Made by a program: the position numbers and the translations under genes
Shown: positions 1 through 64,000 of the stretch, piece after piece
Numbering within the stretch: the first letter of the stretch is position 1
Layout: the number at the start of each line of letters is the position of its first letter
Source of the DNA: Dyella sp. 2HG41-7
Lineage (GTDB): Bacteria > Pseudomonadota > Gammaproteobacteria > Xanthomonadales > Rhodanobacteraceae
Length of the DNA: 64,000 nucleotides
Assembly: GCF_021390675.1 (NCBI RefSeq)
Contig: NZ_JAJEJV010000003.1
Span: 1 to 64,000, forward strand
Direction of reading: 5' to 3'
The notes under the pieces: generated by a model
What the model was told of the DNA's origin: nothing
Seen by the model: the letters and a program-made list of their open reading frames with translations, nothing else
The model's database searches: none

Positions 1-409
1 GCCGTCCACCGCAAGGCGCCCACACAAGTCACCTGCGCACACTGTCAAAGATCAATCACTTGCGACCGTTTCTTCAGTCGCCCCGTCGACGTTTCGTCCC
101 GGGTGAGCCGCCCATTCTACATCCCTTTGTACTTCCGTCAACACCCAAAATTGAGAAAGTTGAACGGGGTTTTTCAGGGAACCTTCGAGAAGGGCTGTCT
201 CGTCGAAGGGGGTGAAATCATAGCGCCGGTTGACGAATCTGTGAAGGGGCAAAAAGACGTTCCGCGCAAAAAAACTGACGGACGAGGAGCCCATCGTCAG
301 CACAAGCGAGCACCCATGCGGTGTCGGCACGCTATCGGGCGACTGCAACACTTCAGCCCGAGATGCGCGAAACACCCCGGGCTGCCACGTTATCTAGGCA
401 ATTACTACA
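1..409. other. Stretch with no supportable gene
   Basis: No reading frame here has both the codon usage of the neighbouring genes and a recognisable protein. A GTG-initiated plus-strand frame from 103 and a minus-strand frame ending near 52 are open. Both use codons rare in this genome (AGA, TTG, AAA runs) and match no family I know. The base composition looks less GC-rich than the genes that follow. It may be intergenic DNA or the remains of a decayed gene. Confidence 0.4.
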
Positions 410-592
410 TCAACCGTTCGGCGAATCAGCCGTCTTCATCAGGCGCGCTGCGCCCAAGTCGGCCACTACAGGCTGAGATCGATCGCTTGGCTCGTGCGCC
501 GGAACCAGGCCGACGCGGTACGGAACGAGCGCCTCGGGACGCATTTGCTCAAGCGCGTCCCAGTCGTCTTCAAAAGGAATGAATTGCTGCAT
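410..592 (-). CDS. Small hypothetical protein (60 aa)
   Basis: I do not recognise this gene with certainty. The ATG at 592 follows a GAGGGG ribosome site. The N-terminal half is acidic and aromatic (starts MQQFIPFEDDWDALEQ, then PEALVPYRVGL) and looks like a genuine protein. The C-terminal 25 residues are less convincing, so the frame may be broken after about residue 35. It lies downstream of the rubredoxin gene on the same strand, about 100 nt away, so co-transcription is possible. There is no signal peptide, membrane segment or cysteine motif. Function unknown. Confidence 0.4.
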   Translation of the reverse strand: MQQFIPFEDDWDALEQMRPEALVPYRVGLVPAHEPSDRSQPVVADLGAARLMKTADSPNG

Positions 593-694
593 GGCCGCCC
601 CTCGGGGATAAGGATTCGCACGAGGAGCATTTGATCAGGGGAAAAAGCCGGCGCGCTGGCGAAATCGGGCGATTTTCAGGCAGCGCGCGGCCAT

Positions 695-889
695 TCAGTC
701 GACTTCGATCATCTCAAAGTCGCTCTTGGTCGCACCGCAATCGGGGCACGTCCAGGTATCGGGCACATCCTCCCAACGTGTACCGGGCTCGATGCCCTCC
801 TCCGGCAACCCCTCGGCCTCGTCATAAATAAAGCCGCAGACCACGCACATCCATTTGCGCAGGGTGGTTTCGGTGGAAGTTTGGTTCAT
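695..889 (-). CDS. Rubredoxin
   Basis: Small iron-sulfur electron carrier of 64 residues. The four iron-binding cysteines sit in two CxxCG loops at residues 15/18 and 48/51 (CVVCG and CPDCG), with the family's GxxWEDVPDxW segment between them. The frame stays open far upstream, but homology begins at the ATG at 889. The upstream extension is only the shadow of hemL. The ribosome site is weak. It is transcribed divergently from hemL. Rubredoxins act in the cytoplasm as one-electron carriers; the partner here cannot be deduced. Confidence 0.95.
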
Positions 890-1144
890 AAAGTGTCGCC
901 AGATCGGAGTGAATAGCGCATTCTCGCAACTCCTCCGCCGCTGCGGAAGGCCGCGGCAGTTTCGCGATGTTCTAAGAGATCGTTGTGACGAAGCGTCACA
1001 CCCGACCTTCGCCGCTAGCGGCGGACTTGCATCGCTTGGACAATGGCGCATCCCCGGTCGCGCAGGTCGATACGGCCGCGACGTCGGCATTGCCGTTCTT
1101 TTTCGGCGATGCAGCCATTTCATCTCGAATCGAGCTATTTGCCC

Positions 1145-2428
1145 ATGACCAACCATGAACTGTTCCAGCGCGCACGCAAGCTGATGCCCGGCGGCGTGAA
1201 CTCTCCGGTGCGCGCATTCAAATCCGTGGGCGGCGAGCCTTTTTTCACCGCGCGCGCGGACGGCGCTTATTTGTGGGATGTAGAGGGTAAGCGCTACATC
1301 GATTATGTCGGCTCCTGGGGTCCGATGATCGTCGGACACAATCACCCTGCAGTGCGCGAGGCCGTCGAACGCGCGGTGCAGGGCGGCCTGTCGTTCGGTA
1401 CGCCTTGCCCGGCCGAAGTCGTGATGGCCGAAACGATCACGCAATTGGTGCCGTCCGTAGAAATGGTACGCATGGTGAACTCCGGCACGGAAGCGACCAT
1501 GTCGGCCATTCGCCTCGCGCGCGGCGCGACGGGTCGCAGCAAGATCGTGAAATTCGAAGGCTGCTATCACGGGCACGGCGATAGCTTCCTGGTGAAAGCC
1601 GGTTCCGGCGCTCTGACGTTCGGCGTTCCTACGTCGCCAGGCGTACCTAAAGCCAACGCCGATCTCACACTGACTCTGCCCTATAACGATCTGCACGCTG
1701 CGCAAGCGCTGTTTGCCGAACACGGTGACGATATCGCCGGACTGATCATCGAGCCGGTCGCCGGCAATATGAATTGCATTCCGCCGCACGATGGCTATCT
1801 GCAAGCTTTGCGCGATCTTTGCACGCGCCACGGCGCGCTACTGATTTTCGATGAAGTGATGACGGGTTTCCGCGTCGCGCTCGGCGGCGCCCAGGCGCTT
1901 TACGGCATCACGCCGGACCTCACCACCTTCGGCAAGATAATCGGCGGCGGCATGCCGGTCGGCGCGTACGGCGGACGTCGCGACCTGATGGAACAAATTG
2001 CGCCTGCTGGACCGATCTACCAAGCGGGAACGCTGAGCGGAAACCCGGTCGCCATGGCGGCGGGCCTGGCGATGCTGGAATTGGTGCAAGCACCCGGTTT
2101 CTACGAGACACTAGCCGCGCGCACGCGTCTGCTCACGGATGGTTTGCAAGCCGTGGCCGACGGTGAAGGCATTCCCTTCAGCACCAATCGGGTGGGCGGC
2201 ATGTTCGGCTTGTTCTTCACGCATGAGAAAGTGAGCAGCTACGCACAGGCGACCGCGGCCGACACGGCGATGTTCAATCGCTTCTTCCACGGCATGCTCG
2301 AGCACGGCGTATTCCTTGCGCCGAGCGCTTTCGAAGCAGGCTTCCTTTCCAGCGCGCATAGCGACAACGATATCGCGGCAACGTTGGACGCCGCGCGCGC
2401 CGCGATGCGCCTTGCGCGCACAGGATAA
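1145..2428 (+). CDS. hemL: Glutamate-1-semialdehyde 2,1-aminomutase
   Basis: PLP enzyme converting glutamate-1-semialdehyde to 5-aminolevulinate, the last C5-pathway step before porphobilinogen; it supplies heme and also siroheme. The product is 427 aa, the usual length. Recognisable segments are [13 protein letters not shown] near the N-terminus, the [13 protein letters not shown] stretch, the [15 protein letters not shown] cofactor region and [16 protein letters not shown], which carries the PLP lysine around residue 265. The start at 1145 was chosen because family homology begins at [10 protein letters not shown]; in-frame ATGs at 1043 and 1109 add non-homologous sequence. The next gene starts 5 nt after the stop. 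Confidence 0.97.
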
Positions 2429-2433
2429 ACACC

Positions 2434-3294
2434 ATGCACGCGCGCACGCCGTTTCGCGATCGACTCGGCCCCGCATCGGAAGCAGGGTGGCGAGCGCGCT
2501 GGTTCCACGTCATTTTCGAGCACGACGACCCGGCGAGTCGTCGCTTCGATGTACTGCTGATCATCGCCATTCTGGGCAGCATCGCTGTGGCGGTGTTCGA
2601 TACGGTCGCGCAAGCGCACGTACGATACGGCGCCATTTTCTACGCGCTGGAATGGGCGTTTACGCTGGCGTTTACGCTCGAATACGTGATGCGCATCTTG
2701 GTGGTCGATCGCCCCTGGCGTTATGCGCGAAGTTTCTTTGGCGTGGTCGATTTGCTTGCCGTGCTCCCCACATGGATCAGCTTGATGGCCGCCGGCAGCC
2801 AATATTTGCTGGTCGTGCGCGCGCTGCGCATTTTGCGCATCTTTCGAATTCTCAAGCTTACCCGCTATGTGGGCGAGGCAGATCTGCTGTGGTTTACGCT
2901 GGTTCGCGCGCGCCGCAAAGTGTTGGTGTTCTTCAGCGTCATTCTTACGCTAGTGCTGATCTTCGGCGCACTGATGTATCTGATCGAAGGGCCGGAGGAC
3001 GGCTTCACCTCCATTCCCACATCGATGTACTGGGCGATTGTCACGATGACGACCGTCGGTTTCGGCGATATCACACCCAAGACCACGCTTGGCAAACTGC
3101 TTACGTCGCTGATCATTCTGATCGGCTACAGCATCATCGCCGTGCCGACCGGCATCTTTACCGCCGAGTTGGCAGCCGGCATGCGCGCCAAACGCAAATA
3201 CACGCCGTGCGAGCACTGCGGGCAGGCCGATCACGAAGGGGATGCGCAGTTTTGTCGCGCGTGCGGCGCGGAGTTGCCGAAAGCGGAAACTTAG
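2434..3294 (+). CDS. Voltage-gated-type potassium channel with C-terminal zinc ribbon
   Basis: Inner-membrane ion channel of 286 aa, six-segment type. An arginine-rich S4-like helix (RALRILRIFRILKL) lies around residues 128-141. The pore carries the K+ selectivity filter TVGFGD around 206-211. A positively charged linker (MRAKRKY) leads to a soluble tail with a CxxC-x11-CxxC zinc ribbon from about residue 259 to the end. The channel core resembles the KvAP/Kch ion-transporter family; the appended zinc ribbon is less common. It starts 5 nt after hemL and is probably co-transcribed. Ion preference is inferred from the filter. Confidence 0.9.
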   Translation: MHARTPFRDRLGPASEAGWRARWFHVIFEHDDPASRRFDVLLIIAILGSIAVAVFDTVAQAHVRYGAIFYALEWAFTLAFTLEYVMRILVVDRPWRYARSFFGVVDLLAVLPTWISLMAAGSQYLLVVRALRILRIFRILKLTRYVGEADLLWFTLVRARRKVLVFFSVILTLVLIFGALMYLIEGPEDGFTSIPTSMYWAIVTMTTVGFGDITPKTTLGKLLTSLIILIGYSIIAVPTGIFTAELAAGMRAKRKYTPCEHCGQADHEGDAQFCRACGAELPKAET

Positions 3295-3324
3295 GAACGG
3301 AAAGCATCGCTTCCCGTCCCTAAG
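3290..3324. terminator. Hairpin between convergent genes
   Basis: An inverted repeat with arms of about 15 nt (13 of 15 paired, CTTAGGAACGG against CCGTCCCTAAG) spans the stop of the potassium-channel gene and the gap before gloA. It is placed to terminate both convergent transcripts. It lacks a clear T-tract, so intrinsic termination is an inference from position. Confidence 0.45.
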
Positions 3325-3329
3325 CGCTA

Positions 3330-3749
3330 TTACCAACGCCCCACGTTGGGCATCGAGGTCCACGGTTCGCGCGGCGGCAAATGACCGTCCTGCAGTAGCT
3401 CGACAGAAACAAGATCGGGCGAGCGCACGAAGGCCATGTGCCCATCGCGCGGCGGGCGATTGATGGTGTAGCCCATCGACTGCAGATGCTCGCAGACAGC
3501 GTAGATGTCGTTGACGCGAAAGGCGAGATGGCCGAAGTTGCGCGCCGAGCCGTAATCCTCTTCCGAGCCCCAGTTGTAGGTCAGCTCGATTTCCGCTTCA
3601 GGACTATCGGCAGCCGCAAGAAACACCAAGGTGTACTTGCCTTCGGGGACATCCGTGCGGCGCATCTCCTTCAAACCAAGTCCTTCGCAATAGAAACGAA
3701 GCGAGGCGTCGAGATCACGCACGCGAACCATTGTGTGTAGGTATTTCAT
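3330..3749 (-). CDS. gloA: Lactoylglutathione lyase (glyoxalase I)
   Basis: Converts the hemithioacetal of methylglyoxal and glutathione to S-lactoylglutathione, detoxifying methylglyoxal in the cytoplasm. The product is 139 aa, a single VOC-fold chain. The four metal ligands expected for GloA are at H5, E55, H74 and E117, in [28 protein letters not shown] and VSVELLQD. It follows the argD-like gene by 26 nt on the same strand, suggesting an operon. Confidence 0.93.
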
Positions 3750-3775
3750 GGGACAGTTCCTCCGAACGCTATTCG

Positions 3776-5014
3776 CTATTGCGCCACAAACGCGCGCAAC
3801 GCGGCGTGCAGACGCGACAAGCCTTCGGACAGTTCTTCGTCTGTGATGTTCAACGGCGGCACGAAGCGCAATACATCCGGACCCGCCTGCAACACCAACA
3901 ATCCGTGCGCGGCCGCAATGTCTAGGATCTCGCCTGCTTTACCGCGATAAGGCTCGGCCAGCACTGCGCCGATCATCAAACCGCGTCCGCGCACTTCCGA
4001 AAAAACATTCAACTCGGCACTGATCGACGCGAGCGCGTCGCGCAACGCGGCGGATTGGCGCTGCACATTTGCAAGCAGCTCCGTCGACGACAACTTACGC
4101 AACGCCACGCGCGCAACCGCCGCCGCCATCGGATTGCCGCCAAACGTGGTGCCATGCGCGCCGAACTGCATCACCTGCGCAACTTTCGGACCCGCCAGCA
4201 TGGCACCGATCGGAAAGCCGCAACCCAAGGCTTTGGCGAGCGTCACGATATCCGGCGTCACGCCGTCTTGCGCATGCGCGAACAGGGTGCCCGTGCGCCC
4301 CATGCCGCATTGAATTTCGTCCAAGACAAGCAAGGCGTCGTGGGCGTCGCACAGTTCGCGCACGCGCTTCAGAAAACCGGGCGCTGCGGGCAACACGCCG
4401 CCTTCGCCTTGCACGGGCTCCAGCATCACGGCCGCGATGTCGCCGGCTGCGAAGGCGTCTTCCAACGCGGCGACGTCGTTGAAATCGAGATACCGAAATC
4501 CACCCGGAAGCGGTTCGTAGCCTTCCTGATATTTCGGCTGAGACGTCGCCGTCACCGTGGCCAAGGTGCGACCGTGAAAGGAACCGCGGAACGTAATGAT
4601 CACGCGCCGATCCGGAGAACGGCCTTGCGCCGCCGCCCACTTGCGCACCAACTTGATGGCCGCTTCATTGGCTTCCGCGCCGGAATTGCAAAGAAAAACG
4701 CGCTCGGCAAAACCCGACGCTTCCACCAGTTCCTGCGCCAAATGCAGCGGCGGCTCGGTATAGAACACGTTGCTGCTATGCCAAAGCTTTTGGGCTTGCG
4801 CCGTCAACGCTGCGAGCAAATCAGGATCCTGATGTCCCAGCGCATTCACCGCGATGCCCGCGCCGAAATCGATGTAGTCGCGTTGCTCGGTATCCCACAC
4901 GCGTGCGCCCTTGCCTCGGTCCAGCACCACTTCGCGCGGTTTGTAGACGGGCAACCAATAACGCTTACCAAGATCGACGAGAGACGACACCGAAGGCTCC
5001 TGTGTTGGATACAT
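3776..5014 (-). CDS. argD: Acetylornithine/succinyldiaminopimelate-type aminotransferase
   Basis: Class-III PLP aminotransferase of 412 aa, most like ArgD/AstC enzymes that convert N-acetylglutamate semialdehyde to N-acetylornithine. Visible landmarks are [19 protein letters not shown], the SFHGRT motif, [14 protein letters not shown] with the cofactor aspartate, and [15 protein letters not shown] with the PLP lysine. The ATG at 5014 (MYPTQEPSV) was preferred to an upstream start that adds unrelated residues. No other arginine gene is nearby, so whether it is biosynthetic or an arginine-catabolic enzyme is open. Probable operon with gloA. Confidence 0.9.
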
Positions 5015-5139
5015 GTGTAGCGCGCCAAGCGCAATCGGGGAATCGCGCCACACGGGGATTACGACGAGGGTGAAGGGTCATCGTAGCCACGGTGAACGAC
5101 GATGCCAACATACGCGAGCGTTGTATATCGCGACGTTTA

Positions 5140-5231
5140 CTGTATCAATCGCGTTACATCTGCTGGAAATGGCGCTGAAACGCCATTTTCAGCGAAAACG
5201 TTTGAAGTCGAGCTGTAACAATCTGATACAG
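5140..5231. promoter_or_regulatory. Paired palindromic sites upstream of a sigma-54 promoter (candidate activator sites)
   Basis: Two related sites face each other. Site 1 is TGTATCA-N6-TTACA at 5141-5158; site 2 is its mirror, TGTAAC-N4-TGATACA at 5214-5230. Their centres lie about 172 and 100 bp upstream of the expected sigma-54 start at 5322, the usual range for NtrC-type activator sites. Between them are two overlapping perfect inverted repeats, AAATGGCG/CGCCATTT (5167-5188) and CGCTGAAA/TTTCAGCG (5173-5194). Assignment to the adjacent activator is inference. The sites could instead serve the divergent argD promoter. Confidence 0.5.
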
Positions 5232-5295
5232 ACGGCAACACACGCAAATCGCACGAAAACGCCTTAGCCCGTCATTTTGTTGCGTTTTTTCCTGA

Positions 5296-5310
5296 TGGCA
5301 CGCTACTTGC
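5296..5310 (+). promoter_or_regulatory. Sigma-54 (RpoN) promoter
   Basis: TGGCAC, five bases, then TTGC: a full match to the -24/-12 consensus. The expected transcription start is about position 5322. That places a GAGGGA ribosome site right at the 5' end and a GTG codon 13 nt in. A sigma-54 activator gene sits immediately downstream in convergent orientation, and palindromic sites lie upstream. The match of all ten conserved bases plus this context makes chance unlikely. Confidence 0.8.
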
Positions 5311-5334
5311 CCCTCTTCTTCTTTGAGGGACAAC

Positions 5335-5433
5335 GTGATCGCCAAAGCAAGCGGCAGTATCGGTCCGGACCAGGCGGCCAGTATGGGGAACATGCAAAGC
5401 ATCAACCTCGTCACGGGTGTTTCCAACCTGTGA
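5335..5433 (+). CDS. Putative 32-aa peptide under sigma-54 control
   Basis: Not a family I recognise. GTG start, 32 codons, TGA stop. The ribosome site GAGGGA is at 5325-5330, four to five bases from the GTG, and follows directly from the predicted sigma-54 transcript start. Codons are those of the genome's highly used set. The peptide begins MIAKASGSIGPDQAAS, carries methionines at residues 17 and 20, and ends in INLVTGVSNL. It has no cysteine, no signal sequence and no long hydrophobic helix; charge is low. The stop lies inside a 9-bp hairpin (5410-5434). Coding status is inferred from signals, not homology. Confidence 0.55.
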   Translation: MIAKASGSIGPDQAASMGNMQSINLVTGVSNL

Positions 5434-5502
5434 CGGCGCCATGGAGGAATTCGCCGTCGTAAGACGGCAACGAGGGCGGTAACCCGGCGACATGCCGCCG
5501 GG
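5410..5502 (+). other. Three hairpins in the sigma-54 transcript
   Basis: The predicted transcript is highly structured before its terminator. GTCACGGGT pairs with ACCTGTGAC (5410-5434, one G-U pair, 7-nt loop). CCGTC-GTAA-GACGG forms a tetraloop hairpin (5454-5467). CCCGGCG-ACATGC-CGCCGGG is a perfect 7-bp stem (5483-5502). Such structure suggests a regulatory 3' UTR or a dual-function small RNA. No known Rfam-like family is apparent to me. Confidence 0.5.
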
Positions 5503-5510
5503 CACCATGT

Positions 5511-5557
5511 GGAAGCCCCCGGCTCGTCCCCTGCGAGCCGGGGGTCTTCCCTTTTTT
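5511..5557 (+). terminator. Strong intrinsic terminator of the sigma-54 transcript
   Basis: A perfect 11-bp stem, CCCCCGGCTCG (5516-5526) with CGAGCCGGGGG (5534-5544), has a 7-nt loop. It is followed by TCTTCCC and six T residues (5552-5557). It ends the plus-strand transcript started at about 5322, giving an RNA of about 235 nt. Confidence 0.85.
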
Positions 5558-5720
5558 ATGGGTACGGGAAGGCCGCGGGCGCACGTTCCGCAGCCCAGTT
5601 ATTGCTCGCAAAAACGGCCATCGGCATGCGCGCACGCGACGCCGAGCGTCACGATGACGTCCAAATCGCCTTACAAGCTTTGGAAGACATCGACGCGGAT
5701 CGATCGATCCATGTCACGAA

Positions 5721-7058
5721 CTACTGCATGTCTTCGAGCACCAGCTGATGCTTCTTGCACAGCCGATAGATGGTGACACGCGACACTTTCAAGCGTCGGG
5801 CGCATTCGCTGATGTTGAAACGCGTCTCGCGCAAACACGCCATCACCGCATCGCGTTCTGCCGAGGTACGCGTAAGGCCGAGACTGGAGTGTCCTGCCCT
5901 GGGTGCGATGACGTCTTCGAGATCTAGATCGGCGACGCTGATCTGCGCACCTTCCGCCACCACCGCGGCGCGCTGCACGCGATTGAGCAGTTCGCGCACA
6001 TTTCCCGGCCACGAGAAATCGCGCAACGCCTTTCGCGACAACGCACTGAACGTACGCGCGTTGCAATTGTGCTGCTTGCGAAACGCGTCGAGGAAAATTT
6101 GCGCCAACTGCAACACGTCGTCGGCGCGCTCGCGCAACGCCGGCATACGCAGGCGCAACACGTTAAGACGGTAATAAAGATCTTCTCGGAAGCGACCTTG
6201 CGCGACGGCTTTCTCCAGATCGACATGCGTGGCAGCCAGCACACGCACATCGAGCTTGATCGATTGCGTGGAACCGACGCGCTCGAGCGTGCCTTCCTGC
6301 AACAGACGCAGCAGACTGATTTGCGCATCCGGCGGCAAATCGCCCACTTCATCCAGAAATACGGTGCCGCCCGCAGCCGCTTCGAAATGGCCTATACGCC
6401 GCGCATTGGCGCCGGTAAACGAACCGCGCTCGTGGCCGAACAATTCCGATTGCACGAGATTGGCCGGCAGCGCACCGCAATTGATCGCAGCAAAAGGGTG
6501 ATCTCTGCGCGGCGACAACCGATGCAACGCACGCGCCGCCACTTCTTTGCCGGTACCGGTTTCGCCGGTAATCAGCACCGGCAGATCCACGGGCGCGTAT
6601 TTGCGCAAGCTCGCCACCACCGCCATCATCGCCGCGCTGTTGCCGGTGATGCCTGGCACATCGGTATACGCAACAGGCACGGGCGCATCGCCGGCAAGTT
6701 TGCCGAGCGTTTCCACCAAGCGTTGCATATCGATCGGCGCGGTAAAGAAATCGATGCTTGCGCGTAGCACGCGCTCCAGCTCGGGCGCTTGCACGGACGT
6801 GTCGGTGGACAGCAATGCGAGCCAAGGAATGCGCGGATGATCGGCCATCAATCTGGCGATACTTCGCAGCGTCTCGGTATCGGCCTTGCGCACATCGGCC
6901 ATCGCGACAACCGTATCGCCGCGTCGGATACCAATGCCGCCCTGCGCAACCGCATCCGCGACACGCGTATGCCAGCCTGCTTGCGCTAAGCGCGCTCTCT
7001 CGATGCTCGTTGGCTCACCGAACCACACCACGCAGCGGATCGACGTGTCGCTCATCAT
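5721..7058 (-). CDS. Sigma-54-dependent activator, VpsR/NtrC-like
   Basis: Bacterial enhancer-binding protein of 445 aa. Residues 1-125 form a receiver-like domain in which the lysine expected in the TKPxD motif is alanine (FFTAPID, about 104-110). The AAA+ domain has Walker A GETGTGKE (165-172), GSFTGA for sigma-54 contact (212-217, a variant of GAFTGA) and Walker B GTVFLDEVGD (231-240). A Fis-type helix-turn-helix (NISECARRLKVSRVTIYRL) closes the protein. The start at 7058 follows GGAGGGAGG at 7-nt spacing. The domain plan resembles VpsR-type regulators, some of which sense c-di-GMP; that role is not shown here. Its obvious candidate target is the converging sigma-54 unit. Confidence 0.92.
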   Translation of the reverse strand: MMSDTSIRCVVWFGEPTSIERARLAQAGWHTRVADAVAQGGIGIRRGDTVVAMADVRKADTETLRSIARLMADHPRIPWLALLSTDTSVQAPELERVLRASIDFFTAPIDMQRLVETLGKLAGDAPVPVAYTDVPGITGNSAAMMAVVASLRKYAPVDLPVLITGETGTGKEVAARALHRLSPRRDHPFAAINCGALPANLVQSELFGHERGSFTGANARRIGHFEAAAGGTVFLDEVGDLPPDAQISLLRLLQEGTLERVGSTQSIKLDVRVLAATHVDLEKAVAQGRFREDLYYRLNVLRLRMPALRERADDVLQLAQIFLDAFRKQHNCNARTFSALSRKALRDFSWPGNVRELLNRVQRAAVVAEGAQISVADLDLEDVIAPRAGHSSLGLTRTSAERDAVMACLRETRFNISECARRLKVSRVTIYRLCKKHQLVLEDMQ

Positions 7059-7316
7059 CGCAACGCCTCCCTCCAGGATTGCCGGCCCATCGTCCCTACC
7101 GCGTCCTATCGGTAGATGTCTGCTTGCCCCATCGCCGGCACACGTCGAAAAAACTCGACGCTGTTCACGAAATATACACCGGTTTCTGTACGTGTGATCA
7201 CTTTTTAAGCAGTTAATCCCCACTCCACAACCCCAGGGCTGTGGATAACTCGCAAATGCATGGTACGCGTGAAGAGCGGCGGCCTGATGACAGCGGCCGC
7301 CAATTTTCAAAACTTA

Positions 7317-8135
7317 TTAGTTTAGAAATAGATCAGGCAGCAAGGGGACCCCCGGCTGATAGGCGTAACGGTCGAAATCGCTGATTCCGGCCTCGTGCAG
7401 CACGTCTTCGTCGATCGCGAATCGACCGGTGCATTGGCGCGCGGACTGAGTCAGCAACGCATGCGCCGCGTCGGCCACGATCTCCGGGCGTCGGCATTGC
7501 TCGGGCTTCACGCCATCGATCATGGCGATGGCTGCGGTGGCGATCACCGTGCGTGGCCACAAGGCATTGACGGCAATGCCCAGCGGCGCGAACTCCGCGC
7601 TCATGCCAAGCACGCACAAACTCATGCCGTACTTGGCGATGGTGTAGGCGGTATGCGGTGCGAACCATTTCGGGTCGAGATTCGGCGGCGGCGCCAACAT
7701 CAGCACGTGCGGATTGCTCGCCTTCTTCAAATACGGCAAACACGCTTGCGTCACCATAAAGGTGCCGCGCGTATTCACCTGATGCATCAGGTCGTAGCGC
7801 TTCATCGGCGTAGCTTCGGTGCCTGCGAGCCAAATCGCACTGGCGTTGTTGATGACGATGTCGATGCCGCCGAAACGTTCCGCCGCTTGCGCAACGGCGG
7901 CGTGCACCTCGGCTTCCTCGCGGATATCCACCTTCAGCGCGAGCGCTTTGCCGCCTGCCGCTTCCACTTCGGCGGCGGCCGTGTGAATGGTGCCTGGCAA
8001 TTTGGGGTTGGGTACGCCACTTTTCGCAGCGATCACGATATTGGCGCCATCACGTGCGGCGCGCAGCGCAATGGCCAAGCCAATGCCGCGCGATGCACCT
8101 GTGATAAAGAGTGTCTTTCCGGCGAGAGTGCTCAT
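7317..8135 (-). CDS. SDR-family oxidoreductase (HSDL2-like)
   Basis: Short-chain dehydrogenase of 272 aa with the Rossmann motif TGASRGIG (residues 12-19), NNAS (about 93-96) and the catalytic YxxxK in YTIAKYGMS. The stretch LPGTIHTAAAEVEAAGG and a longer C-terminus match the hydroxysteroid-dehydrogenase-like 2 subgroup, often annotated as acting on fatty acyl or steroid substrates. The substrate cannot be named. It starts 7 nt after the LON-domain gene, so the two are co-transcribed. Confidence 0.88.
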   Translation of the reverse strand: MSTLAGKTLFITGASRGIGLAIALRAARDGANIVIAAKSGVPNPKLPGTIHTAAAEVEAAGGKALALKVDIREEAEVHAAVAQAAERFGGIDIVINNASAIWLAGTEATPMKRYDLMHQVNTRGTFMVTQACLPYLKKASNPHVLMLAPPPNLDPKWFAPHTAYTIAKYGMSLCVLGMSAEFAPLGIAVNALWPRTVIATAAIAMIDGVKPEQCRRPEIVADAAHALLTQSARQCTGRFAIDEDVLHEAGISDFDRYAYQPGVPLLPDLFLN

Positions 8136-8142
8136 GAGATGT

Positions 8143-8745
8143 TCAAGCCTTTTGGAAACGCGGAAGAATATCGCGCAAAATGCTTAACCGTTGCACGGGG
8201 TCGGTGATTTCCAGCAACTGCTGTTGTTCCTCGCGCGCCAACGGCAGCAATTCCGCGAGACGGAAACCCAGCCAGCCCGCATCGTCGTACGAGGAGCGCG
8301 GCGCAAGTCGCCACTGTGGCCCCATCGTTTCAATCAAACGCTCAAGAATGGTCTGCAGCAACGCAAATTCCACCGGCACTTGTTGCGATGCCTCGTCTGG
8401 CCACAACTGCACGTCGCCTCGTAACAAACCATCCGAACGCACGCGCGTGCGCAGCACGCGAAAACGACTGCCGCCTTCGGTTGCGATACCGAGCAAACCG
8501 TCTTCGCGATAGTTGAAATCGACGATGTGCGCCAGCGTGCCGATGGCGGCGGGTTGCGCGGGCGCGCCCACCTCGGCGCCGTCGAGAATCAGACAGACGC
8601 CAAACGCCGACCCCGTGCGCGTGCATTCGCGAACCAAATCCAGATAACGCGGCTCGAAAATGCGCAGCTGCAACTGACCGCCCGGATAAAGCACGGTATT
8701 GAGCGGAAACAAAGGCGCTTCAAGGAAAGGGAGCTGGGCCGACAT
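8143..8745 (-). CDS. LON peptidase substrate-binding-domain protein
   Basis: A 200-aa stand-alone version of the N-terminal domain of Lon protease, without the ATPase or protease domains. Family landmarks are LPLFPLNTVLYPGG-like (APLFPLNTVLYPGGQLQLRIFEPRYLDLV, residues 10-38), GVCLI and IVDF. Such proteins are widespread in Proteobacteria and poorly understood; they may bind unfolded or regulatory proteins. First gene of a two-gene unit with the SDR gene. Confidence 0.88.
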   Translation of the reverse strand: MSAQLPFLEAPLFPLNTVLYPGGQLQLRIFEPRYLDLVRECTRTGSAFGVCLILDGAEVGAPAQPAAIGTLAHIVDFNYREDGLLGIATEGGSRFRVLRTRVRSDGLLRGDVQLWPDEASQQVPVEFALLQTILERLIETMGPQWRLAPRSSYDDAGWLGFRLAELLPLAREEQQQLLEITDPVQRLSILRDILPRFQKA

Positions 8746-8822
8746 AGGGGTTCATATTAACCACTGGACGCGCCTCATCGCTCACGGCAGAGTTCACCGA
8801 AATCCCACGAAGAGTCGCCTGG

Positions 8823-9758
8823 ATGTCCATCACTCATCTGGCCACTGCCACGTCGCTCGCTTCGACATCGTCACCCGATGCCGTCATGTCGCCTGTGTTA
8901 CAGGTTAACGGACTGGAAAAGTCCTTCAAAAAGCGGCACGTGCTGCAATCGCTCGACTGGAGCGTGCCGAGCGGACGCGTGATCGGTCTGCTCGGTCGCA
9001 ATGGCGCCGGCAAGACGACCTTGTTGCGCTGCCTGCTCGGTCTTTCGCCCATCGACGGCGGCCACATCGAGTTGTTCGGCGAACCGATGCTTGAACCCGG
9101 CGGCGAGCGCATGCATCGCATCGGTTTCGTGCCGCAAACCTTCGATTTGCTTCCGTGGATGAAGGTGCGGGCTTATCTCGATTTCACCGCGGCGTTCTAC
9201 GCCCGCTGGGACAACGCGCTGGTCGATCGTCTGCTGGCGAGCTGGGAATTGGATGTAAAGCAGAAGATCGGGGAACTCTCGCAAGGTCAGCGTCAAAAGC
9301 TGGCGATCGTTCGTGCGATTGCGCCCGATCCGGATCTTCTGGTGTTGGACGAGCCCGTCGCCAGTCTCGATCCGCAAGCGCGTCGCGCTTTTATGAGCGA
9401 ACTGCTGTCGCTGATGCGCGCGCCGGGTAAGACGGTGATTTTTTCCACGCATATCACCGCGGATTTGGAACGCGCCGACGCGGATATCGCGTTGCTGCGC
9501 GAGGGTCGCATCCAGTTCATGCGGCCCTTGGCCGAGTTGCGCGAGCATGTGAAGCGCGTCGTGTTTACGCGTGCGCAAGGGTGGACGCAGCCGCCTGCCG
9601 TCGCGGGCGCGCTGAAATCGCATATCCAAAACGACCAGGCGGTGCTGCTGGTCGAAGACCCCATCGCGGATAGCTTGCATGCGCTCGCGACGCGCGAACA
9701 GGCCAGCGTGCATATTGAAACACCCACGCTGGAAGATGTTTTCGTGGAGCTGGCATGA
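8823..9758 (+). CDS. ABC transporter ATP-binding protein
   Basis: Cytoplasmic ATPase of 311 aa (or 290 from the ATG at 8886, where homology begins with MSPVLQVNGLEKSF; neither start has a strong ribosome site). Walker A is GRNGAGKTT, the signature LSQGQRQKLA and Walker B LLVLDEPVASLD, with a switch histidine in STHITADLERAD. The domain is of the ABC-2/CcmA drug- or lipid-export type. The partner permease overlaps the stop codon (ATGA). Substrate unknown. Confidence 0.92.
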   Translation: MSITHLATATSLASTSSPDAVMSPVLQVNGLEKSFKKRHVLQSLDWSVPSGRVIGLLGRNGAGKTTLLRCLLGLSPIDGGHIELFGEPMLEPGGERMHRIGFVPQTFDLLPWMKVRAYLDFTAAFYARWDNALVDRLLASWELDVKQKIGELSQGQRQKLAIVRAIAPDPDLLVLDEPVASLDPQARRAFMSELLSLMRAPGKTVIFSTHITADLERADADIALLREGRIQFMRPLAELREHVKRVVFTRAQGWTQPPAVAGALKSHIQNDQAVLLVEDPIADSLHALATREQASVHIETPTLEDVFVELA

Positions 9759-11170
9759 ACGTCACGTGGCAATTGTGGCTGCAATTGTTCCGGCGCGCGC
9801 CGTTGTTGGTGGTATTAGCGCACGCGTTGTTGCTGGCATCGCTGTACTTTGCCATTCACTGGCTGCGCGGCGAGCAACGCGCATTGTACATGGCAGCCCC
9901 GCTATTCGGTTTCGCGACGTGGCTATGGCATACCGGGCAAGGCTACAACCTTCGCGGCGTCTGCACGCCGGAAAGTTTTCTGCTCCCGCATTTTCGTCGT
10001 CGCTTGCTGGAATACGGCGCGATCGATGTCGCACTCTGGGTGGTTCTGCCGCTGACGATCGCGGCATTCGCCAAAGCACCGTTCCTGTCGTTCATGGCCA
10101 GTGGATTGGTGTTAGTTGCCTCATTCGGTGTGACGATGGGCTGCAACCCGCGCGCAGGCATCATTTTGTGGCCCGCGGCGATTGCGCTTGGTTGGATGCC
10201 CGCGCTGGTTAATACGCTCGCCAAACAAGCACTGCATTCCCCGCTCACGCCATGGTTGTTTCTGGCGATCGCCGCGTTGCTGCTGCGATTGAGCACCGCA
10301 CCGTTGATGCGCATCGAAGATCGCGAAACCGATTCATCGCCGCTTGAAAGCACCAGCCTCGGTCGCATGCAATCCCGCAACATACCGGGGGAATCTCGGC
10401 GCAAGGGCTTTTTGGGCAAGCGCATCGCCGGCTTGTACGATCACGCTGCGCATCGCGCCATGCAGCGCGCATTGACGGCCTATCAAAGCCATCCGACATG
10501 GAGACGACGCACGCTATTGGTTCGCCGACTGCTGTTGCCCAACGACAATCCCGAAGCTATTGCGCTGCGTATCGCGTTGGTAGCGATCATCGTCTTCTTT
10601 TATTTCTTCGTGATGATGCATCGCCCGCATTTCCAGCCGACCGTGATTGGCGCTTACGCGATCGCGCTCTGCATTTCCCGGTTTCCGCAATTGAATATCG
10701 GCATGGCGCGCATGCGGCCGAACATGGCCGATCTTTACCTCACGCTCGCACCCGACACGCGCGCCGAATATCAGAAAACGATAGCGGATGCGCTACTTGT
10801 GCTCGTACCGATCAGCGTGCTGACCGCGCTTGTATACACGGCACTTGGCGCGGTGCTCGTGCACGCGCCCGATCCGTGGCGCATGCTGTTCGTGGCCGCC
10901 ATCGTGTCCTTGGCGGCGAGCCTGGTTGCGCTATCGCTGCACTTGATCGGCCCCGAAGGCACCACCGGCCGCACGATCGTCAATTTCGTCGTGATGTTTG
11001 GCGTGATGGGCGTTTATTGGGGCGGCTATTGGCTGGTGAATACGCTGGGTTACGCCATCGGCGGCGGCCTGTTGACCCTAGTTACGCTGGGTTTCGGCGG
11101 TGCTACGCGGTTTGCGGCGGAACGCGAATATCTTGCGCGCCCGCCGCGTTTCGACGCGCCTATTGGCTGA
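9755..11170 (+). CDS. ABC transporter integral membrane protein, unassigned family
   Basis: 471-aa multi-pass membrane protein, about ten hydrophobic segments in two blocks. They are separated by a charged cytoplasmic region around residues 185-275. It overlaps the ATPase gene by 4 nt and is surely its partner. It does not look like a standard ABC2_membrane permease, so the exported substrate and mechanism are unknown. Its stop overlaps the 3' end of the convergent mpl gene by about 11 nt. Confidence 0.8.
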   Translation: MNVTWQLWLQLFRRAPLLVVLAHALLLASLYFAIHWLRGEQRALYMAAPLFGFATWLWHTGQGYNLRGVCTPESFLLPHFRRRLLEYGAIDVALWVVLPLTIAAFAKAPFLSFMASGLVLVASFGVTMGCNPRAGIILWPAAIALGWMPALVNTLAKQALHSPLTPWLFLAIAALLLRLSTAPLMRIEDRETDSSPLESTSLGRMQSRNIPGESRRKGFLGKRIAGLYDHAAHRAMQRALTAYQSHPTWRRRTLLVRRLLLPNDNPEAIALRIALVAIIVFFYFFVMMHRPHFQPTVIGAYAIALCISRFPQLNIGMARMRPNMADLYLTLAPDTRAEYQKTIADALLVLVPISVLTALVYTALGAVLVHAPDPWRMLFVAAIVSLAASLVALSLHLIGPEGTTGRTIVNFVVMFGVMGVYWGGYWLVNTLGYAIGGGLLTLVTLGFGGATRFAAEREYLARPPRFDAPIG

Positions 11171-12515
11171 GCGCCGTGACAAAGCGGCGCGGCGCATTTT
11201 CGAAACCGCCGTTGGACATAAAGACAACGTGATCGCCCGGCTGCGTTTGCGATTTCAATGAAGTCAGCAACGCGTCGACCGTCGGCGCCGTACTGGCGCG
11301 GCCGTGCAAGGCATTGGTAACGCGCGTCGCATCCCACGGCAATTCCGGGCGATGCAGAAACACCACGGCGTCGGCATCAGCCAGCGACGGCGCAAGCGCG
11401 TCGGCATGCGCGCCCAGACGCATGGAATTGGAGCGCGGCTCCATGGCGACCAGAATGCGCGCCTTGCCGACTTTCGCACGCAGCCCGGCAAGCGTCGTTG
11501 CAATGGCCGTCGGGTGATGCGCAAAGTCGTCGTACACGCGCACGCCTTGCACGTCGCCGACCACTTCCATGCGGCGCTTCACGCTCTGGAATGTCGCGAA
11601 CGCCGGCAGCAATGCGCGTGGATCGGCGCCGGCAGCCGCCGCAGCAGCCAACGCAGCCAGCGCATTCATCACGCTGTGATCGCCGAGCAGCGACCACTCG
11701 ATGTCACCGATCCGCTCGCCTTTGTAGTGCACGCCGAATCGCGAACCATCAGCGGCGAGCAGCGTCGCCTGCCAATCGCCTTTGCCGATGCCGAAGGTTT
11801 CCACCGGCGTCCAACAACCCATCTCAAGCACTTCAGCCAAGTAAGCATCGTGCGCGTTAACGATCAACGTGCCGTTGCCCGGCACCGTGCGCACCAAATG
11901 ATGGAACTGGCGCTGGATTGCGGCGACATCCGGAAAGATATCGGCGTGGTCGTATTCGAGATTGTTGAGAATGGCGATGCGCGGACGGTAGTGCACGAAC
12001 TTCGAACGCTTGTCGAAGAACGCGCTGTCGTATTCATCGGCTTCGATGACGAAGTGCTTGCCCTGCCCCAATCGCGCCGAGATGCCGAAATTGCCGGGCA
12101 CACCGCCAATCAGAAAACCGGGTGCAAGCCCTGTGCTTTCCAGCAGATGCGCCAGCAAACTGGTGGTGGTGGTTTTGCCGTGCGTGCCGGCGACGGTAAG
12201 CACTTCGCGTTCGACGAGTAAACGCTCGCCCAGCCATTGCGGACCAGACACGTAGCGCAAGCGCTGATCGAGCATGTATTCGACAGCGGGATTGCCGCGC
12301 GTCATCGCATTGCCGACCACGACAAGATCCGGCGACGGCTGCAGATATTCCGCGCGATAGCCTTGCATCAAATCGATGCCCAGCGCTTCGAGCTGCGTGC
12401 TCATCGGCGGATAAACGTTGGCGTCGGAACCTTCGACGGTTTCGCCAAGCTCGCGCGCGAGCGCGGCGACGCCGCCCATAAAGGTGCCGCAAATACCGAG
12501 GATATGCAGACGCAT
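11160..12515 (-). CDS. mpl: UDP-MurNAc:L-Ala-gamma-D-Glu-meso-DAP ligase
   Basis: Murein-recycling ligase that joins imported tripeptide to UDP-N-acetylmuramate in the cytoplasm. 451 aa, the normal Mpl length. It begins MRLHILGICGTFMGG, as in Mpl rather than MurC. It has the ATP-binding motif GTHGKTTTTSLLAHL around residues 110-124, NLEYDHADIF, and the C-terminal FMSNGGFENAPRRF typical of Mpl. It lies downstream of adk on the same strand, separated by a repeat pair. Confidence 0.95.
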   Translation of the reverse strand: MRLHILGICGTFMGGVAALARELGETVEGSDANVYPPMSTQLEALGIDLMQGYRAEYLQPSPDLVVVGNAMTRGNPAVEYMLDQRLRYVSGPQWLGERLLVEREVLTVAGTHGKTTTTSLLAHLLESTGLAPGFLIGGVPGNFGISARLGQGKHFVIEADEYDSAFFDKRSKFVHYRPRIAILNNLEYDHADIFPDVAAIQRQFHHLVRTVPGNGTLIVNAHDAYLAEVLEMGCWTPVETFGIGKGDWQATLLAADGSRFGVHYKGERIGDIEWSLLGDHSVMNALAALAAAAAAGADPRALLPAFATFQSVKRRMEVVGDVQGVRVYDDFAHHPTAIATTLAGLRAKVGKARILVAMEPRSNSMRLGAHADALAPSLADADAVVFLHRPELPWDATRVTNALHGRASTAPTVDALLTSLKSQTQPGDHVVFMSNGGFENAPRRFVTALSQ

Positions 12516-12541
12516 GCCGTGTCCGTGTATTTAAGTGTGTG

Positions 12542-12701
12542 CTCCCTCTCCCCTGCGGGGAGAGGGTTGGGGTGAGGGGTCAATCTTGCGACAAACGCGC
12601 ACTCTTTGCGCTGAAGGGGCGCAAAATTCTCGCGTAGCAAAATTAGAGATCACGGCGAGTGTGGCCCCTCACCCCGGCCTCTCCCCAGAGGGGAGAGGGA
12701 G
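12542..12701. repeat. Inverted pair of CCCTCTCCCC-type intergenic repeats
   Basis: Copy 1 (12542-12580) reads CTCCCTCTCCCCTGCGGGGA then GAGGGTTGGGGTGAGGGG. Copy 2 (12663-12701) is its inverse, with CCCCTCACCCCGGCCTCTCC. Each copy contains its own short stem of CTCTCCCC with GGGGAGAG. The same element occurs at 39384-39583, which marks it as a dispersed REP-like family. It fills the gap between adk and mpl and could form RNA hairpins in a read-through transcript. Confidence 0.85.
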
Positions 12702-12708
12702 TCGAAGG

Positions 12709-13293
12709 TCAGCCGTTGGCCGCCGCCGTGTCATTGGCAAGCGCGCGCTTGACGCGTGCCGTAACGTCATCCAACTCGCCCACACCATCGACCACCTGCA
12801 ACTTGCCGCGGCGCGCGTAGAAATCGGCGACCGGCGCGGTTTGTTCTGCATACACTTTGAGGCGATCGCGCACTACTGCCGGATCGTCGTCCTTGCGGTG
12901 TTCGGCGGCGAAACGGATTTCGCAACGCTTGATGATGGTTTCGTTCGGCACTTCGAGCTTCACCACCGCATCGAGCGGCTGGCCGATCTTGGTGAGCAGA
13001 TGATCCAGCGCATCGGCCTGCGCGAGGTTGCGCGGATAACCGTCGAGGATGAAGCCGGCTTTGGCGTCGGCTTGCGCCAGACGTTCTTCCAACATGCCGA
13101 GCAGGATGTCGTCGGAGACCAATTGGCCCGCGTCCATCACGGCCTTGGCTTTGAGACCAAGCGGAGTGCCCGCCTTCACCGCCGCGCGCAACATGTCGCC
13201 GGTGGAAATGTGCGGCACGCCGAGTTCGGTCTTGAGGCGGGCTGCCTGAGTACCCTTGCCCGAGCCGGGCGCACCAAGGAGGACAAGTCGCAT
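12709..13293 (-). CDS. adk: Adenylate kinase
   Basis: Cytoplasmic AMP + ATP to 2 ADP phosphotransferase. 194 aa, a short form lacking the long LID insertion. It has the P-loop GAPGSGKGTQ (residues 7-16), HISTGDMLR, the nucleotide-binding LDGYPRNLAQADAL and RCEIR. The ATG at 13293 follows GGAG; the frame is open further upstream, but homology begins at MRLVLLG. It is divergent from the PPi-phosphofructokinase gene, whose pyrophosphate chemistry it complements. Confidence 0.96.
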   Translation of the reverse strand: MRLVLLGAPGSGKGTQAARLKTELGVPHISTGDMLRAAVKAGTPLGLKAKAVMDAGQLVSDDILLGMLEERLAQADAKAGFILDGYPRNLAQADALDHLLTKIGQPLDAVVKLEVPNETIIKRCEIRFAAEHRKDDDPAVVRDRLKVYAEQTAPVADFYARRGKLQVVDGVGELDDVTARVKRALANDTAAANG

Positions 13294-13484
13294 ATAGCTC
13301 CACAAGGTCCAGGTTCTGCCGCACACTGCGACAGTTCCACGGGATTTCTAGATGAATGGCGATCAAGGTACCGTCTGCGGGGGGTGGCGTCAAACCGCGC
13401 ATCCCTCAAATTCACGCCAAGTCGCTGATAAATATGTAATCGGCGATTGAAGCCGAATGGTCATATATCTCTGGAGAACGCCAC

Positions 13485-14756
13485 ATGAAGTCCAAAGCCC
13501 GCACCGCCACCGGCCGCCTTCTGTACGCCCAGTCCGGTGGGGTGACCGCCGTGATCAATGCCACCGCGGCGGGCGTAATCCAGACCGCCCGCGCGCATCG
13601 CATTCCGGTGTATGCGGCGCGTAACGGCATCCTGGGTGCGCTGCGCGAAGAATTGATCGACACCAGCAAGGAATCTGCCGCTGGTATCGCTGCGCTTCGG
13701 CATACGCCGGGTGGCGCCTTTGGTTCCTGTCGGTACAAGCTGAAATCATTGGAAGCCAACCGCGCGGAATACGAACGGCTGATCGACGTGCTGCGCGCGC
13801 ACGACATTCGCTGGTTCCTCTACAACGGCGGCAACGATTCGGCCGATACGGCGTTGAAGATTTCCCAGCTCGGCAAGGCGATGGGCTACGACATCCGCTG
13901 CATCGGCGTGCCCAAGACGGTCGACAACGACCTGGCGATTACCGATTGCTGCCCAGGTTTCGGGTCGGTGGCGAAGTACACCGCCGTGTCGACGCTAGAA
14001 GCGAGTCTGGACGTCGCGTCGATGGCCGACACCTCGACGAAAGTTTTCATTCTGGAAGTGATGGGCCGCCACGCAGGCTGGATCGCCGCCGCATCCGGCC
14101 TCGCCGGCGAAGGCGCGGATGCGCCGCCGCACATCATTCTGTTCCCCGAGCGCGTGTTCGACGAAGCGGCGTTTCTTGCGAAAGTGAAAGCCACGGTCGA
14201 GCGCGTGGGCTGGTGCACGGTGGTCGCGTCCGAAGGCATTCGCAATGCCGAAGGTCAGTTTCTCGCCGAAGCCGGCACGCGCGATGCGTTCGGCCATACG
14301 CAACTTGGCGGCGTGGCGCCGGTGCTCGCCGCATTGGTGAAAGAAAAGCTCGGCTACAAATATCACTGGGCTTTGCCCGATTATCTCCAGCGTTCGGCGC
14401 GGCATATGTCGTCCAAGACGGATGCCGACCAAGCGTATGCCGTGGGCAAAGCGGCGGTGGATTACGCACTGGATGGCATGAATGCGGTGATGCCGGTCAT
14501 CGTGCGCACGTCCGACACGCCGTATCGATGGAAGCTCGAACCGGCATCGCTGGAGAAAATCGCCAATCACGAGAAAAAGATGCCGGCGAGCTTCCTTACC
14601 AAGGATGGCTTCGGCATCACCGCCGCCGCGCGGCGTTATCTCTCGCCGCTGATTCGTGGCGAAGCGCCGCCGCCGTACGGGCGCGATGGGTTGCCGAAGT
14701 ATGTGCAGCTTAAGAATGTGGCGGTCGCGAAAAAGCTGCCGGCGTTTGCGCATTAA
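13485..14756 (+). CDS. pfp: Pyrophosphate-dependent 6-phosphofructokinase
   Basis: 423-aa phosphofructokinase. Two positions distinguish PPi from ATP enzymes, and both point to PPi: the loop GGNDS (115-119) has Asp where ATP enzymes have Gly, and PKTVDND (143-149) has Lys where E. coli has Gly. The Asn in GGNDS replaces the more usual Asp at the preceding position. MGRHAGWIAA is also present. This enzyme runs reversibly and would serve glycolysis and gluconeogenesis. Start ATG at 13485 with a GGAGA ribosome site. It precedes hppA on the same strand. Confidence 0.92.
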   Translation: MKSKARTATGRLLYAQSGGVTAVINATAAGVIQTARAHRIPVYAARNGILGALREELIDTSKESAAGIAALRHTPGGAFGSCRYKLKSLEANRAEYERLIDVLRAHDIRWFLYNGGNDSADTALKISQLGKAMGYDIRCIGVPKTVDNDLAITDCCPGFGSVAKYTAVSTLEASLDVASMADTSTKVFILEVMGRHAGWIAAASGLAGEGADAPPHIILFPERVFDEAAFLAKVKATVERVGWCTVVASEGIRNAEGQFLAEAGTRDAFGHTQLGGVAPVLAALVKEKLGYKYHWALPDYLQRSARHMSSKTDADQAYAVGKAAVDYALDGMNAVMPVIVRTSDTPYRWKLEPASLEKIANHEKKMPASFLTKDGFGITAAARRYLSPLIRGEAPPPYGRDGLPKYVQLKNVAVAKKLPAFAH

Positions 14757-14795
14757 ACGGCGCTCGCTGCGATTTAGGCGTTTCGCTATTTTGCT

Positions 14796-14881
14796 CGTCG
14801 TCCCGGCGAAAGCCGGGACCCAGTGTCTTTCGCTTTTCAGAAATGCAAAGTCGCTGGGTCCCGGCTTTCGCCGGGACGACG
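14796..14881. repeat. Long inverted repeat with 28-nt perfect arms
   Basis: Arms at 14796-14823 and 14854-14881 are exact reverse complements (CGTCGTCCCGGCGAAAGCCG... and its mirror) around a 30-nt spacer. Each arm also contains a smaller palindrome, CCCGGC-GAAA-GCCGGG. This GTCCCGGCTTTCGCCGGGAC element is a known type of dispersed intergenic repeat in many proteobacterial genomes. Here it separates pfp from hppA and may act as a terminator or RNA-stabilising structure. Confidence 0.88.
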
Positions 14882-15079
14882 AACATCACGCATTAGATGA
14901 AATAACGTTGTAACGCCACGCGTAGGTTCTTCGTGCCTATCGCACCTAGAACCGACAATCGCGACAAAAAGCACCATCCCACTGCGGCATCGCACAACGT
15001 TTCATCACACAAGGTCTGCCTATACTCGACCCCGGTCCGTCCGTCTGGGGCGGTCGACACAACTGGAGGGGAGGCACCG

Positions 15080-17107
15080 ATGCTGCAGCAGTATGGCTTG
15101 TGGATCGCGTTAGCTTGCGCGGTCGTGGCGATTTTGTACGGAGCGGTTTCCGTACGTTGGGTGCTGGCGAAGTCGCCAGGCAACGAACGTATGCAGGAGA
15201 TCGCTTCGGCTATCCAGGAAGGCGCGCGCGCCTACCTCAACCGCCAATACCGCACGATCGCGCTGGTGGGCGTGATTCTGCTGGTTGTCATTGGTTTCGC
15301 CCTGGACTGGGGTACGGCGATCGGATTCGCCATCGGCGCGGTGTTGTCTGGCGCTACCGGTTATATCGGCATGAATGTCTCGGTGCGCGCCAATGTGCGC
15401 ACGGCCGAGGCGGCGCGCGGTGGCCTGGCTTCCGCGTTGAACGTCGCGTTTCGCGGCGGCGCGATCACCGGCATGTTGGTCGTGGGCTTGGCTTTGCTGG
15501 GCGTTGCAGGTTATTACGCGGCGCTGACGCATTTCGGTTACGACACCGAGCATGCCTTGCACGCGATGGTCGGCTTGGCCTTCGGTTCGTCGCTGATTTC
15601 CATCTTCGCCCGCCTGGGCGGCGGCATCTTCACCAAGGGTGCGGACGTCGGCGCGGATCTGGTGGGTAAAGTCGAAGCCGGCATTCCGGAAGACGATCCG
15701 CGCAACCCTGCCGTGATCGCCGACAACGTGGGCGACAACGTGGGCGATTGCGCTGGTATGGCGGCCGACTTGTTCGAAACCTACGCGGTGACGCTGATCG
15801 CCAGCATGCTGCTCGGCGGCGTGGTCGGCGAGCAAGCGGGCGCAAACGCGGTGCTGTATCCGCTGCTATTGGGCGGCGCATCGATCATTGCATCGGTGAT
15901 CGGCACGTTCTTCGTGCGCGCACGCGCCGGTGGCAAGATCATGAGCGCGTTGTATATGGGCGTGATCGTTTCCGCAGTGTTGGCGGCGATCGCCTTCTGG
16001 CCCATCACCACGGCCCTCATGGCCGACGCCACGCTTGGCGTGACGCATCTTTACGGCGCGGCGCTGATAGGTCTGGTGCTGACGGGCGTGATCGTGGTGA
16101 TCACCGAGTACTACACCGCGACGGAATATGCGCCGGTGCGCCATGTGGCGAAGTCTTCGACGACGGGCCACGCCACCAACATCATCGCAGGCCTCGGCGT
16201 GTCGATGAAATCGACGGCCTTGCCGGTACTCGCGGTGTGCGCGGCGATCTGGGGCGCGTATGCGCTCGCAGGTTTGTACGGCATCGCGGTGGCGGCAACG
16301 GCGATGTTGTCGATGACCGGCATGGTGGTCGCGCTCGACGCTTACGGCCCGATCACCGACAACGCCGGCGGCATCGCCGAAATGTCGGAACTGCCGCCGG
16401 ATGTGCGCGGTGTGACCGATCCACTCGACGCGGTTGGCAACACCACCAAAGCCGTCACCAAGGGTTATGCCATCGGTTCGGCCGGTTTGGCCGCGCTCGT
16501 GTTGTTCGCCGATTACACGCACCATTTGGCGCTCAAGCACGGGGGCCAGACGTTTACGTTCGATCTTTCCGATCCGCGCGTCATCGTGGGTTTGCTGATC
16601 GGCGGATTGATTCCGTATCTGTTCGGCGCGATGGCGATGGAAGCGGTGGGCCGCGCAGCCGGCGCCGTGGTGGAAGAAGTGCGTCGGCAGTTCCGCGAAA
16701 TCGCCGGCATCATGCAAGGCACCACCAAGCCCGATTATTCGCGCGCGGTGGACTTGCTCACCAAGTCCGCGATCAAAGAGATGTTGATTCCTTCGTTGCT
16801 GCCCGTGCTGGTGCCGATCATCGTCGGCTTCGCGCTCGGCCCGGTAGCGTTGGGCGGCTTGCTGATCGGCACCATCGTCACCGGCTTGTTTGTCGCCATC
16901 TCGATGACCACCGGCGGCGGCGCGTGGGATAACGCGAAGAAATATATCGAAGACGGCAACTTCGGTGGCAAGGGTTCCGACGCGCACAAGGCGGCGGTCA
17001 CCGGCGATACCGTGGGCGATCCCTACAAGGACACCGCGGGTCCCGCGGTGAATCCGCTGATCAAAATCATCAACATCGTGGCGCTGTTGTTGGTGCCGTT
17101 GCTTTGA
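15080..17107 (+). CDS. hppA: Membrane-bound proton-translocating pyrophosphatase, K+-independent type
   Basis: Inner-membrane H+ pump driven by PPi hydrolysis, about 16 transmembrane segments, 675 aa. The substrate motif [23 protein letters not shown] starts near residue 190, with the acidic [12 protein letters not shown] segment after it. In [10 protein letters not shown] (453-462), Lys457 and Thr460 occupy the two positions that mark K+-independent enzymes (K+-dependent forms have Ala and Gly/Ala). The ATG at 15080 follows GGAGGGGAGG; the longer upstream frame is not homologous. Its PPi source and its pairing with pfp suggest a PPi economy. Confidence 0.96.
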
Positions 17108-17114
17108 CGACACA

Positions 17115-17150
17115 CGACAACCTCGCCCGATGTATCGGGCGAGGTTGTCG
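17115..17150. terminator. Bidirectional terminator hairpin
   Basis: Nearly uninterrupted stem: CGACAACCTCGCCCGAT pairs with ATCGGGCGAGGTTGTCG across a 2-nt centre. It sits between the convergent hppA and HAF-repeat genes. There is no long T-tract, but position and stem strength support termination in both directions. Confidence 0.7.
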
Positions 17151-17159
17151 CTCTATGCA

Positions 17160-18329
17160 TTAGTGCGTGTTCGGCGTAGCGATAAAGGTATAGTTCTCAT
17201 TCGCCACCGCATCAAACGATTGTCCCGTGATTTGGCCGGCATCGTCGATATCGTTCGCAGACACCAATTGGTCGGGAAAACCGGGCGCCAGCGACTGCAT
17301 GGCGACGATATTGCCGTTCTGCCATAACACCGCTCGGCATCCGTTTGCGCCGCACGATTCGCCGACCACGATATCTTCATCGTTGATGCCGAGCGCTTGA
17401 CTGGTCGTATCGCCTGGCAACGTGCCTAGATCGCGCATCCCGGTCGACTGCGTCCAGATAAACGCATGCACATTGAAATTGCCCGGATCGCCGCCGCCCG
17501 GCGCATTCGCAAATCCCACGACAACACCACGCTGATTGATCGCCATCGGCGTATTCCATGCCGGCACGCCGAGGCTGCCTAGATCCGTCACGGTGTTGCC
17601 GTGCCACAGCACCGCGTGGATCGCCGAGAAGCGACCGACCGCCTGATCGCAAATACCGGAGATGCCCACAATCTGACCGCGATCATTGATCGCCGTCGCC
17701 GCACCTGATGTATCCGTGCCGACCAACGGAAGCGCGCGAACATCATTGGGATCGGGCCCCCACACCACCGGCTTGAACTGCAGCACCTGAGTTGAACCGG
17801 GTGTGCACGTTGGATCGTGCACGGTGTTTTCCGCCCATCCGACAATCAGTCCAACATCATTTGCGCCCGTGGCAAATCCATTATTGCCGCCCAAGGTCGG
17901 CAACGCTTGCATATGCCCCCAGCGCCACACGAAACCCTGGCAGACATGACCGGTCACGGTGGGAAAGAAGGCCGAGCAGCTCCAGTTTTCGCCCAGCGGA
18001 TCCACTTGCGCCGTCTCCGCCACGCCGACCAGTTCGCCGAAATTATTTTTCACTGGCCACAGGATCGCGCTGTTCGCGCCTCCCAACGTGCCCAGATCCA
18101 GCGTCGCGCCGCCAAGCCACGCCGTCGCATGTTCGCTCTGATTGTCTGGCAGATTGGAAACGCCACTGACGAACCCGAAATTGTTGATGCTGCTGCCACC
18201 GCTGGACGCGCCGCCCAGCGTGCCAAGATTGCGAATCTGATATTGACCCGGTGACGCCATTGCGGATGGTTGCGCAATCAAGCCGGCAAAACACGCAGCC
18301 GCCACCAGCACGCTCGTAATCCGATGCAT
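17160..18329 (-). CDS. Secreted HAF-repeat protein
   Basis: 389 aa with a clear signal peptide (MHRITSVLVAAACFAGLIAQ..., cleavage expected after residues near ASA/MAS). The mature part is seven tandem repeats of about 45-55 residues of the type LGTLGG...A.aINd.G.ivG, the HAF extracellular-repeat family, expected to fold as a beta-propeller-like domain. Function is unknown for the family. The ATG at 18329 follows GAAGGAG; an in-frame GTG five codons earlier overlaps that ribosome site. It is divergent from the MocR-type gene, with a palindrome in between. Confidence 0.85.
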   Translation of the reverse strand: MHRITSVLVAAACFAGLIAQPSAMASPGQYQIRNLGTLGGASSGGSSINNFGFVSGVSNLPDNQSEHATAWLGGATLDLGTLGGANSAILWPVKNNFGELVGVAETAQVDPLGENWSCSAFFPTVTGHVCQGFVWRWGHMQALPTLGGNNGFATGANDVGLIVGWAENTVHDPTCTPGSTQVLQFKPVVWGPDPNDVRALPLVGTDTSGAATAINDRGQIVGISGICDQAVGRFSAIHAVLWHGNTVTDLGSLGVPAWNTPMAINQRGVVVGFANAPGGGDPGNFNVHAFIWTQSTGMRDLGTLPGDTTSQALGINDEDIVVGESCGANGCRAVLWQNGNIVAMQSLAPGFPDQLVSANDIDDAGQITGQSFDAVANENYTFIATPNTH

Positions 18330-18396
18330 GGGATGCTCCTTCACTCAGTTGTAACGACATACCGCCGTGGGGACGAACGGTTGTAGCTTGGACATT

Positions 18397-18443
18397 CCGG
18401 ACTAGCTGCAAAAGCGCCACTTTTGCGATACCTGCTAGTCCGG
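18397..18443. promoter_or_regulatory. Nested palindrome in the HAF/MocR divergent promoter
   Basis: Outer perfect arms CCGGACTAGC (18397-18406) and GCTAGTCCGG (18434-18443) enclose inner arms GCAAAAG (18408-18414) and CTTTTGC (18420-18426). A TATAGT -10-like box at 18468-18473 lies 6 nt before the MocR ATG at 18480, so that mRNA may be leaderless. The palindrome is well placed as an operator for autoregulation or for control of the secreted protein gene. Binding is inferred. Confidence 0.55.
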
Positions 18444-18479
18444 TCGGCACAACGGTTCTCGCGGCGCTATAGTGCGCGC

Positions 18480-20000
18480 ATGCGTCGCTGGGCATTGACC
18501 ATTGCGCTCGATCCCAAACACGAACTGCCGATCTTTCTGCAGCTCGCCAATGCGATTGCCGACGATATCCGCGGCGGACGTCTAAAAGCCGGCGAAGCGT
18601 TGCCGGGCACGCGCGAATTGGCCGAGCGACTTTCGTTGAATCGCAATACCGTGGTGGCGGGGTACGAAGAACTCGCCGCCGAAGGATGGGTGCACACGCG
18701 CGTCGGCGGCGGCACGTTCGTTTCGCCTCTCGCGCCATCCGCGACGCATGTTGCGCAACCGGCGAGCGATGCACCGACTTATGCGCTTTCTCATTCCGGA
18801 CATTCGCCCGTCCACGCCATCGCACCGGTGAAAGCGCCGCGCCCCGGCAGCTTGATGCTGGGTTACAGCTTGCCGGATACCCGATTGTTTCCGGCTACGG
18901 AGCTAACCCGCGCATTCCGTCGCGCGATCGCTCAGCGCGGACAGTCGCTGATCGGCTACGCCGATCCATGCGGTCATCATCGTTTGCGCGAGCAGCTCGC
19001 CAATATGCTTCGCAGCACCCGCGCGTTGCCGGCGTCGGCCGATTGTTTGATGGTGACGCGCAGCCTGGAGCAAGGTATCGATCTGGTCGCGCGCATGTTG
19101 CTGTCTCCCGGCGATGTGGTGGCGGTGGAAGGTTTCGGCTATCCGCCCGCGTGGAGCGTTTTGCGTCTTGCCGGCTCGCAGTTGATGCCGATTCCGGTGG
19201 ACGAGGACGGACTGAGTGTCGATGCGCTGGAGGACGCGCTCACGCATCAATCCATCCGCGCCGTCTTTCTTACGCCGCATCACCAATTTCCCACGACCGC
19301 CGTGATGTCGTCGGCGCGCCGCGCCAAACTCGCCGCGCTTGCTTTGGCGCATCGCTTCGCCATCATCGAAGACGACTACGACCACGAATTCCATTACGTC
19401 GGCAAACCGGTGTTGCCCATTGCGTCGGGTGACGGTCGCGCGAACACCATCTATATCGGTTCGTTGTCCAACTTGCTAGCACCGGGTATCAGCACCGGAT
19501 TCGTGCTCGCGCCACCGACCGTATTCGAACGCCTGGCTGCATTGCGCGCAGCCAGCGACCCGCGCAGCGATGTCGCCATGGAATGTGCGATCGCCGAATT
19601 GTTTGAAGACGGCGAACTGTTGCGGCATGTACGCCGCATGCAGCGCGCTTATGCCGCGCGCCGCGATGCGCTCGCCGACGCGCTGCGGCGGCATCTCGGC
19701 AGCGCCTTGCGTTTTCGCATTCCCGACGGCGGCATGGGACTTTGGGCGCGCGCAGACGACGCCATCGATATCGAGCGTTGGAGTCAGGAAGGCGAACGCG
19801 AAGGCGTGCAGTTTTTCAGCGCGACGCGTTACGACTTCCACCAGCGCGTTCAGCCCTATCTTCGCCTTGGTTTCAGCTTCCTCAATGAGACCGAGCTTGA
19901 AGAAGGCGTACGACGCATGGCCCGCGCACTGGCGCGCACGGACACGCGCCGTTCGCCCAAAACATCCCGTCCCGCATCGAGCTGGCATAGCCCGGCCTAG
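18480..20000 (+). CDS. MocR-type GntR/aminotransferase regulator lacking the PLP lysine
   Basis: 506 aa. Residues 1-75 are a winged-helix GntR domain (FLQLANAIADDIRGGRLKAG, LPGTRELAERLSLNRNTV). The rest is a type-I aminotransferase fold with EDDYDHEF. In the cofactor loop, the family's SFSK is SLSN (Asn331 instead of the Schiff-base Lys), and the following GLRLGY is GISTGF, losing the phosphate-binding Arg. It should therefore not bind PLP covalently. The start at 18480 is set by homology and by a TATAGT box just upstream. The target may be its own promoter palindrome or the divergent HAF gene. Confidence 0.9.
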   Translation: MRRWALTIALDPKHELPIFLQLANAIADDIRGGRLKAGEALPGTRELAERLSLNRNTVVAGYEELAAEGWVHTRVGGGTFVSPLAPSATHVAQPASDAPTYALSHSGHSPVHAIAPVKAPRPGSLMLGYSLPDTRLFPATELTRAFRRAIAQRGQSLIGYADPCGHHRLREQLANMLRSTRALPASADCLMVTRSLEQGIDLVARMLLSPGDVVAVEGFGYPPAWSVLRLAGSQLMPIPVDEDGLSVDALEDALTHQSIRAVFLTPHHQFPTTAVMSSARRAKLAALALAHRFAIIEDDYDHEFHYVGKPVLPIASGDGRANTIYIGSLSNLLAPGISTGFVLAPPTVFERLAALRAASDPRSDVAMECAIAELFEDGELLRHVRRMQRAYAARRDALADALRRHLGSALRFRIPDGGMGLWARADDAIDIERWSQEGEREGVQFFSATRYDFHQRVQPYLRLGFSFLNETELEEGVRRMARALARTDTRRSPKTSRPASSWHSPA

Positions 20001-20110
20001 ATCGATAAGCCCGAAAAAGCTGACCTTTCCCACTGGCGTTTTTATCGCGATCAGGCATCCTGGCGCTTCCGCGCAAGCGCCGGTCTTGCGCCCTACCACG
20101 GAGCGGAAGC

Positions 20111-22237
20111 ATGAGCCTGAGAACTTCGATGCGCCTTGCCCTGGTGCTGACCGTCATAATGGGCGGCATGACCCAAGCGCATGACACCGCGGCCCCAGGT
20201 GCGGCCGCCAGTACCGACGATCCTTATCTTTGGTTGGAAGACATCCACGGCGATCGCGCGATGGATTGGGTGAAAGCCCAGAACGCCATCACGCAGAAAC
20301 AATTCGCCGGCGGCCCCGAGTTCTCGCATGAGCGCGACCGCATTCTGGAAGTGCTCGATTCCGATGCGCGCATTCCGTATGTCGAACGTCGCGGCGACTA
20401 CCTTTATAACTTCTGGCAGGACAAGGCGAATCCACGCGGCGTCTGGCGTCGCACCACGCTGGACGAATACCGCAAAGCCGATCCCAAGTGGGACGTGCTG
20501 CTGGATATGGACGCGTTGAACAAGGCGGAAGGCAAGCACTGGGTGTTCAAAGGCGGCGATTGCCTGAAACCCGATTACAAACGCTGCCTGGTCAGCCTCT
20601 CGCCCGGTGGCGGCGATGCGGTGGAAGTGCGCGAGTTCGACATTCCCAGCAAATCGTTCGTCAAAGATGGTTTCCTGCTACCGGTCGCCAAGACGCAAGT
20701 GGGTTGGATCGACGAAAACCACGTATACGTCGGCACCGACTTCGGTCCGGGCTCGATGACCACATCGAGCTATCCGCGTATCGCCAAAGTATGGACGCGC
20801 GGCACGCCGCTCAGCGCCGCGACGACGGTTTACGAAGGCAAGGCTGACGATCTGGCAGTAAGCGCAGCGCATGACCGCACGCCCGGTTTCGAGCGCGACT
20901 TCATCACCGTCGCCCACGACTTCTTCCATAGCGATACGTATCAGCTCAAGGACGGCAAGCTGATTCATCTGGATGTGCCGGTCGATGCGGCGAACGTCGA
21001 TGCGCATCGCGAATGGTTGGTGGTGCAGTTGCGCGACGCGTGGACGGTCGGCGGCGCCACGTATCCGTCCGGCGCCTTGATTGCGATGAAGTTCGACGAT
21101 TTTATCGCCGGCAAACGCCAATTCACCACCTTGTTTGCGCCGGACGAACACACCGCGCTGTCCAACTATATGTGGACGCGTCATCACCTGATTCTCGACA
21201 TCATGGACGATGTCAAAAGCCGACTCGATGTACTGACGGCAAAAGACGACGGCACCTGGGCGCACGAAGCGATGCCAGGCGCACCGCAATTCAGCACGAT
21301 TTCGGTGCTCGACACCGATCCGGACAATAGCGACGAGTACTGGCTCGGCGTCACTGGTTTTCTCGCACCGTCGTCGCTGGAGCGCGGCGTGCTGGGCGAA
21401 GGCCAGGCGCAATCCATCAAGCACAGCCCGGCGTTCTTCGATGCGTCGAAGTTCCAGGTGAGCCAGCATTTCGTTACATCCAAAGATGGCACCAAGGTGC
21501 CGTACTTCGAGATCGCGTCGAAAAACCTGAAGCTCGATGGCAAGAACCGAACGCTGCTCTACGGTTACGGCGGTTTCGAAGTGGCGCTGCAACCGTATTA
21601 CAGCGGCAGCGTCGGACGTGCATGGTTGGAACGTGGCGGCGTGTATGTCATCGCCAATATTCGCGGCGGCGGCGAATACGGTCCGCGCTGGCATCAAGCG
21701 GCGTTGCAGGCGAATCGTCCGCGCGCTTACGAAGATTTCGCTGCCGTCGCCGACGATCTGATCAAACGCGGCGTCACTTCGCCCAAGCATCTCGGCGCAG
21801 AAGGCGGCAGCAACGGCGGCTTATTGATGGGCAATATGCTGACGGTGTATCCGCAGCTCTTCGGCGCCATTGCATGCGAAGTGCCGCTGCTGGATATGAA
21901 GCGCTACATCCATTTATCGGCCGGTGCATCGTGGATTGCCGAATACGGCAACCCGGACGATCCCAAGCAATGGGAATTCATCAAGACGTTCTCGCCGTAT
22001 CAGAACATGAAAGCCGATACTGCGTATCCCTCGGTGCTGTTCTACACCACCACCAGCGACGATCGCGTCGGCCCGGTGCAGGCGCGCAAGATGGCCGCCA
22101 AGATGGAAGGCATGGGCTACAAAAACGTGTGGTTCTTCGAGAACACCGAAGGCGGTCACGGCGCCGGCGCCGACAATAAGCAAACGGCGTATATGCACGC
22201 GCTTGCTTACGAATTCCTGTGGGACAAGTTGAAGTAA
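20111..22237 (+). CDS. Prolyl oligopeptidase family serine peptidase
   Basis: Exported peptidase of 708 aa with an N-terminal signal peptide (about 1-23). DDPYLWLEDIHGDRAMDWV opens the beta-propeller domain, as in family S9A. The catalytic domain has GGSNGG with nucleophile Ser567, SDDRVGP with Asp near 651 and EGGHGAG with His near 686. It cleaves short proline-containing peptides, probably in the periplasm. It follows the MocR gene by 110 nt on the same strand. A strong hairpin follows its stop. Confidence 0.92.
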   Translation: MSLRTSMRLALVLTVIMGGMTQAHDTAAPGAAASTDDPYLWLEDIHGDRAMDWVKAQNAITQKQFAGGPEFSHERDRILEVLDSDARIPYVERRGDYLYNFWQDKANPRGVWRRTTLDEYRKADPKWDVLLDMDALNKAEGKHWVFKGGDCLKPDYKRCLVSLSPGGGDAVEVREFDIPSKSFVKDGFLLPVAKTQVGWIDENHVYVGTDFGPGSMTTSSYPRIAKVWTRGTPLSAATTVYEGKADDLAVSAAHDRTPGFERDFITVAHDFFHSDTYQLKDGKLIHLDVPVDAANVDAHREWLVVQLRDAWTVGGATYPSGALIAMKFDDFIAGKRQFTTLFAPDEHTALSNYMWTRHHLILDIMDDVKSRLDVLTAKDDGTWAHEAMPGAPQFSTISVLDTDPDNSDEYWLGVTGFLAPSSLERGVLGEGQAQSIKHSPAFFDASKFQVSQHFVTSKDGTKVPYFEIASKNLKLDGKNRTLLYGYGGFEVALQPYYSGSVGRAWLERGGVYVIANIRGGGEYGPRWHQAALQANRPRAYEDFAAVADDLIKRGVTSPKHLGAEGGSNGGLLMGNMLTVYPQLFGAIACEVPLLDMKRYIHLSAGASWIAEYGNPDDPKQWEFIKTFSPYQNMKADTAYPSVLFYTTTSDDRVGPVQARKMAAKMEGMGYKNVWFFENTEGGHGAGADNKQTAYMHALAYEFLWDKLK

Positions 22238-22244
22238 CGCGTTG

Positions 22245-22277
22245 TTATCCCCACTCCTCGACGAGGAGTGGGGATAA
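22245..22277. terminator. Long palindromic hairpin after the peptidase gene
   Basis: TTATCCCCACTCCTCG and its exact complement CGAGGAGTGGGGATAA are separated by one base, giving a stem of about 14 bp with a short loop. It ends 9 nt before the next ATG on the same strand. No T-tract follows on the plus strand. It could be a terminator/attenuator or could mask the downstream ribosome site (the stem includes GAGGAG). Confidence 0.5.
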
Positions 22278-22286
22278 AATCGGTCT

Positions 22287-23138
22287 ATGAAATCGCATCT
22301 CCCCATACGCCCCGAACTTCGCGAGTGGATTCTCACCACCACGCGCGCCGGGCACAGCGTCGACGCCGTGCTCAAGCTGATGCAGGAAACCGGCTACGAC
22401 CCGCGGCAAAGCCGCGGCATCGTCGCCACCGTGCTGAATATGCCGATATCGGCGCTGGATCCTCACGTATCCGCTTCAGCAAGCAAGGGGCGTCGCACGC
22501 GACATCCCGAAGCACCGCACGTCGTTGTCGACGGTCGCACGGTGCATGTCGGCCTGAGCGTCGATTCGCCCGAGTTGCGCGTGCTCAATGATTTTCTTTC
22601 GGTGGAAGAATGTGCGGCGCTGATCGAGCAATCCAGTCCGCGCCTGCAGCGCGCCAGCACGGTCGATCGCAGCGGTAAACATCAGGTCGATGCGCGCCGC
22701 ACCAGCGAGGGCATGTTCTTCACCATCGGTGAAACGCCGCTGGTGAGAAGCATCGAGAAACGCATCGCCACGATGTTGAGCATTCCAGTCGATCACGGCG
22801 AAGGTTTGCAGGTGCTGCACTATTTGCCGGGCCAGCAATACGAACCCCATTTCGACTGGTTCAATCCCGAAGAACCGGGATTTCCCGCGATTACCGCTAA
22901 AGGCGGCCAGCGCATCGCAAGCATAGTGATGTATTTGAATACGCCCGAGGCCGGCGGCGGCACCGCGTTTCCGGAAATCGGCCTTACCGTTACCGCGTTG
23001 CGCGGCACCGCCGTTTACTTCGCCTACGACACCGGCGATACCGCATCGCTGCATGCCGGCTTGCCGGTTGAAAAAGGCGAAAAGTGGATTGCGACAAAGT
23101 GGCTGCGAGAACGTCCGTTCCAGACGTCCTCGCGTTGA
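22287..23138 (+). CDS. Prolyl-4-hydroxylase-like Fe(II)/2-oxoglutarate dioxygenase
   Basis: 283 aa. The C-terminal two thirds is a P4Hc-type double-stranded beta-helix with iron ligands H188 and D190 (HFDWF) and H256 (SLHAG); Lys in GEKWIATKW is the expected 2-oxoglutarate contact. Residues 1-55 form an extra helical N-terminal region (RPELREWILTTTRAGHS, then MQETGYDP). Such enzymes hydroxylate prolyl or other residues; the target here is unknown. A GAGGAG sequence lies within the upstream palindrome. Confidence 0.9.
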   Translation: MKSHLPIRPELREWILTTTRAGHSVDAVLKLMQETGYDPRQSRGIVATVLNMPISALDPHVSASASKGRRTRHPEAPHVVVDGRTVHVGLSVDSPELRVLNDFLSVEECAALIEQSSPRLQRASTVDRSGKHQVDARRTSEGMFFTIGETPLVRSIEKRIATMLSIPVDHGEGLQVLHYLPGQQYEPHFDWFNPEEPGFPAITAKGGQRIASIVMYLNTPEAGGGTAFPEIGLTVTALRGTAVYFAYDTGDTASLHAGLPVEKGEKWIATKWLRERPFQTSSR

Positions 23139-23151
23139 TGCATGGCGAGAT

Positions 23152-23646
23152 CTAGAACGTACGCGCCTTGCTCGCACTCCACGCAATGACCAGCCCGATG
23201 ATCATGTGCATCAGGATGCTGGCGAGGATCCAACTCGGAATGGAAGGCGACGCGGGCGCTGCCGACAACGGCAACACGATGCCGTTCATCACGACATAAA
23301 GCGCTACGCCATAGAGCGCTCCGTAAAACAACGGCCGCTCGATCAGCGCATTCATGCGACGACTCGCCAGGTAATACACACCGACCATCACCGCCATGAT
23401 GGCGAAGTGCAGCAGCACGCCGAGCGATGCCGTCGCGTCACCGCCCATAAATGCGCGTTTGCCCAGCAAACCCGAAGCAATGTTCTGCGCCAAGCGCATC
23501 GGCGGCACGCTATGTGTGGCGTACCAGTACGTCGACGCGAAAATCAGATCCGCCACCGCGAGCGCCACGGTAACGATCGCCGCAAACATCACCACACGAC
23601 GGGCGCGCAAAACGTGCAGCCCGCTGGAATCAACAGGTATCGACAT
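23152..23646 (-). CDS. Small integral membrane protein (about four TM helices)
   Basis: 164 aa with hydrophobic segments at about 20-40, 70-92, 105-128 and 135-158, so an inner-membrane protein. I do not recognise a specific family. The layout and a periplasmic loop near residues 45-65 (STYWYATHSVPP) resemble YagU-like or DUF-type membrane proteins with no known role. Start ATG at 23646; an in-frame GTG lies 9 nt upstream. It is convergent with the dioxygenase gene. Confidence 0.75.
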   Translation of the reverse strand: MSIPVDSSGLHVLRARRVVMFAAIVTVALAVADLIFASTYWYATHSVPPMRLAQNIASGLLGKRAFMGGDATASLGVLLHFAIMAVMVGVYYLASRRMNALIERPLFYGALYGVALYVVMNGIVLPLSAAPASPSIPSWILASILMHMIIGLVIAWSASKARTF

Positions 23647-23848
23647 AGTTGTCACTCAATGATTGCTTCGTAACTTCCCTAAAAGACCCGCGAGGCGATT
23701 GTGAGAGAGGTAACCGCCCCGCGGGTGTGGGAAGTGAGGGAGACATCGTCACCGCCGGGTCTGTCTCCTGGGGAGGGGAGGACAGAAAGAATTCGTTACT
23801 AGGCCCCACGGCATGTGCAGACTAGGTATGTCGGCACATTCCCTCCAT

Positions 23849-23879
23849 AGCCAATTGCTCGTATTTTCGTAGAGCCAAT
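23849..23879 (+). promoter_or_regulatory. Direct repeats upstream of second MocR gene
   Basis: AGCCAAT occurs at 23849-23855 and again at 23873-23879, 24 bp apart, just before the GTG at 23892. Direct repeats are a recurring operator form for MocR/PdxR/GabR regulators, so autoregulation is plausible. Evidence is positional only. Confidence 0.35.
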
Positions 23880-23891
23880 CGGAGGGACGGC

Positions 23892-25325
23892 GTGTATCTC
23901 GAACTGGACGGCCGCGGGCCGCTGTACGACCAGCTGACCCGAGCGTTGAAAGCGTCCATCCTCGATGGCCGCATTGTAGCGGGCACGCAATTGCCGCCGA
24001 CGCGCGAATTGGCGGAGGAATTGCAGCTTTCACGCACCACAGTGCTGGCCGCTTACGAGCAACTGCGCGCCGAAGGTTTTATCGACGGACGCGTAGGTTC
24101 GGGCAGTTACGTCAGCCACCTGCAAGCCAGGCCCGCGCCGCATCACGGGCGCACCAGCTTGCCGCCACCTTCGCGCTATGCGGAACGTGCGCGCGAAGTG
24201 CGCGACTGGAGCATCGGTCGCCTGCATCGCGGCACGCGTTACAACCTTCAATACGGTTACCCGGTGATCAATCCCGCGCTCAACAATGCGTGGGGTCGCG
24301 AGCTGGCGCGCGCGGCGGCGTACACGCGTTTGAATATCAACGAAGTGGCCGGCTTTCCCGCGTTGCGTCAACAAACCTGCGATTACTTGGCGCGCCGTCG
24401 CGGCGTGCAAGCGCAACCGGAAGATGTACTGATCGTCAGCGGCACGCAACAAGCGATCGAATTAACGGCGCGCGTGCTGTTGAACGAAGGCGATCGCGCG
24501 GTGTTGGAAGAGCCGCATTATTTTTTGGCGCATCAGGCGTTGATCGCGCACGGCGCAGACATCGTTCCGGTTCGCACTGACGAACATGGACTGGTGTGCG
24601 ATGAGCTTCCGACCGAATCGCCGCGTTTCCTCTACGTCACGCCTTCGCATCATTTCCCTACCGGCTCGATCCTCTCGATGGAGCGCCGCATCGCCCTGCT
24701 GCGCTACGCCGAAAAGCATCAGTGCTGGATTCTGGAAGACGATTACGACGGTGAGTTTCGCTACGACGCGCACCCGCTCGCCGCGCTGCGTTCGCTCGAC
24801 GAACAGGATCGCGTGATCTACGTCGGCACGTTCTCCAAAGTGTTGTTCGGCGGCTTGCGCCTCGCCTACATCGTGATGCCGGCGGCGCTGCGCACGGACT
24901 TTATCAACGCGAAATATCTCAACGACGTCGCGTGCCCCGTGATCGAGCAAGCTGCGCTTGCGCGCTTTATGGAAGACGGCGGCTTCGAGCGTCACCTGCG
25001 CATGGCGCGCAAAGAACTCAAAGCGCGGCGCGAAGCGCTAGTTGCAGGATTGAAGGAACACGCGCGCGATCGCGTCGAGCTCGCCGATACGCCATCGGGC
25101 ATGCATTTGATGATCACGCTGCGTGGCTACGACGCGCCGCGCGCCGAAGCGCTGATCGCCTATGCTCACGACCTGGGCCTGGGCCTTTATCCGACGGCGC
25201 CGCTGTACCTTGAGCCGCCCGAACGTCAGGGCCTGTTGCTTGGCTATTGCGGACTGTCGGTCAACGAATTGCGCGAGGCCATGCAGCTATTTGGCCAATG
25301 CCTGGATCACTTCGAGTCCGTCTAA
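23892..25325 (+). CDS. MocR/PdxR-family GntR-aminotransferase regulator
   Basis: 477 aa. A GntR winged helix (residues 8-75, LPPTRELAEELQLSRTTVLAAY) is followed by an aminotransferase-like domain. Unlike the first MocR gene in this window, the cofactor residues are intact: EDDYDGEFRYD, and GTFSKVLFGGLRLAY with Lys316 as the Schiff-base residue. Such proteins use PLP or PLP-substrate adducts to control vitamin B6 or amino-compound genes; the target here is not evident. The GTG start at 23892 follows CGGAGGG at 5-nt spacing. Confidence 0.92.
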   Translation: MYLELDGRGPLYDQLTRALKASILDGRIVAGTQLPPTRELAEELQLSRTTVLAAYEQLRAEGFIDGRVGSGSYVSHLQARPAPHHGRTSLPPPSRYAERAREVRDWSIGRLHRGTRYNLQYGYPVINPALNNAWGRELARAAAYTRLNINEVAGFPALRQQTCDYLARRRGVQAQPEDVLIVSGTQQAIELTARVLLNEGDRAVLEEPHYFLAHQALIAHGADIVPVRTDEHGLVCDELPTESPRFLYVTPSHHFPTGSILSMERRIALLRYAEKHQCWILEDDYDGEFRYDAHPLAALRSLDEQDRVIYVGTFSKVLFGGLRLAYIVMPAALRTDFINAKYLNDVACPVIEQAALARFMEDGGFERHLRMARKELKARREALVAGLKEHARDRVELADTPSGMHLMITLRGYDAPRAEALIAYAHDLGLGLYPTAPLYLEPPERQGLLLGYCGLSVNELREAMQLFGQCLDHFESV

Positions 25326-25452
25326 CCCGCGCCCCGAAGCGCCTCCGCTGAACGCATGGACAGCCGCCTAAACGGCCGCTTGGTGCAGCGCGGCAAGCTT
25401 TGCCGTATCCTGAGTGGCTTTCCCCGCTTTGGTTATAGGTAAGGAGTGCCCC

Positions 25453-25986
25453 ATGGGCCTGGATATGGTTAGCGCCGGCCGCGACGTGCCGAACGAAATC
25501 AACGTCGTTATCGAGATTCCCAAGGACGCGGAACCCGTCAAATACGAGGTGGACAAGGAAAGCGGGGCGATCTTCGTGGATCGCATTCTCTCCACCCCCA
25601 TGCGCTACCCCTGCAACTACGGTTACGTGCCTGGCACGCTCGGCGGCGACGGCGATCCGCTGGACGCCCTGGTGATCCTGCCGCTGCCGCTGGTGCCGGG
25701 CTCGGTGATCCGCTGCCATCCGGTCGGCATGCTGAAGATGACAGACGAAGCCGGCAGCGACGAAAAGCTGGTGGTGATTCCGTCGCCGAAAATCTTCCCG
25801 GGCTACTCGCACATCCACGACATCAAGGGCGTCTCCGCGCATTGGCTGGAACGCATCGGCCACTTCTTCGAGCACTACAAGGATCTCGAGAAGGGCAAAT
25901 GGGTGAAGGTGGAAGGCTGGGTTGGCGCCGAAGAAGCCAAGGCCGAAATCATGGCCGGCGTGGCGCGCAGCAAGAACAAAGCCTGA
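25453..25986 (+). CDS. ppa: Soluble inorganic pyrophosphatase
   Basis: Family-I cytoplasmic PPase hydrolysing PPi to phosphate, 177 aa. It has the signature DGDPLDALV with metal-binding aspartates, YPCNYGYVPGTLGG and KGKWVKVEGW near the C-terminus. The ATG at 25453 follows AAGGAG; an upstream in-frame codon gives a non-homologous extension. It competes for the same PPi used by pfp and hppA in this window. A good terminator follows. Confidence 0.97.
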   Translation: MGLDMVSAGRDVPNEINVVIEIPKDAEPVKYEVDKESGAIFVDRILSTPMRYPCNYGYVPGTLGGDGDPLDALVILPLPLVPGSVIRCHPVGMLKMTDEAGSDEKLVVIPSPKIFPGYSHIHDIKGVSAHWLERIGHFFEHYKDLEKGKWVKVEGWVGAEEAKAEIMAGVARSKNKA

Positions 25987-26006
25987 TTTTTGTTTTATCG
26001 AATACA

Positions 26007-26040
26007 AAACGCGTCGCCGAAAGGCGGCGCGTTTTTATTT
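26007..26040 (+). terminator. Intrinsic terminator of ppa
   Basis: AAAACGCGTCGCC-GAAA-GGCGGCGCGTTTTT: a 10-bp GC-rich stem with one G-U pair, a GAAA tetraloop, flanking A-run and a T5ATTTTT tract. It lies about 20 nt after the ppa stop. Confidence 0.88.
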
Positions 26041-26055
26041 TTGTCACCCATGCGA

Positions 26056-26976
26056 TTACGCGTCCCATCCGCGCTCCCACGGCGGCGGATCGCCGAATTG
26101 TTCCGCCAGAAAATCCACAAACATGCGCACGCGCAACGGCACCAGGCGTCGTTGCGGCATCACCGCGTAAATGCCCGTGTCGGCGATCGAATAATCCGGC
26201 AGCACGATTTTCAGCCGGCCCGCGCGTAAATCGTCGCAGACGTGCCATGTGGAATGTTGCGCGATGCCCAGGCCGGCGAGCGCCGCATCTCGGAGCATTT
26301 CGCCCAGCGTCGATTCCAACCTGCCGCTCACACGTACCGTGTGCAACTGGTTTTGCGCATCGTGCATGCGCCACACATCTTGACGCCCCGACGAACCCAC
26401 CAGCATCAGACATTCGTGCTTGGCGAGATCTTCCGGTGTTTTCGGTGTGCCGCAGCGGCGGGAGTAATCCGGCGAGGCGCACAGCACACGCCGATTCGCG
26501 GCGAGTTTGCGCGCGACCAAACGCGAGTCGTGCAAGGCGCCGATGCGGATGGCCAGATCGAAACCCGAGCTGATCAGATCCTGCATTTCGTCGGTGAGAT
26601 GCACGCTCAATCGCACGCGCGGATAACGCGCCATGAAAGCCGGCAGCAACGGCGACACGTATTGACGGCCGAACGATGCGGACGCGGTGAGGCGCAAGGT
26701 ACCGCCGACATCGGTGGCGCTCTGGCGCAGGCCCGTGGTCAACGCTTCCAGATCTTCCACCAGCGTGCGGCCCTGCTCGGCCAGGGCGATGCCTTCCGGA
26801 GTGGGATGCAAACGGCGGGTGGTCCGATGCAGCAGCCGCACACCGAGGTGCTGCTCCAACCGTTTCAGGCGCTGGCTGGCCACGGCGACGGAAAGATCGA
26901 GGCTGCGCGCGGCGGCGCTGATCGAACCTTGGTCAAGCACGCGCATAAACAGAATGAGGTCGCCAACGCGGTCCAT
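26056..26976 (-). CDS. LysR-family transcriptional regulator
   Basis: 306 aa, normal LysR length. N-terminal helix-turn-helix (GSISAAARSLDLSVAVASQRLKRLEQHLGVRLLHRTTRRL, about 17-54), then the effector-binding domain. The close match to the CrgA/DmlR-type subgroup is an impression from the N-terminus. It is divergent from the MFS transporter gene with a perfect palindrome between them, so it probably controls that exporter and itself. The ligand is unknown. Confidence 0.93.
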   Translation of the reverse strand: MDRVGDLILFMRVLDQGSISAAARSLDLSVAVASQRLKRLEQHLGVRLLHRTTRRLHPTPEGIALAEQGRTLVEDLEALTTGLRQSATDVGGTLRLTASASFGRQYVSPLLPAFMARYPRVRLSVHLTDEMQDLISSGFDLAIRIGALHDSRLVARKLAANRRVLCASPDYSRRCGTPKTPEDLAKHECLMLVGSSGRQDVWRMHDAQNQLHTVRVSGRLESTLGEMLRDAALAGLGIAQHSTWHVCDDLRAGRLKIVLPDYSIADTGIYAVMPQRRLVPLRVRMFVDFLAEQFGDPPPWERGWDA

Positions 26977-26999
26977 ATTTTCAATGTTTTATTGAAAAT
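26977..26999. promoter_or_regulatory. Perfect LysR-type palindrome
   Basis: ATTTTCAAT-GTTTT-ATTGAAAAT: 9-bp perfect arms with a 5-nt centre, directly abutting the LysR start codon. It contains the T-N11-A core expected for LysR operators. It lies in the 100-bp gap shared with the MFS gene. Confidence 0.65.
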
Positions 27000-27076
27000 G
27001 ATTCCTCATATTGGCTGTTTTTACAGAAGATGCAAGCGCCTACGCTGTGGCTCATCGCTTTTTAAGGAGCCATCGC

Positions 27077-28288
27077 ATGAACACCTCCCCGTCCCGCCCG
27101 ATGCCGTTGGCGCTTTACGCTTTGGCGGCCGGCGCGTTCGGTATCGGCACTACCGAATTCGTGATCATGGGCCTGCTGATCCAGGTCGCTGCCGATTTGA
27201 AGGTGGGTATCGCCACGGCGGGCCTGCTGATTTCCGGTTATGCATTGGGCGTTTTCGTGGGCGCACCGGTGTTGACGGTGGCGACCAGTCGCCTGCCGCG
27301 CAAAAAAGTGCTGATCGGGCTGATGGCAATCTTCACCATCGGCAATCTGGCCTGCGCGCTCGCGCCGAATTACACCTTGCTGTTGCTGGCTCGTGTCATC
27401 ACTTCGCTGGCGCACGGTACGTTCTTTGGCGTGGGTTCGGTGGTGGCGACAAGTTTGGTCGCTGCGGATCGTCGCGCCTCGGCGATCTCCGTGATGTTCA
27501 CCGGCCTCACCATCGCCACACTGCTCGGCGTGCCGGCAGGCGCATGGCTCGGCTTGCATTTTGGTTGGCGCTCGACGTTCTGGGCGGTGGCGGCCATCGG
27601 TGTGCTTGCGATGATCGTGATCGCTGCGCTGGTCCCGGCTGGCGATACACAAGGCAAGTCCATTGCGGTGCGCGATGAATTGCGCGCGATCGCCAATCCT
27701 TCGGTGCTGCTTGGATTGGCGATGACGGTGCTCGGCTTCGCCGGCGTGTTTACGGTGTTTACCTATATCCAGCCGATCCTGACCGACGTGACAGGATTCG
27801 CGCAAAGCGCGGTGTCGCCTATCCTGCTGATTTTCGGCATCGGCTTGATCGCGGGAAATCTGTTGGGCGGCAAGCTGGCCGATCGCAATTTGACGCGTGC
27901 GCTGTTGGGGACGTTGATCGCCTTGATCGTTGTACTTGGCGTCATGACCTTTGCATTGCATGGCAAGGTGTCGACCGTATTGTTCGTCGGATTGCTAGGC
28001 GTCGCCGCCTTCGCCACCGTGCCGCCGCTGCAATTGTGGGTGCTGCATAAAGCGAACGACGCGCAAAACCTTGCTTCGAGCTTGAATATCGGCGCGTTCA
28101 ACCTTGGCAACGCACTGGGCGCATGGCTGGGCGGCGTGGTGGTCGCACGCGGGCCGGGACTCGGTTCGCTGACATGGGTCGCTGCCGTAGTGACGTTCGG
28201 CGGATTGGCGATCGCGTGGTTTGCATTGCAACGCGAAGCAAACGTCCAAAGCTTGCCAGCTGGGGCGTGCCCGAGCAGCGGATCCTGA
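27077..28288 (+). CDS. MFS exporter (AraJ/sugar-efflux type)
   Basis: Inner-membrane H+-coupled exporter of 403 aa, 12 predicted helices. The first helix segment FGIGTTEFVIMGLL is a hallmark of the AraJ/YdhP/SotB branch of drug- and sugar-efflux MFS proteins. SRLPRKKVLIGLM is the loop 2-3 motif. The ATG at 27077 follows AAGGAG; the upstream frame is not homologous. It is paired with the divergent LysR gene and followed, after 175 nt, by an oxidoreductase gene. Substrate unknown. Confidence 0.93.
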   Translation: MNTSPSRPMPLALYALAAGAFGIGTTEFVIMGLLIQVAADLKVGIATAGLLISGYALGVFVGAPVLTVATSRLPRKKVLIGLMAIFTIGNLACALAPNYTLLLLARVITSLAHGTFFGVGSVVATSLVAADRRASAISVMFTGLTIATLLGVPAGAWLGLHFGWRSTFWAVAAIGVLAMIVIAALVPAGDTQGKSIAVRDELRAIANPSVLLGLAMTVLGFAGVFTVFTYIQPILTDVTGFAQSAVSPILLIFGIGLIAGNLLGGKLADRNLTRALLGTLIALIVVLGVMTFALHGKVSTVLFVGLLGVAAFATVPPLQLWVLHKANDAQNLASSLNIGAFNLGNALGAWLGGVVVARGPGLGSLTWVAAVVTFGGLAIAWFALQREANVQSLPAGACPSSGS

Positions 28289-28463
28289 TAGCGAAACGCC
28301 CCCGCACCCAATCCGCTTGATCAGAAAGCACAGTTATGGAATACCTTTTTCTTGGTCGATTACGCCCCAACATACCTGCGCACGATTTAGGTACAGATCG
28401 ACTTTTCCGAACGCAATCCGCCAGCCGTCCAGATTGCACTGACCGCACGTTGGAGATTTCCCG

Positions 28464-29480
28464 ATGAAAGCTGTCGCTCTTATTCGTTACTTGCCGATCG
28501 ACGATCCGCAATCGCTGATCGATGTGGAATTACCCATGCCCGAGATCGGCGTGCACGATCTGCTGGTACGCGTGGAAGCCGTTTCCGTGAATCCTGTCGA
28601 TACCAAACTACGTTCGCCAAAGCCGCAGGTGGAATCGCAGCCTCGCGTATTGGGGTTCGATGCGGCCGGCACCGTCGAAGCGGTCGGCGCCAGTGTGACG
28701 GGATTCAAACCCGGCGATCAGGTGTATTACGCCGGCGATGCCACGCGCCCAGGCAGCAACGCGCAATATCAGGCGGTGGATGCGCGAATCGTTGCGCATC
28801 GTCCGCGTCGATTGGATGCCGTCGGCGCCGCGGCGTTGCCGCTCACCGCAATCACCGCGTGGGAATTGCTGTTCGAACGCATGCCGTTTAGCCCGGATCG
28901 CGGTGGCGATGGAAAGACCTTGCTGGTGATTGCCGGCGCCGGCGGCGTGGGTTCGATTGCGATACAGCTGGCGCGTCGCGCCGGTTTCACCGTGATCGCC
29001 ACCGCATCGCGTCCGGAAACACAGGCGTGGTGTCGCGCGATGGGCGCGCAGCATGTCGTCGATCATCGGCAGCCGCTTACGGCGCAACTGAAGGCGCAAG
29101 GTTTCCATCAGATCGACGTCGTTCTTTGTCTTACCGATGTCGCGCCGTATTGGACCGAGCTCGGCGAATTGCTGGCGCCGCAAGGACATGTCGGTTTAAT
29201 CGTGGAACCGACAACGCCGTTGAATATCGGCGATCCTTTCAAGGCCAAATGCATCGGCATTCATTGGGAAATGATGTTTGCGCGCTCGCGTTTCAAAACC
29301 GCCGATATCGCCGAACAAGGACGCATCCTTGCGCGCGTGGCGGCAATGATCGACGAAGGCGAGTTGCGCGGCATTCAACACGAATCGCTGAGCCCGATCA
29401 ACGCGGAAAATATGCGCGAGGCGCATCGCCGATTGGAGTCGGGCCGCACTATCGGCAAGCTGGTGATTTCGGGTTGGTGA
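28464..29480 (+). CDS. Zinc-type alcohol dehydrogenase-like / quinone oxidoreductase
   Basis: 338-aa MDR-superfamily NADPH-dependent reductase. The N-terminal GroES-like domain (VNPVDTKLR, GFDAAGTVEAVG) is followed by a Rossmann domain with AGAGGVGSIAIQLAR near residues 156-170. The catalytic-zinc cysteines are absent, as in quinone-oxidoreductase-like members. It probably reduces an enone or quinone-like compound. Proximity to a LysR/MFS pair suggests a shared detoxification or export role (inference). Confidence 0.9.
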   Translation: MKAVALIRYLPIDDPQSLIDVELPMPEIGVHDLLVRVEAVSVNPVDTKLRSPKPQVESQPRVLGFDAAGTVEAVGASVTGFKPGDQVYYAGDATRPGSNAQYQAVDARIVAHRPRRLDAVGAAALPLTAITAWELLFERMPFSPDRGGDGKTLLVIAGAGGVGSIAIQLARRAGFTVIATASRPETQAWCRAMGAQHVVDHRQPLTAQLKAQGFHQIDVVLCLTDVAPYWTELGELLAPQGHVGLIVEPTTPLNIGDPFKAKCIGIHWEMMFARSRFKTADIAEQGRILARVAAMIDEGELRGIQHESLSPINAENMREAHRRLESGRTIGKLVISGW

Positions 29481-29534
29481 TTCGGCTTCACGGCAAGTTG
29501 CGCGCATTCGAACAACCTGCCCTTTCGCCATGAA

Positions 29535-30107
29535 TCAATGCCGCGTGGCGGGTTTCGCCGGCTCGCCTTTCTTGCCAAGCGCTTCGAGCAGTGTCGACAA
29601 ATCTTCGGCGTGCTCTTCTTCCTTCGCCAAAATCTCTTCCATCATGCGGCGCGTGGTCGGGTCGTTGTTGCCCAGGTACTGAATGATGTCGCGGTAGCTA
29701 TCGATGGCGATACGTTCGGCGACCAAGTCTTCCTTGATCATATCGACCAGATCGTCGCCTTCCGCATAATCGGCGTGACTGCGCGTCAGCAATCCGTCCG
29801 GACTGAAATTGGGCGCGCCTTCCAGTTGCGTAATGCGCCTGGCGATCATGTCCGCGTGCATTTGCTCTTCCTGGGCGTGCTCCAGGAATTCCGCCGCCAC
29901 GCTTTTGGAGTGAATGCCCGACGCCATAAAGTAATGGCGTTTGTAGCGCAGCACGCAGACGAGTTCCGTGGCGAGCGCTTCGTTGAGCAGTTTGATCACC
30001 GTGTCACGGTCGGCTTTATAACCCTCCGTGATCGCACCTCGATCGATATGTTCGCGCGCACGTTGACGGATGGTTTCGATATCCGTCAGGAAGGATTTCG
30101 CCGTCAT
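29535..30107 (-). CDS. Ferritin-like / bacterioferritin-family protein
   Basis: 190-aa four-helix-bundle protein. Paired metal-binding motifs are visible: E in NEALATELVCVLRYKRHYF, ExxH in LEHAQEEQMHADMIARRI, and the second pair in EDLVAERIAIDSYRDII and ILAKEEEHAEDL. These are as in bacterioferritin or Dps-related di-iron proteins. It is likely to store iron or protect against peroxide in the cytoplasm. Start ATG at 30107 with a GGAGA ribosome site. Stands alone on the minus strand. Confidence 0.88.
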   Translation of the reverse strand: MTAKSFLTDIETIRQRAREHIDRGAITEGYKADRDTVIKLLNEALATELVCVLRYKRHYFMASGIHSKSVAAEFLEHAQEEQMHADMIARRITQLEGAPNFSPDGLLTRSHADYAEGDDLVDMIKEDLVAERIAIDSYRDIIQYLGNNDPTTRRMMEEILAKEEEHAEDLSTLLEALGKKGEPAKPATRH

Positions 30108-30221
30108 GACTGTCTCCTGCTTGGGTCTTCATGCTGCTTTCATTATGTTTTCGCTGTCGCGAAGCATGAGTGAAAGCAAAGTCGCGAAGACGTTCCGCAA
30201 TCGCGCCATCGTCGACGATTT

Positions 30222-31244
30222 CTAGAGATCCACCGGCTTCCCACTTTGACGCGATTCGCGCAATGCGACCGCGATGCGCGTTGCTTCCGCCGCATCGTCC
30301 AAGGTCAGATCGAAGGGCGTGCCGTCGAGCACGGCGTCGACGAAATGAATGCACTGCGCAAGAAACGCGTCACTAAAACGCTCGAAATAGCTGGGCGTGC
30401 ATAGATTGCGAACGCCGTATTCGTCGGAAATTTCCAGCCGATTCGAACGCGGATTCCGGCCGATGCTGAGCTTGCCTGTTGTCCCCGTCACATCCGTATG
30501 TGAGTCGCTGCCATGCGCCTGCGTGCGCGATGCGTAGAACATCGCCATGCTGCCATCGGCGAATTCGCACACAGCGACGCCATTATCGATATCGCCAATC
30601 GATTCCAGCTCGGTGTGCACAGCGATCGTGCCGATCGCGAAAACACGTTTGGCGGCAGGTCGACCGAGCAACCAGCGCGCGAGGTCGATATCGTGCACGG
30701 TGCAATCCAGAAACAGGCCGCCGCTGGTCGGCGCGAATTTCATCAGCTCGCCGCTCAGGTCCAGCAGATCGCTGGTTTGCGCGTAAACCATAAACGGACG
30801 GCCGATGCCGCCGGCGTCGATATGCGCTTTGGCATCGCGGTAACTCGTATCGAAGCGACGCACGAAACCCACCATCGCGCGATGATCGGGATATTTGTTG
30901 GCAAACGCCACAGTGCGCTGACATGCCGCTGCATCCAGCGACAGCGGCTTTTCGCAAAATACATGTTTGCCGGCCGCCAGCGCCTGCTCGATTTGCTCGG
31001 CATGCAGCGATGTCGGCGTCACCAGGAAGATGGCGTCGAGTTCCGCGTCGGCCAGCATGGCCGTATAGTCGGTGTAGCCACGGGAAACGCCGAGCGCCTC
31101 CCTCGCCCAGGCCAGCTTCTCCGGACTTGGATTGCATACGGCGCGCAGTTGGGCGCGCGGAACGCGGCGGCAAAGATACTCGGCGTATCGACGCCCAAGA
31201 TGCCCTAGCCCGGCGACGCCAACACGCAAGATGCTTTGATTCAT
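30222..31244 (-). CDS. Gfo/Idh/MocA oxidoreductase (inositol 2-dehydrogenase-like)
   Basis: 340 aa. NAD(P)-binding GVAGLGHLGRRYAEYL (9-24), the family's EKPLSLD lysine motif near residues 95-101, and a substrate-domain aspartate/histidine motif (DCTVHDIDLARW, about 180-191) typical of the myo-inositol dehydrogenase IolG group. No other inositol genes are nearby, so the sugar or cyclitol substrate is uncertain. Start at 31244 with AAGGACG upstream. Confidence 0.87.
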   Translation of the reverse strand: MNQSILRVGVAGLGHLGRRYAEYLCRRVPRAQLRAVCNPSPEKLAWAREALGVSRGYTDYTAMLADAELDAIFLVTPTSLHAEQIEQALAAGKHVFCEKPLSLDAAACQRTVAFANKYPDHRAMVGFVRRFDTSYRDAKAHIDAGGIGRPFMVYAQTSDLLDLSGELMKFAPTSGGLFLDCTVHDIDLARWLLGRPAAKRVFAIGTIAVHTELESIGDIDNGVAVCEFADGSMAMFYASRTQAHGSDSHTDVTGTTGKLSIGRNPRSNRLEISDEYGVRNLCTPSYFERFSDAFLAQCIHFVDAVLDGTPFDLTLDDAAEATRIAVALRESRQSGKPVDL

Positions 31245-31273
31245 ACGGGAACGTCCTTATTCAGTCCAAACGA

Positions 31274-31663
31274 TCATGGCAGCGTGTAATCGAAAATATA
31301 GGAATGTTTTCCTTGTTCGATCACGATCTGCATCGTACCGCTCAAGCCTGTCAACGCGTCCGTACCCGAGTCGGGCACAACCATCACCGACAACTGCGGC
31401 ACGCCACGATCCATGATGCCGTGGTGTTGCAACACGAAACTTCCGCGCTTGCCATGCAAGGTGCCGCTCACGCGTTCGATCGCCACGTAGCCCGCCGAAC
31501 CTTGCACCTGCCCCATGGCGGACAGCATTTCGCCAAGGCTGGTCGCCTCTAGATCGCCGTGAAATTGCTTGTCGATGGTCATCCGCCCCAGATTGGCCGG
31601 CTCGATCCCCGGGGCCGCCGGCTGCGGCGCGAGTTTTACGTCAAAAGGTCCCGTTGCTTGCAT
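31274..31663 (-). CDS. DUF3224-domain protein
   Basis: 129 aa with the family's landmarks: KQFHGDLEATSLGEML, then GKRGSFVLQHHGIMD, and GLSGTMQI near the C-terminus. It is expected to be a small beta-barrel cytoplasmic protein of unknown function. It is divergent from an AraC-type regulator gene 102 nt away, a pairing that suggests control by that regulator. Confidence 0.85.
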   Translation of the reverse strand: MQATGPFDVKLAPQPAAPGIEPANLGRMTIDKQFHGDLEATSLGEMLSAMGQVQGSAGYVAIERVSGTLHGKRGSFVLQHHGIMDRGVPQLSVMVVPDSGTDALTGLSGTMQIVIEQGKHSYIFDYTLP

Positions 31664-31765
31664 GGTGCGATGCTCCTATTCGCTTTCCAGTCCGGACATT
31701 AGTACAACGTAGCGCCATGACGATTGGAAAAACGCGACAGCGACCCAGCATCAGGCGTGCCCCGC

Positions 31766-32572
31766 ATGAGTAGCGAGGTTGGCAAGCCTCGGGGCGTATT
31801 GCGTCAGCGCCTGGAACAGGGTGAGTTTCAGCATGTTCGCCGCGCGCCCTCGCCCGCCTTGGCGGTGACCGTCGAACATTACTGGTTTGTGTCGTGGGAT
31901 CTGCGCGGCCTGCCGCCGCAGCGCCAAGAAACCTTGCCGCATCCGAACGTGCAGTTCGTCGTCGAGCCAGGATTGACCGGCGTCTACGGCGTGCATTCCG
32001 GCCGCTTTACGCGAGTGCTCGAAGGACAGGGACGCGTTTTCGGCATCAAATTCAAACCGGGCGGATTCTTTCCGTTTTTTGGAGGGCCGGTTTCCAACCT
32101 GATGGATCGCTCGCTCGAACCATCGCGCATTTTCGGCGACGACGCCGCGCGTTTCGAATCGGATATTTTCGCCAGCGCAGATATGGATGCGATGATGGCC
32201 GCCGCCGAACGATTGTTGCTGGCGCATCGACCATCCGACGATCCGAACGTTGCGCGCGTTACCGCGATGGTCGCGAGCATCGTCGACGACCGCAATCTGA
32301 CGTCGGTCGAAGCGCTCGCCGCGCGAAACGGCATCACGCAACGCGCACTGCAACGACTGTTCAATCAATACGTCGGCATCGGCCCCAAATGGGTGATCAA
32401 TCGTTATCGATTGCATGAGGCCGTGGCGCAATTGCAATCAGGCGCGTCAGTCGCCTGGACGGAATTGGCGCTCGCGCTGGGCTATTTCGATCAGGCGCAT
32501 TTCATTAGGGATTTCCGCAAATTGGTAGGACGCACGCCTGCGGAATACGCGCGAGCCGAAGGTAAAACTTGA
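31766..32572 (+). CDS. AraC-family transcriptional regulator
   Basis: 268 aa. The N-terminal domain (about 1-150) has the LPHPNVQFVVE and GIKFKPGGFFPFF segments seen in DUF6597-type AraC proteins. The C-terminal AraC DNA-binding domain carries two helix-turn-helix units (VEALAARNGITQRALQRLF and WTELALALGYFDQAHFIRDF, ending GRTPAEYAR). ATG at 31766 was chosen; a TTG at 31724 is in frame, and neither has a strong ribosome site. Likely regulator of the divergent DUF3224 gene. Confidence 0.88.
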   Translation: MSSEVGKPRGVLRQRLEQGEFQHVRRAPSPALAVTVEHYWFVSWDLRGLPPQRQETLPHPNVQFVVEPGLTGVYGVHSGRFTRVLEGQGRVFGIKFKPGGFFPFFGGPVSNLMDRSLEPSRIFGDDAARFESDIFASADMDAMMAAAERLLLAHRPSDDPNVARVTAMVASIVDDRNLTSVEALAARNGITQRALQRLFNQYVGIGPKWVINRYRLHEAVAQLQSGASVAWTELALALGYFDQAHFIRDFRKLVGRTPAEYARAEGKT

Positions 32573-32618
32573 GGCGTGAGCAGCCGGCGCACGCCGGCCG
32601 CTCAAGCTCGCGACGCCA

Positions 32619-34679
<2,061 letters not shown>

Positions 34680-34740
34680 AACAACCTTTTCAGGCCCAGC
34701 TATTTGAACACGAAGCGGGGCGATAAACGAGTGAACGGGC

Positions 34741-35394
34741 TTAGCGCTTTATGGCGTAGGCGCGCAGGAACATGGTTACGCCGGCGCGGGCGTTTTCTTC
34801 CACTTCCTTGGCGTAGGTCTGCGCGCAGTCGGCGCAGCCGAACATGTGGCGCATCATCATGTCGCCCTTGATCAGCGAGATGAACTGGATGGCCGCGCGC
34901 GTCACATCGGTGATGTCGAGCTTGCCGGCATCGGCGGCCTGTTGCATCAGGCGCTCCAGCAGGGCGCGCGAGCGCATCGGGCCTTCTTCCCACATCAGCT
35001 TGCCGTAGCGGGGATTGCCCTGGCGGCAGTCGCTGAGAATGGCGCGGAACGTACCGACGGTTTCCGGGTTGCAGTCCAGATGCGCGTGAATCTGCGCGAT
35101 GCGATGGAGTGTGTCGCCGATATCGGCGCTCGGGTCGTACTGGTAGGTCTCTTCGGGCAGCAGGTCTTGCACGCGTGCGCGGATCACTTCGCGGAACAAG
35201 TTGTCCTTATCGCCAAAGTGACTATAGACGGTCAGCTTGGATACGCCGGCTTCGGCGGCAATGGCGTCCATGCTGGTACCGGCGAAGGCATTGCGTATGA
35301 ACAGAGCCTTCGCGGCATCGAGGATGGCCGCGCGCTTTTCCATGTCCTTGGGGCGGCCTGGCCCGTGCGGCTTGGTCAGCGGGATCGAGTTCAT
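34741..35394 (-). CDS. TetR-family transcriptional regulator
   Basis: 217 aa. Helix-turn-helix at about 20-60 (RAAILDAAKALFIRNAFAGTS, then GVSKLTVYSHFGDKDNLF). The C-terminal domain contains HMFGCADCAQTY, and the overall pattern matches the TetR/AcrR_C group controlling efflux pumps. ATG at 35394 with AAGGTG upstream. No pump gene is adjacent (the neighbours are thiC and a small unknown gene), so the target is unknown. An imperfect palindrome lies in its promoter. Confidence 0.93.
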   Translation of the reverse strand: MNSIPLTKPHGPGRPKDMEKRAAILDAAKALFIRNAFAGTSMDAIAAEAGVSKLTVYSHFGDKDNLFREVIRARVQDLLPEETYQYDPSADIGDTLHRIAQIHAHLDCNPETVGTFRAILSDCRQGNPRYGKLMWEEGPMRSRALLERLMQQAADAGKLDITDVTRAAIQFISLIKGDMMMRHMFGCADCAQTYAKEVEENARAGVTMFLRAYAIKR

Positions 35395-35428
35395 GGGTGC
35401 ACCTTCACAAATCAAAAAACCCAATTTA

Positions 35429-35446
35429 TTATACGGGTCGGTTTAA
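35429..35446. promoter_or_regulatory. Candidate TetR operator
   Basis: TTATAC-GGGTCG-GTTTAA, an 18-bp imperfect palindrome in the AT-rich gap between the TetR gene and the divergent small gene. It overlaps likely -10 sequences (TTTATTATAC). Assigned by position and symmetry only. Confidence 0.35.
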
Positions 35447-35479
35447 TTATTTCCTGAATGATACCGAATATTTCGGCCG

Positions 35480-35809
35480 ATGTGCGTAACGACCCCCGAA
35501 TTGGCGCTTAGCGCCCACTATCGCAAGGCCCAGCGCCTACTTTCGGCGTGGTTGGACGCCGACTGGACAGCGCGCAGACAGGTATTCGCGATCCGCACCG
35601 CCCTGGCGGCGCTGGATGCGACGGATCGGCACCGCCTGACCCGCTGGCTGGCGTGGTGGTGCCTGGCGGTCGCTGGACGGGGCGAGTGGTTGCTCGGGCG
35701 TATCGAACGGCTGGATCCCGTGCTCGGGGCGAGTACCGAATTGGCGCTGTCGATGCTGCCGATAAAGGTCGATCCGAGCATCGTTTTTCGCGCTCGAAAA
35801 AGCGCGTAA
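35480..35809 (+). CDS. Hypothetical protein (109 aa)
   Basis: Not recognised. The composition looks genuine: a helical, Arg/Ala/Leu/Trp-rich protein (LLSAWLDADWTARRQVFAIRT, then HRLTRWLAWWCLAVAGRGEW) with one moderately hydrophobic tract near residues 58-75 and a basic C-terminus. ATG at 35480 with no strong ribosome site. It is divergent from the TetR gene and could be its target. No domain or motif allows a functional call. Confidence 0.55.
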   Translation: MCVTTPELALSAHYRKAQRLLSAWLDADWTARRQVFAIRTALAALDATDRHRLTRWLAWWCLAVAGRGEWLLGRIERLDPVLGASTELALSMLPIKVDPSIVFRARKSA

Positions 35810-35971
35810 GTGTCCGCGGACACAGGCGATTACATGACTTACGTCAGATCATTGCGATGACTTCCGGCACTTCGTCAAAACGGCACCTCACCGCACCCTA
35901 ACCATTGTCGAAACGGGGTCTAAACGCTTATCCTTTTTGACCTTTTTTCGCTCTCTATAGGCTTGCTTTCC

Positions 35972-36631
35972 ATGGCGATGAACTTCGATCAGGCGCGTCA
36001 AAACATGGTTGAGAACCAAGTGCGCCCTTGGGAGGTGTTGGACGGTCGCGTGCTCGAAGTGTTGCGCCATGTGCGCCGCGAGGATTTCGTCGCCCCCGCC
36101 CATCGTCAATTGGCGTTCGCCGACCTGTGTCTGCCGCTGGGTCACAACGAAGTGATGATGAAGCCGGTGATGGAAGGTCGCGTGCTGCAGGCGCTCGAAC
36201 TGAAACCTGAAGACAGCGTGCTGGAAATCGGCACCGGTTCGGGCTTCCTCACCGCTTGCCTGGCCAACCTCGCCGCGCACGTCACCAGCGTGGATATCCA
36301 TGCCGATTTCACGGCGGCCGCCGGTCAGCGTTTGCAGGCCGCAGGCGTCAGCAACGCGCAGCTGCTGACGGGCGAAGCCGTGAACGAATGGCAGCCGCAA
36401 GGCACGTTCGACGCAGTAGTTGTCACCGGCGCCGTTTACCGTATTCCCGACCGTTTCCTTGGCTGGCTCAAACCGGGCGGCCGCCTGCTCGCCATTCGCG
36501 GCGAGTCGCCGGCGCAGCAAGTGATGTTGATCACGCACGAGGGCAACGGCCGTTATCGCGAAGAGAATCTGTTCGAGACGGATCTTCCCTATCTCGCGCA
36601 CGCGGAACCGCCGCGCCGTTTTGTTTTTTGA
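35972..36631 (+). CDS. pcm: Protein-L-isoaspartate O-methyltransferase-like protein
   Basis: SAM-dependent methyltransferase of 219 aa that recognises isoaspartyl residues in aged proteins. Motif I is VLEIGTGSGFLTACLA (about 76-91), with LKPGGRLLAIRG as motif III. It is a divergent, slightly short PCMT of the type that precedes tolC in Xanthomonadales. Two ATGs (35972, 35978) are possible. tolC starts 30 nt after the stop, suggesting an operon. Confidence 0.85.
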   Translation: MAMNFDQARQNMVENQVRPWEVLDGRVLEVLRHVRREDFVAPAHRQLAFADLCLPLGHNEVMMKPVMEGRVLQALELKPEDSVLEIGTGSGFLTACLANLAAHVTSVDIHADFTAAAGQRLQAAGVSNAQLLTGEAVNEWQPQGTFDAVVVTGAVYRIPDRFLGWLKPGGRLLAIRGESPAQQVMLITHEGNGRYREENLFETDLPYLAHAEPPRRFVF

Positions 36632-36661
36632 CCCCGATCCCCGAACCTTACGAGGCGAATC

Positions 36662-38008
36662 ATGCGCTTGAAGCTTCTGACCCTTGCCCTGACCCTGGCG
36701 GCAGTTTCCCTGCCCAGCCATGGCGAGGATTTGCTGGATGCATACCGTCAGGCGCGTGCAAACGACCCTGTACTGGCGCAGGCCGATGCCACGCGCATGG
36801 CGGTGCACGAAGGCGTCCCGCAGGCACGTGCGCTGTTGTTGCCGCAGATCAGCGCTGGCATGGATTTGAACCAGACCAGCCTCTCTGGCAGCAGCGGCCT
36901 GGGCCAATCCAGTGGCGCGACGGCGAGCGGCCATGAGCGCACGCGTTCGGTTTCGGCCACGTTGAGCCAGACCATCCTCAACCTGTCCGACATTGCCAGT
37001 CTGCAGGCCGCGCACTCCACTTCGGATGCGCAGGAAAAAACCTATGAAGCGGCCGCGCAGAATTTGTTTGTGCGCGTGGCGGGCGCCTACTTCACGGTGT
37101 TGAACGACGAAGAACAAGTCGCCTACGCGAAGGCCAACGAAGAAGCTTTTCGCGTCACTTACGATCAGGCCGAGCAGCAATTCAAAGTAGGCATCTCCGC
37201 CGTCACCAACGTGTATCAGGCGAAGTCGTTTTACGAAGCCGCCAAGGCGACCACGGTCACGTACGAGAACACGTTGGCGAACGACCGCCAGGCATTGAGC
37301 GTCATTACCGGCCAGCCGGTCGGCGACCTGAAGAAGCTTCGCGACGATCTGCCGATGAATGCGCCGTCGCCGTCCGATCCACAGCAGTGGGTCGACAGCT
37401 CGCTGAAAAACAATCCGACGCTTGCCTCTGCACAGCTGTCCGTGGATGCCGCCGAGCACTCGGTCAACGCAGCGCGCGCCAACCACCTGCCGACGATCAC
37501 CGGCACCATCACGCGCGCCAAGACCACCGCGTGGCTGGAAAATGGCAGCTACAACGCGCTGGGCGCCAATGGCAACGGCCGTTACGGCAATACCATCGGC
37601 ATCTCGCTGTCGGTGCCGATCTTCGAAGGCGGCGCTACGCAGTCGAGGGTGCGCCAGTCCATCGATCAGCGCGACGAAGCGCAAGACTCGCTGGAACTGA
37701 CCCGCCGCCAGACCGTGCAGAACACGCTGAACTACTACAACTCGGTGCTCGCCGGCATCAGCGAAGTGGAATCGGGCAAGGCCGCTGTGGATTCGGCGCA
37801 GAAAGCCGTCGACGCCACCAAGGCAGGCTTCCAGGTGGGCACGCAGATCATGCTGGACGTGCTGACCTCGATCCAGACGCTGACGCAGGCGCAGAGCACG
37901 TACTCCACCGCGCGTCATCAGTTGGTGCTCAATCGTCTGCTGCTGAAGCAGTCGGCCGGCACCATCGGCTACGACGACATCCAGGGCGTGAACGCGTTGC
38001 TCCAGTAA
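36662..38008 (+). CDS. tolC: TolC-family outer-membrane channel protein
   Basis: Outer-membrane exit duct for type I secretion and RND/MFS efflux pumps, 448 aa. A signal peptide (about 1-21, ending PSHG/ED) is followed by the family's EDLLDAYRQARANDPVLAQA opening. Two long alpha-helical hairpin repeats follow, each with QTILNLSD- or VPIFEGGAT-type strand segments. AcrAB-like partners are not in the window. It follows pcm; a terminator lies just after the stop. Confidence 0.94.
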   Translation: MRLKLLTLALTLAAVSLPSHGEDLLDAYRQARANDPVLAQADATRMAVHEGVPQARALLLPQISAGMDLNQTSLSGSSGLGQSSGATASGHERTRSVSATLSQTILNLSDIASLQAAHSTSDAQEKTYEAAAQNLFVRVAGAYFTVLNDEEQVAYAKANEEAFRVTYDQAEQQFKVGISAVTNVYQAKSFYEAAKATTVTYENTLANDRQALSVITGQPVGDLKKLRDDLPMNAPSPSDPQQWVDSSLKNNPTLASAQLSVDAAEHSVNAARANHLPTITGTITRAKTTAWLENGSYNALGANGNGRYGNTIGISLSVPIFEGGATQSRVRQSIDQRDEAQDSLELTRRQTVQNTLNYYNSVLAGISEVESGKAAVDSAQKAVDATKAGFQVGTQIMLDVLTSIQTLTQAQSTYSTARHQLVLNRLLLKQSAGTIGYDDIQGVNALLQ

Positions 38009-38031
38009 TTTGTCGGCGCTCGATGTTCGAC

Positions 38032-38063
38032 AAAAAAGGCCGGGATTTCCTGGCCTTTTTTTA
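38032..38063. terminator. Bidirectional intrinsic terminator
   Basis: AAAAAAGGCCGGGATTTCCT with GGCCTTTTTTT: a 9-bp outer stem flanked by A and T runs on both sides, so it can stop both tolC (plus) and waaA (minus). Confidence 0.9.
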
Positions 38064-38069
38064 TGTACG

Positions 38070-39335
38070 TCATTCCTGCAGCATGCGATCGATCAAAGCC
38101 ATCACGCGTCCGACGGCCCCGCGTTCGCTATCGAAGACCACGCGCGCCTGTTGACCCATCTGTTTGCATTTCGTTTCGTCTTGCAGCAGGCGCAGTACTT
38201 CGGCGCCCAGCGCTTCGCTTTGCAACACGCGTTTCGCGCCGCCGCCGCGAATCAAGGCCAAGGTGATTTCTTCGAAATTGAACGTGTGTGGCCCGACCAA
38301 CACCGGCCTCGACAACGCCGCCGGTTCCAACACATTGTGGCCGCCGATCGGCACTAGGCTGCCGCCGACAAAGGCGAGATCCGACGCCGCGAAGAACGGC
38401 ATAAGTTCGCCCATCGAGTCGATCAAAAACACTTGATGCGATTCGCCCGGCACGCGATCTGCGCTGCGCATGGCCATCGTAAAGCCCAGGCTGCGCACGG
38501 AATGCTCCACGAGACGGAAGCGTTCGGGGTGGCGCGGCGCGATCAATAGCAAGGCATCTGGAATTCGCTTGAGCACTTCCAGATGCGCTTCCAATACCGC
38601 GAGCTCCTCGCCTTCATGCGTGCTGGCTGCGATCCACACCGGACGCAGTCGCCCCCATTGCTGGCGGAACATTTCTCCGCCTTCCAGCGCACCGTCCGGT
38701 ACCGGCATGTCGAATTTCAAATTGCCGCTGACCGTCACCAGTGCGGGATCGGCGCCCAACAATCGATAACGCGCCGCGTCCGTGCGCGATTGCGCCGCAA
38801 TCTGCCGCACGCAGCGCAACGCCGAACGCAGCAACGCGCGCATCGGCGCGTAACCGCGCAGCGAGCGCCCGGAAAGACGCGCGTTGACGATCATCAGCGG
38901 AATGCCACGGCGATAGCAGCCGAAATAGAGATTCGGCCAGATTTCCGTTTCCACGATCAACGCCAATCGCGGCCGCACCTGCTTTAAAAAGCGATGCACG
39001 GAAAACGGCAAGTCGTACGGCAGATACACATGAAACACGCTGTCGCCGAACAGCTGCTGCACGCGCGCCGAACCGGTCGGCGTTACGGTGGTGACCACCA
39101 ACGGCGCTTCGGGATAATCCTGGCGCAGCGCCTTGATCAGCGGCTCGGCGGCGTTTACCTCGCCCACCGAAACGGCGTGCACCCAGATGCTGCCGCGCAA
39201 GTCCGGCGCCTTGAAAATGCCGAAGCGCTCCGGCCAGCGCTGATGGTAATTGCCATACCGCATGCCGCGCGTCAGCAGGCGCAGCACGATCAGCGGCGTG
39301 GCCAGATACATCAGTAGCGTGTAGAGATAGCGCAA
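38070..39335 (-). CDS. waaA: 3-deoxy-D-manno-octulosonic acid (Kdo) transferase
   Basis: GT30 inner-membrane glycosyltransferase adding Kdo to lipid IVA, about 421 aa. It has a hydrophobic N-terminus (LYTLLMYLATPLIVLRLL), WVHAVSVGEVNAAEPL, TTVTPTGSARVQ and the sugar-nucleotide motif FVGGSLVPIGGHNVLEPAA. Start choice: a TTG at 39335 is preceded by CAGGAG at good spacing and aligns with the E. coli start region; an ATG at 39377 inside the upstream repeat is the alternative. It is divergent from the lpxL-like gene across a repeat pair. Confidence 0.93.
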   Translation of the reverse strand: MRYLYTLLMYLATPLIVLRLLTRGMRYGNYHQRWPERFGIFKAPDLRGSIWVHAVSVGEVNAAEPLIKALRQDYPEAPLVVTTVTPTGSARVQQLFGDSVFHVYLPYDLPFSVHRFLKQVRPRLALIVETEIWPNLYFGCYRRGIPLMIVNARLSGRSLRGYAPMRALLRSALRCVRQIAAQSRTDAARYRLLGADPALVTVSGNLKFDMPVPDGALEGGEMFRQQWGRLRPVWIAASTHEGEELAVLEAHLEVLKRIPDALLLIAPRHPERFRLVEHSVRSLGFTMAMRSADRVPGESHQVFLIDSMGELMPFFAASDLAFVGGSLVPIGGHNVLEPAALSRPVLVGPHTFNFEEITLALIRGGGAKRVLQSEALGAEVLRLLQDETKCKQMGQQARVVFDSERGAVGRVMALIDRMLQE

Positions 39336-39383
39336 CGAAGGCTCCTGTCCAGGACGCGGAAGTATACGGGGATGCATGTGCAA

Positions 39384-39583
39384 CTCCCTCTCCCCTCTGG
39401 GGAGAGGGTTGGGGTGAGGGCCGATCTGGCGAGGTCCTTAGCTCATGCCTGAAAGCAAAAAAAGTCAGCGCATGCGCTGATTCATTTCTACGCAAGCCTT
39501 GGCCCCTCACCCTAGCCCTCTTCCTCGCTCCTCAAAACGCGGCCATCCATGGCCGCTCCCCGCGTCCCGAAGGGGAGAGGGAA
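39384..39583. repeat. Second inverted pair of CCCTCTCCCC-type repeats
   Basis: Copy 3 (39384-39421) is nearly identical to the copy at 12542 (CTCCCTCTCCCCTCTGGGGA, then GAGGGTTGGGGTGAGGG). The inverse copy (39501-39583) is degenerate, interrupted by about 40 nt in the middle (CCCCTCACCCTAGCCCTC ... AAGGGGAGAGGGA). As at 12.5 kb, two copies face each other across roughly 80 nt. They occupy the waaA/lpxL divergent gap. Confidence 0.82.
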
Positions 39584-39611
39584 TGTATGTTGTACCGCTA
39601 CAATGCGTCGG

Positions 39612-40538
39612 ATGCCCGGAACGCCCCGCCCCACCTTCACCCGCTCCCTGCTTGCACCAAGCCTTTGGCCGGCCTGGATCGGCGTGGGCATCATGAAACT
39701 CATCGCCATGCTGCCCTTCGGCGTGTTGATGGGCATGGGCCGTATGCTGGGCGCGATCATCGAACGCTTTCCCTCGCCGCGACGCAAAGTGGCCGCCACC
39801 AATATCGCGCTGTGCTTTCCGGAGCTCGACAGCAAGGCGCAGGCCGCTCTCGTCGATGCGCATCTGCGCGACATCGGCATGATGCTGATCGAGTTCGCCT
39901 TGGGCTGGATGGGCTCCGAGCGCGCCATCGAAAAAATCCCCGTGATGTTCGAAGGGCTGGAGCACCTCGAAGCGGCGCATGCGCAAGGTCGCGGCGTACT
40001 GCTGGTCGGCGGCCATTTCTCGCATCTGGAGCTTTGCGCGCGGCTGGTGTCGCAACGCATCCGCATCGCCGGCATGTATCGACGCATGGACAACCCCGCG
40101 TTCGAATGGACGGTGCTGCGCGCGCGCCTGGGTTATGCGCGCGCGATGTTCGACAAGGACGATATCCGCGGCACGGTGAAATACCTGCGCAGCGGCGGCA
40201 CGCTCTGGTATGCGCCCGATCAGGACATGCGCAGCAAGGACAATGCATTCGTGCCGTTTTTCGGCGTAAAGGCGGCCACCATCACGGCCACGCACCATTT
40301 CGCACGCATGTCCAACGCGGTGGTCATCCCGTTCTTTCACCGCCGCCTGCCGGGAAGCCAAGGCTACGTCTTGCGCTTGGGCGCGCCGCTGGAAGGCCTA
40401 CCCAGCGCCGATGCCGAAGCGGATACCGAGCGCGTCAATCGCTGCATCGAAGAGATGGTGCGCGAGGCCCCGGAGCAATACCTGTGGGTGCACAAACGGT
40501 TCAAAACCCGCCCCGAAGGCTACCCGCCCATTTATTGA
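39612..40538 (+). CDS. Lipid A biosynthesis acyltransferase (LpxL/HtrB family)
   Basis: Inner-membrane acyltransferase of 308 aa that adds a secondary acyl chain to Kdo-lipid A. One N-terminal membrane helix precedes the catalytic HX4E motif (H135-E140 in GGHFSHLEL); FDKDDIRGTVKYL and WYAPDQDM are family segments. Which acyl position it serves (LpxL or LpxM type) cannot be decided. ATG at 39612; 39603 is an alternative. Its neighbour waaA supplies the Kdo-bearing acceptor. Confidence 0.92.
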   Translation: MPGTPRPTFTRSLLAPSLWPAWIGVGIMKLIAMLPFGVLMGMGRMLGAIIERFPSPRRKVAATNIALCFPELDSKAQAALVDAHLRDIGMMLIEFALGWMGSERAIEKIPVMFEGLEHLEAAHAQGRGVLLVGGHFSHLELCARLVSQRIRIAGMYRRMDNPAFEWTVLRARLGYARAMFDKDDIRGTVKYLRSGGTLWYAPDQDMRSKDNAFVPFFGVKAATITATHHFARMSNAVVIPFFHRRLPGSQGYVLRLGAPLEGLPSADAEADTERVNRCIEEMVREAPEQYLWVHKRFKTRPEGYPPIY

Positions 40539-40714
40539 TCTCGGTGGAGCCGCTCACGACAGGCTGACGTCAGCCTAGACCGGTACATAAGCGGGCTGGC
40601 CTTTTCCACGCGCCCCTTCGCCATGCCCCGTTACCGCTCGTTCCGTCAGCCCCTGCGCCATTCGGCACCGCCGATTGCCGTAACATTTTGCGCTGAGCGG
40701 TTAAGGAGCGCGGC

Positions 40715-41461
40715 GTGACCACCCTGGACGGACAGCAGGCCCTCGCCTGCCCGATTTTCATGTACCACAACATCGCGCAGGCGCCGCGCGGCCTGCGTCG
40801 CTGGCGCAGCCTCTATGTGAGTCCCGGCGCATTCGCACGCCAGATGTGGCTGCTGAAGCGGTTGGGCTACAGGGGCGTGTCGATGGCCGATGCGATGCCG
40901 TTCTTGCGCGGCGAGCAACAAGGTCGCATCGCCGTGATTACGTTGGACGATGGCTACGTCGACAATCTCGAATCGGCCATGCCGGTGTTGCAACGTTACG
41001 GCTTCACCGCGACCTGTTACGTCGTGAGCGGGCGCATCGGCCGTTACAACGATTGGGACGCCGAGAAACTCGGCGTTCGCAAACCACTGATGACTTCCGC
41101 ACAGATGCGCGCCTGGCGCGACGGCGGCATGGAGATCGGCGCGCACACGCGCAATCATCCACGACTCTCGCAATGCAACGACGATCAACTGCTCGACGAG
41201 ATCGCCGGCAGCAAAGCGGATCTCGAAGATGCCCTCGGTTCACCGGTCACGCAATTTTGCTATCCGTACGGCGACATGAACGATCGTGTCGCGGACGTCA
41301 CGCGCGCGTGCGGCTACATCGCCGCGACCACGACGCAACGCGGGCGGGCGGTCGTCGGCACGGATCTTTGGCGTCTGCCGCGCGTGCAAGTCGCACGTCA
41401 TCACGTGTTGCCGCAGTTCGCCATGCGTGCATTCACCAACTACGAGAACAAGCGCGCATGA
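40715..41461 (+). CDS. Polysaccharide deacetylase family protein
   Basis: NodB-fold (CE4) protein of 248 aa with the metal-binding motifs TLDDGY (about 77-82) and HTRNH (about 144-148). The general-base region of the fold is visible as CYPYGDMNDR. Being the first gene of a two-gene unit with a glycosyltransferase inside an LPS block, it probably deacetylates a cell-surface sugar or lipid-linked intermediate. No signal peptide is evident. GTG start at 40715 after AAGGAG. Confidence 0.88.
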   Translation: MTTLDGQQALACPIFMYHNIAQAPRGLRRWRSLYVSPGAFARQMWLLKRLGYRGVSMADAMPFLRGEQQGRIAVITLDDGYVDNLESAMPVLQRYGFTATCYVVSGRIGRYNDWDAEKLGVRKPLMTSAQMRAWRDGGMEIGAHTRNHPRLSQCNDDQLLDEIAGSKADLEDALGSPVTQFCYPYGDMNDRVADVTRACGYIAATTTQRGRAVVGTDLWRLPRVQVARHHVLPQFAMRAFTNYENKRA

Positions 41462-42534
41462 AATTTCTCTTCGTCGGCACCAACCCGGAAAACACCGGGG
41501 CCGCCACGCACTTCGTGGCGCTGGCGCAAGCCATGGTGGAAACCGGACATCAGGTCAGCGCGGTGGTGTATCCGGACGGCTTGATCGCCAACAGCCTCGC
41601 CAACTCCGGCGCGCGACTTTATCCGGCGAAGTTTCGCAACGTGTTCGACCTGCGCGGCTATCGCGCCACCTTGAAAGCCGCGCGCGAGCTTCGCCCGGAC
41701 TGGCTGGTCGGCAATTTCGGCAAGGAGTATTGGCCGCTGATTCTGATCAGCCGACTGCTGGGCATACCGGTTGCATTATTCCGTCACCGCACACCGGCGA
41801 TGGGGCGTCTTTCCGGTTACTTGGTGCCGCGTTTGGCGCAGCGCTTTTTTGCCGTCTCCAGTCACGCTCGCCAGGCTTATCTGGAACGCGGCGTGCCGCC
41901 GTCGTTGGTGCGCGTATTGTACAACCCGGTCAACATGGCGCTGTGCAAACCCGATCCGCAACGTCGCAGCGAAATCCTGCATCAGCTAGGCATACCGCAA
42001 GACGCCATCGTGATCGGCTACTTCGGCCGCATCCATCACAGCAAAGGCATTTTCACCTTACTCGATGCGCTCGACGGCGCGATGGGTCAGGAATCGCGCC
42101 TGCATTGCCTGTGGCTGGGCCATGGTCCGGATTCGCAATTACTGGGCGAGCGCATCGATGCCGGTTCGTTTGCGCATCGTCATCATGTGCTCGGCTGGAT
42201 CGACGATGTGCATCCGTACTACAGCGCGATTTCGATGCTCGCGTTTCCTTCCATCGCCACGGAAACCTTCGGTCGCGTGTCGGTGGAAGCGCAGGCCGCA
42301 TGCGCGCCAGTGTTGGGCAGCAATATCGGCGGCGTGCCGGAAACGCTTTGCCCCAATGTTTCCGGCTTGCTCTTGCCGCCCGGCAATGTCGCCGCGTGGC
42401 GCAACGCGATTTTGAAAATGTGCGAGTCGGACGTGCGTGAACCGATGGGCATCGCCGCGCGCGATTTCGTGGATCGCCATTTCAGCACGCGCGTCATCGC
42501 CGACGAATTCGCGCGGATCTTGAGCGACGGCTAA
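41458..42534 (+). CDS. Glycosyltransferase family 4
   Basis: GT-B fold cytoplasmic transferase, 358 aa. It begins MKFLFVGTNPENTGAATHFV. It has the C-terminal nucleotide-sugar domain with GYFGRIHHSKGIFTLLDAL, the E-x7-E-type motif ATETFGRVSVEAQA and GSNIGGVPE. The ATG overlaps the deacetylase stop (ATGA), so the two are translationally coupled. It is likely to act in LPS core or another surface glycan; donor and acceptor unknown. Its end overlaps the convergent GT2 gene by 4 nt. Confidence 0.92.
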   Translation: MKFLFVGTNPENTGAATHFVALAQAMVETGHQVSAVVYPDGLIANSLANSGARLYPAKFRNVFDLRGYRATLKAARELRPDWLVGNFGKEYWPLILISRLLGIPVALFRHRTPAMGRLSGYLVPRLAQRFFAVSSHARQAYLERGVPPSLVRVLYNPVNMALCKPDPQRRSEILHQLGIPQDAIVIGYFGRIHHSKGIFTLLDALDGAMGQESRLHCLWLGHGPDSQLLGERIDAGSFAHRHHVLGWIDDVHPYYSAISMLAFPSIATETFGRVSVEAQAACAPVLGSNIGGVPETLCPNVSGLLLPPGNVAAWRNAILKMCESDVREPMGIAARDFVDRHFSTRVIADEFARILSDG

Positions 42535-43307
42535 GGCTTTTCCTGCGGGCCCGTGCGCGCAGCCCTGCGCGCCTCGTACAACTTCGCGTATTTCAAAAAC
42601 ACGTAATGCGCGCCGAGCACGCTAGCGATAAAACCCGCCCAGCCGCTTAAAAAATAGCGTTTGAGCACGAATTGCCGCAAAAAGAACAGCGGCGGATAAA
42701 TCACCATGCGGAATCCGGTGAATCCTTGGCCACGACGAAGTTTGTGCGCCACCATGCCGCTGCTGTAGCGATTGATCTTCTCCGCGCGCGAGGCGATATC
42801 GTCGTCGCCGTTATTGATAAAGTCGGCGCCCCATAGCGTTTTCGTCGGACCGCGCACTTCGACCGCCGAGTGCACTTCCACATCGTTCATGCCGCCATGC
42901 TTGCGATTGAACAGGCGCAAGTGACCGTTGCGATGACTCCAGCGATGCTGCACGGTCCAGAACATGCGCTCGCGCCGAGGCAAACGAAACCCCGCATGCT
43001 GCGGATCGTCCAGCGCGCGCTCGATGATGGCGCGCGTGCCGGGTGAGAGAATTTCGTCCGCATCCAGATTCAAGACCCAGTCGTTGCGCGCCAGATCGTA
43101 AGCGCGTTGCTTTTGCGGGCCGTAATCGTCGAACGGATGCACTTCCACGCGCGCGCCATGCATGCGCGCAATGGCGACCGTGCTGTCGGTGGAACCGGAA
43201 TCAAGCACGACGATTTCGTCGACCCAATCCACTTCGCGCAGGCAGGTGTCGAGCGTGTCGGCGTTGTTGTAGGTAATCACCACCACCGAGAGCGGTTCAC
43301 GCGCCAT
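42531..43307 (-). CDS. Glycosyltransferase family 2 (WaaE/KdtX-like)
   Basis: GT-A transferase of 258 aa. SVVVITYNNADTLDTCL and EIVVLDSGSTDSTV open the nucleotide-binding fold, LNLDADE supplies the DxD metal site, and WSHRNGHLRLFNRK is typical of lipopolysaccharide core beta-1,4-glucosyltransferases of the WaaE type. A hydrophobic C-terminal stretch (FFLRQFVLKRYFLSGWAGF) suggests membrane association. It overlaps the O-antigen ligase gene by 11 nt. Confidence 0.9.
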   Translation of the reverse strand: MAREPLSVVVITYNNADTLDTCLREVDWVDEIVVLDSGSTDSTVAIARMHGARVEVHPFDDYGPQKQRAYDLARNDWVLNLDADEILSPGTRAIIERALDDPQHAGFRLPRRERMFWTVQHRWSHRNGHLRLFNRKHGGMNDVEVHSAVEVRGPTKTLWGADFINNGDDDIASRAEKINRYSSGMVAHKLRRGQGFTGFRMVIYPPLFFLRQFVLKRYFLSGWAGFIASVLGAHYVFLKYAKLYEARRAARTGPQEKP

Positions 43308-44556
43308 CGCCCGGCTCCTCCGTCACTGCAAACAGCACTGCACACCATACTCCAAGCAACCATGCGTAGAGCAAACCCCACCACGCCGAATAGAAGGCGA
43401 AATGGGAATTGATGGGAAACACCATCGCCACGAGCGAAACGGTCGCGGGAAAGGCGATGGCGCGCCCTGGCTTGCCCGCACGACGCCAGGCACGCCATGC
43501 GATCACCGCGCCCACGAGCCATAGCAACATGCCGACGACGCCGGTTTCGGCCAGGATTTCCATCACGAGTTGGTGCGGGTGACACGCACCCGTACCCTCC
43601 CCGCAATTCTCGCCCACCATGAAATGGTCGTTCGGCGGCGCGTACTGCGGATAGGCGTAACGGAATCCGCGCACGCCGACGCCCGTCATCGGATGCGCCT
43701 CGATCATGCGAACGGCCGTATGCCAGATATCCAGGCGCCCTGTCATGGCTTCATTGACGGCTTGCTCGTTGCCGCCCAGCGCCAGCAGTGTGCGCTGCAT
43801 GCGCGTATCGAAACGCTCGGACGTTTTCCACGCGATACCGCCCGCCATCAGCAACACCACAAGCCCCGCCGCGCACAGCGCAACAAACCGCTTCGGCGAA
43901 CCCGTTTCGCGCCATATGAACATCAACGTCACCAACGAAAAGCAGATCCACGCCGAACGCGATCCGCTCAACATCACCGGCCCCAGCAGCAACACGAACG
44001 CAACAATCAATCCGCGCAATCCCCAACGATGCCGCGCCGCCCACAGCGCAAACGGTGACAGTACCGCGAGCGTGGGACCGAGCTTGGGATCGTCTGCGCC
44101 AAACAAACCCGAAATGCGCTCAGGCTCCGCGTGCCCGCGCAAACTCCAACCCGTAAGCATTTGCATCCAGGCATCCAACACCCAGAATGCGATCACCGCG
44201 GCGACCGCAAGATAAAAACCTTGCACGCGCTGTTTTCCACGAAGCGCGTAGCACGCATACAAACCGAGCGGCACGAAACGCAGCAACGCAGCAACTGTTC
44301 CCCAACTTTTTCCGGGGGCTGTCGCCGCAAACGAAGACAGCAATGCTGCGCCGATGTAGCAGGCCAACAACGCAAGCACCAAACGCGCTGCGGGCCCCTT
44401 CACCATCACCAAAGTATCGCGTCGCCACGTGATCGCCACGCCCACCAAACATAGAAACGTGCCCAGTTCCGCACTGCGCCCGAATGGCAACAACGCGATC
44501 ATCAGCCATACTGGCACCAGCGGCGAACGAACCAGGTTTTTCAGCGAGAATGACAT
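43297..44556 (-). CDS. waaL: O-antigen ligase / polymerase family membrane protein
   Basis: 419 aa, about 11-12 membrane segments, with the large periplasmic loop and Wzy_C motif containing HPHQLVMEILAETGVVG near residues 335-351. The family either ligates O-antigen from undecaprenyl-PP to lipid A-core (WaaL) or polymerises it (Wzy); position next to core glycosyltransferases favours ligase. ATG at 44556 (MSFSLKNLV) was chosen on homology; the longer frame upstream is antisense to the next gene. Confidence 0.87.
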   Translation of the reverse strand: MSFSLKNLVRSPLVPVWLMIALLPFGRSAELGTFLCLVGVAITWRRDTLVMVKGPAARLVLALLACYIGAALLSSFAATAPGKSWGTVAALLRFVPLGLYACYALRGKQRVQGFYLAVAAVIAFWVLDAWMQMLTGWSLRGHAEPERISGLFGADDPKLGPTLAVLSPFALWAARHRWGLRGLIVAFVLLLGPVMLSGSRSAWICFSLVTLMFIWRETGSPKRFVALCAAGLVVLLMAGGIAWKTSERFDTRMQRTLLALGGNEQAVNEAMTGRLDIWHTAVRMIEAHPMTGVGVRGFRYAYPQYAPPNDHFMVGENCGEGTGACHPHQLVMEILAETGVVGMLLWLVGAVIAWRAWRRAGKPGRAIAFPATVSLVAMVFPINSHFAFYSAWWGLLYAWLLGVWCAVLFAVTEEPGDGA

Positions 44557-44618
44557 GCCGGATCCACAACGGTGGTTCGGGCATTGTAGGCGAGGCCGAG
44601 CTTGAGCCGGTGCGTGTT

Positions 44619-45743
44619 TTAACCGACGACTTCTTCGTACAGCGCCAACGCCGCATGCTGCATATCGATCAACCGATAGCGTTGCAGTGGCGAGATGGGC
44701 GGCGCGACGCGCAGCAGTTCGGCGGCGCGTTCGACCAGGCGTTCGTGATCGCCGGGCGGTACGCGACCGGCAGGATAGAGTTCGGCCAGCAACTCGCCGA
44801 CGCCGCCGTGGGCGTAGCCGAGTACTGGGCGGCATAGCGACAGCGCTTCGATCACGGTGCGGCCGAAGGCTTCGGGTTTGTTCGACAGTTGGAGCACCAG
44901 CGCGGACATCGCGTAGATATCGCGCACGTCTTCACGCGGTGGCGTCATCACCACTTGGTCGGTCACGCCGCGGCCCTTGATCAGTTCCCGCAGCTCCTGC
45001 ACATAGGCTTCGCGACCTGGCTGAATTACGCCGAGCAACAGCAACCGCGTGTCGATGCCGCGCTGCTTGAGCTCGGCGATCAGTTCGATCGCATCGTGAT
45101 GGCCTTTCAGGCGCGTACCTCGACCGGGCAAGGTCAGCAGCGGCGCGCCGGCGAGATTCGGAAATTCGCTGAAAAACGCCTTCTGCCACGCCTCGTCGGG
45201 ACGATGACCGTAGGGAAACGCTTCCGGATCGATGCCGCGCGGCACGATGCGAATGCGCGTGGTGTCCAGTTTCTCGTAGTGGCTGATCAAGTAATCGCGC
45301 ACCGTCTGGGAGACCACCACGATGCGCTCGCCGCGCAGCATGATGGCGCTGTAGCGGCCGGGCGAATTGAGTCCGTGCACGGTGGTGATGAAATGCGGCC
45401 GGGGCGATAGGCCCTTGAGCGCCCACCAGCCCATCCAGGCCGGCAAACGGGAACGCACGTGAACCACGTCCGGGCGGAGCTCACGCAGCTTTCGGCGCAG
45501 CGACCCTAGACGCCACAGGGTGGAGAGCGATTTGCGGCCGATATCCAGCGTGATGTGTTCGCTGCCTTCGGTTTCCAGTTGCGACACCAGGCGACCGCCT
45601 GCCGAGATCACCACCGACCGGTGGCCCGCTTGCACGAGGGCCCGTCCCACTTCCAACACCGAACGCTCCGCGCCGCCCGATTGCAGCGCAGGGATGAGCT
45701 GCACAACGGTCAGCGTTCTGGCCGGTGTGGCGGCAACGGACAT
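44619..45743 (-). CDS. Glycosyltransferase family 4 (GT1 superfamily)
   Basis: 374-aa GT-B enzyme. The N-terminus LTVVQLIPALQSGGAERSVLEVG is the GT4 donor/acceptor-domain start. PGRGTRLKGHHDAIELIAEL and PEAFGRTVIEAL carry the nucleotide-sugar binding and E-x7-E motif. The start at 45743 follows GAGGG; an ATG at 45767 lacks a ribosome site. Upstream of waaL on the same strand, so it is probably an LPS core or related glycan transferase. Confidence 0.92.
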   Translation of the reverse strand: MSVAATPARTLTVVQLIPALQSGGAERSVLEVGRALVQAGHRSVVISAGGRLVSQLETEGSEHITLDIGRKSLSTLWRLGSLRRKLRELRPDVVHVRSRLPAWMGWWALKGLSPRPHFITTVHGLNSPGRYSAIMLRGERIVVVSQTVRDYLISHYEKLDTTRIRIVPRGIDPEAFPYGHRPDEAWQKAFFSEFPNLAGAPLLTLPGRGTRLKGHHDAIELIAELKQRGIDTRLLLLGVIQPGREAYVQELRELIKGRGVTDQVVMTPPREDVRDIYAMSALVLQLSNKPEAFGRTVIEALSLCRPVLGYAHGGVGELLAELYPAGRVPPGDHERLVERAAELLRVAPPISPLQRYRLIDMQHAALALYEEVVG

Positions 45744-45830
45744 GATTCCCTCATTCGCGACTCTCATTCGAGAAAACCAAGCACCAATCGTGCCGATTGG
45801 CGCGTTTTCACGAGGAATGACGGCAGGTTT

Positions 45831-46037
45831 TCAGTCGCGCAGGACGTAATGCGCGCCACAGTAAGGACATACGGACTCGCCGCCGTCCTCAACGATGGGC
45901 AGATAGACCTTCGGGTGGGAGTTCCAGAGCGCCATACCAGGCATCGGACAAGACAGCGGCAGGTCCGATCGCGTCACTTCGTAACGATTTTCGGCATTCG
46001 CCAGGATAGGCGTGGCGGCGGCAGAGGAACCCGACAT
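45831..46037 (-). CDS. CHCC-type zinc-finger protein
   Basis: About 68 aa. The conserved block RYEVTRSDLPLSCPMPGMALWNSHPKVYLPI is followed by CPYCGAHYVL. The cysteines and histidine form the C-x(n)-H-x(n)-C-x2-C zinc site of the zf-CHCC family, small proteins related to the zinc subunit of respiratory complex I. The ATG at 46037 follows GGAG at 9-nt spacing; 46061 is an in-frame alternative. Function in this organism unknown. Confidence 0.85.
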   Translation of the reverse strand: MSGSSAAATPILANAENRYEVTRSDLPLSCPMPGMALWNSHPKVYLPIVEDGGESVCPYCGAHYVLRD

Positions 46038-46132
46038 GGGCTGTTGCTCCGGGTAAGACATGGGGGCCGACCATGTTAGCAGCCCTACGCTTTTTACGGT
46101 TGCGCCCGACCGGCGGGTTCAGCGTGCCGCAA

Positions 46133-46160
46133 GGGCGCCTCGACATCGTTCGAGGCGCCC
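46133..46160 (-). terminator. Hairpin downstream of yceI gene
   Basis: A perfect 11-bp stem GGGCGCCTCGA/TCGAGGCGCCC with a 6-nt loop, just after the YceI stop on the minus strand. No U-tract follows, so termination is inferred from stem strength and location. Confidence 0.55.
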
Positions 46161-46178
46161 GCGTTTCCTACGAAACGT

Positions 46179-46769
46179 TTACTGCGCGCCAGCTTTCGGC
46201 ACCGCACCTTCGGTGGTGATGTGCAGCTGGATGTCATCGCTCACCTTCGGCGCGTACGCACCCAGGCCGAAATCCGAACGCTTCAGCGTACCGGTGGCGT
46301 TGAAGCCGATGGCCTGCTGACCCGTCATCGGATGCTTGCCGACGTTGTTCAGCGTCGCGTCCAGCACCACCGGCTTGGTGACGCCGTGCACGGTGAGGTC
46401 GCCGGTGATTTTGAAGTGCTTGCCGCCGAGCGGCTGCACGTTCGTGCTCTTGAAGGTGATGGTCGGATACTGCTCGGCGTTGAAGAAATCCGGTTCCTTC
46501 AGATGCTTGTCGAGCGCGGGCACGTGCGTGTCCAGATTGCTCAGCGGCATGGTCACATCGACCGAGGACTTGGACGGATTCTGTTCGTCGAACACCACCG
46601 TGCCGTCGGAAATGCCGATGTCGGCGGTGGGATTGGAGAAGCCGAAGTGGCTCCAGCTGAACAGCACCATGGTGTGACCGGGATCGAGCTTGTAGGTCAC
46701 CGGGGCGGCCTGAGCCGACAGCGCTGCGCCAAGCAAGCCGGCCAGCAACACGTAGCGAAGAGTACGCAT
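46179..46769 (-). CDS. YceI-family periplasmic lipid-binding protein
   Basis: 196 aa with a signal peptide (MRTLRYVLLAGLLGAALSAQ, cleavage near AQA/AP). The mature lipocalin-like barrel has YKLDPGHTMVLFSWSHFGFSNPTADI, FFNAEQYPTITFKST, LTVHGVTKPVVLDATLN and SDFGLGAYAP. Family members bind polyisoprenoids in the periplasm, often linked to quinone or stress functions. A strong AGGAGA ribosome site precedes the ATG. No operon partner is evident. Confidence 0.93.
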   Translation of the reverse strand: MRTLRYVLLAGLLGAALSAQAAPVTYKLDPGHTMVLFSWSHFGFSNPTADIGISDGTVVFDEQNPSKSSVDVTMPLSNLDTHVPALDKHLKEPDFFNAEQYPTITFKSTNVQPLGGKHFKITGDLTVHGVTKPVVLDATLNNVGKHPMTGQQAIGFNATGTLKRSDFGLGAYAPKVSDDIQLHITTEGAVPKAGAQ

Positions 46770-46878
46770 GAAAATCTCCTGCCTAATACGATGGGTTAAG
46801 GGGTTTTGTTTTCATCAACTACAGGATCGCCTTGGGAGCATACCGCCGGCGATCCTTCGGAAAAACGACAGCTTTGCG

Positions 46879-47472
46879 TTACTCGACGCGCGCCGCTTCG
46901 TCGAACGACAACCGCGGGCTGCGCGGGAAAAGATCGCGGCTGGCATCGCCGTAGCCGATATTGATCAGGAAGTTCGATTTGATCGTCGTGCCGGCGAAGA
47001 ACGCCTGATCCACGCCCGCATTGTCGAAGCCCGACATCGGGCCGCAATCCAGACCCAGCGCGCGCGCCGCCATGATCACGTACGCACCTTGCAGCGTGGC
47101 ATTGCGAAACGCGGTGGTGTCGGCCAAGGCCTGATTGCCCGCAAACCAGCTGCGCGCGTCCGCATGGGGAAACAGCTTCGGCAGCTGCTCGAAGAACGCG
47201 TGGTCGTTGGCGACGATCGCCGTCACCGGCGCGGCCATGGTCTTGGCGCGATTGCCTTCGGACAGGAACGGCTTGAGCTTTTCCTTCGCCGCTGCCGATT
47301 TGACGAACACCAGCCGCATCGGCGAGGAGTTGGCGCTGGTCGGACCGAACTTCGCCAGGTCGTAGAGCGCATGCAATTGCTCGTTGGTCACTTCCTTGGA
47401 GAGGAAGGCGTTATAGGTGCGCGCCGTGCGGAACAATTGATCCAGCGCTGCCTCGGCAAGCTTCTCGCTCAT
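46879..47472 (-). CDS. Nitroreductase family / malonic-semialdehyde reductase-like
   Basis: FMN-dependent reductase of 197 aa. It has [18 protein letters not shown], the FMN-contact loop, and [16 protein letters not shown], both typical of the RutE/HadB group. RutE reduces malonic semialdehyde in pyrimidine breakdown, but no rut genes are present, so the physiological substrate is uncertain. ATG at 47472 ([10 protein letters not shown]); a longer frame reads antisense through the next gene and is not real. Confidence 0.9.
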
Positions 47473-47577
47473 GGGTATCCTCAATGCATGACGAAAGACG
47501 CGCCCCAAACGGGGCGAGATGAACGTAGAGTGTAAGCGCAAGCCGGATGAATCAACGGCGACGGGGGCGAACGTACT

Positions 47578-48585
47578 GTGCACGATCCGGCAACAATCAC
47601 CCCGTCGGGACACGATGCGCCTGCCCCGCCGCAGGGCGAATGTTGGGCGATCACCGACCTGGCCGCCGGCAATCAACGGCAAGCACTGGCCCTGGCCGAG
47701 CACATGAATATGCCGGTGCGACACCTGGTGCTGTCGCCGCGGGCGCCCTGGTCGTGGTTGTCGCCACGTATGACATGGGGCGGTCGGCTCGCCCTTCCCG
47801 CCTCGCAACGCGCCGCGTTCGCGCCGCCGTGGCCCCGCATCGCTATCGGGTGCGGACGAAGCGCGGCCTTGCTGACGCGCATGCTGCGCACGTTGACGGA
47901 AGGCCATTGCCACACCGTGCAGATTCTCGATCCGCGCGTCGCTCCGGCGCACTGGGACACCGTGATTGCGCCACGCCACGATGGCCTCGCGGGCGCCAAC
48001 GTGATGAACCCTTTGGGTTCGTTGAACCCAATCGATGATGCCTGGCTGCAGGACGGCCGCGACGCCAGTCCGACGCTGAGCGAACTGCCGCAACCGCGCG
48101 TCGGCGTCTTGCTCGGCGGGCCGCGCGGTGGCATTCGCATCGATGCGGACTATGCGCAACGTCTGGTCGAACGATTGCTCGAGCGTCGTCGACACGAAGG
48201 CGGAAGCCTAATGGTGCTGGCCTCGCGCCGCACGCCCGTCGCCGCCGTAGAAGTGATGCGTAACGCATTGCGCGGCAATCCCGGCCTGGTCTGGGCCGGA
48301 CCCGACGACGGCAACAATCCGTACCCTGGCGTGCTCGGCTGGGCCGATCGACTCATCGTCACGCCCGATTCGGTCAATATGCTGAGCGAAGCGTGCGCAG
48401 TCGGTTGCGCGGTGCACACGTTCGTCACGGGAGCCTTGCCGCCAAAACTGGCGCGTTTTCATCAAAGCCTGCGCGCGGCCGGCCTGTTGCACGAGATGGA
48501 CGAGGATGCGCCCGCCACACAAACGCCGCTGCGTGAAACCGCGGCGATTGCGGACGCGCTGCGCAAGCGCTTGCTCGCATCGTAA
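47578..48585 (+). CDS. ELM1/GtrOC1-family putative glycosyltransferase
   Basis: 335 aa, the Mito_fiss_Elm1 family (named for a plant mitochondrial fission factor) widespread in Proteobacteria. It shows [20 protein letters not shown] near the N-terminus, [19 protein letters not shown] and the C-terminal [19 protein letters not shown], a GT-B-like nucleotide-sugar motif. The bacterial role is unproven; a glycosyltransferase activity is suggested by fold. GTG start at 47578, divergent from the nitroreductase gene. Confidence 0.85.
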
Positions 48586-48604
48586 GCTCAACGAGGGTTG
48601 TGAG

Positions 48605-51457
48605 CTAAAAATCGAATCCGAGCGCGTGCGTCACCACACCGACCTCGCCGCACAACTCATCCAATTCAGCGTCGCGAGGCGCGATGCGCGAACGCAAATC
48701 CAAGGTGCATTGCAACGCGCGACGCAAGAGCTCGGCATGCGCGCGCGTCAAGCAGTTGGCTTGCGCGGTATCGAGCAAACCGTCGTTGCGGCAAAGCTCG
48801 ATCAATCCTGCATTCGCGGTCGTCGACAGCAAATTCGGCATTTTGGCCGCATGCGCCAGCACGAGACCTTGCAGCGCAAACTCGATATCCAGCAACGCGC
48901 CGCGACCTTGTTTGAGATCGATCTGCGCCGCATCCGAACGATCGCGCTCCGCACGCCAACGCTGGCGCATGCTGCTTACCTCCGCGAGCACCGCCGCGCG
49001 ATCGCGCGATACTGCGAGCGTACGGCGCCGCACGTCGCTCAATTTCGCATTCAACGCGGCGTCGCCTGCTACCGGACGTGCGCGCAGCAGCGCTTGATGC
49101 TCCCAGGTCCACGCACGACTCTCCTGATACGCGACAAACGCATCAAGGCTGCCGACTAGCAAACCTTTCGAGCCGTCCGGCCGCAACCGCGTATCCACTT
49201 CGTACAAGCGCCCCGCGCGCGTGAGCACGGTCAGCCAATTCATTACGCGCTGCGTCAAGCGTTGATACCAACGCGAACCTTCCAGCGAGCGCGGTCCATC
49301 GCTCATTTCTTGCGCGCGCTGACCGTCGAACACGAACACCAGATCCAGATCGGACGCAAAACCCAGTTCCTCGCCGCCTAGACTGCCGTAACCCAGAATC
49401 GAAAAGCCCGAACCTTCGCCAGGCAAACGCCCGTGCGCAGCAATCACTTCGCGTTCGGCCAGCGCCGCCACCGCATTGACCACCGATTCGGCCAACGCGC
49501 CAAGCCTGCGCGCGGTGGCGACGGCATCGGCGCGACCATCGTTAAAGGCGAGACCCAGCCGAAACGCGATGCTCGATTTAAATTCGTTGATACGCTCCAG
49601 CTCCGCCTCGGCTTCGCGTTCGTCCAGCGTCGTGAGCACATGCGCGATTTCGGCGCTGATATCCGCGCGCTTGAGCGGCAACTGATCGATGCGCGGATCG
49701 AGCACGTCGTCGAGCAGCAACGGCTGCGCAATCACGCGCTCCGCAAGAAATGCGCTATCGGCGAACAGCTGCGCAAGACGTTTGCGCGCGGAGGGCTGCT
49801 CTTCTAGCAACGCCAGATACGAAGGCCGACGCGCGACAGCCTGCACCAAACGACACAAACGCAACAGACACGGCACGGGCGCGGCGGAATCGCGCGCGGC
49901 GGCGAGCAACTGCGGCATCAAATGATCGAGCTGTTCGCGCGCACGCGCGGACATCGCACGCAACGATGCCGCCTGCGGCAACTTCAGCAAGGCATCTAGC
50001 GCTTCCCCGCCAGGCACGAAACCGGAAGCCTCCAGTACGCTCGCCTCGAGCGATTCGTCGCACGCTTTTTTCCACAAGATCGCATCGGCGGCCGGCACGG
50101 TGGATTTCGCGCCGCCTTCGGGCATCAGCACGGCCTCGAACTCGTTGGCGACGATGTCCCGATGTTTCGCCAATTCTTCGGCCAACGATTCCCACGCCGG
50201 GTAATCCAGCGCGAGCGCGAGCCGTTCGCGCGTCAACGGATCGTCGGGCAAATCGTGCGTTTGCGCATCGCGCATCATCTGCACGCGGTTTTCCAGTCGA
50301 CGCAAGAACACATAGGCCTCGCGCAACGCGCGTGCTCGTGCGGCAGGAATATGTCCACGCGCTTCGCAAGCGGTCAACGCCGGCAGCAATCCGCGCACGC
50401 GCAAGCTCGGCTCGCGGCCACCGCGAATCAATTGCACCAGTTGCACAATAAATTCGATTTCGCGAATGCCGCCGGGGCCGAGCTTCAGATTATCGGCCAG
50501 GTCTTTGCGCGCCACTTCGGCGTCGATCAAGGCCTTCATTTCGCGCAATCCTGCGAACGCCGTGTAATCGAGGTATTTGCGATATACGAACGGCCGCAGC
50601 ATTTCCTGCAATTGCTTGCCGGCGTTGCGATCGCCCGCGACGGCGCGCGCTTTGATCCACGCGTAGCGCTCCCAGTCGCGACCTTCCCGTTGGTAGTACT
50701 GCTCCATCGCGCTGAACGGCAACGCCAAGCGACCCGCATTGCCAAAAGGTCGCAAGCGCAAATCGACGCGCGCGCAGATGCCGTCGGTGGTGGGCTCGTG
50801 CAGTAGGCGCACCAATTGCCGACCGAGACGCACGAAGTATTCGCTGTTGTCTAGCACGCGCGCGCCGTCGCTCTCGCCGCCTTGCGGATACGCCAGCACC
50901 AGATCGATATCGGAAGAAAAATTCAACTCGCTGCCGCCGAGTTTGCCGAAACCGACCACGACCAGACGCTGCAGTTCGCCATCTTCGCCGCGCGGATGGC
51001 CGTAACGAACGGCCAAATTGCGCTCGGACCAATCCAGCGCCGCGCCGAGCAAGGCTTCGTAAAGCACGCTGGTGGCGGAAAGAATTTCCGGCAGGTCGTC
51101 CAAACCGTTGACGTCGCGAAACACCAGGCGCAGCGCCTCGGCATGCCGAAACCGCCGCAGCGTCGCCATGCAAACAGTTTCGTCTGCATCGAGCTTCAAC
51201 GCGTCGATACGCGTCGACGCATCGCCATTCACACGCAAGCGTTCCAGACCTTGGGGCGACAACAGCTGCGGTTGGTTGCGCCATGTCTCGAACGCGAAAT
51301 CGCTGGCGAGCAACGTACGGCGAATGCGTTCGGCGACGCCTGCGTCGTCATGCAGCGGCACGCCCGCGGCGCGACAGCGGGCCGCAAGCTGTGCGTAACG
51401 GTCGTCGATCAGCGCCTGCAGCGCGGGCGATTCGGCGGGAAGCGAGGTTACGGTCAT
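48605..51457 (-). CDS. glnE: Bifunctional glutamine synthetase adenylyltransferase/deadenylase
   Basis: 950 aa, full length. It adenylylates or de-adenylylates glutamine synthetase in response to PII proteins. Two nucleotidyltransferase domains each carry a GGxExxFxSDxDLV signature: GGSELNFSSDIDLVL near residue 175 (deadenylylase half) and GGEELGFASDLDLVF near 700 (adenylyltransferase half). The linker and C-terminal helical regions are intact. It is convergent with the ELM1 gene. No glnB or glnA is in the window. Confidence 0.96.
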   Translation of the reverse strand: MTVTSLPAESPALQALIDDRYAQLAARCRAAGVPLHDDAGVAERIRRTLLASDFAFETWRNQPQLLSPQGLERLRVNGDASTRIDALKLDADETVCMATLRRFRHAEALRLVFRDVNGLDDLPEILSATSVLYEALLGAALDWSERNLAVRYGHPRGEDGELQRLVVVGFGKLGGSELNFSSDIDLVLAYPQGGESDGARVLDNSEYFVRLGRQLVRLLHEPTTDGICARVDLRLRPFGNAGRLALPFSAMEQYYQREGRDWERYAWIKARAVAGDRNAGKQLQEMLRPFVYRKYLDYTAFAGLREMKALIDAEVARKDLADNLKLGPGGIREIEFIVQLVQLIRGGREPSLRVRGLLPALTACEARGHIPAARARALREAYVFLRRLENRVQMMRDAQTHDLPDDPLTRERLALALDYPAWESLAEELAKHRDIVANEFEAVLMPEGGAKSTVPAADAILWKKACDESLEASVLEASGFVPGGEALDALLKLPQAASLRAMSARAREQLDHLMPQLLAAARDSAAPVPCLLRLCRLVQAVARRPSYLALLEEQPSARKRLAQLFADSAFLAERVIAQPLLLDDVLDPRIDQLPLKRADISAEIAHVLTTLDEREAEAELERINEFKSSIAFRLGLAFNDGRADAVATARRLGALAESVVNAVAALAEREVIAAHGRLPGEGSGFSILGYGSLGGEELGFASDLDLVFVFDGQRAQEMSDGPRSLEGSRWYQRLTQRVMNWLTVLTRAGRLYEVDTRLRPDGSKGLLVGSLDAFVAYQESRAWTWEHQALLRARPVAGDAALNAKLSDVRRRTLAVSRDRAAVLAEVSSMRQRWRAERDRSDAAQIDLKQGRGALLDIEFALQGLVLAHAAKMPNLLSTTANAGLIELCRNDGLLDTAQANCLTRAHAELLRRALQCTLDLRSRIAPRDAELDELCGEVGVVTHALGFDF

Positions 51458-51502
51458 TCGACCATTATGACCGTTTCATCTCCCACTTCCGAATTCGTGC
51501 GC

Positions 51503-52648
51503 TTACGCCTCGATGCGCCGCCAAGGGCCAACCGCCACCGGCGCGCCTGTATGCGCGGGGTGAAACGTCGACCGCTGTTGCACATGACCCTCCCTGTCCA
51601 CGCCAAAAACCGAAAGCACATGGAAATGAATGCTCACCGCGCCATCCGCGGAGCCACCGTGGCGCGCCCAATCGCGTTCGCTCCATTCGGCTTCGAGCGG
51701 CTCATCCAGGCCTTCCAATCGCAAGCTGGCGCGTACCGTACCGGCCACGTGACGAAGGTTGAGCAGATGCGCTTTGAGCCCATCGCCTTGCCGCGGCGCC
51801 AGCACGATGTCTTCCGGGCGCACGTGCACGGAAACGTCGTGCACGTTTTCCGTCGAGAAATCGTCGAGCGGCCACGCGTGACCGAATAGATGCAATTGCT
51901 GCGCATCCACCTTCCCCGGCAACGATTGTCCGCGCGCGATAAAGCGCGACGCGAACGGGGTCGCCGGCTGGCGATAGATCTGCTCAGGCGTGCCGATCTG
52001 TTCGATGCGACCGCGATTCATCACCACCACGCGGTCCGCCATTTCCAACGCCTCGTCCTGATCGTGCGTGACGAACAAGGTCGTGATGCCCAGCGAACGG
52101 TGAAACTCGCGCAGCCAATTGCGCAAATTGACACGCACTTGCGCATCCAACGCGCCAAAGGGTTCATCCAGTAACAACCATCTCGGCTCGATCGCCAACG
52201 CGCGCGCCAACGCTACACGCTGACGCTGGCCACCCGACAATTGCGATGGATAGCGATTCGCCAGGCTTTCCAATTCCACGCGCGCGAGCAACGCATCGAC
52301 ATTCGCCTTGATGATCGACGCCTTGGGTCGCGCACGCCACGGTCGCACGCGCAAACCGAATGCCACGTTTTGAGCGACCGTCATATGCGGAAACAGCGCG
52401 TAGTGCTGAAACACCAAACCCACGCCGCGCCGCCGCGCGTCCAGCTGCAGCAGATCCTGCCCGTCGCGATGCACGCTTCCCGCGTCGGGTTGATCCAGGC
52501 CGGCAAGAATGCGCAACAAACTAGTCTTACCCGATCCCGACGGCCCAAGCACGGCGACGAACTCACCGTCGGCAATCGTCAGGCTGACGTCGTCCAGCGC
52601 CACAAAGGCGCCGAACTGACGACGTAAGCGGGAAATCTCGATGCCCAT
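51503..52648 (-). CDS. cysA: Sulfate/thiosulfate ABC importer ATPase
   Basis: 381 aa. Walker [11 protein letters not shown] (about 36-45), signature [15 protein letters not shown], Walker [13 protein letters not shown], and a C-terminal TOBE-like domain including [13 protein letters not shown]. The ATG at 52648 is preceded by GAGGA at rather long spacing; an in-frame TTG at 52666 would overlap the cysW stop. Last gene of the sbp-cysT-cysW-cysA unit; energises sulfate uptake at the inner membrane. Confidence 0.95.
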
Positions 52649-52662
52649 GGCGTTCTGGTTCC

Positions 52663-53517
52663 TCAACGATTCAAGTCGTCACCGTGCCGCCACTCCACCA
52701 ATCGCTTGATGCCGAGTGTGAGAACAGTGAGCAAAGCAAGCAACGACGCCACGGCGAAAGCGGCGGAAAAATTTTCCTGATAGAGCTGATCGACTTGCAG
52801 CGGCAGCGTGTTGGTGATGCCACGAAGATGCCCGGACACCACATACACCGCGCCGAATTCACCCATCGCCCGCGCGTTGCATAACAACACGCCATACAAA
52901 AGCGCCCAACGCACGCGCGGCAGCGTGACGCGAAAGAAAATCTGCCATCCGCTCGCGCCCAAGGTAAGCGCGGCCTCTTCCTGTTCCGAGCCTTGCGCCT
53001 GCATCAGCGGCATCAATTCGCGCGCGACGAACGGCAAGGTCACGAGCACGGTCGCCAGCACCAGACCCGGCAGCGCAAAAATCACCTGTACGCCATGCGG
53101 CTCCAACCACGAACCCAGCCAACCGTCCTTGCCGTAAACCAGAATCAGCATCATGCCGGCGATCACCGGCGAAATGGAAAACGGAAGATCGATCAACGCG
53201 CCGAGCAGCGCCTTGCCGCGAAACTCGAAATGCGTCATCGACCATGCGGCGGCCAGGCCAAAGACGAGGTTCAACGGCACTGCAATCGCGGCGACGATCA
53301 ACGTGAGACGCACTGCCGCAATAGTGTCGGGCTGTCGAATCGCATCCAGATAGAACGCCACGCCTTGCTGAAAGGCTTCGGCGACAATCGCCAGCAATGG
53401 AAGCACCAGCAACCAGACCAATACTGCAAGCGCGCTTAAGACCAAGGTCGTGCGCGCAACACGTATCGACCACGACGGACGGCCACCCATCGACACCGCT
53501 GCAGCGACGACGGCCAT
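52663..53517 (-). CDS. cysW: Sulfate ABC importer permease CysW
   Basis: 284 aa, six predicted membrane helices. It has LLGALIDLPFSISPVIAGM and the EAA-type coupling loop EEAALTLGASGWQIFFRVTLP, followed by GEFGAVYVVSGHLRG. The ATG overlaps the cysT stop (TGATG arrangement at 53515-53519), so the two are translationally coupled. Partner of CysT in the membrane channel. Confidence 0.95.
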   Translation of the reverse strand: MAVVAAAVSMGGRPSWSIRVARTTLVLSALAVLVWLLVLPLLAIVAEAFQQGVAFYLDAIRQPDTIAAVRLTLIVAAIAVPLNLVFGLAAAWSMTHFEFRGKALLGALIDLPFSISPVIAGMMLILVYGKDGWLGSWLEPHGVQVIFALPGLVLATVLVTLPFVARELMPLMQAQGSEQEEAALTLGASGWQIFFRVTLPRVRWALLYGVLLCNARAMGEFGAVYVVSGHLRGITNTLPLQVDQLYQENFSAAFAVASLLALLTVLTLGIKRLVEWRHGDDLNR

Positions 53518-54344
53518 CAGCGCACCACCGCCCAGCGACGCGACCAGCGCTGCAACGATGCCATCGCCATCAACAACAGCAGCGACGCCGCCAGCATCAC
53601 CGCGCCCAATGCCGCTGCGCCGCGATAGTCGTATTGCGAATCGATCTTCTGCACGATCAGATAGGGCGCGATTTCCGTGCGGAACAAACGATTGCCCGAA
53701 ATAAAGACCACCGAGCCGAATTCGCCGATCGCGCGAGCGAGCGCCAAAGCAAAACCAGTCAACAGCGTCGGCAGCAACAGTGGAAACAGCACGCGAACGA
53801 AGCGCTGCCACGACGACGCGCCCAGTGTGTACGCCGCTTCTTCAAGGTCGCTTTCCATGCTTTCCAACACCGGCTGCAAGGTGCGCACGACAAACGGCAA
53901 TCCCACGAAGACCATCGCCAACAGCACGCCGAGTCGCGTATACGCCACCTCGATCCCCAACGGCGCCAGGCGACTGCCGAGCCAGCCATGGGGCGCATAG
54001 AGCGACGTCAATGAAATGCCTGCCACGGCTGTCGGCAACGCGAACGGCAGATCGACCAAGGCGTCGCAAACGCGGCGAAACGCAAAGCGATAGCGCACCA
54101 ACACCCACGCGATCAGCAAACCCAGCAACGCGTCGATGGTGGCCGCCAGCAGCGCCGCGCCAAAGCTCAAGCGCAACGACGCCAGCACGCGTCGCGTGGC
54201 GATCTGCGCCCACCAGCCCGCAGGCCCCAGTTCGAAAGCCGTCCACAACAACGCGGCCAGCGGCAACAGAACGCAACCGCCGAGCACCGTCAGCGCGTAG
54301 CCGGTGCTAAGGCGAAATCCTGGCAGTACGTTCCGTATCGTCAT
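53517..54344 (-). CDS. cysT: Sulfate ABC importer permease CysT
   Basis: 275 aa, six predicted membrane helices. It has LVDLPFALPTAVAGISL, the EAA loop EEAAYTLGASSWQRFVRVLFP and GEFGSVVFISGN, the CysT/CysU pattern. It starts 2 nt after the sulfate-binding protein gene and runs into cysW. Forms the transmembrane pore with CysW. Confidence 0.95.
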   Translation of the reverse strand: MTIRNVLPGFRLSTGYALTVLGGCVLLPLAALLWTAFELGPAGWWAQIATRRVLASLRLSFGAALLAATIDALLGLLIAWVLVRYRFAFRRVCDALVDLPFALPTAVAGISLTSLYAPHGWLGSRLAPLGIEVAYTRLGVLLAMVFVGLPFVVRTLQPVLESMESDLEEAAYTLGASSWQRFVRVLFPLLLPTLLTGFALALARAIGEFGSVVFISGNRLFRTEIAPYLIVQKIDSQYDYRGAAALGAVMLAASLLLLMAMASLQRWSRRWAVVR

Positions 54345-54346
54345 GC

Positions 54347-55348
54347 TTACTGCTGTCCTTCGGCGATCTGATCGAACACGCCGCCGTCGTTGAAGTAAGT
54401 CGCCTGCACCTTGCGCCAGTCGCCGAACTGCTCTGCGATCGTGAAGGTCTTTACCGCCGGAAACTGCGCGGCGTATGTCGCCGCGACTGCAGCGTCGCGC
54501 GGGCGGAAGAAATGCTTGGCGGCAATCGCCTGACCTTCGGCGCTGTAGAGAAATCGCAAGTAAGCAAGGGCGACCTTTTGCGTGCCATGTGCCGCCGCCA
54601 CCGTGTCGACGACCGCGACGGGCGACTCCGCCAAAATGGTGAGCGATGGCACGACGATCTCATACTTGTCTTTGCCGAATTCCTGCTGCGCCATCAAGGC
54701 TTCGCTTTCCCAGGCGATCAGCACGTCACCCATGCCACGCTGCACGAACGTGTTGGTCGCGCCACGCGAACCCGTGTCCAGCACCGGCACGTTTTTATAC
54801 AGCGCCGAAACATACGCGCGCGCTTTCTCGGCGCTGCCGCCCGGCTGGCGCGCCGCCCATCCCCACGCGGCAAGAAAATTCCAGCGCGCGCCGCCCGATG
54901 TCTTGGGATTGGGCGTGATCACTTGTACGTCCGAGCGAATGAGATCCTGCCAGTCGTGGATCCGCTTGGGATTGCCCTTGCGCACCAGAAACACCACGGT
55001 GGACGTATAGGGAGAACTGTTGTTCGGCAACCGCGTCTGCCAATCCTTGGCCAGCAGGCCTTTATCCGCCAGCACATCGATGTCGTAGGCCAAGGCCAGC
55101 GTCACAACATCCGCAGGCAGACCGTCGAGCACGGCGCGCGCCTGCTTGCCGGAGCCGCCATTCGATGTCGTTACTTCCACGTTCTGGCCGGCCTGCTTGA
55201 GCCAGTACGCGGTGAAAGCCACGTTCACGTCCCGAAAATATTCGCGCGTGGGATCGTAGGAAGCGTTTAAAATTTTTACATCTGCCGCCGACACATAGCC
55301 GACACCCAGCGAAAGCAACGCTGCTAAAACGAGCAGTAGGCGTTTCAT
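54347..55348 (-). CDS. sbp: Periplasmic sulfate-binding protein
   Basis: 333 aa with a signal peptide (MKRLLLVLAALLSLGVGYVS, cleavage near SAA/DV). The mature protein begins VKILNASYDPTREYF, the sulfate-binding protein signature, followed by TSNGGSGKQARAVLDG, ITPNPKTSGGARWNFL and SRGATNTFVQRGMGDVLIAW. It captures sulfate for CysTWA. ATG at 55348 with a GAGGA ribosome site. A TATAGT -10 box and a GGACGTCC palindrome lie upstream. The porin gene precedes it by 102 nt on the same strand. Confidence 0.96.
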   Translation of the reverse strand: MKRLLLVLAALLSLGVGYVSAADVKILNASYDPTREYFRDVNVAFTAYWLKQAGQNVEVTTSNGGSGKQARAVLDGLPADVVTLALAYDIDVLADKGLLAKDWQTRLPNNSSPYTSTVVFLVRKGNPKRIHDWQDLIRSDVQVITPNPKTSGGARWNFLAAWGWAARQPGGSAEKARAYVSALYKNVPVLDTGSRGATNTFVQRGMGDVLIAWESEALMAQQEFGKDKYEIVVPSLTILAESPVAVVDTVAAAHGTQKVALAYLRFLYSAEGQAIAAKHFFRPRDAAVAATYAAQFPAVKTFTIAEQFGDWRKVQATYFNDGGVFDQIAEGQQ

Positions 55349-55403
55349 GCGTAACGATTTCCTCTGAGCAAACACGCCCAATTTCAACTATAGGATTGGA
55401 GGT

Positions 55404-55413
55404 ATGGACGTCC
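55404..55413. promoter_or_regulatory. GGACGTCC palindrome at the sbp promoter
   Basis: ATGGACGTCC lies near the -35 region of the likely sbp promoter, whose minus-strand TATAGT is at 55387-55392. The 9-mer ATGGACGTC recurs upstream of cysJ at 56848, suggesting a shared control site for the sulfur genes, for example for a CysB-type regulator. Inference only. Confidence 0.4.
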
Positions 55414-55450
55414 GAAAGCGCGGTTCGTCCTATCCATATGCGTGGACGAA

Positions 55451-56656
55451 TTAAATGAAGATTTCCGCGCGCAACTCGACGATATGCGGATCAATCACCA
55501 GCCCCTTGCGATTGCCGAAAGCGCGGATGTAATTGGCCTGCAGCCTCAAATGCGTCCCCAGATACCAGTTCGCGCCGGCCGTCCAGTCGTGTTCTTTGCC
55601 GCCCTGCACGCGGCCGTCGTTCAAGTCCAGATCGCTGTAACGCACCGCGAATTCGACGGCGCCCCATGGATGAGTTGGAATCACGTTGCTGACGTTACCG
55701 TCGTGATACTGGCGGGATTCGCCGGTAACGACCCAGCTTCCGAATACGTAGTAACCGCTGAGGTCGTAGTTCGGCTTAGGTACGTCGAACGTCGTTTTCG
55801 CTTGCAGATATTCGCTTTGCACCGACCAGGGCCCATCGATCCACAGCCCCTCCACACCAAGACGATCGATATGGTTCACATGGGTCAACGTGCCCGAGCT
55901 CACCAACGTAACAGTAGTGAGGCCCGCCTCCGGCGGCGTTTTGAAGCTGGCCGTCGCCGGCTGCTGCACGCCCAGCGCATTGACCAGCCCGTAGGGCCGT
56001 TCCTCCGACGCGGCGACACCCAGGTGCAGCACGCGATCCGCTTCATGTATCGGTATCCACGCCGCACGCGCCACCCATGTATGCCCGTGGTTTTTCCCCG
56101 CCATGTTCTCGCCGTAATAACCCAGGCTGGCAAGCCAATGCGTGCGTTGAATGGCCCAATCCACGCCGATGCGTCGATTTTCGTAGACCGCCTGCGACGG
56201 CAGCGCCAATTCGATAAAGGTGGTCTGCGTGGAGGTGGTGACGCCCTCGAAACTTACCGGCGTCTTGCTTTGGCCGAAACGAAGGGCGCCAAAGTCCTCG
56301 CCCAGCACGGCCTGCGACTGCAAGCGGAAAAACGCATCCTGCCATTGCTTGGATTGAAAGTCGTAGTACACGGACGCGTCGTAGACCCCCGGCTTTTTGA
56401 CATAGAAGCCCAGGTATTTGCGCCGATTGGTATGCGCATCCGTGAATGCGTTGTTGTCATGAGAAAAGTCGTTCACGTCATATTGGTAACGCAGTACCAA
56501 ACCGATATCGGTCCCATCGCCCGTTTGGAAATGCGTGGGCCAATGGTCGAGCCAATCGATATCGCCTGCCTTGGCGTGGGTGGGGGCCAGCGTGGCGAAA
56601 CATGCCGAAGCGGCCAGCGTCAACACAGCACAGACAGGCTTAGATCGTCGTGGCAT
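55451..56656 (-). CDS. OprO/OprP-like outer-membrane porin
   Basis: 401 aa with a signal peptide (MPRRSKPVCAVLTLAASACF, cleavage near AKA/GD). The mature part alternates aromatic/polar strands as in 16-stranded porins: RYQYDVNDFSHD, YYDFQSKQWQDAFFRLQSQ, LRFGQSKTPVSFEG, FAVRYSDLDLNDG, LRLQANYIRAFG, ending in a hydrophobic strand at residues near 398. It resembles phosphate-selective OprO/OprP porins, but its place beside sbp-cysTWA suggests sulfate passage. A perfect GGAGG ribosome site precedes ATG 56656. Confidence 0.88.
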   Translation of the reverse strand: MPRRSKPVCAVLTLAASACFATLAPTHAKAGDIDWLDHWPTHFQTGDGTDIGLVLRYQYDVNDFSHDNNAFTDAHTNRRKYLGFYVKKPGVYDASVYYDFQSKQWQDAFFRLQSQAVLGEDFGALRFGQSKTPVSFEGVTTSTQTTFIELALPSQAVYENRRIGVDWAIQRTHWLASLGYYGENMAGKNHGHTWVARAAWIPIHEADRVLHLGVAASEERPYGLVNALGVQQPATASFKTPPEAGLTTVTLVSSGTLTHVNHIDRLGVEGLWIDGPWSVQSEYLQAKTTFDVPKPNYDLSGYYVFGSWVVTGESRQYHDGNVSNVIPTHPWGAVEFAVRYSDLDLNDGRVQGGKEHDWTAGANWYLGTHLRLQANYIRAFGNRKGLVIDPHIVELRAEIFI

Positions 56657-56849
56657 AGCAACCTCCGGCGCCGCACAGCGGCGCCCGTGAAAGGTGAATG
56701 AAGAACTTCCCGATGGACGCGGGGGACAACGCCCGGAATCCATGCTGCCTGTCGCCTTTCGCGCAACGGAAAGGAGGGAATGGCATGCGGATATGCCGGC
56801 CCATCATTTCTTGGCCAATAAACGAAGTTCTAACATCGATGGATCAGAT

Positions 56850-56865
56850 GGACGTCTAAACGTCC
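56850..56865. promoter_or_regulatory. GGACGT palindrome upstream of cysJ
   Basis: GGACGT-CTAA-ACGTCC, perfect 6-bp arms, starting 28 nt before the cysJ ATG. It overlaps ATGGACGTC (56848-56856), also present at the sbp promoter. It lies in the divergent gap between porin and cysJ and is a candidate operator for the locus. Confidence 0.45.
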
Positions 56866-56877
56866 AAGGACTAAACG

Positions 56878-58674
56878 ATGACTGCCGCCTCGTTGTTGCC
56901 GCTACCCGAAGACAAGCACCCCTTGGTCGCTCGTCTTGTCGATGGATTGGAAGCCCCTGCATTGCAGTGGCTTTCCGGCTATCTCGCGGGCCTGGCGACG
57001 CAGCGTCAAGCTGCTGGCAAAAACGCCGCCAATGAAACCGTCACGAGTCCCGAAGCTCAAGCACGCCTGACCGTGGTGTATGGCAGCCAAACCGGCAACG
57101 CCAAACGTCTGGCCGAAGACTTGGGTCGGCGCGCATCCGCCGCCGGCCTGGCCGTGCGCGTCGTGCGCGCAGACGCTTATTCCACGCGCGAGTTGAAGCA
57201 AGAGCGTTTGCTCTACGTTGTCATGAGCACGCAAGGCGATGGCGAGCCGCCGGACGACTCGCGTGCGTTGGTCGAGTTCATTGCGAGCGCACGCGCGCCC
57301 AAGCTTGAGTCGTTGCGCTTTGGCGTGCTCGGTCTCGGCGATTCGAGTTATCCCAACTTTTGCGCGATCGGCCGCCAGTTGGACGAGCGTTTTGCCGCGC
57401 TCGGCGCGCAACGCCTGTTTCCCGCCGGAGAAGCCGACGTCGATCTCGAAACCGTCGCGCATCCGTGGCTGGAACACGCATTGCAACAGGCGCGTGAACA
57501 GCTGAAGGCATCGGCGCCGCTCGCCAAGGTCACCACGCTGCGCACGGCGCGCACCGCGCCGGCGTGGCATCGGGAGCAGCCGTTCCAGGCGCCCGTGCTG
57601 CTTAATCAACGCATCACGGGCCGCACGAGCGATCGCGACGTGCGTCATCTGGAATTGTCGCTGGAAGGCTCCGGCCTTCGTTACGCGCCGGGCGATGCGC
57701 TCGGTGTGTGGCCGACGCAGTCGCCGGTCTTGGTGGATGCGGTGCTGAATGCGCTTCAACTCGATGGCGAAGCAACGGTTCGTGTCGCCGAGGAAGAGCA
57801 CGCATTGCGTACATGGCTGTCGCAACACCGCGAGCTGACGCTGCTTACGCGCCCGTTCTTCGCCGCGCATGCCGAACGCAGCGGCGATGCGTCTTTGCAA
57901 GCCTTGTTGTCGCCCGATTCCCGCGAAGCGCTGTCCGATTTGTTCTCGCGCTGGCAGGTGCTGGATCTGTTGCGCAAGCATCCCGGCGAGTGGACGGCCG
58001 ACGCGCTGGTGGCTGCGCTGCGACCGCTTGCGCCGCGCCTGTATTCCATCGCCTCCAGTCAATCCGTGGTGGGCGACGAGGTTCATCTCACGGTGAGCCA
58101 CGTCGACTATGACTTCGAGGGCGAAGCACGCTGGGGCGCCGCGAGCCGGTATCTCGCGCAACACGCCGAAGGCGAATCCGCTCCGGTGTTTATCGAAGCG
58201 AACGAACGCTTTCATCTGCCCGCCGACGATCGCGATATCGTGATGATCGGCGCCGGCACCGGTGTCGCGCCGTACCGCGCGTTTGTGCAGGAACGCGCCG
58301 AACGCGGAGCTGGCGGGCGCAACTGGTTGGTCTTCGGCAATCCGCATTTTCATTCCGATTTCCTGTACCAGACCGAGTGGCAGCAGGCGTTGAAGAACGG
58401 ATCGTTGCATCGCATCGATCTCGCCTTCTCGCGCGATCAAGCGGAAAAGCGCTATGTCCAGCATCGCCTCATCGAGCAAGGGCGGAGCCTCTATGAATGG
58501 CTCGACGGCGGCGCGCACCTGTATGTCTGCGGCGACGCCAATCGCATGGCGAAAGACGTGCATAAAGCGTTAGTGACGATCGTCGCAGAGCATGGCGCAC
58601 GCTCGACCGAAGACGCCGAAGCGTGGTTGAACCAATTGATCCAGCAGGGCCGTTACGCCCGCGATGTGTATTGA
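56878..58674 (+). CDS. cysJ: Sulfite reductase flavoprotein alpha subunit
   Basis: 598 aa. The flavodoxin-like FMN domain has [17 protein letters not shown] (about 68-84) and [12 protein letters not shown]. The ferredoxin-NADP reductase part has LYSIASSQ for FAD, and [12 protein letters not shown] and [18 protein letters not shown] for NADPH, ending YARDVY. It passes electrons from NADPH to CysI. The first of a cysJ-I-H-sat cluster; cysI follows after 8 nt. ATG at 56878 with AAGGA upstream. Confidence 0.96.
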
Positions 58675-58682
58675 GGCGAAAC

Positions 58683-60380
58683 ATGAGCGACAACGGCCTT
58701 TCCGATCTCGAACGCATCAAGGCGAACAGCCGCCTGCTGCGCGGCACCTTGGTAGAAAGCCTGGCTGATCCCGTCACCGGCGCGATCAGCGAGGACGACA
58801 ACAAGCTGCTGAAATTCCACGGCAGCTATCAGCAAGACGACCGCGATCTGCGCGAAGAGCGTCGCAAGCAGAAGCTTGAGCCCGCCTACCAGTTCATGGT
58901 GCGCGCCCGCTTGCCCGGTGGCGTGCTAAGCCCCGCGCAATGGCTGTCGTTCGACCACATCGCGCGCACCTGGGCCAACCACACGCTGCGCATCACCACG
59001 CGTCAGACGTTTCAATTGCACGGCATCCTCAAGCACGACTTGAAGCGTTCCATCGCCGCGATGAACGAGGCCCTGGTCAGTACCATCGCCGCCTGCGGCG
59101 ATGTCAATCGCAACGTGGTCGCGAGCGCGAACCCCGTCGCCTCGCCGGCGCATCGGCTTGCCTATCGTTGGGCCGAACGCTTGTCGGAACATTTGAAACC
59201 GAAGACACGCGCGTATCACGAAATCTGGCTGAACGAACAGCGCGTCGCCGGCGGCGAAGAAGAAAGCGAGCCGCTTTATGGCGCGACCTATTTGCCGCGC
59301 AAATTCAAGATCGGTGTAGCCGTACCGCCCACCAACGACGTGGATGTTTTTGCGCAAGATCTCGGCTTGATCGCCATCATCGAACACGACGAGCTACTCG
59401 GCTTCAATATCGCGGTCGGCGGCGGCATGGGTGCAAGCCATGGCGACGCGAGCACTTACCCGCGTCTCGGCAGCGTGCTCGGTTTTGTCGAACCGGAACA
59501 ACTGCTGCGCACTGCCGAAGCCGTGATCGAAGTGCAACGCGATTTCGGCGATCGCAAAGAACGCAAGCATGCGCGCCTGAAATACACCATCGATCGCATG
59601 GGCTTGCCCGCGTTCAAAGTCGAACTGGAACGCCGTCTCGGTTTCCGTTTGCAACCGTCCCGCGCGTATCGCTTTGACCATAACGGCGACCGCTACGGCT
59701 GGACCGAAGGCGACGACGGACGCTGGCACCTCACCCTGCAGATCGAATCGGGGCGCGTGGCGGATTTTCCCGACCAGCCGCACTTGAGCGGGTTGCGCGC
59801 GATTGCGGAAATCCATCAAGGCGATTTCCGCATGACGTGCAATCAGAATCTAATCATTGCCAATGTACCGACAGCGCAACGCGCTCGTGTCGACGCGCTA
59901 GTGACGGAATACAAGCTCGATGGCTATCGCCGATTGAGCGGCATACGTCGTCACGCGGTTGCGTGCGTCGCGCTACCGACATGTGGACTGGCGATGGCCG
60001 AAAGCGAACGTTACCTGCCGCAGCTGTTGCCGAAGCTCGAAGCATTGCTCGAGCGCCATGGTCTGCGCGACGAACCAATTTTGCTTCGTCTCTCCGGTTG
60101 CCCAAACGGTTGCTCGCGTCCGTATCTGGGCGAAATTGCGTTGATCGGTCGCGCCATTGGCCGTTACGACTTGCGTCTTGGCGCCGACTTCGCCGGGCAG
60201 CGCCTCAATCGCATCGTGCGCGAAAACATCGACGAAGCGGAAATCCTGTCCGAATTGGATGCGTTGTTCGCACGCTATGCCATCGAACGCAACGAAGACG
60301 AACGTTTCGGCGACTTTCTCGTGCGCAGTGGCGTATTGACGTCGGCGCGTCACCCCATCGATGTAGAGGTTTTCGCATGA
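58683..60380 (+). CDS. cysI: Sulfite reductase hemoprotein beta subunit
   Basis: 565 aa; six-electron reduction of sulfite to sulfide. The siroheme/4Fe-4S cysteines sit in [11 protein letters not shown] and [12 protein letters not shown] (C-x5-C and C-x3-C). [11 protein letters not shown]-like ([15 protein letters not shown]) and [12 protein letters not shown] are substrate-domain landmarks. It needs siroheme, whose synthase (cysG) is not in the window. ATG at 58683; overlaps cysH by 4 nt. Confidence 0.97.
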
Positions 60381-61099
60381 GTTTGCCAACGCTCGAGCAA
60401 GCGGCCATCGATGTCCGCGAACGCATCAAACTCGACGCATGGTTGCTTGCGCTTACCGCGGAGGAGCGCATCGATTGGGCATTGCAAAACCTGCCCGGCG
60501 CGCATGTGCTGTCGTCCAGTTTCGGCGCGCAGTCGGCGGTGTCCTTGCATCTGCTTACGCAACGTCTGCCGACGATTCCGGTGATCGTTATCGACACCGG
60601 ATATCTGTTCCCTGAAACGTATCGTTTCATTGACGAACTCACCGAACGTCTTTCACTCAACTTGCATGTGATCCGCCCCAATCTATCGCCAGCATGGCTA
60701 CAAGCGCGATACGGCGAATTATGGAATCAGGGGCGCGAAGGGCTGGATCATTACAACCGCTTGGCCAAAGTCGAACCGATGCAACGTGCATTGGCCGAAC
60801 TCGGCGCGGGAACTTGGTTCGCAGGGTTGCGCCGCCAGCAATCGCTGAGCCGCGCCGCGTCGCCTGCGCTGGATCATCGCCACGGACGCTGGAAAGTGCA
60901 TCCGATCATCGATTGGACCGATCGCGATGTCGGCCGTTACCTGCGCCGGCATGACCTGCCCTATCACCCCTTGTGGGACAAAGGTTATGTCTCGATCGGC
61001 GATACGCACACCACGCGCCGCTGGGAGCCCGGTATGCGCGACGAGGACACCCGCTTTTTCGGATTGAAGCGTGAATGCGGACTTCACTTGGATGTGTGA
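60377..61099 (+). CDS. cysH: PAPS reductase
   Basis: 240 aa; thioredoxin-dependent reduction of 3'-phosphoadenylylsulfate to sulfite. [14 protein letters not shown] begins the nucleotide-binding loop, [13 protein letters not shown] follows, and the catalytic cysteine is in [10 protein letters not shown] near the C-terminus. The two CC pairs that bind the 4Fe-4S cluster in APS reductases are absent. That makes it a PAPS enzyme, consistent with the APS kinase domain next door. ATG overlaps the cysI stop. Confidence 0.96.
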
Positions 61100-61149
61100 G
61101 TAAGACCAGCAACACAACAAAAACATAGAGCCCCGATAAAGGAAACAAC

Positions 61150-62895
61150 ATGAAAGCCCTCGCCGCCGAGTTCGTCTTGGCCGAACACGAAGCGCTGGTT
61201 GCGCCGCACGGCGGCGCGCTGCGCGAACTTTATCTCCCCGACGACGAAGCCGAAGCGTTGAAGAAACGCAGCGCGTCGCTACCGCAGTGGACGCTCAATC
61301 AGCGCCAGCTGTGCGATCTCGAATTGCTGCTCAACGGCGGGTTCTCGCCCTTGCAGGGATTTTTGGGACGCGCCGATTACGATCGCGTCGTATCGGAAAT
61401 GCGCCTGGCCGACGGCACGCTCTGGCCGATGCCGATCGTGCTGGATGTCGATGAGGTTTTTGCATCGAAGCTGCAGGAAAACGCGCAGATCAGCTTGAAC
61501 GATATACAAGGTACGCCGCTCGCCGTGCTGACGGTGGAAGACGTCTATTTCCCCGATCGCATCGCCGAAGCGCAAGGCGTGTTCGGCACCACCGATCGCG
61601 CGCATCCGGGTGTCGCGGAACTGCTCGATCGTACGGGCTCGGTCTATCTCGGCGGACGCGTGCAAGGCATTCAACCGCCGGCGCATTACGATTTCGCCGC
61701 ACTTCGCCAGAGTCCACGCCAGTTGCGCGACTGGTTTCATCAGCACGGATGGCACCGCATCGTGGCGTTCCAGACGCGCAATCCGATGCATCGCGCGCAT
61801 CGCGAACTGACCTTGCGCGCAGCGGAACGCGTCGGCGCGAAATTGTTGATCCAGCCTTCGGTCGGCCGCACGAAACCCGGCGATGTCGATCACTACACGC
61901 GCGTGCGCTGCTATCGCGCGCTGCTCGAACATTATCCGCACGACCAGGCAACGCTTTCGTTGTTGCCGCTCGCCATGCGCATGGGCGGCCCGCGCGAAGC
62001 GTTGTGGCACGCGATCATTCGCAAGAACTACGGCGCTAGCCACTTTATCGTCGGGCGCGATCACGCTGGCCCCGGCAAGGATTCGCACGGCAAGCCGTTC
62101 TACGATCCGTATGCCGCGCAGCATCTGCTCGCCGAGCACGAAGAGGAACTGGGCATCGGCATCGTTCCGTTTCCGGCGATGGTGTATGCCGCGAATCGCG
62201 ACGTGTACGTGCCGCAGACGGAAGTGCAGCCCGATGACGAAGTTCGCGATATTTCAGGCACCGAGCTGCGTCGTCGCTTGCACGAAGGCGAGGCGATCCC
62301 GGAATGGTTCACCTTTCCGGATGTCGTGAAGATCTTGCGCGATCGTCATCCTGCCAACGCGCCACAAGGGTTCGCGTTGTTCTTCACCGGGTTGTCTGGT
62401 TCCGGCAAATCCACACTGGCGCAGGCGGTGCTGGCCAAATTGCTGGAGACCAGCAGCCGCCCCGTTTCCATGCTGGACGGCGATGAAGTGCGGCGACATC
62501 TCTCCAAGGGATTGGGTTTTTCGCGCGAAGATCGCGACGCCAACATCACGCGCATCGGCTTTGTCGCCAGTGAAGTGGTGCGTCATGGCGGCATCGTCAT
62601 CTGCGCACCGATTGCGCCCTATGCCGGCGCCCGCGCGGAGGCGCGACAACTGGTGCAGGCGCATGGGCGCTTTGTGGAAATCCACGTCTCCACGCCGTTG
62701 GAAGTGTGCGAAGCACGCGATCGCAAAGGGCTTTATGCGGCCGCGCGCGCCGGCAAGATCAAGGGATTCACCGGCATCGACGATCCTTACGAAACGCCGG
62801 TCTCGCCGGACATCATCATCGATACCAGCGACATCTCGGTTGTCGACGCCGCTGCACGGGTGGTCGATTGGCTGCGTGAAGAAGAACTCGTTTGA
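61150..62895 (+). CDS. Fused ATP sulfurylase / APS kinase
   Basis: 581 aa, bifunctional. Residues 1-390 are a homomeric-type ATP sulfurylase (PUA-like N-domain, then QTRNPMHRAHRELT near 206 and FIVGRDHAGPGKDS). From about 405 the rest is an APS kinase with Walker A GLSGSGKST, DGDEVRRHLSKGLGFSREDRD and the KIKGFTGIDDPYE substrate segment. One chain thus turns sulfate into PAPS. It replaces the separate CysD/CysN/CysC proteins usual in gammaproteobacteria. Starts 50 nt after cysH with AAAGGA upstream. Confidence 0.95.
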   Translation: MKALAAEFVLAEHEALVAPHGGALRELYLPDDEAEALKKRSASLPQWTLNQRQLCDLELLLNGGFSPLQGFLGRADYDRVVSEMRLADGTLWPMPIVLDVDEVFASKLQENAQISLNDIQGTPLAVLTVEDVYFPDRIAEAQGVFGTTDRAHPGVAELLDRTGSVYLGGRVQGIQPPAHYDFAALRQSPRQLRDWFHQHGWHRIVAFQTRNPMHRAHRELTLRAAERVGAKLLIQPSVGRTKPGDVDHYTRVRCYRALLEHYPHDQATLSLLPLAMRMGGPREALWHAIIRKNYGASHFIVGRDHAGPGKDSHGKPFYDPYAAQHLLAEHEEELGIGIVPFPAMVYAANRDVYVPQTEVQPDDEVRDISGTELRRRLHEGEAIPEWFTFPDVVKILRDRHPANAPQGFALFFTGLSGSGKSTLAQAVLAKLLETSSRPVSMLDGDEVRRHLSKGLGFSREDRDANITRIGFVASEVVRHGGIVICAPIAPYAGARAEARQLVQAHGRFVEIHVSTPLEVCEARDRKGLYAAARAGKIKGFTGIDDPYETPVSPDIIIDTSDISVVDAAARVVDWLREEELV

Positions 62896-62905
62896 TCCGA
62901 TCAAC

Positions 62906-62932
62906 GCCTCCTCCCTGCGTAAGGGAGGAGGC
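62906..62932. terminator. Bidirectional hairpin after the sulfurylase gene
   Basis: GCCTCCTCCCT pairs perfectly with AGGGAGGAGGC around a 5-nt loop, in the gap between the convergent sulfurylase and DUF4019 genes. No T-run, so the call rests on position and stem. Confidence 0.55.
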
Positions 62933-62942
62933 GGCTTGGCGA

Positions 62943-63464
62943 TTACTTGCCTGAAGCGGCAGGCTGTTGAGCCTGGCCTGCCGCAGGCTGTTGCGTTTGC
63001 GTCGGCGGTTGAACCGGTCGAACGATATATCCCACCGGCTGCCAATTGGAGCCGCTTTTCGCCAACGACACTGTTTCGAACGTCGCGACGTTCGCAAACT
63101 TGGTGACATAAATGACGTTGAGATAGTCGCCGGCCGGCATGCCCTTGGGGTTATCCACCTTGTTCACGCTGAGCCAGCGACGCTCTTGTTCGGCGCCGGC
63201 TTGCTGGCGGACATTGCCGATGTATTTGGCCCAATCCGCTTGATTCACGCTTTTCTGCATCAGCGGGCTGCTCGACTTCCACATCGCGTCCGCTTTGTTT
63301 GCGTCCGCCTGGACTACCCACTTGTCTGCGGCTGCAATGGCCTTTTCCAGCCCGGAAGGCGCCTGCTGCGCAAACGTCGGGACCGCACCAAGCAACATAG
63401 CCGACCAAATACCTGCTCGCAGCGCGCGTTTCGTCTGCGACGATCGATGGTTATCGTGCGTCAT
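62943..63464 (-). CDS. DUF4019-domain exported protein
   Basis: 173 aa with a signal sequence (RALRAGIWSAMLLGAVPTFA, ending AQQ). The DUF4019 core includes AADKWVVQADANKADAMWKSSSPLMQKSVNQADWAKYI, RRWLSVNKVDNPKGMPAGDYLNVIYVTKFAN and a C-terminal Pro/Gln/Ala-rich tail. It is expected in the periplasm; function unknown. ATG at 63464 follows AAGGAG at 9-nt spacing; upstream in-frame ATGs add unrelated sequence. Confidence 0.85.
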   Translation of the reverse strand: MTHDNHRSSQTKRALRAGIWSAMLLGAVPTFAQQAPSGLEKAIAAADKWVVQADANKADAMWKSSSPLMQKSVNQADWAKYIGNVRQQAGAEQERRWLSVNKVDNPKGMPAGDYLNVIYVTKFANVATFETVSLAKSGSNWQPVGYIVRPVQPPTQTQQPAAGQAQQPAASGK

Positions 63465-63674
63465 CGTAATGTCTCCTTGACAAAGCCGGAGTCGTTCACA
63501 GCGAACGACTCGGAAATCTGCATGACTGCGCATTGAAATACGCGACGTCATCCTGTCATGACAGGCAGGAGATGCGCTCTCGGGTTTGCCTTAAATAAGT
63601 GTGCGAGAGCGCCTTGCAGGGAGACTCTACTCCTTCGCCGAAGGAGGCAACCAGGGTACGGCATGCGGCGTTTA

Positions 63675-64000
63675 TCAGGCCGCGCGCGGCGTCGCGCGAC
63701 GCGTAGCACGCGCCTGCAATTCGCCCCACAGCGGCGGCGACGGCCAACGCGGCTCTGCGTGTCCCGCCACCACCCGGCGCAATTCCGCTTCGTCCAGCTG
63801 CGGCGCCACCAGACGCGCCAGCTGCGCGACATAACTACGCAAGACATGATCGCGACGCAGAACCATCCAACTTGTGCAGACGGGAAGCAGATTGTCGATA
63901 TCGAGCGTGACCAATTCGCGCGAGTCCGCAGGACTGATCGCCATTTCCGCCAGGATGCCCACACCCAGACCCGCGAGCACGTAGGTCTTGATGAGATCGG
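63675..64000 (-). CDS. cysB: CysB-like LysR regulator, C-terminal part (truncated by window end)
   Basis: Only about the last 108 residues are in the window; the gene continues past position 64000. The frame reads through DLIKTYVLAGLGVGILAEMA, RRDHVLRSYVAQLARLVAPQ and a basic C-terminus, matching the end of CysB-type LysR regulators that sense sulfur limitation through N-acetylserine. Its position after the sulfate genes supports a CysB role. The DNA-binding half cannot be examined. Confidence 0.85.
   Translation of the reverse strand, partial: DLIKTYVLAGLGVGILAEMAISPADSRELVTLDIDNLLPVCTSWMVLRRDHVLRSYVAQLARLVAPQLDEAELRRVVAGHAEPRWPSPPLWGELQARATRRATPRAA

Follow-up and report, generated by a model that had tools for sequence, protein, structure and literature searches.

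Our analysis points to a small regulatory RNA that probably originated within a functional-amyloid (Fap) operon and whose promoter and activator were kept when that operon was deleted. Under the control of sigma-54 and an enhancer-binding protein (EBP), this RNA would act in trans through C-rich loops, and we regard this reading as likely. Comparison of genome sequences shows that the RNA element, which we call R1, is conserved and structured, that it is associated with the operon in relatives, and that it is present after the operon has been lost. All coordinates refer to the window, that is, to the whole 64,000-nucleotide stretch of DNA that was analysed, in which the relevant features are as follows.

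5141-5158, no strand assigned: two enhancer-like half-sites, TGTATCA (5141-5147) and CGTTACA (5152-5158), candidate EBP sites from 7-mer enrichment and position
5214-5230, no strand assigned: imperfect palindrome, TGTAACA (5214-5220) and TGATACA (5224-5230), candidate EBP site from 7-mer enrichment and position
5296-5310, + strand: sigma-54 promoter TGGCAC-N5-TTGC with predicted +1 at 5322, sequence and position conserved across loci
5335-5433, + strand: GTG open reading frame, a remnant of the fapC C-terminus and not a conserved peptide gene, from DNA homology and residue alignment
5448-5550, + strand: conserved three-hairpin RNA element R1, about 103 nt, from alignment, covariation and fold
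5453-5468, + strand: hairpin P1, GCCGUC-GUAA-GACGGC, from covariation and minimum-energy fold
5478-5506, + strand: hairpin P2, GGU..CCCGGCG / CGCCGGG..ACC, from covariation and minimum-energy fold
5511-5557, + strand: terminator hairpin P3 with U-tract (5552-5557), its loop UCCCCUG (5527-5533) being a candidate for pairing with targets, from covariation and fold
5721-7061, - strand: sigma-54 EBP whose N-terminal domain is of the VpsR type, probable activator, from domain matches and neighbourhood

Predicted transcript and conserved RNA structure

The first-pass annotation had proposed a sigma-54 transcription unit next to its activator, and we found no description of such a unit. Its promoter is present at 5296-5310 on the forward strand as TGGCACGCTACTTGC and predicts, as claimed, a start at 5322, followed by a GAGGGA ribosome site at 5325-5330, a GTG reading frame of 32 codons plus TGA at 5335-5433, and a strong terminator that proved real, consisting of a hairpin at 5511-5550 and six T at 5552-5557. 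The predicted transcript, 5322-5557, is 236 nt long, where about 235 nt had been given. Counts of the promoter motif were rejected as evidence, as they are at chance level both in the 64-kb window (6 matches at up to one mismatch, 7.2 expected) and in the whole genome (15 exact matches, and 15 for the reversed pattern). It is because of its conserved position, and not because of the motif itself, that the promoter at 5296 is credible: a match to TGGCA[CT]-N5-[TA]TGC is found upstream of the RNA in 35 of 35 loci that lack the operon, at a distance of 25-450 nt, and in 19 of the 21 that have it, at about 2.1-2.65 kb.

None of 200 shuffled sequences equalled the folding of the transcript (z -4.2), and for its part 5448-5557 the z value against shuffles is -5.9. 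A DNA search of 147 genomes of the family gave 47 matches, the genome's own included, 41 of which span only the part 3′ of the reading frame, at best window positions 5452-5553. The alignment of R1 comprises 45 copies and 115 columns, the weak matches L046 and L047 having been left out; the genomes of these two have no R1 match in the family-genome search either. With a three-hairpin structure drawn by hand, 91.8% of the cells are paired across the 45 copies, and 15 of the 31 pairs have changed on both sides (3 of 6 in the main helix of P2). Covariation as high as this was seen in none of 500 shuffles on four of five measures and in 6 of 500 on the fifth. The 27 rows from loci without the operon, taken alone, are 94.7% paired, with double changes at 10 pairs. 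Minimum-energy folding of the window sequence returns the same three hairpins, while RNAalifold, given the same alignment, predicts P3, replaces P2 with another pairing and lacks P1.

Although the stem of P3 varies, its apical loop contains CCCCTG in 45 of the 45 aligned copies; a P2 loop with CCTG is found in only 24 of them, and the junction GGGCGGTA is invariant. It is also conceivable that the RNA serves as a decoy for a protein such as CsrA/RsmA, or as an sRNA sponge, instead of or besides pairing with mRNAs, given that all aligned copies have a GGA between P2 and P3 (G64, G65 and A66 are invariant) and that the G-rich junction GGGCGG is conserved. This GGA, however, is located within the base of P3 and not in a hairpin loop, and the most conserved apical loop is C-rich, so we consider a decoy or sponge decidedly unlikely. 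As had been stated from the sequence, the RNA is not a recognised one: no Rfam family reaches its gathering cut-off at the locus, a lax search gives weak matches only, the highest being 6C RNA with 23.3 bits, and no description of the RNA was found in the titles and abstract openings of the publications among the matches listed.

The R1 model finds one copy per genome in 46 of the 147 family genomes, with no match in the other 101, and in 54 of 398 genomes of the order (52 in family f1 and two in family f2). The two lists combined make up 56 genomes, and the neighbourhood was examined in all 56; these loci were chosen for carrying the RNA, so whatever is described below as kept is kept among them, and the counts are not an unbiased rate of retention. 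When named genomes were scanned with a pattern, 37 records were obtained, corresponding to 27 Dyella, 5 Rhodanobacter, 2 Frateuria, 1 Fulvimonas, 1 Lysobacterales metagenome-assembled genome (MAG) and 1 Candidatus Eremiobacteraeota MAG. In the MAG with the latter label, the element (L162) is on a contig that is perhaps misplaced. In one operon-less genus (L061, L062, L118-L129), the RNA is preceded by a leader of 168-191 nt with a mean identity of 68% and a conserved closing helix of its own, GCCAGCTGCGA/TCGCAGCTGGC.

A fapC remnant and the loss of the Fap operon

The reading frame between promoter and RNA had been put forward as a gene for a peptide of 32 residues, and in this capacity it fails. 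According to the sequence comparison, the peptide is what is left, still in register, of the C-terminal end of the functional-amyloid subunit FapC. Homology to fapC DNA, at 83-84% identity to the intact gene of a genome of the same genus (G051) and to a fapC remnant (G115), begins at the GTG itself (query base 56, window position 5335); with a more sensitive BLAST, it extends in the remnant to base 48, up to 8 nt earlier. The residues align in register with the fapC C-terminus, 19 of 32 being equal to those of the L049 fapC by a count made by hand, and tblastn at E<=1e-4 did not report 5335-5433 as a fapC match. Conservation of the frame in relatives had been named as the test of the unit, and the peptide does not pass it; the transcription unit outlives this refutation because what is conserved in it is the structured RNA that follows the frame.

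A functional peptide, perhaps encoded by a dual-function sRNA, would be compatible with the regulatory RNA that we favour, and the frame is indeed intact, its GAGGGA is well placed, and in comparisons with 7 relatives pN/pS stays under 1 (0.43-0.65). These values nevertheless exceed most of those found between the relatives themselves (0.00-0.58 in 21 pairs, the two ranges overlapping), a weak sign of relaxation, and the frame is a fapC stump in the reading frame of the relatives. Furthermore, in 7 of the 35 operon-less loci, the predicted leader is no longer than 16 nt, or the start lies one base inside the element, and therefore there is no room for a frame of this kind. We hold it to be very improbable that the peptide has a function.

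The Fap operon surrounds the RNA in 21 of the 56 loci, with at most three genes on either side, and the RNA is located between fapC and fapD in these. The last gene of the operon matches FapF of PDB 5o65 (E 2e-85), and the NCBI models FapB, FapC, FapD, FapE and FapF match with E values of 1e-19 to 1e-116, all five below the NCBI cut-offs; fapA is named by position only. With or without the operon, argD is on one side and the EBP gene on the other in 54 of 54 loci of family f1; near the two f2 loci, argD was not found. The operon has been lost from 35 of the 56 loci, including that of the window, where genes for FapC, FapD and FapF are absent, and all 35 keep the sigma-54 site, the RNA and the EBP. 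A survey of FapF that covered 28 of these 35 found elsewhere in the genome only a match of 25-27% identity in 26 and none in two. The genome studied here has a distant pair of FapD-like and FapF-like genes at C4:1873025-1875837 (L268 is nearby), with 27% identity to the FapF query, which is perhaps another system of the Fap/Fil kind. Among the family genomes, 29 have a strong FapF match (E<=1e-109), and 11 of the 29 are without an R1 match; of two such spacers that were inspected, L143 has a hairpin loop TCCTCCC and L219 is without a C-rich loop.

In the operon-bearing relatives, a compact and strongly conserved structure before fapD is also what one would expect of a cis-acting, ligand-binding leader similar to a riboswitch. 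But the gene directly downstream is the convergent EBP gene here and in the other operon-less loci, and there is no Rfam riboswitch match at the R1 locus, which leaves such a leader only the slimmest of chances. (An ordinary TPP riboswitch is found elsewhere in the window, at 34589-34682 on the reverse strand, with 68.4 bits.)

Fragments of fap genes are detected at the tblastn level in five operon-less loci besides that of the window: fapC and fapF in L051, fapC in L053, fapA and fapD in L102, fapA, fapD and fapF in L105, and fapA in L113. Because the fragments differ between loci, they argue for separate deletions. In a tree built for 54 loci from their EBP, ArgD and HemL proteins, the presence of the operon changes at least 11 times, a count of gains and losses taken together, from an unrooted tree made by a quick method, with several weak forks and the two f2 loci left out.

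The RNA remains constrained once the operon is lost. Among five loci of the same genus without the operon (the window included), the element has a mean identity of 94.8%, whereas four-fold sites are 52.0% identical in the EBP gene and 52.5% in argD; the element is above the four-fold sites in 10 of 10 same-genus pairs and likewise in every pair of five other groups. A search by similarity favours similar copies, and the same genus is the best guard against this bias because all 12 of its genomes among those listed, our own included, carry the RNA, the operon being present in 7 of them and absent from 5 (81 genomes without an R1 match were outside this listing).

As to the origin of the element, a FapD search of 299 genomes of the order gave 37 matches, 24 of them in f2. 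Nineteen of these 24 loci were newly inspected, a twentieth being L099, and 18 of the 19 have before fapD a hairpin with a loop run of at least 5 C, the exception being L214; the loops of L200 and L206 were read directly from the folds. A second model, built from 21 fapC-fapD spacers of f2, two of which had been brought in by R1, matches 47 of the 398 order genomes. Its 19 matches in f1 are all at R1 places, and it misses the other 33 of the 52 f1 genomes found by R1, this one included. We take both models to represent a single element that has diverged. Inspection of 13 FapD-like loci outside the order found no hairpin loop with 4 or more C, whereas two f2 controls had one. In these loci (L250-L252, L254, L256-L264), a hairpin is often present upstream of the FapD-like gene, with loops that are not C-rich, and the hairpin may thus be older than the C-rich loop.

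Given that P3 resembles an intrinsic terminator, the element might be a mere strong terminator or mRNA 3′ end, working in fap operons as a partial terminator that sets the fapABC:fapDEF ratio and, after their loss, as a shield for the convergent EBP gene; the presence of hairpins without C-rich loops in most of the 13 loci outside the order would fit this idea. However, the longest T run after the P3 stem is no more than 2 in 21 of 21 operon-bearing loci, and a terminator alone would need neither P1, P2, the invariant junction and the CCCCUG loop, nor a retained promoter. The U-tract after P3 is longer in operon-less loci, with a mean of 4.6 T in 14 nt against 2.5 in the others (Mann-Whitney p about 1e-4, relatedness ignored). 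On balance, we find it unlikely that the element is a terminator and nothing else.

The probable activator and its candidate binding sites

The convergent gene had been taken for a sigma-54 activator, in agreement with its matches to Sigma54_activat, a VpsR domain and a Fis-type HTH, and this neighbour is conserved as well: the EBP gene closes the locus on its far side in all 56 RNA-bearing loci, and in those that have lost the operon it follows the RNA directly. The GAFTGA loop is the site at which such proteins contact sigma-54, and the motif reads GAFTGA in 44 and GSFTGA in 12 of the 56. An adjoining EBP and a -24/-12 promoter upstream of the RNA, the latter in every operon-less locus, are the marks of a sigma-54-dependent sRNA.

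TGTAACA or TGTTACA is found upstream of the promoter in 41 of 59 loci (the 54 R1 loci in which a promoter was matched, and five diverged ones), where 1.4 would be expected. In this genome, only 1 of the 15 consensus sigma-54 sites, that at 5296, has TGTWACA-type sites within 300 nt upstream, four in number, although the list of sites used for this count was picked after an enrichment that included the focus locus.

Relatives of the EBP at E<=1e-130 are present in 73 of the 147 family genomes, and none was found in viral contigs. In six loci (L133-L138), the EBP gene is kept beside argD, but the stretch between the two contains neither a consensus sigma-54 site nor an R1 match; the protein may have other targets there, or it may be decaying. 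Because of these six loci, the EBP may have another job besides the RNA. Between promoter and EBP, L139-L142 and L147 have another short RNA. It carries CCCTG in its hairpin region and a GGAA/GGGAA-like junction followed by a terminator-like hairpin, and it is perhaps a diverged relative of R1.

Proposed action and comparison with known systems

We infer that the RNA is transcribed in dependence on the EBP and acts in trans on target mRNAs. The EBP from the adjoining gene would bind the TGTWACA-type sites upstream and activate the -24/-12 promoter under a condition that also turns on amyloid synthesis in relatives, and its VpsR-type domain suggests c-di-GMP as a possible signal. A sigma-54-dependent sRNA of about 236 nt would then be made, with transcription ending at P3, and its functional part would be the three-hairpin element of about 103 nt at the 3′ side. 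The loop UCCCCUG would most likely pair with G-rich stretches near the ribosome sites of target mRNAs, lowering their translation, and a CCUG-type P2 loop could provide a second pairing loop in about half of the relatives. A search for CAGGGG-N3-10-ATG gave 159 sites against 37 for the reversed-pattern control, too many to name targets, and target prediction by loop seed was dropped as unspecific.

The element would have arisen within the Fap operon between fapC and fapD, its present place in relatives, and the operon would have been deleted on both sides of it, the lost stretches probably reaching from close to the beginning of fapA as far as the end of fapC and, on the other side, from fapD onwards. 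What remains here would be the promoter, the 32-codon fapC stump, the RNA and the EBP. By a narrow balance, we lean towards the broader proposal that an intercistronic RNA of an amyloid operon has turned into a trans-acting sRNA with C-rich loops, now the part of the locus under selection, and that the fap genes were deleted at least several independent times while promoter, enhancer sites, activator and RNA stayed, the evident job of the activator here being one regulatory RNA. The degrees of confidence that we attach to the preferred reading and to the alternatives are not mutually exclusive.

If true, this would be a natural example, and a replicated one, of an sRNA that survives the loss of its parent operon. 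The origin of new bacterial sRNAs is hard to watch, and the relatives studied here show the intact operon, fragments of it and the RNA alone, with the promoter type and the activator in common. It would also suggest that amyloid-matrix production in these bacteria carries a built-in post-transcriptional regulator, and the compact system of EBP, promoter and RNA would allow the role of the RNA to be tested with and without amyloid.

Several known systems have features in common with this locus. Qrr, GlmY and CrcZ are sRNAs made from EBP-controlled -24/-12 promoters, and the arrangement here, in which such a promoter would drive a candidate sRNA, is similar; unlike them, R1 has no Rfam match at cut-off, other flanking genes and an origin in an operon. 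The Fap functional-amyloid operon, as described in the searched text of PMC3792158 and PMC6173800, has the same gene order as the 21 operon-bearing loci and is deleted here; the word intergenic is absent from the searched text of PMC3792158, and the words hairpin, stem-loop and terminator are absent from that of PMC6173800. For the activator, the searched text of PMC5552954 describes BerB of Burkholderia cenocepacia as an EBP that works with RpoN in the control of biofilm and for which binding of c-di-GMP is reported. The gene that BerB activates, berA, encodes a protein (PMC5552954), whereas the evident target of the EBP here is an RNA; by analogy, BerB is a precedent for a c-di-GMP signal, which we infer for this locus.

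For the RNA itself, the closest parallels are with sRNAs that have C-rich loops. The 6C or B11 sRNA, known from actinobacteria, has C-rich hairpin loops reported to pair with ribosome sites (PMC10470900, in the text searched). R1 shares hairpins with such loops, and 6C (RF01066), the highest of the weak Rfam matches, scores less than half of its gathering score of 47 at the locus. In Xanthomonas, sX13 has three stem-loops, and its C-rich loops, together with G-rich motifs near translation starts, are needed for its effect, according to the searched text of PMC3771888. Sharing the mode of action of sX13 would mean repressing mRNAs that have G-rich motifs, with no need for Hfq. R1 resembles it in having three stem-loops and C-rich apical loops, in P3 of every aligned copy and in P2 of about half, and in coming from the same bacterial order. 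By the description in the same text, and not by comparison of sequences, sX13 differs in its place at polA, in contrast to the argD-EBP locus of R1 in all f1 loci, and in its loops, CCCC in loops 1 and 2 and CCCCC in loop 3 (PMC3771888); no sigma-54 or EBP control is given for sX13 in that text, whereas R1 has a sigma-54 promoter and an EBP. Thus, by analogy, the R1 RNA would resemble sX13 and B11 in its action and would be a member of neither, set apart from 6C because the score falls short and from sX13 because the locus differs.
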